Source: Spirochaetota bacterium
Lineage (GTDB): Bacteria; Spirochaetota; UBA4802; UBA5368
Assembly: GCA_018263175.1 (NCBI GenBank)
Contig: JADFDB010000005.1
Coordinates: 1 to 43,907 of the forward strand
Reading direction: 5' to 3'
DNA: 43,907 nt
Shown one piece after another: positions 1-43,907 of this stretch (position 1 is its first letter; each line of letters opens with the position of its first letter). The notes under the pieces were generated by a model. That model was not told the origin of the DNA. It worked only from the letters and a program-made list of their open reading frames with translations, and did no database searches. Both the position numbers and the translations under genes were made by a program.

Positions 1-445
1 GGGCCTTCCCGACGTGCTCCTCATGTACATGGTCTTCAACCTTACGACGTCCGCGCTCTCCACGCCGCTCGGCAGTCTTTCGGACAGGATAGGACGCACG
101 AAGATCATACTGGCGGGCTATGCGCTCTACTCGGGCGTTTACATCGCGTTCGGCTTCATCAACGTCGAAACAAAGGGCTACCTCTGGGCATTCTGGGGGC
201 TGTACGGGGTCTATTACGCGCTGACCGAGGGCGTTGAAAAGGCGCTGGTGGCCGATCTCGCTCCCGCCGAGCGGCGCGGCACGGTGATGGGGCTCTTTAC
301 CACGATCGTGGGCGTGGCGCTTCTGCCCGCAAGCGTCATCGCGGGGCTGTTGTATTCATACGCGGGCACGGCCTGGCCCTTTATATTCGGAGGCGCGATG
401 TCGGCTGTCGCGTTTCTCATCATCCTTGTGGGTTTGAAAAAATAA
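1..445 (+). CDS. MFS transporter, C-terminal part (5' end lies outside the window)
   Basis: Hydrophobic multi-TM translation with the MFS motif 'PLGSLSDRIGRTKIIL' and 'PAERRGTVMGLFTTIVG'; the frame is open toward the window edge. Confidence 0.8.
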   Translation, partial: GLPDVLLMYMVFNLTTSALSTPLGSLSDRIGRTKIILAGYALYSGVYIAFGFINVETKGYLWAFWGLYGVYYALTEGVEKALVADLAPAERRGTVMGLFTTIVGVALLPASVIAGLLYSYAGTAWPFIFGGAMSAVAFLIILVGLKK

Positions 446-487
446 AAACTGCGCGGACGGCCGAGGCCCGACCGCCGGGAGGACGTT

Positions 488-2044
488 ATGTTTGCGCGAT
501 ATCGGAATTATTTCCTGTCCCTCTACGAGAACGAAAACTATCTGCTGCGCACCCGCGCGAGGCTTTTGTTGTATTTTCTGACGGCGTTTGTGTTCTTTTC
601 GTTCATGCTGCAGTTCAGCATGCTCTTCGCGGGCTGGCACGATTTTGTCGTAACCATCCCGATGACGGTGCTCCTCCTCGGCGGGCTCTCGACGGCATTT
701 GTCTGTCTGCGTAAGGGCCGGTACCTGGCCTCGGCCAACGTCTTCATCACCTTCGGCGCGGTGGCGGTTGTGGCGGGACTTATCCGTCAGCCCTACATGG
801 AGATCGAGCTCTCGCTCACGTCGTATATCTATTTTATCTTTCCCTGCATCGTCATGTGCGCCGTATTCAGCAACGTCGTCTTTCTCTCGGTGGTCTCGGC
901 GGTCATGGCCGCGACGAACACGGCGCTCTTCATCATCATGCGATCGCTTCCGCACCAGTTTTCCGACAAGTTCGTGACGATCGCCTTCACCAACACGCTC
1001 TTCGCGATCGGCTTTCTCTACCTTATGTCCTATCTCATGCTCAAGGTGTTTGAACGGAGCGTCGAGCTCGCGAACAAGGAGTCCAGGAAGAACGCCGACA
1101 CGACCGTTTTCATACGGCAGGTACTCAGGGAGAGCTCGCGGAAAGTGGTCGAGGCCATGGAGAGCATGTCGCGCCGGAGCGACGAATTCTCCGAGGGGGC
1201 GCATGTCCAGGCCGCCTCTATTGCGCGGATCACCGGCACGGCGGGCGAGATATCGGGAGGTATCGATCGCATCGCCGACAATGCGAAGGACCAGCTTGGA
1301 AGTCTGCGCGGGCTTCTCAGCGCGCTCGACGAGCTCTCGGGCGTCATCGGCGGCCTGGAAGGCGCGATCAGCGAATCGCTCGCGGCCACGCGCGAGATAA
1401 CCGGCAGGGCCGAAAGCGGAGAGAGCCACCTGCGCACCATGGAGGAGGGCATCCGCAAGATCAACGAAAGCTCGCACGAGATGACGGGCATCATCGGCAT
1501 CATCAACGAAATATCGGACAAGATCAACCTGCTCTCGCTCAACGCGGCCATCGAGGCCGCGCGCGCGGGTGATGCCGGGCGCGGCTTCGCCGTGGTCGCC
1601 GACGAGATCTCCAAGCTCGCCGACCGCACCGCCTCGAGCATCAAGTCCATCGAGGGGCTCATCCGTAACAACGAGGCGGAGATCTCCCGCGGCCTCTCGG
1701 GCGCGTCGCTCGCGGTCGGTGTCATAAAAGAGATCATAGACGGCATCGGCAGGGTAGGTACGACGATACAGGGCCTCGACGAATTCAAACGCCGTCAGGT
1801 CGAGACTAACCGTCAGGTAAACGAGAGCGCGCTGCTTGTGCGCGAGCGTTCCGAGGAGATTGGCGGCGCCACCGTGGAACAGCGCAACGCCGTGGCCGAG
1901 ATCGTGCGGAGCATGTCCGACATGAGCGATCGCTCACAGGACAGCACCGCTTACGCGGTCAGGATGGCCTTCGACTCGCGGGAGCTCGTTGATCTGGTGA
2001 ACGGGCTTAACAGGAAGATAGAGGAGTATGCCGACGGGGAGTAG
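488..2044 (+). CDS. Methyl-accepting chemotaxis protein with a multi-TM N-terminus and no obvious HAMP domain
   Basis: C-terminal MCP hairpin tip '[41 protein letters not shown]'; about 6 hydrophobic segments at the N-terminus. Confidence 0.93.
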
Positions 2045-2061
2045 GGAGGGCTCGCTCGCCC

Positions 2062-2688
2062 TCACACGATCGCGACGGCACGCGCGGGCGCGCCGTCGGC
2101 GCCGGCCAGATTGAGCGGCAGGCACGCGAACATGAAGCGCGGTCCTGGAATCGAACCCAGGTTGGCGAGATTCTCGACGATGAGAATGCCGCTTTCGAGC
2201 AGGGCGTGATGAACCGGGAGCGCGGTGGCATCGATGTCGTCTACGGAGATGGCATCCACGCCGAACCCCTTGAGTCCGAGCCCGCAAAGCCATTCCGCCG
2301 TGTCGGCGCCGAGAACCGGAAAACCGCGAAAATACTCCTCGGAGCCCCATCGCCCGCTCCAGCCGGTGCGCATGATTAAAAAATCCGACTTCCTGATTTC
2401 GTCCTCGTACGGGCGGAGCGCCCCGATTCCAGGCGGACCGCCGGCCGCGTCGATCAGGAAGGCCGGTCCCAGAAAGCGTTCGACTGAATAGGTGTCGAGC
2501 GTGGCGCCCCCGGGCAGGATGTGCGCGGGAGCGTCGATGTGCGTGCCCGTGTGCGTGTGCATGCCGAGGCGATGCTCGAGGAATCCATCGCGCTCGAAGG
2601 TGTTCGCGCATTCCATCGACGGCGGATCGGTGCCGGGATACACCGGCATGCCGGGCGCTATGGGGTGGGTGAGATCGATGACGTTCAC
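2062..2688 (-). CDS. Cyclase family protein (kynurenine formamidase-like)
   Basis: 'DLTHPIAPGMPVYPGTDPP' and the metal motif 'HTHTGTHIDAPAH' typical of the cyclase/KynB-like family. Confidence 0.9.
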   Translation of the reverse strand: MNVIDLTHPIAPGMPVYPGTDPPSMECANTFERDGFLEHRLGMHTHTGTHIDAPAHILPGGATLDTYSVERFLGPAFLIDAAGGPPGIGALRPYEDEIRKSDFLIMRTGWSGRWGSEEYFRGFPVLGADTAEWLCGLGLKGFGVDAISVDDIDATALPVHHALLESGILIVENLANLGSIPGPRFMFACLPLNLAGADGAPARAVAIV

Positions 2689-3173
2689 GGGCGACCGGCT
2701 CTGGTACTTTGCTCGAAGGCCGCGCGCAGGGCCTCCATGCGCCTGCGGTTTACGCCGAGGTCCGAGTGTCCGAGGCGCGAGGCCGAACGGAAGTGGATGA
2801 GCCGGGCCTCCGGGTCTATCTGGAACTCGACGTCGTCGACGAAGCGGAAAAGCGCCGAGGTGAATTCGGCATGGATGTAGGTGTCGTCCGCGATCACCAC
2901 CTTGCAGCGTTTGGTAGAGGCGAGGACGCCGAGCAGACGCCCTCGGGCCTCCGCTGCGTTGCCGGAGAACGATAATGGCGCGATGGCGTGTCGAGGATCC
3001 TCACTCCTGGTCGAGACGCAGTTGGGCGAGGAGGGGCAGGGGGCGAGCATTCCATCCTTTACGCCGAGCGTGGCGGGCGTTTTCCCTGAACATCCCATCG
3101 TCATACCTCCAGCGAGTATCAGCGCGAGCGCGCACGCGTAGCAGTCGGTTCGTTTGGACATGGCAGCCCTCAT
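2685..3173 (-). CDS. DUF1499-family lipoprotein
   Basis: Lipobox-like 'GGMTMGCSG', then 'CPSSPNCVSTRSEDPRHAIAPL...DDVEFQIDPEARLIHFRSASRLGHSDLGVNRRRME', typical of DUF1499; stop overlaps the cyclase start (ATGA). Confidence 0.85.
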   Translation of the reverse strand: MRAAMSKRTDCYACALALILAGGMTMGCSGKTPATLGVKDGMLAPCPSSPNCVSTRSEDPRHAIAPLSFSGNAAEARGRLLGVLASTKRCKVVIADDTYIHAEFTSALFRFVDDVEFQIDPEARLIHFRSASRLGHSDLGVNRRRMEALRAAFEQSTRAGRP

Positions 3174-3416
3174 CGTTTTTTATGTGTGCCGAAGACGCTC
3201 CGCGAATCCCCTGACTATCGGTTTTTCGCCTGCCTGCCGCGGGTGGAATTGCTTGCGTTTCCTGCGTATGCATCAACAGTACTGTCGGCCATTCCATTTA
3301 TATCACGGACGGCGGCCGAAAGCCAGAAAATTATTTGCGCTATCGGACACGTCGTGAGAGCATAGGGATGCCGCGGCAGGTGCGCGGCGGGAACAGATCG
3401 ATACCGGAGGCCGCCC

Positions 3417-3860
3417 GTGCGCTTTTCGCCGCTTGAAGCCGTGCTCCTCGTCGCCGCCGTCGCCTTCTTCCTGAACCTCCTCTGGGAGGTGCTTCACAGC
3501 ATGCTCTACGACTGGGACCGGCCGCCGCTCGTCAATGACGTCTATCGCTTCATACCGCGCATAACCGGATTTGCCACGCTCCTTGACGCGGTATGGATAG
3601 CGTGCATTGTATTGATCAACGCTGCCCGCGCCGGCGGCTTCGACTGGATCTACGCACCGGGCGTGGCCGACTACATAACCGTGGCGGCCTGCGGTTTCGC
3701 GAGCGCCGTGCTTATCGAGCTTATCGCTGTGCGCTTTACTATGTGGAGCTATCACCGGCGCATGCCGCTCGTCTTCGGAATGGGGCTTTCGCCGTTGGTC
3801 CAGCTCGCGCTGACGGGCTGCGCGAGCCTGTATATTGTGAGTGCGCTGGTTTTCCGGTAG
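3417..3860 (+). CDS. Small integral membrane protein, function unknown
   Basis: GTG start; 147 aa with about 4 hydrophobic segments; coherent intergenic spacing on both sides. Confidence 0.7.
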   Translation: MRFSPLEAVLLVAAVAFFLNLLWEVLHSMLYDWDRPPLVNDVYRFIPRITGFATLLDAVWIACIVLINAARAGGFDWIYAPGVADYITVAACGFASAVLIELIAVRFTMWSYHRRMPLVFGMGLSPLVQLALTGCASLYIVSALVFR

Positions 3861-3870
3861 GCGCATAGAC

Positions 3871-3914
3871 GTTTTTTCGGAGGCGCGCAAACGTTTGCGC
3901 GCCTCCGAAAAAAC
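3871..3914. repeat. 44-bp perfect palindrome (two 22-bp arms, no loop)
   Basis: GTTTTTTCGGAGGCGCGCAAAC|GTTTGCGCGCCTCCGAAAAAAC, checked base by base. Confidence 0.95.
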
Positions 3915-3946
3915 ATTTGCGCACCTGCCGCAAGGATACCGAACCA

Positions 3947-4915
3947 ATGTTTATGCACGAAGAAAAGGTTGAGCTTTTGCGAAGGGTGGATCTCTTCTCC
4001 GCCCTGCGCGAGTATGAGCTCGACATCATCGCAAAAAACAGCGAGATGGTGCGCTTCGACCGTGGTGTGCCCGTATTCAGCAGGGGGGCCGTGGCGCGTG
4101 AGATCTACGTGGTCCGGAGCGGCCGCGTGGGAATCATCGGTGTTGAGAGCGAGGACAGCGTCACCGTCGCTCAGATCGCTCCGGGCGAATCCTTCGGCGA
4201 ACTCGAGGTTCTCGAAAACGCACCGCGCAAGGCGGCGGCCTTCGTCGAGGAGGAGTCGGTGCTTCTGCGTTTCCCCGCGGTGGGCATCACCATGGAGGAC
4301 CTCCTGCGCGACCATCCCTATATCGCCGCGCGCACGCTCCACCGACTGCTCGGCATCGTCGCCGGGCGCATCTGGAACGTCAAACAGCTTTTAAGCGAAA
4401 AGACCGGCTGGCTCCAGGACCTGCACCGCCAGCTCCACTGCGACAAGATGACCGGCCTCTACAACGAAACCTTTTTGCGCGAGGACTTCGTCAACCTCCT
4501 GCCGCGCCTGGGCAGCCGCGCGGCGCTTCTCATGATAAAGCCCGACAACTTCAAGGAGATCAACGACCGCTATGGCCATGAGGCGGGTGACCATGTGCTC
4601 AGGCTTATGGCGATTTTTCTCCAGTCGGAGCTCGGCGAAAACGATATTGGCGTGCGTTACCGGGGTGACGAGTTCGCCGCGGTGCTGGCCGGCGCCGGAC
4701 GCGGAGAGGCCCTGGAGCGCGCCCGTGCCATCAGCACGTCGCTCGCCGCGCTGGATCTCTCGCGTGCGGCCGGCGCCGATGCCCCGAGAATGCGCGTGAG
4801 TGTCGGTATTGCGCTCTATCCCTCCGACAGCGTGGAAAGCCATACGCTGGTGGCGGAGGCACACCGCAGGATGACGGTCGCGCGCGAGTCGGGCGGCGGC
4901 CGTGTGGCGATATAG
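3947..4915 (+). CDS. Cyclic nucleotide-binding domain + degenerate GGDEF protein
   Basis: N-terminal cNMP fold ('GAVAREIYVVRSGRVGIIG...PGESFGELEVLE'); C-terminal GGDEF-like domain with 'RGDEF' and 'IKPDNFKEINDRYGHEAGD'. The supplied ORF begins at 3917; ATG 3947 is preferred. Confidence 0.88.
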   Translation: MFMHEEKVELLRRVDLFSALREYELDIIAKNSEMVRFDRGVPVFSRGAVAREIYVVRSGRVGIIGVESEDSVTVAQIAPGESFGELEVLENAPRKAAAFVEEESVLLRFPAVGITMEDLLRDHPYIAARTLHRLLGIVAGRIWNVKQLLSEKTGWLQDLHRQLHCDKMTGLYNETFLREDFVNLLPRLGSRAALLMIKPDNFKEINDRYGHEAGDHVLRLMAIFLQSELGENDIGVRYRGDEFAAVLAGAGRGEALERARAISTSLAALDLSRAAGADAPRMRVSVGIALYPSDSVESHTLVAEAHRRMTVARESGGGRVAI

Positions 4916-4921
4916 GAGCGG

Positions 4922-5884
4922 GTGATGAAAAGACTGTCGGCTCAACAGGGGCTATTCAGGGATTTCGGGGATGATGTGCTCTCGCGCCTTGAGCCCTATT
5001 TCGCCGAACGGACGGCGCGCGCGGGCGAAACCATCGTCGCCCAGAACGAGCTGGCGCGCGAGCTCTACGTGGTCGTGGAGGGGCGCGTGGAGAGCGTGCT
5101 CGCGCTCCCCGGAAGCATCGAGCGGCCGCACGGCGACATCCTGCCGGGCGACTTCTTCGGCGAGGTCTCGCTCTTCGGCGGCAGCCCGTCCTCCGACACC
5201 TACCGTGCGGCTCTGCCCTGCCGGCTCCTGGTGCTCGATGAAAATCGGCTTGCGGCGCTTATGGAGGAGCTCCCCGTGGACGCCGTCACCCTCATCGCGC
5301 GGCTCCTCGGCCTGACCATCCGAAACCTCCGCGCCTCGAGCTCCTTTCTGGCGGATGTGGTGCAGTGGGGAGAGCGCGCCAGCCGGCGCACCATCACGGA
5401 CGAGCTCACCGGCGTGTATAATCGTCCCTTCCTCGAAGACGCGATCGAAAACTTTTTCGAAATATCCAGGAGCAACGGCAAGCCGGTGGCATTTCTTATG
5501 ATGGACGTGGACAACTTCAGTGGAATCAACGAGGCCATAGGACGCGAGAAGGCCGATACCGTCATCGTACGGGTGGTCGACATCATCCGCGGCATCATAT
5601 CGAGCCACGGCATTATTGCGCGTTACGGCGGCGACGAGTTCTCCATACTGCTTCCCGAGGCAGACCTCGCTCGCGCGCTTGCCATCGCCAGCGAGATTCG
5701 CGCCGGCGTTGAGTCCGCGGACTTCGCGGACATCGCGCCGGCGCTCCCTCCCGTCACCACGAGCATCGGCGTGAGCGCGTTTCCGGACACGGCGGGCGAG
5801 CTCGCCGCGTTCCGCGAGAAGGCGGATGCGTCGCTGTATCGTGCCAAGGAGCTGGGGCGCAACCGCGTGGAGGCGGTTCGGTAA
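4922..5884 (+). CDS. Cyclic nucleotide-binding domain + GGDEF diguanylate cyclase
   Basis: 'NELARELYVVVEGRV...LPGDFFGEVSLFGG' and 'MDVDNFSGINEAIG...ARYGGDEFSILLPE'. Confidence 0.92.
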   Translation: MMKRLSAQQGLFRDFGDDVLSRLEPYFAERTARAGETIVAQNELARELYVVVEGRVESVLALPGSIERPHGDILPGDFFGEVSLFGGSPSSDTYRAALPCRLLVLDENRLAALMEELPVDAVTLIARLLGLTIRNLRASSSFLADVVQWGERASRRTITDELTGVYNRPFLEDAIENFFEISRSNGKPVAFLMMDVDNFSGINEAIGREKADTVIVRVVDIIRGIISSHGIIARYGGDEFSILLPEADLARALAIASEIRAGVESADFADIAPALPPVTTSIGVSAFPDTAGELAAFREKADASLYRAKELGRNRVEAVR

Positions 5885-5930
5885 GGCCCACCCCCTCTCG
5901 TTCAAAGAGAGGATCTCAGGAAGTGCGTTC

Positions 5931-7688
5931 TCACGCACTCTCCGTCCTGTTCTTCCCGAGCCTTTTCGCCCTGTACATGGCGCTGTCGGCGCGTTCGAGG
6001 AAGGCTTCGGTGGTGTCGCCCTCCTGCAGTTCGGCCGTGCCGAGGCTTATGGTGACGGTTTCGACCTGTTTTTTCCCGGTGATGAAGGGTTCGGCGGCGA
6101 AGCGCGTGCGTATGCGCTCGGCGGTATTCAACGCGTCGGCCTTTGCGGTGCCCGGCATGATGAGCACGAACTCCTCGCCGCCGTAGCGGCAGGCAACGTC
6201 GACCTCGCGTGTGGAGGCGCGGATGACCGCCGCCAGGCGCGAAAGCACCATGTCGCCGAAACCGTGGCCGTTGCGGTCGTTGACCGCCTTGAAGTCGTCG
6301 AGGTCGAGCATGATGAGTGAAAGCGGCCGGCCCAGGCGCTGTGAGTGCTGCACCTCGCTCTCAAGCTTGCTCTGTAAATAGCGGCGGTTGTAGAGCCCCG
6401 TGAGGCCGTCGGTGATGCTGAGCTCCATGTAACGCTTCTGCGATTTCTCGAAAAACTCTTTTTCCTTCTTGAGCGTGCGGATGCGGTCGGCGAGCGCGAG
6501 CGAGAGGAGTAGCGACTCCGCCGCCATGCCCAGCGCAATACCGTTCACACTCCAGAAGGCGACCGGCAGTATCTGAAGCCCCATGAGCGCGAACAAAATT
6601 CCCCCCGAGGCGAGCACGGACCAGGCGAACACATAGTAACGCGCCGGCGCAAAGCCCTGCCGCAGGCGAAGCACCGCCGCGATGATGACCACGACCGGGA
6701 GCGTGAGCCCGCCGAAATGCGCCAGGTCGAAGGCGGCGCGGTGCAGCCCCGCCACGCCGGCGGCTGCCGTAATCGCCCCAACCGCGGCGAGCCCCGCTAC
6801 TACCACGCGCATACGCGGCAGGTGCCGCTTAAGCGAAAGAAATGAAATGCTGAAGACGGCGCCCCAAAGTTGTACTGCGCCCACCAGCACCCAGAGCGCC
6901 GACAGGTCCAGGGCCGGGTGTGTGCCGGCGAGCATCTTGGCGTGTCCCTGTACATGGAACTGCCATAACAGGGCCGAAACCACGTAGAGGATGTAATACA
7001 GATACGCCCGATCGCGCAGTGAGACGAAAATGAAAAAGTTGTACGCGATCATGGCCAACAGAATTCCGTAGATGAGGCCATAGGCCAGGAAGTAGCGCAC
7101 GTCGCGGAGGCTGAGGGCCAGCGGCTGCCACTGGTTTATCCATACCGATACATCCATCGCGCTCTCGAGGCGCAGGTAGGCGTACTCGGCGCGCAGGGTT
7201 TTTTCGGGCGTCTCGAATAGAAAAAAACGGGAGGGGGCTTCGCCCTTTCGCGGAGGCCGTTTGGCCCCGGCACTCTGGTGCGCGTAGGTCCGCTTCCCGG
7301 CCGCGCCCGCCATCGGAAGGTAGAGGTCGATTTTGTCGAGGATGATCGAGAAGCTCGGCGCGACCTCGAGTATCCAGCCGGGGCGAGAGGCGCTTCCGGG
7401 CTCGTCCAGGCGGAAGCGCAGCCACACCGCCGGGACCTTGTGCGTTACGTACAGTGACGCTTCGCCCGTCGGGACGAAGCGTTTGGAGTACTCGGCTGAT
7501 GTGATGGCGGCGATGGACAGCGGTCGGCCGTCTTCGGGGCATTGCTCCACGCGCGAACCGGAAAGACGCTCCACGCCGACGGTGTCGGCTGCCGTACCGG
7601 CGGCGCACGCCGATAATGAAATGGCGCACGCCGCGATGGCTGCGATGAGTGTGCTATGGAGGTGTCGTTCGTGCGGCGCGTCTGTCAT
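5931..7688 (-). CDS. 7TMR-DISM receptor with C-terminal GGDEF domain (diguanylate cyclase)
   Basis: Signal/lipobox 'AACAISLSACAAG', DISM-like extracellular domain, 7 TM block, 'LTDGLTGLYNRRYLQSKLE' and 'RYGGEEFVLIMP'. Confidence 0.9.
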   Translation of the reverse strand: MTDAPHERHLHSTLIAAIAACAISLSACAAGTAADTVGVERLSGSRVEQCPEDGRPLSIAAITSAEYSKRFVPTGEASLYVTHKVPAVWLRFRLDEPGSASRPGWILEVAPSFSIILDKIDLYLPMAGAAGKRTYAHQSAGAKRPPRKGEAPSRFFLFETPEKTLRAEYAYLRLESAMDVSVWINQWQPLALSLRDVRYFLAYGLIYGILLAMIAYNFFIFVSLRDRAYLYYILYVVSALLWQFHVQGHAKMLAGTHPALDLSALWVLVGAVQLWGAVFSISFLSLKRHLPRMRVVVAGLAAVGAITAAAGVAGLHRAAFDLAHFGGLTLPVVVIIAAVLRLRQGFAPARYYVFAWSVLASGGILFALMGLQILPVAFWSVNGIALGMAAESLLLSLALADRIRTLKKEKEFFEKSQKRYMELSITDGLTGLYNRRYLQSKLESEVQHSQRLGRPLSLIMLDLDDFKAVNDRNGHGFGDMVLSRLAAVIRASTREVDVACRYGGEEFVLIMPGTAKADALNTAERIRTRFAAEPFITGKKQVETVTISLGTAELQEGDTTEAFLERADSAMYRAKRLGKNRTESA

Positions 7689-7730
7689 GAAAGGCCTCGG
7701 CATCGGGTGATCGTGCGTAGGGCGATCACC

Positions 7731-7790
7731 GGAGTTGTTGCGTAACCGGGAATTAAGCCGGTTTCCTCATGCCTGCGGCGGGGGAAAGCC
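7731..7790 (-). repeat. Dispersed palindromic intergenic repeat, copy 1
   Basis: Reverse complement reads ggctttcccccgccgcaggcatgaggaaaccggcttaattcccggttacgcaacaactcc; matches copies at 12085 and 14168. Confidence 0.8.
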
Positions 7791-7891
7791 CGATAATCCT
7801 CGAATTTGCAACAAGTTTACTATACGCGGCGCCTTCCATCCTGTCAATCAATGAACGCCTCGGGGGGCACTCACCGCCCCCGAAACGAGGA

Positions 7892-9487
7892 CTATTTCGC
7901 GAACGCCTTCTTTATCTCTTCTTTCAGCATCACCTTGTTGACCTTGCCGGTGGCTAAAAGCGGAAGCTCGCCGCGCACGATGTACTTTTTGGGCACCTTG
8001 AAGTTCGCGAGCTTCGATTTGCAAAGGTCGCGCAGTTCGTCCTCTCCGACCGTCTGCCCCGGCTTCTGCATTATATAGGCCCAGCCCACCTCCTGGAACA
8101 TCTCGTCGGGCGCGGCGATTACGGCGGAGAAGAGCACGGCGGGATGTGATTCGAGCACTTCCTCGATCTCGCGCGGAAAGACATTCTCGCCGCCGGTCTT
8201 GAACATCTCGGACTTGCGGCCGGTCATGAAGAGGTTGCCGTTGTCGTCGGCGTAGGCCAGGTCGTTGGAGTGGAACCAGCCATCGGCATCGAAGGCCTTC
8301 GCCGTTTCGTCGGGCCTGTTGTAATACTCCTTAAAAAGGAAGGGCCCGCGGAACACCATCTCGCCCACCTTGCCTGGCTGTACATCGCGGTTGTCGTCGT
8401 CCACGAGGCGGAACTCCATGGGCGCGGGGACCTTTCCGATCGATTTCGCGATAAAGTCCAGGCTGTCGTCATCGGCCGTGTAGGTGATGAGCCCGCAGGC
8501 CTCGGTGCTGCCGTAGGCGTTGTTCACGAGACATGCGGTTTCGGCCTTTATCTTTTTGAGCGACTCGATGAGCGGCATGGGCGGAATCGCGCCCGATATC
8601 ACGAAGAAGCGTATGGACTTGTACCAGGGTGTCGACTTCCACAGCGGGGTCTGCATCTGCATGAGGTACATCACGGGCACCTGTCCCAGCACGGTGATCT
8701 TCTCCTTCGCGATCATCTCGAGCGAGGTGGCCGGGTCGAACTTGTCCATAAAGACGATCGTGGCACCGGCCATGATGGCCGAGTAGCCGATCTCCACGTC
8801 GGAGGCGACATGGTTGATCGGAAAGTGCAGCAGGATGCGGTCGTTCGTGGTGTAGTGGAGCTTCTCGAGCATCACGAGAACATTCGCGACAATGCTTCCG
8901 TGCGTCTGCACCACGCCCTTGGGCTTGCCCGTGGAGCCCGAGGTGTACATGAGCAGCGCACTGTCGTCGTCCTTCACGGAGGCCGCGCGCTTTTCAAGAG
9001 CCGCGTCGAGTTCCGGGCGCGGGGTATGTGCGTACGCGTCGTACGACGCGGCGCCTACGAAGGGCTCGCCCATCACAAGCACTTTTTTTATAAAGGGGAA
9101 TTCCTTCATGAGCGGTACGATGTTCTCGGCAAGGTCCTTGTCGAGAAAATGACGACGTGTGATGATGACCTTCGGCTTGCTGTCGCCTATCTGGTAGCGC
9201 AGCTCCTCGAGGGTGAACTTGGGGTTGAGGCCCAGCCACACGGCGCCCACCTTGCCGGCGGCCATATAGCTTATCTTGAACTCGGGGCAGGCCATCGAGA
9301 TCATGGCCACGCGGTCCCCCGGCTCGATCCCTGCGGCCAGGTAAGCTCTGGCGAGGTGGTCCATCTCCCGCTTGAAGTCGGCCCAGGAGAGGCGTTCATC
9401 GCCGAAGACAAGGGCCTCGGCCGCTGGCCGCGTCGAGGCCCACTTTTCGACATAATGCCAGGTTTGCGTTTGCAGTGCGGCGCTCAT
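7892..9487 (-). CDS. AMP-binding acyl-CoA synthetase (fatty-acid-CoA ligase family)
   Basis: 'LLMYTSGSTGKPKGVVQTHGS' (P-loop), 'NNAYGSTEACG', 'GWFHSNDLAYADDNGNLFMTGRKSEMFKTGGENVFPREIEEVL', terminal 'LATGKVNKVML'. Confidence 0.96.
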   Translation of the reverse strand: MSAALQTQTWHYVEKWASTRPAAEALVFGDERLSWADFKREMDHLARAYLAAGIEPGDRVAMISMACPEFKISYMAAGKVGAVWLGLNPKFTLEELRYQIGDSKPKVIITRRHFLDKDLAENIVPLMKEFPFIKKVLVMGEPFVGAASYDAYAHTPRPELDAALEKRAASVKDDDSALLMYTSGSTGKPKGVVQTHGSIVANVLVMLEKLHYTTNDRILLHFPINHVASDVEIGYSAIMAGATIVFMDKFDPATSLEMIAKEKITVLGQVPVMYLMQMQTPLWKSTPWYKSIRFFVISGAIPPMPLIESLKKIKAETACLVNNAYGSTEACGLITYTADDDSLDFIAKSIGKVPAPMEFRLVDDDNRDVQPGKVGEMVFRGPFLFKEYYNRPDETAKAFDADGWFHSNDLAYADDNGNLFMTGRKSEMFKTGGENVFPREIEEVLESHPAVLFSAVIAAPDEMFQEVGWAYIMQKPGQTVGEDELRDLCKSKLANFKVPKKYIVRGELPLLATGKVNKVMLKEEIKKAFAK

Positions 9488-9752
9488 TTTCTCCTCCTTG
9501 GCAGTGCCGCGCCGTGAGGGAAGCGGTCGCTGTCGATGTGATATTTTTAATAGTTATAATCTTAGCGCGTGGTGGGGCGGGTTTCTTGTTTTTTATGTAG
9601 AGCGGTGTTTGGTGATGTTCGTTTTTCCTTCCTGAGGACAAAGAGCAGTTTTGGTTGCATCAATAAATAACTTCTTGCTCATTAAATCGGGCATAGATGC
9701 CCGCGCCCCAAAAGATCGTCACAACACTTTCATATTATGTTTTGCTTATGCG

Positions 9753-9781
9753 ACGTCGCGGCAGCGTTTTCGCCGCGACGT
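9753..9781. terminator. Hairpin (10-bp stem, 9-nt loop) downstream of vapC
   Basis: ACGTCGCGGC-agcgttttc-GCCGCGACGT. Confidence 0.45.
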
Positions 9782-9805
9782 GGCGCCGTAGTTGCGTTTT
9801 CATTA

Positions 9806-10210
9806 CTATTTTTTTACCCAGTTTTCAATTTTTAATTCACCAATTCTTTTAAATTCTTTTTCGTTATTTGTAACAAGTATTAGATTTTTTGACATGGCTT
9901 GAGCAGCAATTAGTAAATCCATTGGTCCGATAATTAGGCCTGTTTTTTCTACTTTTGATTTAATACGGCCAAATGTAGTTGCATCTGTATCATCAAAGTG
10001 TAAAATATTAAAAAATGATAGAAATTCTATAAGAGCAATTTTGTTTTTTTCAGGAAAACTACTTTTGACAATACCATACTCGAGTTCAGCAATAGTAATT
10101 GATGAAATGGATATTTCTTTTTTACTTTTTGCTTTTAGAGTATGTAATACTTCAATAGGCTTTTGTTTAATAATATAGATGCATATATTTGTATCTAATA
10201 AGTACATCAA
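9806..10210 (-). CDS. vapC: PIN-domain toxin, VapC family
   Basis: '[15 protein letters not shown]', '[15 protein letters not shown]', '[30 protein letters not shown]': conserved PIN acidic residues. Confidence 0.93.
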
Positions 10211-10437
10211 AAATCTTCTCTTTTTCGATTAGTTCCCTGTGATCTACCATCGTTGAAAATATCATCTGAGAAGTTATTTAAACCATGTAGGAATACTTCC
10301 CATGATTTATTATTGGGGAGTAAAATTACGGCATCGCCAACTTTTTGTATTAACACATCTTTTCCAGAGAATTGGAATTCTTTTGGAAGGCGGACAGCCT
10401 GGCTTCGGCCATTTATAAATAATTTAGCGCTTTGCAT
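10207..10437 (-). CDS. vapB: AbrB-type antitoxin, VapB family
   Basis: '[41 protein letters not shown]'; ATGA-type overlap with vapC. ATG at 10437 preferred. Confidence 0.92.
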
Positions 10438-10456
10438 GATGTTCACCTCTTGGGGC

Positions 10457-10485
10457 AATATATATCACGGTATATATTAAGTCAA
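10457..10485 (-). promoter_or_regulatory. vapBC promoter with palindromic operator over the -10
   Basis: Minus strand: TTGACT (10485-10480), 17-nt spacer, TATATT (10462-10457); perfect 8-bp inverted repeat aatatata-tcacgg-tatatatt at 10457-10478. Confidence 0.75.
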
Positions 10486-10507
10486 GTCAAAAAACTGATG
10501 CATGAGG

Positions 10508-10546
10508 ATAAAAAGACGGGGCCTCGCCGCGAACGATGAAGCCCCG
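10508..10546 (-). terminator. Rho-independent terminator for the 10600-11265 gene
   Basis: Minus strand: CGGGGC-N18-GCCCCG followed by TCTTTTT. Confidence 0.7.
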
Positions 10547-10599
10547 ATTGCGCGAGATATTCTGAGTATTTTATTGAAGCCGCGTGCGCCTGTGCGTTC

Positions 10600-11265
10600 T
10601 CAGTAGGTCCATCCCATAATCCCCAGGCCGATAATATTCATGATTATCGCCACGGCGTAGACGCACGAGATGAAGATGACCCGCTTCTTCGTCGTCTTCA
10701 GCCACAGCATGAAGATGATGGCCGCGAAGAAATGGAAATAGCCGATGAGCAGAATCAGCCAGATGCCGGCAAAGGTGCGGTTCCAGCAGGGGTATTCCCA
10801 GACCAGGTGCCCGCCGATGTTGAGCAGGCATTCGACGAACACGCAGAACACGGTGAAGCCGATCGCCATCGCCCATTTCTCGGGGAGGCCGAGTATCGTA
10901 CGGTTCTGTTCTTTCGACAGGGAATGGTAGAAGATGATGCCGGCCAGCGTGAACATGAACATGATCTCGATGTTCCATCCGACCATCGTGCGAAGGGCCG
11001 TATCGCCCGGCGCGGTCCAGAAGGCCGAACGGCCCGAGAGGACCATGATCCACCCGTTCCATGTCTCGTTGAAGAAATCCATGCCGAACAGGGTAAGCCC
11101 CGCGAAGACCGCCTCCCAGTTGCTGCTTTCCCTCGCCTTCTTGATCTCGGTGGCGTAGATGTACATCACGATCGCCAGCAGGGGAATGACGTACCACTTG
11201 AGGGTTGAAAGATCACGCAGGCCGTTGAGTGCTTGTAGCGTCGCTTCGGTCATATATACCTCCAT
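10600..11265 (-). CDS. Multi-TM membrane protein, function unknown
   Basis: 221 aa with repeated hydrophobic helices; own terminator; next gene upstream is a TetR regulator. Confidence 0.75.
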   Translation of the reverse strand: MEVYMTEATLQALNGLRDLSTLKWYVIPLLAIVMYIYATEIKKARESSNWEAVFAGLTLFGMDFFNETWNGWIMVLSGRSAFWTAPGDTALRTMVGWNIEIMFMFTLAGIIFYHSLSKEQNRTILGLPEKWAMAIGFTVFCVFVECLLNIGGHLVWEYPCWNRTFAGIWLILLIGYFHFFAAIIFMLWLKTTKKRVIFISCVYAVAIIMNIIGLGIMGWTY

Positions 11266-11475
11266 CCTGTTTTCAGACCTGCCGCCTGGGCGGGCCGTCA
11301 GGCATCCCTCCGCCGCGGGCGAAGGGACGCTTCGGTCCGTCTTGGATGCGCAACACGTCTGTTATATGGGCCGTTGCACGGACATCGTCCTCGTATCGAA
11401 AAGCTCCGTGTATCCGTGCCGTTCCCGTTATGCGCGAAGTGAAATGCCTCCATGGCCGGTGCATCCGGCCGTACA

Positions 11476-12054
11476 TCATCCGACGAGTCCCCGCAAAATA
11501 AGCCTGAGTCCCTCCCGGAACATCGCCGCAACGTTTTCGCCCTCCGGTTTGACGTAGGCCTTGATGAGAAACATGATGTACACCGAGAACAAAAAATCCG
11601 TGGCGCGGTCCACATCCATTTTATGAAAGGACTTTTCCCGGACGCCCTGCGCGAGGATGTCCTTCATCAACCGCATCGCGCCCGCGTTGATGTCGTAAAA
11701 CCGGTCCTCGCCGGGCGAGAGCGTGAAGATGTCGGGGTCGCGCGAGAGTATGGCCAGAATGTCATCGCGGTCCTGCAGGTACTGGAACGAACGCTCGGCC
11801 ATCACGTTGAACTTCTCCGGCGCGCGCTTCTCGAGCGCCACAGCCTCGGCCACGGAGTCTCTCCATCGGCCCAGGGCGCTCCGCACGGTCTTCTCGTAGA
11901 GCTCCTTCTTGTTTTTCACGTAGAAGTAGATATTGCCCGGCGTCATGCCCACCTCGTTCGCGACATCCTCGATGGTGGCCTTTTTATAGCCGTACTCCGC
12001 GAAGAGCTTCAGCGCGGCGTCGAAGAGCAGGGTTTCCTTGTCCGTTCTGTTCAT
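11476..12054 (-). CDS. TetR/AcrR family transcriptional regulator
   Basis: N-terminal HTH 'KETLLFDAALKLFAEYGYKKATIEDVANEVGMTPGNIYFYVKNKKELYEKTV'. Confidence 0.95.
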   Translation of the reverse strand: MNRTDKETLLFDAALKLFAEYGYKKATIEDVANEVGMTPGNIYFYVKNKKELYEKTVRSALGRWRDSVAEAVALEKRAPEKFNVMAERSFQYLQDRDDILAILSRDPDIFTLSPGEDRFYDINAGAMRLMKDILAQGVREKSFHKMDVDRATDFLFSVYIMFLIKAYVKPEGENVAAMFREGLRLILRGLVG

Positions 12055-12084
12055 GAGACTTGTTTTACATGGTGCGCATATCGG

Positions 12085-12142
12085 GTCCCCCCGTCGCAGG
12101 CGGAGGAAACCGGTTTAATTCCACGTTATGCGGCAACTCTCC
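12085..12142 (+). repeat. Dispersed palindromic intergenic repeat, copy 2
   Basis: gtccccccgtcgcaggcggaggaaaccggtttaattccacgttatgcggcaactctcc; matches copies at 7731 and 14168. Confidence 0.8.
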
Positions 12143-12336
12143 TGTGGTCTCCGGGGGTTGCGATTGAATAACTGAATATATTCTTTAAATATTTAATTTT
12201 GTCAAGCGCATTTTAAACGCGCCGGGCGTGATTTCGATGCTTGCCGGAAGCGGGAGGCGCATGGAAGGGGAGTGGCGTGGCCGGTCGCGACGCCGGCTGG
12301 CGAGAGCGGGACGGCGTGAGACCGTCCCGCGTAGCG

Positions 12337-12849
12337 TTAATCCCTTTTATGGCGGGTCCTGGCCTCCGCCGGGTAGGTGATGACGACGGTTCCCACCGCG
12401 TGGGAGCCCTTGCTCAGGTTCGACAAGAAGATGAAGTATTCGCCTCCGGTCCGTACGAGCTCGCCCGCATCGACGGCGTAATTGATGGATTCTTTGGTTT
12501 TAAACCTTTCCGCTTTCTTGATGTACTTTTTCTGGATTTTGTTGGTCTTCTCATCCTGGGTGCCTTCGGCCTCGATGATCCATACCTTGAAGGGCGAGCC
12601 GTCGCCTCCCTTTATCTTGCCGCCTCCAACCTCGACATCCACCGTGATGAGGCCCGGTTCGTCCAGCTTGATGGGGAAGCGTACCGAATACGGATCGCTT
12701 TCGCCGCCCGGCGCCGGGTACAGGGTGTACTTGTGCGTCTCGGTCTTCTTCAGACGCTGCTGCCCCGCGGCCGAAAGGCCGGAATCCGTAATGAAGACCG
12801 ACAGAACATACATGAGCGAAAGACACAATGCGATGAGAAGCTTTTTCAC
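12337..12849 (-). CDS. Secreted protein of unknown function
   Basis: Signal peptide 'MKKLLIALCLSLMYVLSVFITDSGLSAAG'; coherent 170-aa frame. Confidence 0.7.
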   Translation of the reverse strand: MKKLLIALCLSLMYVLSVFITDSGLSAAGQQRLKKTETHKYTLYPAPGGESDPYSVRFPIKLDEPGLITVDVEVGGGKIKGGDGSPFKVWIIEAEGTQDEKTNKIQKKYIKKAERFKTKESINYAVDAGELVRTGGEYFIFLSNLSKGSHAVGTVVITYPAEARTRHKRD

Positions 12850-13073
12850 GTATAACCTCCGAAAGGTGATGTAGTAGAGGGTTTATCCCGTGAAACGGTC
12901 ATTAGTGCAAGTCCGAAACGGTGTTTTCCGACGATTTCGCGCGACGGCCCCCGGCGCCGAGCCGGGGCTGGAGGGTGGTGCGAAACCGGCCGGCATAAAT
13001 GCGAAGGTAAGGATTCGAATCGTCACCTTCGCTCAACGTAAAAATACTCTGCCTCAAGGCCGTTTTAACAGGA

Positions 13074-13107
13074 GCCCCCTTTATCAAAGGGGGCGCGCCG
13101 GAGGCGC
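13074..13107. repeat. Double hairpin in intergenic region
   Basis: GCCCCCTTT-atc-AAAGGGGGC (13074-13094) followed directly by GCGCC-gga-GGCGC (13095-13107). Confidence 0.85.
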
Positions 13108-13179
13108 AGGGATTTAATAAGTCTCCAGCCCTGTATCCCGTCGCGAGGCGCAATGTGAAGACGAAAAAAGGAAAGCCCG

Positions 13180-14010
13180 CTACACCGGCCACGCGTCCAT
13201 CGGGCCGCCGGAAAGAATGCTTTGCACCGCGTTTGCCTTGGCGTAATGCCCGCCGGTGATGTAGAACATGGGGCCTTCGCGCCCGAGCAGTTTCCGCGCG
13301 ATCGCCCGCGGTGAAAAGCCACTGGCGCGCAGATCGAGCACATCGTCGCGCAGGCGCGTCATGAACGCGACCTTGTCGCGCAGTGCCTTCGTCCCGTCGC
13401 GCACAACGCCGAGCAGACTGCAGAAGATGGTTTCGACCTCGAGCTCGGCCAGGTGCGAAAGCGTTTCGAGGAGGAGCGCATAGTCCTCGTCCCTTCTGAA
13501 ATACTTGATCTTCCTGCCGCAGTAGGTGTCGCCGGTAAAGAGCCATTTCTTTTCAGGCTCGTAGAGGCAGATATGGTCGAAGCTGTGTCCTGGCGTGAAC
13601 AGCACGTCAAAGGAGTGATTGTCCGTTTCGACGGTGGTACCGATCGGTTTAGCCGTGGAGCCGTCATGGCGCCGCCAGACGACAAGCTGGTATGGCCGAA
13701 GTGGCATCCTTCCGGGGTCGGCGATCCAGGGAATGGCGCGTTCGTGGGCGAGGATCGCGGGATTGCGGCCGGCGGCCAGCGCGGCGTTGTTGCCGGCGTG
13801 GTCCTCGTGGTGGTGCGTATTGACGATTGTGCGCACGGTCCGGTCGCGCTGGGCGTCCATGAATTCACGCCGGGCCGCGATGGTGCCGGTATCGATAAGG
13901 AGGTCGTCGACGAGGAAGGCGTGCACCCAGTAGGGCACCACGGGCCCGAGGCTTCTCCCCATCTTGAACAGCGTGACGTCGTTGTGCGTCGATGTGATCA
14001 GCATGCTCAT
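13180..14010 (-). CDS. MBL-fold metallo-hydrolase
   Basis: 'IVNTHHHEDHAGNNAAL' (HxHxDH-like motif), 'VLFTPGHSFDHICLYEPEKKWLFTGDTY'. Confidence 0.93.
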   Translation of the reverse strand: MSMLITSTHNDVTLFKMGRSLGPVVPYWVHAFLVDDLLIDTGTIAARREFMDAQRDRTVRTIVNTHHHEDHAGNNAALAAGRNPAILAHERAIPWIADPGRMPLRPYQLVVWRRHDGSTAKPIGTTVETDNHSFDVLFTPGHSFDHICLYEPEKKWLFTGDTYCGRKIKYFRRDEDYALLLETLSHLAELEVETIFCSLLGVVRDGTKALRDKVAFMTRLRDDVLDLRASGFSPRAIARKLLGREGPMFYITGGHYAKANAVQSILSGGPMDAWPV

Positions 14011-14167
14011 CCCCCCTTGCTTCGATGACGACCGCGATCTGGAGCCTCCATATCGCCGAACAATAACTTTTCCGGATTTGACCCGACTGTCAAGTCCTAT
14101 ACGCCAAAGGGGCGGGCGCTCCCGGTGCGTATTTATATTAAACTTGTTTCATATCTTGCTGATATCG

Positions 14168-14227
14168 GTTTTTCCCCCGCCTGCGGCGGGGGAAAACCGG
14201 CTTAATACCCAGTTATGCAACAACTCT
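14168..14227 (+). repeat. Dispersed palindromic intergenic repeat, copy 3
   Basis: ggtttttcccccgcctgcggcgggggaaaaccggcttaatacccagttatgcaacaactc. Confidence 0.85.
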
Positions 14228-14326
14228 ATTTCATCCTTCGCCCGGCTCAAAAAAATATTTGTGTAATTACGAATGGTGTGCGTATCCTCAGTCATCCTAC
14301 AAATAAAAAGAGGCACGGAGCAGCCC

Positions 14327-16735
14327 ATGAATCCCACACTCAGGAAATGGCTTAAAGTCTTCGCCGTCTCGCTCGTCTCGCTCGTCATCATCGCGTTCGT
14401 ATCGTTCCAGATATTTTTCAGGCTTGCCGTACCCTCGTACAGCGGCTCGCTCGATGTCCCCGGTCTTAAACAACTGGTCGAGGTGCGCACGGATGACCAT
14501 GGCATTCCGCACATCCTGGCTAGAAACGACGACGACCTGTTCTTCGCGCAGGGATACATCACGGCCCGCGAGCGGATGTTCCAGATGGACCTTACGCGCC
14601 TGGCCGGCAGGGGAGAGCTCTGTACCCTCTTTGGCGAAAAGACGCTCGAGACCGACCGCTATTTCAAGACCCTCGGGTTTTATCGCGCGGCGCTCGACGA
14701 ATACAAAAACCTCACGCCGCCGACCAGGCTCGCCGTCGATGCCTACACCCGCGGGGTGAACGCCTACCTCGCGACGACGAAGCGCCTCCCGCGCGAGTAC
14801 TTCATCCTTGGAGGCAGGCCCGCGGAGTGGAAGGCCGCCGACTGCCTGGTCGGTGCGCTCCTGATGTCATACCGGCTGAGCGCGCCGCGCCAGACCAAGG
14901 CGATACTCCAGCGCATCTACGAGCACGCGGGAGCGGAGACGCTGAATAAACTCCTGCCGTGGGTACCGGCGTCGGCGCCGGTAGTGTCCGGCGAGCGGAA
15001 CCGCGTCTCATCGGCCCTCAGGTTCAGGGCGCCGGAGGCTCGGCCCGCGCGGCGTCTGGAGGGCGCGTCCGGCGACCCCTACTGCCCGGTGCTGATGCGG
15101 CAGCGGGCGAGCAACTGGATGATCTTCTCGGGCTCGCGCACGGCCACGGGCAAGGCGGTCTTTACCGGGAGCCCCGACCTCGAGGCCGTCATCCCCTCGC
15201 TCTTTTACCTGGTGCACCTGAAGGGCGGCTCGTACGACGTCATCGGCGGTTCGATCGCGGGACTTCCGGGCGTGCACGCCATCGGCTTCAACGGCAGGGC
15301 CGCCTGGAGCATCACCGTGGGAAACGGCGACAACGTGGACTTCTTTGTCGAGAAACCGAACCCGTCGAATCCCGACCAGTACCTCACGGAAAACGGGTAC
15401 AGGAATTTCACGGTGATACACGATTCGATTAAGATCAAAGTGAAGGGCGGCTTCCGGGAGGAGAAGCTGACGATACGCGTGTCGCGCCACGGCCCGGTGA
15501 TAAGCGCCGTAATGAAGGCCTTTCCGGCGAACTGCACCATGCTGTGGCCGGGGCTCATGGGGCACGACGGCAGCTTGAATGGCCTGCTCACGCTTAACCG
15601 GGCGCGCACCTTCGCCCAGTTCCGTTCGTCGCTCGGCATGGTGCGGGGCGCGAGCATACACATCGGCTACGCCGACGTCGATGGCAATATCGGCTACCAG
15701 TACATGTCGACCCTGCCGGTGCGCAGGGGCGGTGAAAATCCGATCGCCATGCCCGGCGAGAAGGGCGCCCACGACTGGATCGGCTTCGTGCCGTACGAGC
15801 GGCATCCGTACGACTACAATCCGAAAAAGGGCTATCTCGCCTCCTTCAACCAGATGCCCGCCGTCGCGAATCATTACGGCACGGCCTTCTTCCTCTTCGA
15901 GCGCTCGTTCCGTTTCGACGAGATGGTGAACGCGAAGGAACGCTTCACCGTCGACGAGATCAGGGCGATGCAGAACGACACCGGTTCGTATGTGGCGAAG
16001 CGCTTCGTGCCGCTCATCGCCGCCGCCTGCGCGAAGGACGCCTCGCTCGCGCCGCACGCGAAGCGCCTCGCGGCGTGGGACCGGTTTGTGAGCATCGAAA
16101 GCGGCGAGGCGACGCTCTTCAATGCGTTCATCACGAAGCTCATCGCCAACACCTTCGCCGACGAGCTCGGCGATGCGATCATCGATGAGTTCTACAGGGA
16201 CCTGCAAGTTTCCATCCCGGTACAATGGCTGATTCGCTATCTCGAAGAGCCGGATAACGCGTTCTGGGACAACATTAAGACGAAGGATGTACGGGAGACG
16301 CGCGATGATATGATCGTTAAAAGCATGAAAGACGCCGTCGCGCAGGTGGCCGGCAGGTTTGGTAACAACGAAAAGAAATGGGCCTGGGGACGCGTCCACA
16401 AGATGCTGATCAAACATCCCCTCGGCGAGGTTCTCCCGTTTCTGAACCTCGGGCCCTACGTCTACGCGGGTGATGATTTCACGATCCACGCGGGCTGGTG
16501 GGACCGCTATAATCCCTTCAAGATGAAAAGCGGCGCGGCCATACGCCTTGTCGTGGACATGGCCGATCTTTCGACCATGACGGTGATGAGCCCGCCCGGG
16601 CAGTCCGGTCATTACCTGAGCCCGTACTACGGCGACCTCGCCGAGACCTGGGCGAAGGGCGGACAGGTGAGCGCGCACTACACCTCGGCGGAGAAGCTCG
16701 GGAAGGTATTGAAGCTCGTGCCGTCGAAACAGTGA
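14327..16735 (+). CDS. Penicillin acylase family protein (Ntn-hydrolase)
   Basis: 'VEVRTDDHGIPHILARNDDDLFFAQGYITARERMFQMDLTRLAGRGEL'; predicted nucleophile Ser in 'ASNWMIFSGSRTATGKAVFTGSPDLE'. Confidence 0.95.
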   Translation: MNPTLRKWLKVFAVSLVSLVIIAFVSFQIFFRLAVPSYSGSLDVPGLKQLVEVRTDDHGIPHILARNDDDLFFAQGYITARERMFQMDLTRLAGRGELCTLFGEKTLETDRYFKTLGFYRAALDEYKNLTPPTRLAVDAYTRGVNAYLATTKRLPREYFILGGRPAEWKAADCLVGALLMSYRLSAPRQTKAILQRIYEHAGAETLNKLLPWVPASAPVVSGERNRVSSALRFRAPEARPARRLEGASGDPYCPVLMRQRASNWMIFSGSRTATGKAVFTGSPDLEAVIPSLFYLVHLKGGSYDVIGGSIAGLPGVHAIGFNGRAAWSITVGNGDNVDFFVEKPNPSNPDQYLTENGYRNFTVIHDSIKIKVKGGFREEKLTIRVSRHGPVISAVMKAFPANCTMLWPGLMGHDGSLNGLLTLNRARTFAQFRSSLGMVRGASIHIGYADVDGNIGYQYMSTLPVRRGGENPIAMPGEKGAHDWIGFVPYERHPYDYNPKKGYLASFNQMPAVANHYGTAFFLFERSFRFDEMVNAKERFTVDEIRAMQNDTGSYVAKRFVPLIAAACAKDASLAPHAKRLAAWDRFVSIESGEATLFNAFITKLIANTFADELGDAIIDEFYRDLQVSIPVQWLIRYLEEPDNAFWDNIKTKDVRETRDDMIVKSMKDAVAQVAGRFGNNEKKWAWGRVHKMLIKHPLGEVLPFLNLGPYVYAGDDFTIHAGWWDRYNPFKMKSGAAIRLVVDMADLSTMTVMSPPGQSGHYLSPYYGDLAETWAKGGQVSAHYTSAEKLGKVLKLVPSKQ

Positions 16736-16741
16736 ACTGAC

Positions 16742-16778
16742 GCGGGCATTATGGCCATGCCCGCCGGTCGTGTCTTTT
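16742..16778 (+). terminator. Rho-independent terminator after the penicillin acylase gene
   Basis: GCGGGCAT-N7-ATGCCCGC followed by cggtcgtgtctttt. Confidence 0.5.
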
Positions 16779-16787
16779 GTACCTGAT

Positions 16788-16822
16788 GAAAATACGGGCG
16801 GCCTTCCATTCGGAAGGCCGCC
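16788..16822 (-). terminator. Terminator for the DUF805 gene
   Basis: GGCGGCCTTCC-attc-GGAAGGCCGCC (11-bp perfect stem); minus strand followed by cgtattttcatc. Confidence 0.65.
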
Positions 16823-16851
16823 GGTGCACCGGGTTGCCGCGTTCGTTACAT

Positions 16852-17196
16852 TCAGGCCTTCGGGCTGGGGCCGTACCTGTTTTCGCCGGGCTGGCTGTCG
16901 CTCACCATGAAAACCAGAAGGACGATGAAACCGACGATGGGCACCAGGCATATAAAGAGCCACCACCCGCTGCGGTCGGTATCGTGCAGCCTGCGTATGG
17001 ACACGGCAAGACCGGGTATGAGCACGCCGAGGGCGTACACTATCGCGAGGATGCCCATCGTGCCGAGAAAACCTTCGACCAGACCAAGCACGAAGCCTAT
17101 GATAATGTTGAAAAGAAAAAATATCCAGTACTCCTTCCTCCGCGACCTTCCGGTGAATACCGCGTATTTTTTCAGCACGTCAAGATAATAATTCAT
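16852..17196 (-). CDS. DUF805-family membrane protein
   Basis: 'YYLDVLKKYAVFTGRSRRKEYWIFFLFN' and 'AVSIRRLHDTDRSGWW' are hallmark DUF805 motifs. Confidence 0.93.
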   Translation of the reverse strand: MNYYLDVLKKYAVFTGRSRRKEYWIFFLFNIIIGFVLGLVEGFLGTMGILAIVYALGVLIPGLAVSIRRLHDTDRSGWWLFICLVPIVGFIVLLVFMVSDSQPGENRYGPSPKA

Positions 17197-17403
17197 AAAG
17201 ACCTCCGCTTGATTTAGTTGTGGTTAAAAACGGGATGATCGGAACAGGCACGTCCACCGCCGGGAGGGTTATTCCGTTCTGCTCAACTCTTCAGCAAGCC
17301 TCTGCGGACGCGCGCCAACCCGCCATGGAAGTCGGCAGCAGGTTGAGTATGTCTCATTGCGCCGTAAATGGCAACTTAAATTTTCCATGAGGCCATGCAT
17401 CGC

Positions 17404-17434
17404 CCTGGCAAAAACCGGTTGCCTTTTTGCCAGG
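17404..17434. repeat. Inverted repeat/hairpin upstream of the 17445 gene
   Basis: CCTGGCAAAAA-ccggttgcc-TTTTTGCCAGG, 11-bp perfect arms. Confidence 0.8.
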
Positions 17435-17444
17435 TGGGTGATGA

Positions 17445-18206
17445 ATGGGGAAAAAGGAAATCGGCCACGCCGCCATGAAACGCATACTGTCATTCCTGCT
17501 CGACGCGCTTGAAGAACTTTTCATGGTGCCGGTCGTCGCCATCGGCCTCGCGGGAATCGCCTGGTTCATCATCCCCGACTTCTTCCGCGTGACCCTGGTC
17601 AGCCAACCGGCCTCCGCAAGCGTGCGGCAGGTCATCGAACAACGCTCCCCGAAGTTCATCACGATAAAGGGCCGCTTCGATTATTCGGGAATCCGCTATC
17701 GGTGCAGGCAGAACGAGGACCTCGGACGCTGCCTGCCGGAGGAGTATCTCTATCCCTTCTTCGACGAGTCGAGCGGCGAGGGCGTCTACGTTATGACGCC
17801 GGTCGACCCGGAGGTCTTCATCGTCATGCATCCGGGCGAAACGGCCGTCACCGCCGTGACCGAAGGCGTTTCGAAAAACGACCGGCGCTATCATCTGTTT
17901 ATCGACATCGCCCAGATTTCGGAGCGGGCGAACATGCTTTTGAAGGCCTACCGGAAGATCGACATGAACAGGCCCGCGATCGGTGACTTGATCGAACTGC
18001 TTTCCAACAAAGGGGATGCACCGTTGAGGGTGAACGAAGAAACCTATCTGAATGCCGACTATTCAATTTACCGTGGCGCTTCGGGCTATTTTCTGGGGGT
18101 GTTCGCGATCGTTATCGTGCTCGCCGGCATGCCGCTCATCGCCTTTGGCGCCGCCTCCGGGGTCGAAAACCTCCGTCGGAAACACCGCGATGGCCCGGGC
18201 GAGTGA
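17445..18206 (+). CDS. Membrane protein of unknown function
   Basis: 253-aa frame with N- and C-terminal TM segments and good codon character; start could be 17475. Confidence 0.7.
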   Translation: MGKKEIGHAAMKRILSFLLDALEELFMVPVVAIGLAGIAWFIIPDFFRVTLVSQPASASVRQVIEQRSPKFITIKGRFDYSGIRYRCRQNEDLGRCLPEEYLYPFFDESSGEGVYVMTPVDPEVFIVMHPGETAVTAVTEGVSKNDRRYHLFIDIAQISERANMLLKAYRKIDMNRPAIGDLIELLSNKGDAPLRVNEETYLNADYSIYRGASGYFLGVFAIVIVLAGMPLIAFGAASGVENLRRKHRDGPGE

Positions 18207-18302
18207 GCTCATGCCGCTCCTCCCGCCCCGGTTCCGGCCGTGTGCGGGATCGTTTATGCGCTGTCTGAACGCGCCCGAACCGGGGAAGGAGAGGCGGGCA
18301 GG

Positions 18303-19196
18303 ATGAACGTCATCGCGCGCCATGTCGTCCCGGCGGGTGCGCCCCGCGTCCGTTTCCGCGAGTATGCCTGCGAGGTCTTCGCGGTTTTTCCCTCGCGCAA
18401 GGGCGTCGTCAAGGCGATCAAACGGGGCGAATTCACGATCGACGGAACGCTCGCCGGTACGGGGACGTGGGTGCTTCCGGGCCAGGTCATCGAGCACGTC
18501 GATCCTGAAGGCTCCGCCCCGAAGCCCTTTGCGCTTCGCCTGCGCGTGGTGTTCGAGGACGAACATGTCGCCGTGGTCGTAAAGCCGGCGGGCATGGTGG
18601 TGAACGGCAGCCGCTTCAAAACGATCGAGAACGCGCTTCCGTTCAACCTCGCCGCGTCTTCGGAGTACGACGCCCTGCGCAGGCCCCTTCCCGTGCACCG
18701 GCTCGACAGTCCGACCTGCGGACTCCTCCTCGCCGCTAAGACCGCACGCGCCATGGTCGGGCTGGGCAGGCAGTTCGAGGAGCGGTCGGTGGAGAAGCGC
18801 TACCGCGCGGTGGTCATCGGCAGGCTCGACGGCGAGGGACTCATCGACGCGCCCGTCGACGGCCGGGAGGCCGTCACCATGTATCGTGCCGTGCGGCACG
18901 CGTCTTCGCTTCGAAGCGGCTCTCTTACACTCCTCGATCTCTGGCCGCAGACGGGTCGCACGCACCAGCTCCGGCGGCATCTCGCGCTGGCCGGTTTTCC
19001 GATACTCGGCGACGCGGCCTATGGCCCGGAAGGGCTCATCCTTCGGGGCAAGGGCCTCTTTCTCGCGGCGGTCGAAGTGTCCTTCGCTCATCCGCTTACG
19101 GGAGCGCGGCTCGGCTTCGCGATGGACGATCCACCGAAGTTCGCGGGCCTGCTCGAGCGCGAGGAGCGCCGCTTCATGAAGTACAACGGTCCCTGA
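18303..19196 (+). CDS. RluA-family pseudouridine synthase
   Basis: 'PVHRLDSPTCGLLLAAKT', 'VEKRYRAVVIGRL', 'PQTGRTHQLRRHLALAGFPILGDAAYG'. ATG 18303 preferred over 18240. Confidence 0.93.
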   Translation: MNVIARHVVPAGAPRVRFREYACEVFAVFPSRKGVVKAIKRGEFTIDGTLAGTGTWVLPGQVIEHVDPEGSAPKPFALRLRVVFEDEHVAVVVKPAGMVVNGSRFKTIENALPFNLAASSEYDALRRPLPVHRLDSPTCGLLLAAKTARAMVGLGRQFEERSVEKRYRAVVIGRLDGEGLIDAPVDGREAVTMYRAVRHASSLRSGSLTLLDLWPQTGRTHQLRRHLALAGFPILGDAAYGPEGLILRGKGLFLAAVEVSFAHPLTGARLGFAMDDPPKFAGLLEREERRFMKYNGP

Positions 19197-19284
19197 GGCG
19201 TTTCGCCCGCCGAATGTGCGGTGCCCCGGCCGCCTGCCGTGGCGCAATCGGCGCATACAGGCTTGACGAACCGATGCTCATACT

Positions 19285-21783
19285 ATGGAAATGCCGGCCA
19301 TGATGCCTCATGAAATAACATCTCTTCCGCTCTATCCCCGCCTCGACGAAATCGCCGACGCGTTCGCCCGCGGGCGCCTCCTGCTCCTCTCGGCCGAGCC
19401 GGGGGCCGGGAAGACCACGCTCATCCCCTGGCGTCTGCTTTCGCACCCGGAGTTCGCGGGAGGGAAAATCCTGCTCCTCGAGCCGCGGCGAATAGCCGCG
19501 CGCATGGCGGCCGACCGAATCGCCGCGCTCCTCGGAGAAGAGCTCGGAAGGGCCGTGGGACTGCGCACGCGGCACGAGTCCGTCGTCGGTCCCGCCTGCC
19601 GCCTCGAGGTCGTGACCGACGGCGTGGCGGTGGCCATCATCCAGTCGGACCAGTCCCTCGAGGGCTACGGTGCGCTCATCTTTGACGAGTTTCACGAGCG
19701 CGGCCTCATGACGGAGCTCGCGCTCGCGCTCGCCTGGGATTCCCGCGCGCACCTGCGGGGCGACCTGCGCCTCATGCTGATGTCGGCTACGCTTCCGACC
19801 GGGGATTTCGCCTCCGTCTTCGGCGACTGGCCGCGCGAGGAGGTTCCGGGACGCGGCCACCCGGTGCGCTTCGAGTATCGTCCCCCGCGCGGCAGGGAGC
19901 GGATGGAGGAGGGCGCTTCGCGCCTCGCGATCGAGGCCGTATCGTCGTTCAAAGACGAACCGGGGGGCGTGCTCGTGTTTCTTCCCGGCTTTCACGAAAT
20001 ACACCGTACGGCCGATCTCCTCGCCGGGCTTATCGGAGGACGTGCCGCGGTCGAGGTTCTGCATGGCCGCCTCTCGCCGGAGGAACAGCGGCGGGTGGTC
20101 AGGGGGACTGAAGCTAACGGGCGGCGGATCGTGCTCTCCACCAACGTGGCCGAGTCGAGCCTTACGATCGCGGGCATCCGCGCCGTTGTCGATACGGGGT
20201 ACGAGCGGCGCGTGCGCTTCTCGCCTCGCACCGGCATGGGGCACTGGGAGACGGTGCGCATATCGAACGCGTCGGCCGTGCAGCGCGCGGGTCGCGCCGG
20301 TCGCCTCGGGCCGGGGCTCTGCCTGCGCTGGTGGGACGAGGACGGCCCGCTCGCGGCGTTCAGCCCGCCGGAGATACTGGAGGCCGATCTCGCGCCGCTC
20401 GTCCTCGAGGCCGCCGCCTGGGGCGCGGTATCGGCGTTCGATCTCGCGTGGATGACGCCGCCGCCCGAGGCACATGTAAGGAAGGCCGCCGGAATTCTTG
20501 CGGAGCTCGGCCTCGTGACTGATGGAGCGATCACCGGGGAGGGCGTCCGGGCCGCGCGTCTGGGCCTTCACCCGCGCATGGCACGCATGGTACTGCGTGC
20601 AGTTTCCGCCGGGCTTGCCGCAAGCGCGGCGCTCGTGGCGGCTCTGCTGGAAGAAGGCGAGGGCCTGCGCCCGGAGAGCGCCGATTTCCGCGAGTGTATG
20701 GAGGACTGGCTGGCCTGGGAACGCGGTGCGCGCGACACGGTGCCGGATTCGCGCGCGCGTCGAATCGGGGACGAGGCCCGCCGGATTCTTCGACGGTGCG
20801 GCGGCGGCGCGTTACGGGGGGATGATGTGGACGTATCCCGCGCCGGGGATCTGCTGCTGTGGGCCTATCCGGACCGCCTTGCGCGCAGGAGCGGCACGAA
20901 CCGCTGGGTGATGGCCGCCGGCCGCGGGGCACGGACCTCGGCGCGCTTCCCTTCGTCGGAGGATTTTCTCGTGGCGCCCGAGATGGATGGCGGCACAACG
21001 GAGGCCCGGATCTTCAGCGCGGCGCCGGTGGCGCGGGACGCGATCGAGCGTGCCTTCGCGCCGCTTCGTGAGGAGAAACGTTTCGAATGGAAGGGATGGA
21101 AGCCTGTGGTGACGGCCGGCGTGTACGCCGGGGGCCTGCTCCTCGGCGAGCGGCGGGCGGACGCTCCCGGCGAGGACGATCTGCGCGAAGCCGTTATGCG
21201 ACGCCTCGATGAGGAGGGGGGCACAGTTCTGCCGTGGAGCGATAGAACGCGGCGCTTCCTCGCGCGCTGCACGTTCGTACAGCGCCGCGGCAGCGTACAC
21301 AACTGGCCCGATTTTTCGGAGGAGGCGCTCGTACGCGACGCGCGGGAATGGCTCCTGCCCTTCGGGAGTTACGGTCGCGGAGAGATCTTCACGGAGAGCT
21401 CGCTAGGAAACGCGCTTGCGTACCGGCTGGGGCACAAACTGCGCTCGCGGCTCGACGCCGAGGCCCCGGAGAGCGTGGAGCTTCCTTCGGGCACGCGCCG
21501 CGCGGTCGATTACGAGAGCGGAGATATTCCGGTAATCGCGGCGCGCCTGCAGGAGTTCTTCGGCTGCACAGAGACCCCCCGTATCGGAGGAGAGCCCGCG
21601 CTGCTGCATCTCCTCAGTCCCGCGGGCCGGCCGGTGCAGATCACCCGCGACCTGGGCGGATTCTGGGAACGGTCCTACGCCGAAGTGCGGAAGGAACTCG
21701 CCGGTCGTTATCCAAAGCACTACTGGCCCGAAAATCCACTCGAGGCCGAGCCCACGGCGCGGGCGAAGCCGCGTAAACGATAG
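19285..21783 (+). CDS. hrpB: ATP-dependent helicase HrpB
   Basis: 'LSAEPGAGKTTLIPWRLL', 'LLEPRRIAARMAADRIA', DEFH box 'LIFDEFHERG', 'MSATLP', 'STNVAESSLTIAGIRAVVDTGYER', 'QRAGRAGRLGPG'. Confidence 0.96.
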   Translation: MEMPAMMPHEITSLPLYPRLDEIADAFARGRLLLLSAEPGAGKTTLIPWRLLSHPEFAGGKILLLEPRRIAARMAADRIAALLGEELGRAVGLRTRHESVVGPACRLEVVTDGVAVAIIQSDQSLEGYGALIFDEFHERGLMTELALALAWDSRAHLRGDLRLMLMSATLPTGDFASVFGDWPREEVPGRGHPVRFEYRPPRGRERMEEGASRLAIEAVSSFKDEPGGVLVFLPGFHEIHRTADLLAGLIGGRAAVEVLHGRLSPEEQRRVVRGTEANGRRIVLSTNVAESSLTIAGIRAVVDTGYERRVRFSPRTGMGHWETVRISNASAVQRAGRAGRLGPGLCLRWWDEDGPLAAFSPPEILEADLAPLVLEAAAWGAVSAFDLAWMTPPPEAHVRKAAGILAELGLVTDGAITGEGVRAARLGLHPRMARMVLRAVSAGLAASAALVAALLEEGEGLRPESADFRECMEDWLAWERGARDTVPDSRARRIGDEARRILRRCGGGALRGDDVDVSRAGDLLLWAYPDRLARRSGTNRWVMAAGRGARTSARFPSSEDFLVAPEMDGGTTEARIFSAAPVARDAIERAFAPLREEKRFEWKGWKPVVTAGVYAGGLLLGERRADAPGEDDLREAVMRRLDEEGGTVLPWSDRTRRFLARCTFVQRRGSVHNWPDFSEEALVRDAREWLLPFGSYGRGEIFTESSLGNALAYRLGHKLRSRLDAEAPESVELPSGTRRAVDYESGDIPVIAARLQEFFGCTETPRIGGEPALLHLLSPAGRPVQITRDLGGFWERSYAEVRKELAGRYPKHYWPENPLEAEPTARAKPRKR

Positions 21784-21843
21784 GGGTGGGGCGCTGGTCG
21801 TAACGATGGAATGCGGGTATGAAAAAATCGGAGTGTACATGGC

Positions 21844-21875
21844 GTCATCGCGAGGAACGCAGCGACGCGGCGATC
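21844..21875. repeat. REP-like element of the 'GTCATTGCGAGGAGCGAAGCGACGAAGCAATC' type
   Basis: gtcatcgcgaggaacgcagcgacgcggcgatc; close to the widespread bacterial palindromic repeat consensus as remembered. Confidence 0.6.
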
Positions 21876-21917
21876 GTATACGGCAAGGAATAAATACAGA
21901 TAATGTCGTATAAAAAG

Positions 21918-21941
21918 AGTTAGTCGTATGTTTTCCCGCCC
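21918..21941 (+). repeat. Left inverted repeat flanking the AbrB/Doc module
   Basis: agttagtcgtatgttttcccgccc; 22/24 identical to the reverse complement of 22644-22667. Confidence 0.85.
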
Positions 21942-21964
21942 ACTCTGATGATAATATTTTCCGC

Positions 21965-22002
21965 TTGACTTTATTAGACAACGTATATATATTATGTATA
22001 CG
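21965..22002 (+). promoter_or_regulatory. Sigma-70-type promoter and operator of the AbrB/Doc module
   Basis: TTGACT (21965-21970), 17-nt spacer, TATATT (21988-21993); inverted CGTATA...TATACG (21982-22002) spanning the -10. Confidence 0.7.
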
Positions 22003-22017
22003 GGATTGGAGGTTGTT

Positions 22018-22245
22018 ATGATTAAAAAACTGATTCAGCATGGAAACAGTTCCGCTCTTATTATTGATAAACCAATTATGGAATTATTAAATATTGATGT
22101 CGATACTCATTTAGAATTATCAACCGATGGAGTTAATATAATTATTTCGCCAGTCAAAAATAGAAATCGCTTGGATCGGTTAAATAAATCTCTCATAAAT
22201 ATTAATGATAAGCACAATGTTACATTAAGCAAATTAGCCAAATAA
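22018..22245 (+). CDS. AbrB/MazE-type antitoxin
   Basis: 'MIKKLIQHGNSSALIIDKPIMELLNIDVDTHLELSTDGVNIIISP'; RBS-like ggaggt upstream. Confidence 0.9.
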   Translation: MIKKLIQHGNSSALIIDKPIMELLNIDVDTHLELSTDGVNIIISPVKNRNRLDRLNKSLININDKHNVTLSKLAK

Positions 22246-22251
22246 TTATTT

Positions 22252-22635
22252 ATGAATATTGAGTTTCTTACTCTTGCTGAAATTATTGAAATTCACAAGA
22301 ATCAAATTGAATTATACGGAGGGACTTCAGGCATTAGAGACTTTTCTTTATTGAGTTCAGCTATTTCAATTCCTAAATCAACTTTTGATGGAGATTATTT
22401 ACATCATGATTTAGCTGAAATGGCCGCTGCATATATTTACCATTTATGTCAAAATCATCCATTCATTGATGGAAACAAAAGGGTTGCCTTAGTTTCAGGA
22501 TTAGTTTTTTTGGATTTCAATAATATTATTATTGAAGATCCCCATCGGGAATTATATCGATTAATGATGAACGTTGCTTCAGGGAAAAATAACAAAAATG
22601 ATATTTCATTGTTTTTAAGAAAACTATCTGTTTAA
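22252..22635 (+). CDS. doc: Doc-family (death-on-curing, Fic fold) toxin
   Basis: 'YGGTSGIRDFSLLSSAI' and Fic/Doc motif 'HPFIDGNKRVAL'. Confidence 0.93.
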   Translation: MNIEFLTLAEIIEIHKNQIELYGGTSGIRDFSLLSSAISIPKSTFDGDYLHHDLAEMAAAYIYHLCQNHPFIDGNKRVALVSGLVFLDFNNIIIEDPHRELYRLMMNVASGKNNKNDISLFLRKLSV

Positions 22636-22643
22636 TTAAAAAG

Positions 22644-22667
22644 GGGCGGGAAAACCTCCGACTAACT
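22644..22667 (-). repeat. Right inverted repeat flanking the AbrB/Doc module
   Basis: gggcgggaaaacctccgactaact; reverse complement agttagtcggaggttttcccgccc matches 21918-21941 at 22/24. Confidence 0.85.
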
Positions 22668-22901
22668 AAGCATAACCCGCTGCGCTCACTGCGTTCGCTT
22701 GGCCTCCACGCCGCGAAAGGTAGAAGGGCTCAGTTTAAAATACGACGCGACCGGACTCGCAGAGCTGTTTCGGAAACGGAAGGTGACGCCCCTGGATCTG
22801 TGCGAGGAGGCGGCACTCTTTCGCCCGGCCGCCCGGCTTGAGAAAGCAAGGCCCTGGTTCAACCGGCGTCCGGTCGTGCGGGAATGAGAGGAGCGCATCT
22901 C

Positions 22902-24248
22902 ATGAAAAGCTATGACCTTCTGGTAATTGGCGGCGACGCCGCCGGCATGAGCGCGGCGTCGCAGGCGCGCAGGATAAACGAAAAAATGACCATTGGCGTT
23001 TTCGACAGGGGGAAGCATGTTTCCTACGCGGCCTGCGGTATGCCCTATTACATTGCAGGGGAGATAAAGGACCATTCCAGCCTTATCGCCATAGACAGGG
23101 ATGAATTCATCGAAAAGAGAAACATCGATATTCATAATGACGCCGAGGCCACGGCAATCGACTTCGGGAAAAAAACCGTGGCCATCGAATCGCCGGAGGG
23201 TATCAAGGAATACGGATACGGAAAACTTGTCATCGCCACGGGAGCGCGGGCCCTCAGGCCGCCCATCACCGGCGTGGACAGCGGCAATATCTTCCTTCTG
23301 CGAAACCTCTCCCAGGGAATGGCGATAAGGGACTACATCGAAAGGACAAAACCGGCACAGGGCCTTATAATCGGCGGCGGTTTTATCGGACTCGAGATGG
23401 CCGAGGCTTTCAAGACCCTGGGAATCGGGGCGACACTGCTGGAAAAAATGGATTCTGTCGCCATGACCATGTCCGATGAAATTCGGACCATCATCCTGAA
23501 AAAGCTTTTGGAAAATGATGTGAATGTCATTACGGGCGTCAATATAGAGAAAATAGAGAAAAGCGGCGCCGGCCACGCCGTGATAACGGACCGCGGGAAA
23601 TTTACCGCCGATTTCATCATCGTATCCACGGGGATCAGGACCAATACCGATTTCCTGAAAAACACGGAACTCTCAATGACGGAACGCGGTGCCATAATAG
23701 TAAACGAGAAGTCCGAAACAAACATACCAGGCGTGTTCGCAGCAGGGGACTGCGCCACCGTGAAACATCTTGTCACGGGAAAGGACACGTACATGCCACT
23801 GGGCTCCACGGCCAACAAGCAGGGACGGGTGGCCGGTCTCCAGGCGGCCGGGGTTAAGAGCGAGGTGTTTCCCGGCATTGTAGGCTCCCAGTTCGTCAAG
23901 GTCTTCGACCTGGAAGTTGGCAAGACCGGGCTTAACGGCCGTGACGCGGAGCTCGAAGGCATGGAGGCGGTATCAACATCTACGGTATGGAAATCCAGGG
24001 CCGGGTACTGTCCCAGAGCGCAGAAGATATTCGTGAGCATTACCGCGGACTCGAAAACAAGCGTTGTCATCGGCGGAGAGGTTGCCGGAACGGACGGTGC
24101 CGCCCTTCGCATGAACGTCATCGCCACGGCGATCACCGCCGGGATGAAAGTATCCGAACTTGCCTATCTTGATCTGGGCTACGCACCGCCCTTTTCACCG
24201 GTGTGGGACCCGGTGAACGCCACCGCCCAGAAGATGGTAAAGCGGTGA
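22902..24248 (+). CDS. FAD-dependent NAD(P)-disulfide oxidoreductase (NADH oxidase / CoA-disulfide reductase-like)
   Basis: 'YDLLVIGGDAAGMSAASQARR', 'VSYAACGMPYYIAGEI' (Cys active-site region), 'GLIIGGGFIGLEMAEAF', 'NIPGVFAAGDCATV'. Confidence 0.95.
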   Translation: MKSYDLLVIGGDAAGMSAASQARRINEKMTIGVFDRGKHVSYAACGMPYYIAGEIKDHSSLIAIDRDEFIEKRNIDIHNDAEATAIDFGKKTVAIESPEGIKEYGYGKLVIATGARALRPPITGVDSGNIFLLRNLSQGMAIRDYIERTKPAQGLIIGGGFIGLEMAEAFKTLGIGATLLEKMDSVAMTMSDEIRTIILKKLLENDVNVITGVNIEKIEKSGAGHAVITDRGKFTADFIIVSTGIRTNTDFLKNTELSMTERGAIIVNEKSETNIPGVFAAGDCATVKHLVTGKDTYMPLGSTANKQGRVAGLQAAGVKSEVFPGIVGSQFVKVFDLEVGKTGLNGRDAELEGMEAVSTSTVWKSRAGYCPRAQKIFVSITADSKTSVVIGGEVAGTDGAALRMNVIATAITAGMKVSELAYLDLGYAPPFSPVWDPVNATAQKMVKR

Positions 24249-24377
24249 TTATCCCGCATGCGGTGTCAACACGCGACAGACCGTTTGTGCAGAACCCTAA
24301 GAAACTGCTTTTCGCTGCCGTCGATCGTGATATTTTTTTAAAGGCATGCATGCGGGAAAAAACCGAGAGGAGAAACA

Positions 24378-24724
24378 ATGAAACCGATATTTGCGTTCTG
24401 CTATTAAATGAAATTTTAATCGTTAAAATTACAGACGGCCATTTCCGCTCATATCTCCTGTTGGGAAGATCTGGCTCCGGAAGACTTTTCCGACGGGCCC
24501 TTCAGGGACAGAACCGGCGGGCTGATCATCTTTCCCGCGGAAGACCAGGAGACGGTTGTAGAGATATGCAGGAACGACCCGTATGTGAAGGAAGGGCTTA
24601 TAACGGAGCACTGGGTCAGGGAATGGCTCATCAGCCACCGGCGCTGCGCGCACCAGCCTCCGGGGGATAAACCAGCAGGGAAGCTGTTTGCCGTATGTGA
24701 CCATAAAGCCTCCCTCACGGTTTG
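24378..24724 (+). pseudogene. YCII-family protein gene with two in-frame TAA codons near the 5' end
   Basis: Same frame: MKPIFAFCY*MKF*SLKLQTAISAHISCWEDLAPEDFSDGPFRDRTGGLIIFPAEDQETVVEICRNDPYVKEGLITEHWVREW...; RBS-like gagaggagaaaca before the ATG. Confidence 0.6.
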
Positions 24725-24861
24725 AAGCTTTGTCGTCAGTGAAATTCTTTTCGTGCATACCGTAGCCTTGAAACGCACTGAAGCACCCCTCGCCGGGCGG
24801 GTAGGCCGTGTACGGCGGTCCGCTTCCCGGACAACCGGCGGTAACGGCCGCGAATGGAGAC

Positions 24862-25752
24862 ATGATGAAACTGATAAGCGAAAAAGAAATCAACGCGGCC
24901 GTCGCGAGGATGAGTACGTACGGCGACGATCCCATAGGGAGCCTGCTTGAAAGTATGGGGGTGGAACAGACCGACCTGTGTGCGTATCTGGTCGAGGTCG
25001 ATAAGGATGAGCTGAACCAGAGTGAACGCGCTCTGCTCCTTACGGTTGTCGTCACCGCCTGGTTTATAATGACGGAGACCGCGGGTGCAATTCCGCCGAA
25101 GAGCGGCGATTTTCTCAATTACCTGCTCGACTGCAATCTCGACCGTTACGAGGAGGTCATCGAGGAGGAAAAGACCGACGATGATTTTTTCGACGAGATG
25201 TTCGCCGGCGGTGCCGAACAGCTATTACTCATGGGATTTCTCGCCAATCTGGTCATCGACCGGCCCGAGAGCTATACCGGAGAGATCCGCGACGAGCACA
25301 TACCGGCGATCATGCTGCACATAAAGACCGCCGTCGACGCGCTGGCGCTCGATGAGGAGGAATGGACCGGAGGCGAGGACGTGGGCGAGTTTTCGGACGA
25401 GGACTTCGAGGAGGCGGGAAGGATCGTACTGGAGCTGTACGGGCAATACGAAAAGAGCGCGCGATTTAAAAAGCTGAACGGGCCGGACAGGGAAAACGCG
25501 CGAATGATAATCACCGCCTTCGGCGAGTTCATGTACAGCTATTTTCTGCTCATGCCGGCGCTCTGGACGGCGCAGCGCGCCGTCGAGGTGAGCGCGGAGA
25601 TCATGCCGCGCAAGATCATTGCGCCCGAGGGTTTTTTCGCGTCGATATATCCCGTATTGATATCGTTCATGGAATTCGCCGTGAAAAAGAAGGCTATTCC
25701 TCAGGCAGGGCGCATCGCGGCCCGGCTTTCGGGGATTGCGGGGAAACCCTGA
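24862..25752 (+). CDS. Hypothetical protein
   Basis: Long coherent frame from ATG 24862 ('MMKLISEKEINAAVARM...'). Confidence 0.75.
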   Translation: MMKLISEKEINAAVARMSTYGDDPIGSLLESMGVEQTDLCAYLVEVDKDELNQSERALLLTVVVTAWFIMTETAGAIPPKSGDFLNYLLDCNLDRYEEVIEEEKTDDDFFDEMFAGGAEQLLLMGFLANLVIDRPESYTGEIRDEHIPAIMLHIKTAVDALALDEEEWTGGEDVGEFSDEDFEEAGRIVLELYGQYEKSARFKKLNGPDRENARMIITAFGEFMYSYFLLMPALWTAQRAVEVSAEIMPRKIIAPEGFFASIYPVLISFMEFAVKKKAIPQAGRIAARLSGIAGKP

Positions 25753-25913
25753 GTGCGCCGGACGACGCCATGCCGGCGAAACACGGGGAGAGTTTTCGCC
25801 TCAAACCGATGCCATTATAAACCGGTTTCGGAAAACGCCGTAAAATGTACTGGCGGTTCGCCCGGCAGCATGCTACTCTCGGGAGGCAAATTTGCGGGAG
25901 GGGGTGCACAGTC

Positions 25914-27416
25914 ATGGCAAAGTCATCATCCTTCACCGACGTTTCATCGGGCGGCGAATACTTTTATTTCGCGGACGGCGGCTATACGGCTTCCGGCTCG
26001 GGGAAGCTGATCGATGTTCTGAATCCGGTTGACGGCAGCGTCCTCGGGAGGACCCAGGCCATAATTAGGCGGGAGCTCGACGCCGTGATCGAATCGGCGT
26101 GGCGGCAGTTTCCCTGCTGGCGCGATACGCCGCTTCGGGAGCGTGCGGAGCTTCTGCACCGGGCGGCGAGGATAATGGAGCGCGAGGCCGATGCGCTCGC
26201 CGACATACTCTGCGACGAAATCGCAAAACCGCTCAAGAGCGCGCGCGAGGAGATCGTCCGGACCGCCGAGATCTTTGACTTTACCGCGGAGGACGCGCTC
26301 CGGCTGGAGGGCGAGACGAAATTCAGCGACGTCTTCGCCCAGCAGAAGCGCGACAAGATATCCCTCTCGTACCGCGTGCCGCTCGGCGTGGTGCTCGCCA
26401 TAGGGCCGTTCAACTATCCGTTTAACCTCACCGGCACCAAAATCGCGCCGGCACTGGCGGGCGGGAACGCCTGCATCGTAAAGCCCCCGTCAGCCGGCGC
26501 CATGACCTGCCTGTACTTCGGCGCGATCCTCCGCGAGGCCGGGCTTCCACCGGGCGTGCTTTCGATCGTCACCGGGAAAGGGGAGGAGATCGGCGACTAT
26601 ATCGTCTCGCATCCCGGCATCAGCATGATCGCCTTCACCGGCAGTTCATCGACGGCGCGGCGTATCGCGTCGAAGGCCTCCATGGTGCCGCTTCTATTCG
26701 AACTGGGGGGCAAGGACGCGGCGCTGGTGCTCCCCGACGCGGACCTGGAACTCACCGCCTCGCAGATCGTCTCCGGAGCGTTTTCGTATTCGGGGCAGCG
26801 CTGCACGGCGGTCAAGCGGGTGCTCGTCTTCGAGGACAACGCGCACGCCCTCGTGGAGCGGATAACGGCGCTCGCCTCGAAGCTTGCCGTGGGACCACCG
26901 CGCGGGAACCCGGTGATTTCGGCCCTCATTTCGCCCGCACAATGCGGCTACGTGCAGGGCCTCATCGACGACGCGCTGGAAAAGGGTGCGACGCTGTTAT
27001 GCGGCAACCGGCGCGAGGGGAACGTTCTGCATCCCACGGTGCTCGATCATGTAACCACGGACATGCGCGTTGCCTGGGAGGAGCCCTTCGGCCCGGTGCT
27101 TCCCGTCATGCGAGTGAAGAGCCTCGCCGAGGCGATCGATATTTCCAACAGGTCGGAATACGGACTGCAGGGAAGCATCTTCACCGGCGACATCAATTCC
27201 GCCATCAACATCGCCATGCAGCTCGACGTGGGGACCGTACAGATCAATTCCAAGACGCAGAGGGGGCCCGATCATTTCCCGTTCATGGGTACGAAATCCT
27301 CGGGCCTGGGGACGCAGGGTACGCGCTATTCCATAGAGGCCATGACGAGAATGAAGTCCATCGTACTGAACCTCTCGGAAAAGGGAAAGGTGGAGCTCGC
27401 CTGTTCGGCGGGCTAA
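25914..27416 (+). CDS. Aldehyde dehydrogenase, NADP-dependent glyceraldehyde-3-phosphate dehydrogenase (GapN)-like
   Basis: 'GVVLAIGPFNYPFNLTGTKIAPALAGGNACIVKPPSAG', 'FTGSSSTARRIASKASMVPLLFELGGKDAALVLPDADLE', catalytic Cys 'FSYSGQRCTAVKRVLV'. Confidence 0.93.
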   Translation: MAKSSSFTDVSSGGEYFYFADGGYTASGSGKLIDVLNPVDGSVLGRTQAIIRRELDAVIESAWRQFPCWRDTPLRERAELLHRAARIMEREADALADILCDEIAKPLKSAREEIVRTAEIFDFTAEDALRLEGETKFSDVFAQQKRDKISLSYRVPLGVVLAIGPFNYPFNLTGTKIAPALAGGNACIVKPPSAGAMTCLYFGAILREAGLPPGVLSIVTGKGEEIGDYIVSHPGISMIAFTGSSSTARRIASKASMVPLLFELGGKDAALVLPDADLELTASQIVSGAFSYSGQRCTAVKRVLVFEDNAHALVERITALASKLAVGPPRGNPVISALISPAQCGYVQGLIDDALEKGATLLCGNRREGNVLHPTVLDHVTTDMRVAWEEPFGPVLPVMRVKSLAEAIDISNRSEYGLQGSIFTGDINSAINIAMQLDVGTVQINSKTQRGPDHFPFMGTKSSGLGTQGTRYSIEAMTRMKSIVLNLSEKGKVELACSAG

Positions 27417-27427
27417 AAAGGGCGGTA

Positions 27428-28174
27428 TCAGCCCGTGCTTAGCTCCTTTTGCAGGCGGACGAGCTCCGTGTTGATCTTTTCCCACAGCCGCCTCGACAGC
27501 TCCTCCTCGCTCGCCCCGGCGAAGCTCTCGTACGGGACCGGGTCGAGCACGCGAACGCGTATGCGGTGCGTACCGTGCAAGGTGAGGCTGTACTTGGGCA
27601 GGGCATGGCGCGTGCCCTCGACCACGACGGGCAGTATCGGCGCCTTCATCTTTTTCGCGAGGATGAAGGCCCCCATCTTGAAGGGCTTCAGGTGCCCGTC
27701 GGGCGAGCGCGAGCCCTCGGGGAAGATGAAGATCGAGCTCCCCTCGGCGAGTCTCTCTTCGGAATCGGCCATCATCTGCGCTATGCTTTCCCTGTCTCCC
27801 CTTCGAAGCTTGATGTAGCGGTTCATCACCATGTTCCATCCGATGAGCGGTAGCTTGAATATCTCGCTCTTCGATACCCATTTGTAATGTACGTACAGCC
27901 TGAAGAATACGAGGATATCGAGCTGAGACTGATGATTGGAGACGATGACGTAGGTCGTGTCGCGGCGTATTTTTTCGCGGCCCTCGACGCTGATCTTCAG
28001 GGTCGGCACGATGTAGGTGTAAAAGGCCCCCCAGAAACAGGTGTACAGGTGCAGGAGGCGCAGCCGCCGGTCGAAGGGACGCGTGATGAGCCAGATGAGT
28101 ATCGCTATGCAATAAAAGAAGATCGACGTAATGGCGATTACGGTCAGCATGAGTATCGAGATAAATCGGTTCAT
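27428..28174 (-). CDS. Lysophospholipid acyltransferase (PlsC-like 1-acyl-glycerol-3-phosphate acyltransferase)
   Basis: 'VIVSNHQSQLDILVFF' (HX4D), 'IFIFPEGSRSPDGHLKPFKMGAFILAKKMKAPILPVVVEGT'. Confidence 0.95.
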   Translation of the reverse strand: MNRFISILMLTVIAITSIFFYCIAILIWLITRPFDRRLRLLHLYTCFWGAFYTYIVPTLKISVEGREKIRRDTTYVIVSNHQSQLDILVFFRLYVHYKWVSKSEIFKLPLIGWNMVMNRYIKLRRGDRESIAQMMADSEERLAEGSSIFIFPEGSRSPDGHLKPFKMGAFILAKKMKAPILPVVVEGTRHALPKYSLTLHGTHRIRVRVLDPVPYESFAGASEEELSRRLWEKINTELVRLQKELSTG

Positions 28175-28514
28175 TGCGGTTTTCCTGTTCTCCGGATTGT
28201 CTTTCGATACAGTATTTCTTTCAAAAAAGCCGGTTTTTCGCAATGATTTTATGTATGCCGGGGCAACGTCATCGGCAGCCGGAACGGTTGCAGTACGGTC
28301 GTTCCGCCGGCAATGCCGGCCGTAAGAGGCGTCAACCACAAGGGGCTACAGTCCCTTGCCAACCCTTTGTCCCATGGGCTCGGCGTATAAATGAGAGCAA
28401 ATCATGCAATGGATTGCGGGCGCTGAATTATAGAGCGGCGAAGCGCCTTGACAATCGCTTATCGGCGTGATAGTACTTGGTGGACCGTTTCACTTTATTC
28501 CTTGAGGTGATGCA

Positions 28515-29747
28515 ATGAAAACGACAGTGTCGTTCGCGCTCCGGACGTGTCTTGTTCTGGCCGTGGCATTCGGCACGGGATGCTCCGCGGAAAAGGGCGC
28601 CGGTGGGAAAATGGTCGACCAGCACGGCAAGGCCGTTGAACCGATTCCGCATCCCGAGATCCTGAAATCCAGACAGGTGGAATTCATTAATAAAACGGAA
28701 CTTCTCGAGAAAAGCGGAAAGCTCGCGGTGACCGGATGGGCACGCAGACCGCTGGTGCGTTTCAGGGCGGAGAGGATCGGCGCCGACGCGAAGCGGGTGA
28801 AGAAATGGGAGCACTACACCTTCTACGGCGGCAGATACGTCGGCAGTATCACCATCTCCGATATCGCCACCGTGGGAATGGGCAGTATCGAGCTCTTCGA
28901 TATGGGGACCCAAAAAGAGGTCCTCGCCAGAACGCTGATGGTGCGCCCGGGCGTGATCGCCTTTCCCGGCGATACGACCGGCGATCTCGAGTTTCGGAAA
29001 GGGAGCTCCTTTATGGTTATACGGAAGCAGAACGGCCTCCGGACGGCGGAATTTCGATTCGACGAGCGTGAGGGGGGCGAAACGATCGCCGGGAAGATGG
29101 TCTTCCGCGAGCACGGATCCGAGGCGCTGGCCATCATCACACCCTTCGAGGACCCGCTCCACTTCTTCTACGAGTACAAGGTACCTTCCCTCTCGGTCGA
29201 GGGTGAGATTTCCTATCGCGGTAAAACGTACCCGGTTAAAAGCGGCGAGAGCTACGGTGTTCTGGACTGGGGCCGCGGTGCATGGCCGCAGAAGAACCAG
29301 TGGCTCTGGGCGGCGGGCGGGAGCATGATGAAGGGGAAGCTTTTGAGCTTTAATCTGGGGTACGGTTTCGGCAAAAACCCGGGCTCCACCGAGAACGGGA
29401 TCGTTTACCGGGGGCGGGTCCATAAGCTCGGCCGTGTTGTGTGGAAGTACGACATTTCCGATTATAAGAAACCGTGGAGCTTTACCTCGGATGACGGGAG
29501 GCTCGAGATGAGCCTGAGGCCGGCGTATCTCCTGCACTCGGACATCACGCTCGCGCAGATGATCGGTTTTCTTAAACAGCTATGGTCGCTCTTTTCCCTC
29601 TCGGAAATAATGGAGATCGTTTCCACCGAGGCGTACCTGAACAAGGTCATCGGGTATTACTCGGGTTTCGTCGTACTCGACGACGGTACGCGGTTCGATG
29701 TCAAGGACATGCCGGGCTTCGCGGAAGTAATGTACCAGACTTGGTGA
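28515..29747 (+). CDS. DUF2804-family lipoprotein
   Basis: Lipobox 'AFGTGCSAE'; 'REVEFINKTELL-like, EHYTFYGGRYVGSITISD', 'YGVLDWGRGAWPQKNQWLWAAG' characteristic of DUF2804. Confidence 0.8.
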   Translation: MKTTVSFALRTCLVLAVAFGTGCSAEKGAGGKMVDQHGKAVEPIPHPEILKSRQVEFINKTELLEKSGKLAVTGWARRPLVRFRAERIGADAKRVKKWEHYTFYGGRYVGSITISDIATVGMGSIELFDMGTQKEVLARTLMVRPGVIAFPGDTTGDLEFRKGSSFMVIRKQNGLRTAEFRFDEREGGETIAGKMVFREHGSEALAIITPFEDPLHFFYEYKVPSLSVEGEISYRGKTYPVKSGESYGVLDWGRGAWPQKNQWLWAAGGSMMKGKLLSFNLGYGFGKNPGSTENGIVYRGRVHKLGRVVWKYDISDYKKPWSFTSDDGRLEMSLRPAYLLHSDITLAQMIGFLKQLWSLFSLSEIMEIVSTEAYLNKVIGYYSGFVVLDDGTRFDVKDMPGFAEVMYQTW

Positions 29748-29753
29748 TCTAAT

Positions 29754-30296
29754 ATGAAAAAAGCTGAGATCACACTGTTCGGAGATCCCGTTCTAAGGGA
29801 GACGGCCCGGCCTGTTCGGGCTTTCGGCAAAAAACTGGGTATCCTGATCGGCACCATACAGTTCACCCTCAGATCGCGTCCCGATGGGGCGGCCCTGGCG
29901 GCCCCCCAGGTCGCCGTTTCGAAGCGTGTCACGGTGATCGATTATATGGACGAATATATCGAAATGATCAATCCCGAGATCGTCGGCGCCTCGGGTACGC
30001 AGAGCGATGTCGAGGGCTGTCTCTCGCTGCCGGGGTTTTTGGGTACGGTAAAAAGGGCGGAAACGGTTCGGGTGAAGTTTCAGGACCGCGCGGGCAGGGA
30101 GAAGACGATCGAGCGCTCCGGGAAGATGGCCCGCTGCATACAGCACGAGATCGACCACCTCGACGGCATCCTGTTCATCGACCGGATGGAGGATGAGTTT
30201 GTCGTCAACTCGTTCGATGGACGGAAACTTTCGGTCAGGGAAATGCTGAACGCATCGCCGCCGGAGGGCCTCCGGTCGGTCCGGAACGGGGATTGA
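29754..30296 (+). CDS. def: Peptide deformylase
   Basis: All three PDF motifs: 'GAALAAPQ', 'EGCLSLP', 'QHEIDHLDGILFIDR'. Confidence 0.96.
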   Translation: MKKAEITLFGDPVLRETARPVRAFGKKLGILIGTIQFTLRSRPDGAALAAPQVAVSKRVTVIDYMDEYIEMINPEIVGASGTQSDVEGCLSLPGFLGTVKRAETVRVKFQDRAGREKTIERSGKMARCIQHEIDHLDGILFIDRMEDEFVVNSFDGRKLSVREMLNASPPEGLRSVRNGD

Positions 30297-30299
30297 TCC

Positions 30300-31670
30300 T
30301 CAGGTCCGCTCGCGTATCTCGCGTACCATGCGGCGGTGGAACTCGTCGGTGATCGGAAAGCGCGCGATGAGGACCATTCCCGCGATTATGAAGACGGCGG
30401 GGATGATGGTAAGGAGTGCCTTTATGCCGAAGAGCGCTTCGGGGCCCTGCGGGCCGGCCGGGGTGTAGCCCGTAAGCGAGAGCACCGTCCCCACGATGAG
30501 CCCCGGAACGGCCACCGAGAGCTTGAACGAAAAAAAGAAAAAGCCGTACAGCATTCCCTCGCGCCGACGGCCCGTCTTCCACTGGGCGTACTCCACCGTG
30601 TCGGGGACCATCGCCCATGGAGAAAGGTACGCCGTCCCGAGTCCGAATCCCACAAGGGCGAACAGCGCGATGGTGAGGGCGGGGCTCGTTTCGGCGAAGA
30701 AAAAGATGGGCAGCGAGAGTGCCGCCGTAATCCCCATTCCGAGGTTGAAGGCGAATTTCTTGCCGCGCCTCCGGGAGAGACGGAGATAGAAGGGGATCGA
30801 AAGCGCCGATGACGACATGAGCACGACGAACACGGCCGGAATGAGTTTCTCGGCCCCGAGGTTGTATTTTAAAAAGTAGACCACCACCGCCGACATGGTA
30901 TTGAGCGCCACCTGATGCATCATGACGCCAAGCGTGAGGATGATGAAGGGCCTGTTCGCGAATACCGCCCTGAGGTCGCGCGCGAGCGTTCCGCCGTCCG
31001 CGTCCTTTACGGGCCGGTCTGTCCGCTCCCGTACCGAGAGGAAGGTGGCGATGACCGTAAGCGCCATTACCGGGGCATAGAGCAGTCCGACCGCCCTGAA
31101 GCCCAGCACCTGGTCGCCCCCGAAGGCCGTTACCAGAGGCATGGTCGCGGCCGCTCCGACGAGCATGCCGGCGATCGAAAAGAACATCCGGTAGGCCGAC
31201 AGCACCGAGCGCTCGTGTGAGTCGCTGCTGAGGTCCGCGGTAAGCGCCGTATAGGGTACGCTGAGCATCGTCATAAAGACACAGAAAAACGTGAAGCTTG
31301 TCATGGCGTAGACGATGCGCCATTCCACGTCCGCTATGGCTGGCGATGCGTACAGCAGAACCATACTGAGCGCCGCGGGAACCACCCCGATGATCAGGTA
31401 GGGGCGTTTCCTCCCCCAGCGGGTGGAGGTGTGGTCCGAGAGATGGCCAACGGCCGGCGAAACGAAGGCGTCGACTATTTTCGCGCAGAACAGGATGAGC
31501 CCGGCCGCGGCCGAGGGGATTAAAAACACGTCGGTGAAATAGTACAGGAGGAAAAGGCCGGGGAGGAGGCTGAAGCTAAGGCTGATACCGAAATCGGCCA
31601 CTCCATAGCCGAGCCGTCCGCCCAGGGTCAAGTCGTCTGCGGCCGGGCCGCCTTGATGTTTGTCGGTCAT
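30300..31670 (-). CDS. MFS transporter, GPH (glycoside-pentoside-hexuronide) type
   Basis: 'GYGVADFGISLSFSLLPGLFLLYYFTDVF', 'VGHLSDHTSTRWGRKRPYLIIG'. Confidence 0.92.
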   Translation of the reverse strand: MTDKHQGGPAADDLTLGGRLGYGVADFGISLSFSLLPGLFLLYYFTDVFLIPSAAAGLILFCAKIVDAFVSPAVGHLSDHTSTRWGRKRPYLIIGVVPAALSMVLLYASPAIADVEWRIVYAMTSFTFFCVFMTMLSVPYTALTADLSSDSHERSVLSAYRMFFSIAGMLVGAAATMPLVTAFGGDQVLGFRAVGLLYAPVMALTVIATFLSVRERTDRPVKDADGGTLARDLRAVFANRPFIILTLGVMMHQVALNTMSAVVVYFLKYNLGAEKLIPAVFVVLMSSSALSIPFYLRLSRRRGKKFAFNLGMGITAALSLPIFFFAETSPALTIALFALVGFGLGTAYLSPWAMVPDTVEYAQWKTGRRREGMLYGFFFFSFKLSVAVPGLIVGTVLSLTGYTPAGPQGPEALFGIKALLTIIPAVFIIAGMVLIARFPITDEFHRRMVREIRERT

Positions 31671-31703
31671 TGTACCGCGCCTTTGTACGACTACTGTTAC
31701 AAG

Positions 31704-32513
31704 TTATTTCGTCACCTTCACCATCAGCGTGACCCCGAAGTGCCTGAGAAAAGGCAGCGGGCCGTTCGCCTTCGCCTCGATCCGGTCGGAGAAGCGGCGC
31801 AGCGCACGATGAAAGCGCCGCGGAACGATGATGTAGTGCCAGGTCCATTTGGTGTGGATGTTCCACGGCGGCCGGAACTCGTGCGCTGTTATCTCGCATT
31901 CGGAAAAGAGGCCGCGGCAGAGCTTTCTTATTTCACCGAGGCGGTAAAAGCGCATGCGGATGGGGTCGCGGTAGCGGAACAGGTGTATGCTTATGAACTG
32001 GAGAAAGGCGAAGAGCAGGTTTTCCGGCGCGAATCGGGACGGTACGCGGATGTAGGCAACGCCGCCGGACTTCAGAATGCGGTGCACCTCCCCGAGAACG
32101 AGCTTCCCGTTGGCCTTCGAGAGGTGCTGTAAAACCAGGAGCGAATAAGCCGCGTCGAAGCTGTCGTCCCTGAAGGGGAGCCGGGTGCCGTCGCCGCGGA
32201 GGAGCGCCGGCGTGTGGCCGTGCTTCTCGAGGTGCTTCCTGCTCTGTTCGAGCATGGCCTGCGAGATGTCGAGGCCGATGCCGTGCGCCCCCCGGTCGAG
32301 CACGGGCTTCAGCACCCGGCTCCACCCGCAGCCTAGGTCGAGGGTGAGTGCGCCTTTTTGAACGGGAAAGGGCGGCGGCGCGTCGAGGAGGTTTCCGTAA
32401 TAGTCGGTGAGGATGGCCTCCACCCCGAGCGTGATAAAGGGGGCATCCTTCATCGCCCCCTCGTCCCAGACGCCGACGTATGCCCGGTAAAAATCGCTGT
32501 CTTTTACAATCAC
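31704..32513 (-). CDS. Class I SAM-dependent methyltransferase
   Basis: 'GALTLDLGCGWSRVLKPVLDRGAHGIGLDISQAMLEQSRKHLE...YSLLVLQHL...VHRILKSGGVAYIRVP'. GTG start at 32513 overlaps the upstream stop (GTGA). Confidence 0.9.
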   Translation of the reverse strand: MIVKDSDFYRAYVGVWDEGAMKDAPFITLGVEAILTDYYGNLLDAPPPFPVQKGALTLDLGCGWSRVLKPVLDRGAHGIGLDISQAMLEQSRKHLEKHGHTPALLRGDGTRLPFRDDSFDAAYSLLVLQHLSKANGKLVLGEVHRILKSGGVAYIRVPSRFAPENLLFAFLQFISIHLFRYRDPIRMRFYRLGEIRKLCRGLFSECEITAHEFRPPWNIHTKWTWHYIIVPRRFHRALRRFSDRIEAKANGPLPFLRHFGVTLMVKVTK

Positions 32514-33985
32514 TGTTTGCGTCCCCTTTCGGCGTATTTTCGCTTTTCTTCGTCGGCGAGCCGCTGCATCGCCGCGTAAACCGGGTCGTACGAATTTGAC
32601 GCGTTCCAGAACAGAAAGCCGCGCGCGCCCGCGTCGACGGCCCCGCGTATCTGCTCCAGTATGTAGTCGTCGTTGTACGCCTTTGTTCTCCAGCGGAATG
32701 CCTGGAGCCACGGGCGCACCGCGGTCTGCGGTGCCAGCGCCTTCACGCGGAGGCAGCCCCTGTTTATGAAATAGTACGGCTCGTCGCCGGGATTGGCGTA
32801 GCCGTCGAAATGATCGTTGAAATGGGACGGGTACAGCATCGGCGAGATCACCTCGCAGTGCTTCGCCATCCGCTCAATCCGCTGGCCGGTCCGGCGGATG
32901 TCGATCTCCTTTCCCCATGCCACCACGCCGAAGATGTCCACCGAGAGATTGGCGTGCCGCGCACTGAGCTCGGCGTGCGCGCGCTCTAAAAAGGCGGTGA
33001 TCGCCGCTTCTTTCGGCATGGTGCCGAAGTGGTACGCGTAGACGGCGTCGCCGTGGTCGCCGGCGGTGGGGAAGCGGATGTAATCGAACTGGATTTCGTC
33101 GACGCCCTTTTCGGCGAGCTCTATGGCCAGCGCGATATTGTAGTCCTGGACGTGCTTGTTGGTGGGGTCGCACCATAGTTCGGCCCCGGCGCTCCACGGC
33201 CCCCCGCTTTTCTTCGAATGGATGGCGTATTCCGGCCTCTTGCGGTACAGCGCGTGGTCGTGGAACACCGCGATCCGGGCGATGGCGTACACCCCTTTGT
33301 CTTTGAGGTGGCGGATAAGCTTGTCGATGTCGTCGATGCACCGCTTCTCGTGCGTATTGAACTCGACCGCGGCGGGAACATGGCTGCGGTAGTTGACGAT
33401 GCCCGTGATGTCCTTCGCGTCGAAGACCACGGTGTTGATGCCCGCGGCCAGAAAGCGCTCGAGCGACTGAAGCGTCTTTTCGCTCGCTATGGCCCCGCCG
33501 GTATAATAAAGCCCCCGGCTCTCGATGATCGGCGGCTTCGCCGTCCTTATAAAGGCAGGAACGCGGGGTGATATACTGTACGGGATGTAAACGATCGTGC
33601 CTCTGGTCACGGAATCGGCACGGAGCGCGTTATATTCCTTTATCGTCCGTTCGAGCTGATAACGTCTGAAAAAATGCGTGTAGCGGAGCGCGGCATCGGC
33701 GACCTCTCTGAGACGCATATCGCGCGGGGCCTGGAAGAGCAGGGTGCGGCCGCAATGGATGAAGCCGGCGGGAAGGTTCCGGTAAACCGTCGTATGGTCG
33801 CGCCGTTCAACCGTGCCGATGATCGTGAAGCTGCTCTTCGGAAGGACCGACCGGTAAAGGCGGAGAGCTGACCCCTGGATGCCGTCGGCGATGAGCGCAA
33901 TGGCGCCCGCGTGTATAAGGACGAGCCACTGGGTCATGAGCGCGCAGAGCAGCAGGGTGAGGATCTGGCGGTTTCGTTTGTTCAT
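32510..33985 (-). CDS. Putative glycoside hydrolase (DUF4015-type)
   Basis: 'KPPIIESRGLYYTGGAIASEKTLQSLERFLAAGINTVVFDAKDITGIVNYRS', 'ELAEKGVDEIQFDYIRFPTAGDHGD', 'SPMLYPSHF'. Confidence 0.85.
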   Translation of the reverse strand: MNKRNRQILTLLLCALMTQWLVLIHAGAIALIADGIQGSALRLYRSVLPKSSFTIIGTVERRDHTTVYRNLPAGFIHCGRTLLFQAPRDMRLREVADAALRYTHFFRRYQLERTIKEYNALRADSVTRGTIVYIPYSISPRVPAFIRTAKPPIIESRGLYYTGGAIASEKTLQSLERFLAAGINTVVFDAKDITGIVNYRSHVPAAVEFNTHEKRCIDDIDKLIRHLKDKGVYAIARIAVFHDHALYRKRPEYAIHSKKSGGPWSAGAELWCDPTNKHVQDYNIALAIELAEKGVDEIQFDYIRFPTAGDHGDAVYAYHFGTMPKEAAITAFLERAHAELSARHANLSVDIFGVVAWGKEIDIRRTGQRIERMAKHCEVISPMLYPSHFNDHFDGYANPGDEPYYFINRGCLRVKALAPQTAVRPWLQAFRWRTKAYNDDYILEQIRGAVDAGARGFLFWNASNSYDPVYAAMQRLADEEKRKYAERGRKQ

Positions 33986-34162
33986 CGGGTGATGGCGGTC
34001 TCGGCGTAGTGCATTGTTCCGGCCTTCGATTTTTGTTGCAATTACAGCGGCGGTCGACGATAAATGTACAGTGTATGCCGTCCCTGCGGTCCGCCTGCCG
34101 CGTCGGGAACGGCAAGACTATGAAAAATCGTTGCGTCCAAAAAGCAACAGAAAAAAGCGATC

Positions 34163-34957
34163 ATGCTTAAAATTGAAAGCCTACTGAGAACACCGACGCG
34201 AAAAATCGTCTCCTTCCTGGAGGGTGTGAGAAATTTTTACCGGTTTGTGAAGTCGATCGTGGTGTCGTTTCGCTCCATCAAGTACCTTCGGTTCCGCTCG
34301 ATCTATTCCATCGTCATCAACCAGACCCGCTTCACCGGGATCGACGCGCTTCCGATCATCGTTTCGATCGCGCTCCTCCTCGGCGCGACCACGATCATTC
34401 AGGCCACCAAGGCATTCCCGAAGTTCGGGATTGAGGGCTTCATCGGCAACCTCCTCGTCATCATCATCGCGAGGGAGCTCGGGCCGCTCGCCACCGCCAT
34501 GATCGTCGTGAGCCGCTCGGGCTCGGCGATCGCCGCGGAGATCGCCACCCAGAAGCAGAACAGGGAGATCCTCTCGCTCGAGCTCATGGGGATCGACACC
34601 AAGCTCTATATCGTTTTTCCGCGCATCCTGGCCTCGATCCTGGCGATCTTCACGCTCATCGTCATCTTCGACATAACGGCCTTTTTCGGGGGCTATCTCA
34701 TTTCGCTCGGCACGGTCTACATCCCGGCGGGCGTATTCGTCCAGACCATGCTCGACGCATTCAGTTTCAGCGACCTCAGCATCACGATTCTGAAAAGCGT
34801 TATGTACGGCATTCTCATCCCCCTCATCTGCTGCTATTACGGCTTTATGCCGGAATCGGACTTCCAGATCCCGATATTCGTCTCGCGCGCCGTGGTGCGC
34901 ACGCTCGTGATACTCTTCGTAATCAACGCCTTCATCTCGGCGCTGTTCTATTTTTAG
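34163..34957 (+). CDS. MlaE-family ABC transporter permease
   Basis: 'RFTGIDALPIIVSIALLLGATTIIQA', 'IARELGPLATAMIVVSRSGSAIAAEIATQKQNREILSLELMGID'. Confidence 0.95.
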   Translation: MLKIESLLRTPTRKIVSFLEGVRNFYRFVKSIVVSFRSIKYLRFRSIYSIVINQTRFTGIDALPIIVSIALLLGATTIIQATKAFPKFGIEGFIGNLLVIIIARELGPLATAMIVVSRSGSAIAAEIATQKQNREILSLELMGIDTKLYIVFPRILASILAIFTLIVIFDITAFFGGYLISLGTVYIPAGVFVQTMLDAFSFSDLSITILKSVMYGILIPLICCYYGFMPESDFQIPIFVSRAVVRTLVILFVINAFISALFYF

Positions 34958-34966
34958 GTGGGAACG

Positions 34967-35728
34967 ATGAATGGGGAGGAACTTCTCAGGGTCGAATCGG
35001 TCTGTTTCACCGACGCAGGCGGCGCGGTCTGCCGCGACGTCTCGTTTTCACTGGCGAGGGGGGAGAACCTGATCATATTCGGTCCCGAGGGCTCGGGTGC
35101 CGAGGTGGTGTGCCCGCTCATCGCCGGGACGGTGATCTCGTTCGACGGAGAGATATTTTTCAAGGGGCGCTCGGTCGAGAGCTTCGACTATTTCGAGCGC
35201 CACAACTACCGCAAGGAGCTCGGGTATCTGCAGAGGGACTATGGTCTCATCAACAACATGTCGGTCGAGGAGAACATTGCGCTTCCGCTGCGCTATCATT
35301 CGAGGCTTTCGTCCTGGGAGATCACTTCGCTCGTGAACAGGCTCCTCGGCGAGCTCGAACTCGAGCACTGCCGCGGCCTCCGGCCGTTTTCGCTGTCGGG
35401 CTCGGAAACACAGCGGACCGCGTACTGCCGCGCGATCGCGCTCGACCCGGATCTTCTGCTCGTCGAGCACGCGCTGGAAGGGCAGTGTCTGCTCAATTCC
35501 CGGCTGTTTCTGGAAGCGCTGGGCCGATGGTGCGCGCGCGACGACCGCTCGGTCATCATCGTCACCTACGAACCGGAGCGGTTCGTCGATTTTTCAGATC
35601 GCTTTCTTATGCTGTATGACGGTAATATCGTGTTTTCGGGTTCGCGCGATGAGTTCCTCGCGCGGCAGAACGACTATCTTGACCAGTACATGCGCTCGTC
35701 ACTCGACGGGCCCATGAAGGTGCGGTAA
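34967..35728 (+). CDS. MlaF-like ABC ATP-binding subunit homologue with degenerate nucleotide-binding motifs
   Basis: ABC-type layout retained ('GYLQRDYGLINNMSVEENIALPLRYH', 'CRAIALDPDLLLVEH') but Walker A is GPEGSGAE. Start may be GTG 34958. Confidence 0.88.
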   Translation: MNGEELLRVESVCFTDAGGAVCRDVSFSLARGENLIIFGPEGSGAEVVCPLIAGTVISFDGEIFFKGRSVESFDYFERHNYRKELGYLQRDYGLINNMSVEENIALPLRYHSRLSSWEITSLVNRLLGELELEHCRGLRPFSLSGSETQRTAYCRAIALDPDLLLVEHALEGQCLLNSRLFLEALGRWCARDDRSVIIVTYEPERFVDFSDRFLMLYDGNIVFSGSRDEFLARQNDYLDQYMRSSLDGPMKVR

Positions 35729-35741
35729 ACGGAGGCGGGCC

Positions 35742-36416
35742 ATGAAGCTTGAAAAAAACGAACTGCGCGTGGGTATATTCGTATTGATACCGGTTGTCAT
35801 ACTGCTGCTCTTCGTGGTGCTCAAGCTCGGATACTCCTTCGCGAGCTCGACCATCGATGTGTTCCTCAAGACCGACAGCATCACCTCGATCAAGGAGGGA
35901 ACGCTCGTGAAGATCAAGGGTTACACCGTGGGCCGGGTCATCGACATCAAGCCGGTCTACAAGCCGGCGCTGCACTTCCTGGCGGTCATGCGCATTCGCC
36001 GCGATATCGAGCTCTACGAGGACTGCTCGGCGGTGATACAGAACCAGAACATCATCGGCGACCCGGTCATCGACATCCGCAACCCCGAGAAGAAGGGGGA
36101 GCTTTTGCGGTCCGGCTCGGTCATAGAGGGGATCGAGTACGTCAATCTGGAGGCGATTTTACAAGACGTCCACGCGCTGCTCGCGACCCTTCAGGGGACG
36201 GTCGGCGTTATTCGCGATATATCGATCGACAGCCGGGGAAATCTGCGCGCGCTGCTGACCAACCTTTCCGGCAGCATGGCCACCGTCAACGACCTGCTTA
36301 TGAATTCGCAGAAGGACATCCTCGAAATCCTCACCTCCTTCAGGCAGACCGCGAAGACCATGAACGAGATCTCCGAGGAGCTTAAAAAACATCCCGTCAA
36401 GTTTCTATTCAAGTGA
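35742..36416 (+). CDS. MCE-domain (MlaD-like) protein
   Basis: 'ELRVGIFVLIPVVILLLFVVLKLGYSF' TM anchor, 'GTLVKIKGYTVGRVIDI', 'DPVIDIRNPEKKGELLRSGSVIEGI'. Confidence 0.93.
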   Translation: MKLEKNELRVGIFVLIPVVILLLFVVLKLGYSFASSTIDVFLKTDSITSIKEGTLVKIKGYTVGRVIDIKPVYKPALHFLAVMRIRRDIELYEDCSAVIQNQNIIGDPVIDIRNPEKKGELLRSGSVIEGIEYVNLEAILQDVHALLATLQGTVGVIRDISIDSRGNLRALLTNLSGSMATVNDLLMNSQKDILEILTSFRQTAKTMNEISEELKKHPVKFLFK

Positions 36417-36419
36417 CGC

Positions 36420-37289
36420 GTGCCGCTTTTCTCCGTCATAATCCCGGTATACAACCGCCCCGTCCCGCTCCGTCGGGCGATCGAATCCGTGCTCGCGCAG
36501 AATTTCAGCGACTACGAGCTCGTCGTGGTGGACGACGGCTCGACCGATGATACCGCGGCGATCGCGCGGTCATTTCCTGCCGTTCGGTACGTGCATCAGC
36601 ATAACCGCGGCGTGAGCGCGGCGCGCAACCGCGGGGCCGCGGAATCGAGTGCCCCGTACCTCGCCTTTTTAGACTCGGACGACGAATGGCTGCCCGAAAA
36701 ACTCGGCGTGCAGCATGAATTCATCGGGCGCAATCCATCCATACTCATTCACCAGACCGACGAGATCTGGATACGCCGCGGCCGCAGGGTAAACCCGAAG
36801 AACAGGCATCGCAAACCCTGGGGCGATATCTTCATCCCCTCGCTTGACCTCTGCCTGGTGAGTCCGTCGGCCGTGGTGATAAGGCGCTCACTTTTCGAGC
36901 GATCGGGTGGATTCGACGAACGCCTGAAGGTGTGCGAGGACTATGACCTGTGGCTGCGAATCGCGTTCGACGAGCCGGTGGGGCTCATCGACCGGAAACT
37001 AGTGGTGAAATACGGCGGGCACGACGACCAGCTCTCGCGGAGGCACTGGGGAATGGACCGGTTCCGGGTGTACGCCATCATGAAGCTCCTTCGCGCGCGG
37101 GCGGGAGAGATGGGGGAGGAGCGTCTGAGGGCGACGCGGGAGGCCGCCGGGAGCAGGTGCGCCCTGCTCGCACAGGGGGCGAAAAAGCGCGGTAACGGCG
37201 CCCTCCTCGACGTCCTGGAATCGGTGATTCGATCTATCGATGATGGAGACTATAGCAGTAGAGCGTTTGAGAGCCTCGCAGAAGCATGA
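36420..37289 (+). CDS. Family 2 glycosyltransferase
   Basis: GTG start; 'FSVIIPVYNRPVPLRRAIESVLAQNFSDYELVVVDDGSTDDT', 'NRGVSAARNRGAAESSAPYLAFLDSDDEW'. Confidence 0.95.
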   Translation: MPLFSVIIPVYNRPVPLRRAIESVLAQNFSDYELVVVDDGSTDDTAAIARSFPAVRYVHQHNRGVSAARNRGAAESSAPYLAFLDSDDEWLPEKLGVQHEFIGRNPSILIHQTDEIWIRRGRRVNPKNRHRKPWGDIFIPSLDLCLVSPSAVVIRRSLFERSGGFDERLKVCEDYDLWLRIAFDEPVGLIDRKLVVKYGGHDDQLSRRHWGMDRFRVYAIMKLLRARAGEMGEERLRATREAAGSRCALLAQGAKKRGNGALLDVLESVIRSIDDGDYSSRAFESLAEA

Positions 37290-38316
37290 CGGGCGCCTCG
37301 ATCGAGGCCTGCAGGTACGATTCCATGGGGAAGTTTCGGGCGAAGAGTACGGTGCCGTCGGGCAGGAAGGCGAGCGCCTGGGAGCCGCCTTCGGATCTTG
37401 TATATCCGGCGACGTAGATGCAGCCGTCGCGGTCGAGCGAGGCCATCCCGGTGCGGGCGGCCGGGACCTTGATCGACGCCGCTGGCTTCGCCTTTCGATT
37501 GACGACGAGAATCCTGTTGTGGTCGAGAATCGCCGCGGTGCCGTCGTCCCCGACGGTAAGCGCCGTCCGCGCGACGTGCACGCGCGAGAGCGGCGAGGCG
37601 GCGGCGCTTCCGTCCGCGGTCGCGATGATCGCGATGTAATCCCCCTTCTCGTTCCCGTAATGGAGCGCGACATACGCTCCCGACGGCGACACCGCCATGC
37701 TCTTGACGAGGGTGCCGCCGCCCGTTCCGGCCTTCAGGAGGCGCCTTCCCGCAGCGTCCATTACCGCATAGCTTCCGTCGAGGAAGCCCAGGGCCGCGAT
37801 GTCGGATCCCTTCGAAAAGGCGATGACCGTAAGGAAGCGTCCGGCAACCGGTTCTCCCGCCGGATTGCCGTGAAAGTCGAGCGCACGCACCCGGCTCTGG
37901 TCGCTGTTGACGAGGAGTACGAGCTTTCCGTTGTACGACACATGAGGGTATTCGCGCGAGCCGGTCTTCCAGAAGGGGCTGCCGTCGGCCGCGAAGAATT
38001 CCACCGTGGTGCCGAGTTTCTGATAGGCTGCGTAATACCTGCCGTTCCCGCTTGCGGAGAAGAGCGTTTCGCCGAAGGCCCGCTTCGCGATGAGCCTTCC
38101 GTCGGCGGCCAGGAGCGAAAGCGTGTCGCCCGAAACGACCGGCGGGATTGAGCGAGTAGACAGCGCCGCGTTGGGCGAGCGCTCAATCGATTCCGGTGCC
38201 GCGACCGGCCCCTGCCATTCGGGATACAGTTCCGTCGCCGGTTCCGCCTGCCAGACGGGGGCGAGGCCCAGAACGGCGCCCGCGATGAGTCCGAGTACAA
38301 GATAGCGCATGGTCAC
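37234..38316 (-). CDS. Secreted beta-propeller-like protein of unknown function
   Basis: Signal-like N-terminus and repeated propeller-type strands ('MAVSPSGAYVALHYGNEKGDYIAII', 'GMASLDRDGCIYVAGY'); 4-bp overlap with the upstream sigma factor gene. Confidence 0.78.
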   Translation of the reverse strand: MTMRYLVLGLIAGAVLGLAPVWQAEPATELYPEWQGPVAAPESIERSPNAALSTRSIPPVVSGDTLSLLAADGRLIAKRAFGETLFSASGNGRYYAAYQKLGTTVEFFAADGSPFWKTGSREYPHVSYNGKLVLLVNSDQSRVRALDFHGNPAGEPVAGRFLTVIAFSKGSDIAALGFLDGSYAVMDAAGRRLLKAGTGGGTLVKSMAVSPSGAYVALHYGNEKGDYIAIIATADGSAAASPLSRVHVARTALTVGDDGTAAILDHNRILVVNRKAKPAASIKVPAARTGMASLDRDGCIYVAGYTRSEGGSQALAFLPDGTVLFARNFPMESYLQASIEAPVMLLRGSQTLYCYSLHHR

Positions 38317-39377
38317 TCCTGAATGAAGCTTTTAAGCCGCTGGCTGCGCGACGGATGGCGGAGTCTGCGGATCGCCTTTTTTTCAATCTGGCGGATTCGC
38401 TCCTTGGAGAGCTTGAACTTCTCGCCAATCTGCTGGAGGGACAGCGGCTTCTCACCGTCCAGTCCGAAGCGCATTCTGAGTATTTCGCGCTCGGAGGCGG
38501 TGAGGGTGTTGAGAACGGCGTTGAGGGAGTCCCTGAGCGAGTCGTCAAGGAGCTTTTGGTCCGGTGCGTCGACGCGCGCGTCCTCGAGCATGCTGATAAT
38601 GCTCGTGTCGTCGGAATCGCCGAACGTCGCGTCGAGCGAGATGTAGTCCTGCGAGATGTTCCGCAGGTAGGTGATCTCCTCATCGTCCATATCGAGCTCT
38701 TCGGCGATCTCCTGCACGGAGGGCTCGCGTCCAAGCTTGTGCTCGAGCTTTTTGTGCATCTTCTCGATCTTCTGCATGTCGGCGGTGCGGTTGAGCGGCA
38801 GCCGGATGAGCGAGGTCTTCTGGCTGATGGCGAGGATAATGGCCTGGCGGATCCACCACACGGCGTACGAGATGAAGTGAAAGCCCCTTTCCGGGTCGAA
38901 CTTGTCGGCGGCCTTGATGAGGCCCATGTTTCCCTCGTTGATGAGGTCGAGGAGCGATATGCCGCTGGTCTGGTATTTCTTCGCGATGGAGACCACAAAG
39001 CGAAGATTGGCCTTTATGAGCTTCTCCTTGGCCTTTTCATCTCCGTCGCGCGCGGCCCTGGCGTAGGTCTCCTCCTCTTCGCGGCGGAGGAGGGGAATCT
39101 TGTTTATCTGTTCCAGATACCATGTAATGGAAGAATCGGAAAAGTTTTCGTACCGGGATTTTTTCGTGCGTCCGGACGAACGCTTCTTCCCGGCGGGGGA
39201 AGAAACTGAATCGGAGTCGGCATCACCCTCGGAATCATCGTCGAACAGGTCCTCGTCGATCTCGCCGTCGAACGCGTCGTCGAGCATGTCGAGGTCGCGC
39301 TCGACCGGGTCTTCATGTGAAGACCGGGATTTGCCGGGGGCCCTGCCCTCCGCAGTTGTAGTTTTTTTCCGGGCCAT
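38313..39377 (-). CDS. RNA polymerase sigma-70 family factor (RpoD/RpoS-like)
   Basis: Region 2 'LIKANLRFVVSIAKKYQTSGISLLDLINEGNMGLIKAADKFDPERGFHFISYAVWWIRQAI', region 4 'LTASEREILRMRFGLDGEKPLSLQQIGEKFKLSKERIRQIEKKAIRRLRH'. Confidence 0.96.
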   Translation of the reverse strand: MARKKTTTAEGRAPGKSRSSHEDPVERDLDMLDDAFDGEIDEDLFDDDSEGDADSDSVSSPAGKKRSSGRTKKSRYENFSDSSITWYLEQINKIPLLRREEEETYARAARDGDEKAKEKLIKANLRFVVSIAKKYQTSGISLLDLINEGNMGLIKAADKFDPERGFHFISYAVWWIRQAIILAISQKTSLIRLPLNRTADMQKIEKMHKKLEHKLGREPSVQEIAEELDMDDEEITYLRNISQDYISLDATFGDSDDTSIISMLEDARVDAPDQKLLDDSLRDSLNAVLNTLTASEREILRMRFGLDGEKPLSLQQIGEKFKLSKERIRQIEKKAIRRLRHPSRSQRLKSFIQE

Positions 39378-39469
39378 GGTGTTTCGATGATGATAGACCG
39401 TCGTTCCGCGGCTCGGGGCGAGTCCGTCGGGATTGGATACGGTAAACGGAGGGTGCAGAAAATCAAGTA

Positions 39470-40282
39470 TTATTTGGGGCCCCAGAGCCCGGCAAGCCTT
39501 TCGGGAAGCTCCTGGATCGAGGCGGCATAGCCCGGCATGTCGATGGCCGTATCGAGCCCGTGTTGCTCGAAGAGGAGCCGCGTTTCCTCCCTGGATTTCA
39601 CGACCGAGCCGGAGATTCTGTCTTCGGCCCGTGAGGGCCGGTCCCCGTCCATCGTGAAGAGCAGGTGGCGCGACGGCTCTCGTTTCTGCCGCGCTTTAAC
39701 GGGGGAGAAGAGCACCATCTCGACCTTCGAGAGGTCTTTCCCGCTGTAGGAGAGGGAAATCTCCATGCGGAACACCGTGCCGTTCGTCAGTATTTTAACG
39801 GGAACTCCGTCGTTGTACGAGAACCTCGTGATGACGAGCGGCGTCCTGTTCCTGACGATGCTGTATGAGCTTTTAAAGGATGTTTCGGTGCGGACGAGCT
39901 CGCCGCCGCTTCCGTAGAAGAACGACTCGACCCAGACGTCGTCGACCGGCTTTCCCTCGCGCGTCTCCCGTGCCCGGTGTGCCTGAATGCGGAGCCTTCC
40001 CGCCTGATCGTATGAGAAGGTGCGCGCGATGAGGGTCTCGCCACCCGGCGACGCGAGCTTCGAGGCCTTCGAGAGCCGGCCGGCGGTGTCGTATTCGAGC
40101 ACTATCCTCCCCGTTACAGCGCCTTTTTCGATGAAATGAATCTCGCGGAGACGGCCGTCGTCGCCCGTAATCCGGACGGTTTTATACGAAGCGCACGCGG
40201 AAAGCGCAAACAACAGGACCGGTATGATGACGGCCGTCCGGGAGTTCGGAAACGGGAGGGATCTCCTGTCAGTCGTGCTCAT
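39470..40282 (-). CDS. Lipoprotein of unknown function
   Basis: Lipobox 'LFALSACASY' near the N-terminus; coherent 270-aa frame. Confidence 0.75.
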   Translation of the reverse strand: MSTTDRRSLPFPNSRTAVIIPVLLFALSACASYKTVRITGDDGRLREIHFIEKGAVTGRIVLEYDTAGRLSKASKLASPGGETLIARTFSYDQAGRLRIQAHRARETREGKPVDDVWVESFFYGSGGELVRTETSFKSSYSIVRNRTPLVITRFSYNDGVPVKILTNGTVFRMEISLSYSGKDLSKVEMVLFSPVKARQKREPSRHLLFTMDGDRPSRAEDRISGSVVKSREETRLLFEQHGLDTAIDMPGYAASIQELPERLAGLWGPK

Positions 40283-40461
40283 GATGCGTTCGCGGTTTCC
40301 TCTGTGCCGTAACGGCATTCGGATTCCGCCTCGTGGCCTCCATTGCCGGGCTTTAAGCTACCAAAAAAAGAAAGTGCCGAAAATGCCGATTTTGTCAATG
40401 ACAATTTAGGCGCGTCGGTCCAGCATGGAGACGGGGACGGGATGAAAAGGAGCTTTCGTTT

Positions 40462-41262
40462 ATGAAGATAGCGGTAACGGGGAAAGGGGGTGTCGGGAAG
40501 TCGACGGTGGCCGCGGCGCTCGCGCTCCTCATGGCGAAGAAAGGCGCGCGCGTACTGGCTCTCGACGCGGACCCCGATGCCAACCTCGCATCGGCGCTCG
40601 GCATCGCCGCCGGGGAGCGCTCGGGAATACGCACGGTCGCGCAGCAGAAGGCGCTCATCGAAGAGCGCACCGGAGCGAAGACGGACGGCTACGGCCAGGT
40701 CTTTCGCCTCAATCCGGAGGTTTCGGACATCGCCGGGCGCTTCGGGTACCTCCACCGCGGCCTTTCCCTGATGGTTATGGGCGCCGTGCCCTCGGGGGGC
40801 GCGGGATGCGCCTGCCCGGAAAACGCCTTCCTGGCGGCGCTCGTGCGCGATCTGGTGCTTCGGCGCGACGAGACGCTCATCATGGACATGGAGGCCGGGG
40901 TGGAGCACCTGGGCAGGGCCACGGCCCGTGGGGTGGACGTCATGCTGGTGGTGGTCGAGCCCGGACGGCGGGCGGTCGAGTCCGCGCTGCGCATCGTTTC
41001 GATGGCGCGCGAGATAGGCATCGGTGACATCAGGCTGGTGTATAACCGCGTGCGTTCGCGTCCGGACGAGGAGTACCTGAGTGCGGAGCTCGGAGGCATG
41101 GAGGTGCTGGGGGTGCTGCCCTTCTCCGAAAGGCTTCTCGAATCGGACCGCGACGGCGTCGCCGTGACCGACGCGCTCGAGGCACAGACGCTCGAATGTT
41201 TCGAGAGCATGATATCGAAATTATACGCCGGCCTCGGCGAGTCCGGGGAACGGGCCCGATAG
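40462..41262 (+). CDS. cooC: CooC-type CO dehydrogenase nickel-insertion/maturation ATPase (copy 1)
   Basis: 'MKIAVTGKGGVGKSTVAAALALLMAKKGARVLALDADPDANLASALG' deviant Walker A; CxC 'GCACPEN'; 'IMDMEAGVEHLGRATARGVDVMLVVVEP'. Confidence 0.93.
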   Translation: MKIAVTGKGGVGKSTVAAALALLMAKKGARVLALDADPDANLASALGIAAGERSGIRTVAQQKALIEERTGAKTDGYGQVFRLNPEVSDIAGRFGYLHRGLSLMVMGAVPSGGAGCACPENAFLAALVRDLVLRRDETLIMDMEAGVEHLGRATARGVDVMLVVVEPGRRAVESALRIVSMAREIGIGDIRLVYNRVRSRPDEEYLSAELGGMEVLGVLPFSERLLESDRDGVAVTDALEAQTLECFESMISKLYAGLGESGERAR

Positions 41263-41546
41263 AAGGCCCGGCGCGCGCCGGCGCACCCTGCCCCGCAACC
41301 GCCTGCGGGCACCGTCCGGCGGGTACGCGGATGCTACTTGTTTTGAGGATAAATGTCAGCAGTGAAACCGGCCTTGAAATCCCGTGAATTCGATGAGTGC
41401 CGCTTGAACCGATGATCTTTCGATGGCATTAAGCCTTTACTTCGCCCCCGACTTTTCCATAAAACATCCTTGAAATTTACCCCCCGCTCGAACCAACTGG
41501 AAAGGATACGCGTCCACGCGGCGCGTTTTGATTTTTCCAGACACGG

Positions 41547-42626
41547 GTGACCGTCATGAACGAAAGATTTCTCGCCACCGCCATCGGGAGTTTCCCTCAC
41601 TCCGACGCGGAGAAGGCGCTCGACGTGATATTCAGGTACATCCCCGATGCGCCGGTATGGCCCCAGCTACCGCGCCTAGGACTGCTCGAACAGATGGAGA
41701 TCCAGTATTCCGGGGCGATGCCGCGCGCGGTCGTCGATCGCGAGAAAGCGCGGATGTATTTCGACACCTCGGGAGATTATTCCGAGGACTTCGGCGCGTT
41801 CTACGAGAAGTACATGGAGGCCATGGACCCGGATTCCGGAAGCGGGGACTGCTCGGCCATGGCGATCGGCCCGGACTATTCGAGGGGCATTCACGCCCTC
41901 GAGGCGCGCCTCGGCGCCGAGGGCGGCAAGCGCCCGTACGTGAAGGTGCAGACCACCGGGCCGTGCTCCTTCGCGCTCACCGTCACCGACGAGAACAAGC
42001 GGGCCATCTATTATAATGAAGAATTTCGCGACGTCATCGTCAAGGCGCTCGCGATGAAGTGCCGCTGGCAGATCGCGAAGTTTCGTCCTTTCGCCGAAGC
42101 GATCATCTGCTTCATCGACGAACCGATCCTCTCGGCCTTCGGCTCGTCCACCTATATCTCGGTGCGCCGGGAGGACGTTGTCGCGCTCATCGCCGAGCTC
42201 GTGGACGCCATCCACGCCGACGGGGCGATCGCGGGCGTGCACTGCTGCGGCAACACCGACTGGTCCATACTCGTCGATGCCGGCGCGGACCTCCTCAACT
42301 TCGACGCCTTCGGCTACGGCGAAACGGTCGCCCTCTATGGCCAGGCCCTCCGGCGTCATTTCGACCGCGGCGGGAACCTCGCATGGGGCATCGTTCCGAC
42401 CTCTGTTGCCATCCGTGAGCAGACCGTCGATGGTCTCGCGGCGCGGTACGGAGAGCTCGTGGACCATCTCGCACGCGAATGCGGCAGCGACCGCTCGCTC
42501 ATCCTCGATCGAACGGTCGTCACGCCCTCCTGCGGCACGGGCTCAATGGAGACCGCCGACGCGGAGAGGGTCTTCGAGATGCTCGGCGGGCTCTCGATTG
42601 CGCTGAAATCGGCACACGGGGCCTGA
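41547..42626 (+). CDS. Methionine synthase II (core-MetE-like)/UROD-superfamily methyltransferase
   Basis: 'ATAIGSFPHSD', 'YVKVQTTGPCSFALT', 'CFIDEP', putative Zn ligands 'GVHCCGNTDW...FDAFGYGE...TPSCGTGSM'. ATG may be 41556. Confidence 0.85.
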   Translation: MTVMNERFLATAIGSFPHSDAEKALDVIFRYIPDAPVWPQLPRLGLLEQMEIQYSGAMPRAVVDREKARMYFDTSGDYSEDFGAFYEKYMEAMDPDSGSGDCSAMAIGPDYSRGIHALEARLGAEGGKRPYVKVQTTGPCSFALTVTDENKRAIYYNEEFRDVIVKALAMKCRWQIAKFRPFAEAIICFIDEPILSAFGSSTYISVRREDVVALIAELVDAIHADGAIAGVHCCGNTDWSILVDAGADLLNFDAFGYGETVALYGQALRRHFDRGGNLAWGIVPTSVAIREQTVDGLAARYGELVDHLARECGSDRSLILDRTVVTPSCGTGSMETADAERVFEMLGGLSIALKSAHGA

Positions 42627-42645
42627 AGGTTCCGGGGATTCCATC

Positions 42646-43407
42646 ATGGCCTGCACCATCGCCATCACCGGCAAGGGCGGAACCGGCAAGACTACCATCG
42701 CGGGGCTCATCGTCACGGGCCTCGTGGCGGCAGGCCGTACGCCGGTCCTCGCCGTGGACGCCGATCCCAACTCATGCCTGGACGAGGTGCTTGGCGTTTC
42801 GGCGCGCGCCACGGTGGGGAGCGTGCGGGAGGAGGCGCGCGAACGGTCCTCCTCGGGCGCGCTCTCGGGCATGGCGCGTACCGAATGGCTCGGGCTTCGG
42901 ATCGCCGAAAGCCTGGTCGAGGCCGAGGGCTTCGACCTCATCGCGATGGGCCGGCCCGAGGGTCCGGGCTGTTACTGCTACGCCAACAACGTGCTCCGCG
43001 ACGTGCTCGCGCGCCTCGCGGTGAACTACCCGTTCACCGTCATCGACAACGAGGCCGGGCTCGAGAACCTGTCGCGCCGAATCGTGCGGAGCGTCGATCT
43101 TCTGGTCCTGACGGGCGATCCCTCGCGGCGAGGCCTCGAGACCGTGCGGCGCCTCTATGACCTGGCCGTGGAGATGAAAATCTCGTATAAAAAACTTGCC
43201 ATAATAATCAACCGCCTGCGCAATGATGCCGTGCCGCCGGATTTTAACATCTTGCGCGCGGCCGTACCGGCGGATTATTTTCTGGCCCTTCCGGAGAACG
43301 CCGATGTGGCCGCACTCGCTGAACGGGGCGAGGGCATGGCCGCGCTTCCGCGCGCCAATCCCGTGGCGGCCATGATGGACGGATTCATTACAGATGTTTT
43401 AGCGTGA
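42646..43407 (+). CDS. CooC-type maturation ATPase (copy 2)
   Basis: 'IAITGKGGTGKTTIAGLIVTGL', 'LAVDADPNSCLDEVLG', CxC in 'GPGCYCYANNVLRDVL', 'TVIDNEAGLENLSRR'. Confidence 0.92.
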   Translation: MACTIAITGKGGTGKTTIAGLIVTGLVAAGRTPVLAVDADPNSCLDEVLGVSARATVGSVREEARERSSSGALSGMARTEWLGLRIAESLVEAEGFDLIAMGRPEGPGCYCYANNVLRDVLARLAVNYPFTVIDNEAGLENLSRRIVRSVDLLVLTGDPSRRGLETVRRLYDLAVEMKISYKKLAIIINRLRNDAVPPDFNILRAAVPADYFLALPENADVAALAERGEGMAALPRANPVAAMMDGFITDVLA

Positions 43408-43470
43408 CCCCCTGCGGGGCACGGGGGCGAAGCCCGCTTCGTCCGCACCTTTGCAGACAGGCAGCGATAC

Positions 43471-43907
43471 ATGCAGGAAGAAAAACCGGATAAAACCGTA
43501 AAAACGCCCGCCGACCGGGCGGTCGACCCCGCCTCGATCGAGGCGATAGAAAAGGCGGCACGCGACGGCGTGAGGCTCAGCTTTACGCGGCTGGACGCCC
43601 AGGGCAGGCAGTGCGCCTTCGGTACCTCGGGCGTCTGCTGCCGCATCTGCCACATGGGGCCGTGCCGCATCAGCGCCAAATCGCGCTTCGGCGTGTGCGG
43701 AGCGGACGCGGATACCATCGTGGCGCGCAATTTTCTGCGCGAGGTCGCCGGCGGCGCCGCCGCGCATTCCGACCACAGCCGCCATCTGGTCCTTCTTTTG
43801 AAGAAGGTGGCGGAGGGGAACGGCGGCGACTATGCGATAAAGGACGCGCGCGCGCTCGCGAGAGCGGCGCGCCTGTACGGCATCGACTCCGACGGGAGGA
43901 GCGAATC
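43471..43907 (+). CDS. cooS: Anaerobic Ni-CO dehydrogenase catalytic subunit CooS, N-terminal part (runs off the window end)
   Basis: Frame open to the window end, absent from the ORF track because it has no stop: 'RQCAFGTSGVCCRICHMGPCRISAKSRFGVCGADADTIVARNFLREVAGGAAAHSDHSRHLVLLLKKVAEG', the CooS N-terminal cysteine pattern. Confidence 0.95.
   Translation, partial: MQEEKPDKTVKTPADRAVDPASIEAIEKAARDGVRLSFTRLDAQGRQCAFGTSGVCCRICHMGPCRISAKSRFGVCGADADTIVARNFLREVAGGAAAHSDHSRHLVLLLKKVAEGNGGDYAIKDARALARAARLYGIDSDGRSE

Follow-up and report, generated by a model that had tools for sequence, protein, structure and literature searches.

The E*F*D* locus

Within the window (the whole stretch of 43,907 nucleotides that was analysed), positions 34163-36416 carry three almost abutting genes on the plus strand, which encode a permease of the MlaE family (E*), an MlaF-like ABC subunit (F*) and an MlaD protein (D*). 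The genes and the features discussed below are as follows:

34163..34957, plus strand: E*, MlaE-family permease and putative dedicated partner of the dead ATPase (Pfam MlaE PF02405, 1.2e-54)
34538..34594, plus strand: coupling helix of E*, residues 126-144, EIATQKQNREILSLELMGI (alignment against 50 other MlaE)
34958..35728, plus strand: F*, MlaF-like ABC subunit without any intact catalytic motif (Pfam ABC_tran, 1.4e-16)
35081..35104, plus strand: degenerate Walker A of F*, GPEGSGAE (Lys to A48, Ser/Thr to E49)
35234..35236, plus strand: Q-loop Gln of F* replaced by Arg93 (alignment)
35243..35299, plus strand: conserved F* block GLINNMSVEENIALPLRYH beside the Q-loop (mean entropy 0.80 bits versus 1.95 over the protein)
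35393..35413, plus strand: degenerate ABC signature of F*, LSGSETQ (SGGM to SGSE; the Gly-Gly-Met column reads x-Ser-Glu and is conserved)
35453..35470, plus strand: degenerate Walker B and catalytic pair of F*, LLLVEH versus hhhhDE (Asp to E170, Glu to H171)
35486..35488, plus strand: D-loop Asp of F* replaced by Cys177 (alignment)
35567..35569, plus strand: H-switch His of F* replaced by Tyr204 (alignment)
35742..36416, plus strand: D*, MlaD, a single MCE-domain protein of 224 aa (Pfam MlaD PF02470, 3.6e-11)

The annotated start of F* is a GTG at 34958; an alternative ATG at 34967, which is preceded by ggtggg and agrees with the homologues, is more likely to be the true start. E* possesses the MlaE domain, D* a single MCE domain, and F* the ABC fold and homology to the family, with a score of 98 bits against the NCBIfam MlaF model that falls far under the cut-off of 441. 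In most homologous loci D* adjoins F*. AlphaFold modelling of F* from a ten-sequence alignment yielded a monomer (pLDDT 85.3, pTM 0.84), which is uninformative on a dimer or complex, and whose best match among solved folds was E. coli MlaF (6xbd_I, TM 0.87); by this model the MlaF-type ABC fold is kept. Loss of the C-terminal handshake of E. coli MlaF was considered as a further mark of F* and rejected, as an intact MlaF of the same genome also ends before the handshake.

Catalytic motifs of F*

The motifs were compared with an intact MlaF of the same genome (L002) as reference, and residues were counted in an alignment of 56 F* sequences, 43 from the order of the window (own-order F*) and 13 from another spirochaete class (second-class F*), next to 26 MlaFED-type MlaF. 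The Walker A Lys, found in 26/26 MlaFED-type MlaF, occurred in 0/43 own-order F*, in which the Q-loop Gln was likewise never found (n = 43); the P-loop glycines 42 and 47 are still present. The signature column showed Ser for Gly in 52 and Glu for Met in 50 of the 56 F*, while among own-order sequences the Walker B Asp was replaced by Glu in 41/43 and the catalytic Glu by His in 39/43. Cys occupied the D-loop position in 43/56 F* (30/43 own-order, 13/13 second-class) and Tyr that of the H-switch in 49/56 (36/43 and 13/13, respectively). The signature Ser-Glu, the D-loop Cys and the H-switch Tyr are thus replacement residues conserved in both classes, in contrast to the Glu-His pair, which is not conserved in second-class F*.

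F* consequently possesses neither the Walker A Lys, the signature SGG, the Walker B Asp, the catalytic Glu nor the H-switch His. These losses had been described in a previous sequence-only reading of the locus, and all proved real when aligned with homologues; the same reading took the Q-loop to be intact, whereas its Gln column holds R93, and the D-loop Asp is lost as well. The recurrence of the same changes in 42 further own-order F* ruled out chance or sequencing error as their cause. The best conserved of the F* stretches compared was the block beside the Q-loop, which would be expected to form the region facing the permease.

F* is retained under purifying selection

A scan of genome contigs, which detects close relatives only, revealed nine close homologues of F*, all in spirochaete MAGs, 52-88% identical and with the same losses; outside these nine clear loci, only distant ABC matches were seen. 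F* was present in 55 of 393 Spirochaetota genomes, namely in 42 out of 46 that represented the order of the window and in 13 of another class belonging to two families (f22 and f38), and no stop codon was found within the F* frames across these 55 genomes. Within the genus, dN/dS of F* was 0.10-0.18 (Nei-Gojobori), figures that are rough at dS values of 0.3-1.2, and for the pair G000-G050 it was 0.108 for F* and 0.109 for an intact MlaF. A ratio of about 0.1 shows that F* is under purifying selection, and both its catalytic death and its long retention are well supported.

The sequence-only reading had described an undisrupted frame and had favoured repurposing over decay, proposing that homologues and selection be examined and that close relatives with intact motifs would speak against it. 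Its view was upheld on these points: the frame is intact in 55 genomes, the degenerate motifs are kept in homologues across two spirochaete classes at a dN/dS of about 0.1, and intact motifs occur nowhere within the F* clade as a full set. That F* is merely a redundant gene in ordinary decay, as the joint loss of many motifs might suggest, is hardly credible, and this explanation was discarded as contradicted by the intact frames, the selection values and the shared replacement residues.

E* is a distinct permease confined to genomes with F*

The permease gene beside F* had been regarded as normal on first reading. Alignment revealed instead that its coupling helix, the position of which and its contact with MlaF are taken from published work (PMC7790496), is rewritten where EIGTMxVxxEIDAL would be expected, and that a GAEGVG-type segment is missing. 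The consensus of E* reads EIATQKxxxEIxSLExxGI, whereas other MlaE, including the sister group, conform roughly to EIGxMxVxxExxAL; in place of the usual EIGxMxVxxEIDAL, E* has EIATQKQNREILSL. E* sequences scored 336-442 bits and every other MlaE at most 223, and E* formed one clade (SH-aLRT 100) in a tree for which the program warned that some long branches meet.

E* was found in exactly the 55 of 393 genomes with F*, and never without F* among these 393. Second-class genomes carry E* as an orphan gene away from F*-D*, so that co-occurrence there is not due to linkage; similarly, G020 carries E*-D* on one contig and F* on another. Four own-order genomes are devoid of both E* and F*, which, the genes being linked, could reflect one event each, and neither gene was seen in G115, a near-complete second-class genome. 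Taken from sequence comparison, these data suggest that E* is a dedicated permease that changed together with F*.

Stepwise loss of the ATP site

In a tree calculated with the motif columns removed, F* formed one clade (SH-aLRT 99) that splits into own-order (98) and second-class (98) branches, with a sister group from other spirochaete families. Second-class F* have lost the signature, the D-loop Asp and the H-switch His, and nearly all of them the catalytic Glu; the Walker A Lys is retained in 12/13, and ATP binding may persist in them. The sister MlaE-MlaF loci (L164-L183), which branch closest to E* and F* in the trees, differ from F* in that they range from intact to partly eroded: L164-L167 are catalytically intact, with the Walker A Lys, Asp-Glu and His kept, while in L168, L170 and L174 the catalytic Glu has become Asn and the His is lost. 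Since relatives are graded in this manner and the second class keeps the Walker A Lys, a stepwise loss is indicated, in which the signature, D-loop and H-switch were probably lost first and the final change was that of the Walker A Lys on the own-order stem, an order read off the present tree and not from reconstructed ancestors.

In many spirochaete families, the MlaF homologues that accompany MlaE of the sister clade (L164-L183) are partly eroded in different ways, the catalytic Glu being changed to Asn or Ser and the His to Asn, Asp, Gln or Ser, which suggests repeated loss of ATPase function among these loci.

Other Mla genes of the host genome

The host genome (G000, 73% complete) contains three MlaE and three MlaD. 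The search for a second mlaF that had been proposed with the sequence-only reading was successful, as two further intact MlaF are present in the same genome: one belongs to an intact E-F-D operon at C22, and the other lies at C10. The remaining genes are dispersed, with an MlaE beside dnaB at C110 and an MlaD at C37, and we infer that the C110 MlaE, the C10 MlaF and the C37 MlaD make up a second set. The C110 gene (L001/L019) is located directly downstream of dnaB without an adjacent ATPase or MlaD; in second-class genomes, an MlaE similar to it adjoins an intact MlaF. A further match of 236 bits at C199 may represent a different ABC ATPase, for example LptB. The periplasmic carrier MlaC (PF05494) was found neither in the host genome, at its 73% completeness, nor in the nine own-order relatives searched, and was present in two second-class genomes.

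Proposed function of the E*F*D* transporter

The motif losses strongly support F* as a non-hydrolysing, structural subunit. In ABC proteins each ATP site forms between two subunits, one contributing its Walker A and its partner the signature. Because own-order F* has neither a Walker A nor a signature, both an F* dimer and a dimer of F* with an intact MlaF would be without a complete site. The Mla function of E. coli is lost with MlaF K47A or E170Q, whereas binding to MlaB survives Walker A or B mutations of MlaF (PMC7367683). According to the review PMC10212509, MlaD has been reported to pass lipid on to MlaC without ATP, a step that is blocked by hydrolysis. From the dead ATP site, the loss of function in the E. 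coli mutants and the ATP-independent transfer together, we infer that the conduit is passive and that outward flow is more likely. As a guide to this, the E. coli transfer assay is imperfect, since none of the ten own-order genomes searched yielded an MlaC.

We thus somewhat favour the view that E*, F* and D* form a dedicated transporter with a pseudo-ATPase, through which lipid would be moved downhill. By analogy with MlaFEDB, the complex would be E*2-F*2-D*6, in which an F* dimer without ATP cycling would cap and stabilize the E* dimer from the cytoplasmic side and keep it open to the MCE ring of D*. Phospholipid could then flow down its gradient between the inner membrane and acceptors in the periplasm. 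Net flow would most likely be outward, because the ATP-independent step of E. coli Mla is the transfer out via MlaD that ATP hydrolysis prevents; the retrograde, ATP-driven work would fall to the two intact MlaE/F/D sets that the genome also encodes. It is conceivable, if somewhat short of probable, that a whole lineage of transporters with ABC architecture has become ATP-independent in this way, permease and dead ATPase having co-evolved into a passive conduit, with living intermediates displaying the order of motif loss.

Other functions of F* have to be weighed against this. Mycobacterial Mce systems share an ATPase that is encoded apart from them, and F* could similarly be a regulator or placeholder, with E* at times powered by an intact MlaF encoded elsewhere. 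The host genome would offer two such proteins, that of C22 with its own E and D and the unlinked one of C10; however, the two further MlaE and two further MlaD can pair with both of them, the coupling helix of E* is unlike those of both intact sets, and E* never occurs without F* in the 393 genomes. A mixed dimer of F* and intact MlaF was set aside for want of a complete site, and on the whole we consider a borrowed ATPase unlikely. It is also rather improbable that F* has become a ligand-gated switch, binding ATP or some other ligand but not hydrolysing it, for which the conserved Glu-His, Cys and Tyr would form a new site. In favour of such a switch, the P-loop glycines are kept, the replacements are conserved and 12 of the 13 second-class F* have the Walker A Lys, but the residues with which known ABC proteins bind phosphate and magnesium (Lys, Ser/Thr, Gln and the Walker B Asp) are all missing from own-order F*, and the Glu-His pair is not conserved in the second class.

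As F* and E* are unlinked in G020 and in the second class, F* could also be taken to have abandoned the transporter for a role elsewhere in the cell, its nearness to E* and D* being historical. This we regard as very unlikely, given that F* and E* co-occur perfectly despite being unlinked and that the best conserved block of F* lies beside the Q-loop, on the expected permease side.

Comparison with known systems

The locus resembles MlaFEDB of E. coli and its relatives (PMC7790496, PMC7367683) in its gene set, its MlaE permease, the MlaF fold (TM 0.87 to 6xbd_I) and a single-MCE MlaD, but differs in that F* is without any catalytic motif, the E* coupling helix is rewritten and MlaC was not found in the own-order genomes searched. 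The three-part MlaEFD of Veillonella parvula (PMC10665443) likewise consists of E, F and D only, without MlaC; its mlaF, unlike F*, is reported to be very similar to the mlaF of model diderms, and with 419 aa its MlaD is a long, trans-envelope protein compared with the 224 aa of D*. According to PMC12436622, PqiAB and LetAB also provide an MCE lipid path without ATPase activity of their own, although PqiA and LetA are described there as having no ATPase domain at all, whereas E* is an ABC permease still carrying a dead ABC subunit. In TmrAB, ABCB2/B3 (TAP) and Pdr5 (PMC7756269), catalytic motifs are replaced and the replacements kept by selection, as in F*; these transporters retain one working site, while neither possible site of the F* transporter is complete and, by the logic of the sequences, no pairing of F* gives the one complete site of a heterodimeric ABC protein.

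There is precedent, therefore, both for MCE systems that lack an ATPase (Pqi, Let) and for ABC transporters in which one site is dead. The papers searched, on the subjects of MlaF pseudo-ATPases, degenerate NBDs of bacteria and MCE systems of spirochaetes, held no description of a transporter such as this, and an MlaFED-type transporter in which the sole ABC subunit is wholly degenerate and yet conserved is likely to be new. As ABC transporters are defined by their use of ATP, a conserved one with no possible ATP site raises the question of what else an ABC subunit does. It also bears on the dispute over the direction of Mla-type lipid flow and the energy need of MCE channels, since nature here apparently offers the complex in an ATP-free form, open to comparison with the intact sets that share its cell. 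By means of the graded relatives, the path by which a pseudo-ATPase arises can be tested.

Genes flanking the locus

Just upstream of E*, on the opposite strand, a putative glycosyl hydrolase (DUF4015, PF13200) is encoded at 32510-33985 (minus strand); a homologue lies close to F* in about 34 own-order loci and is thus a conserved neighbour. A family 2 glycosyltransferase gene (36420-37289, plus strand) begins 3 bases past D*, with which it is possibly co-transcribed, and homologues lie close to F* in about 15 own-order loci. The 360-residue protein encoded at 37234-38316 (minus strand) gave no Pfam match and has homologues close to F* in about 16 own-order loci. Further downstream, 39470-40318 (minus strand) encodes a putative lipoprotein with a weak match to the RHS repeat.
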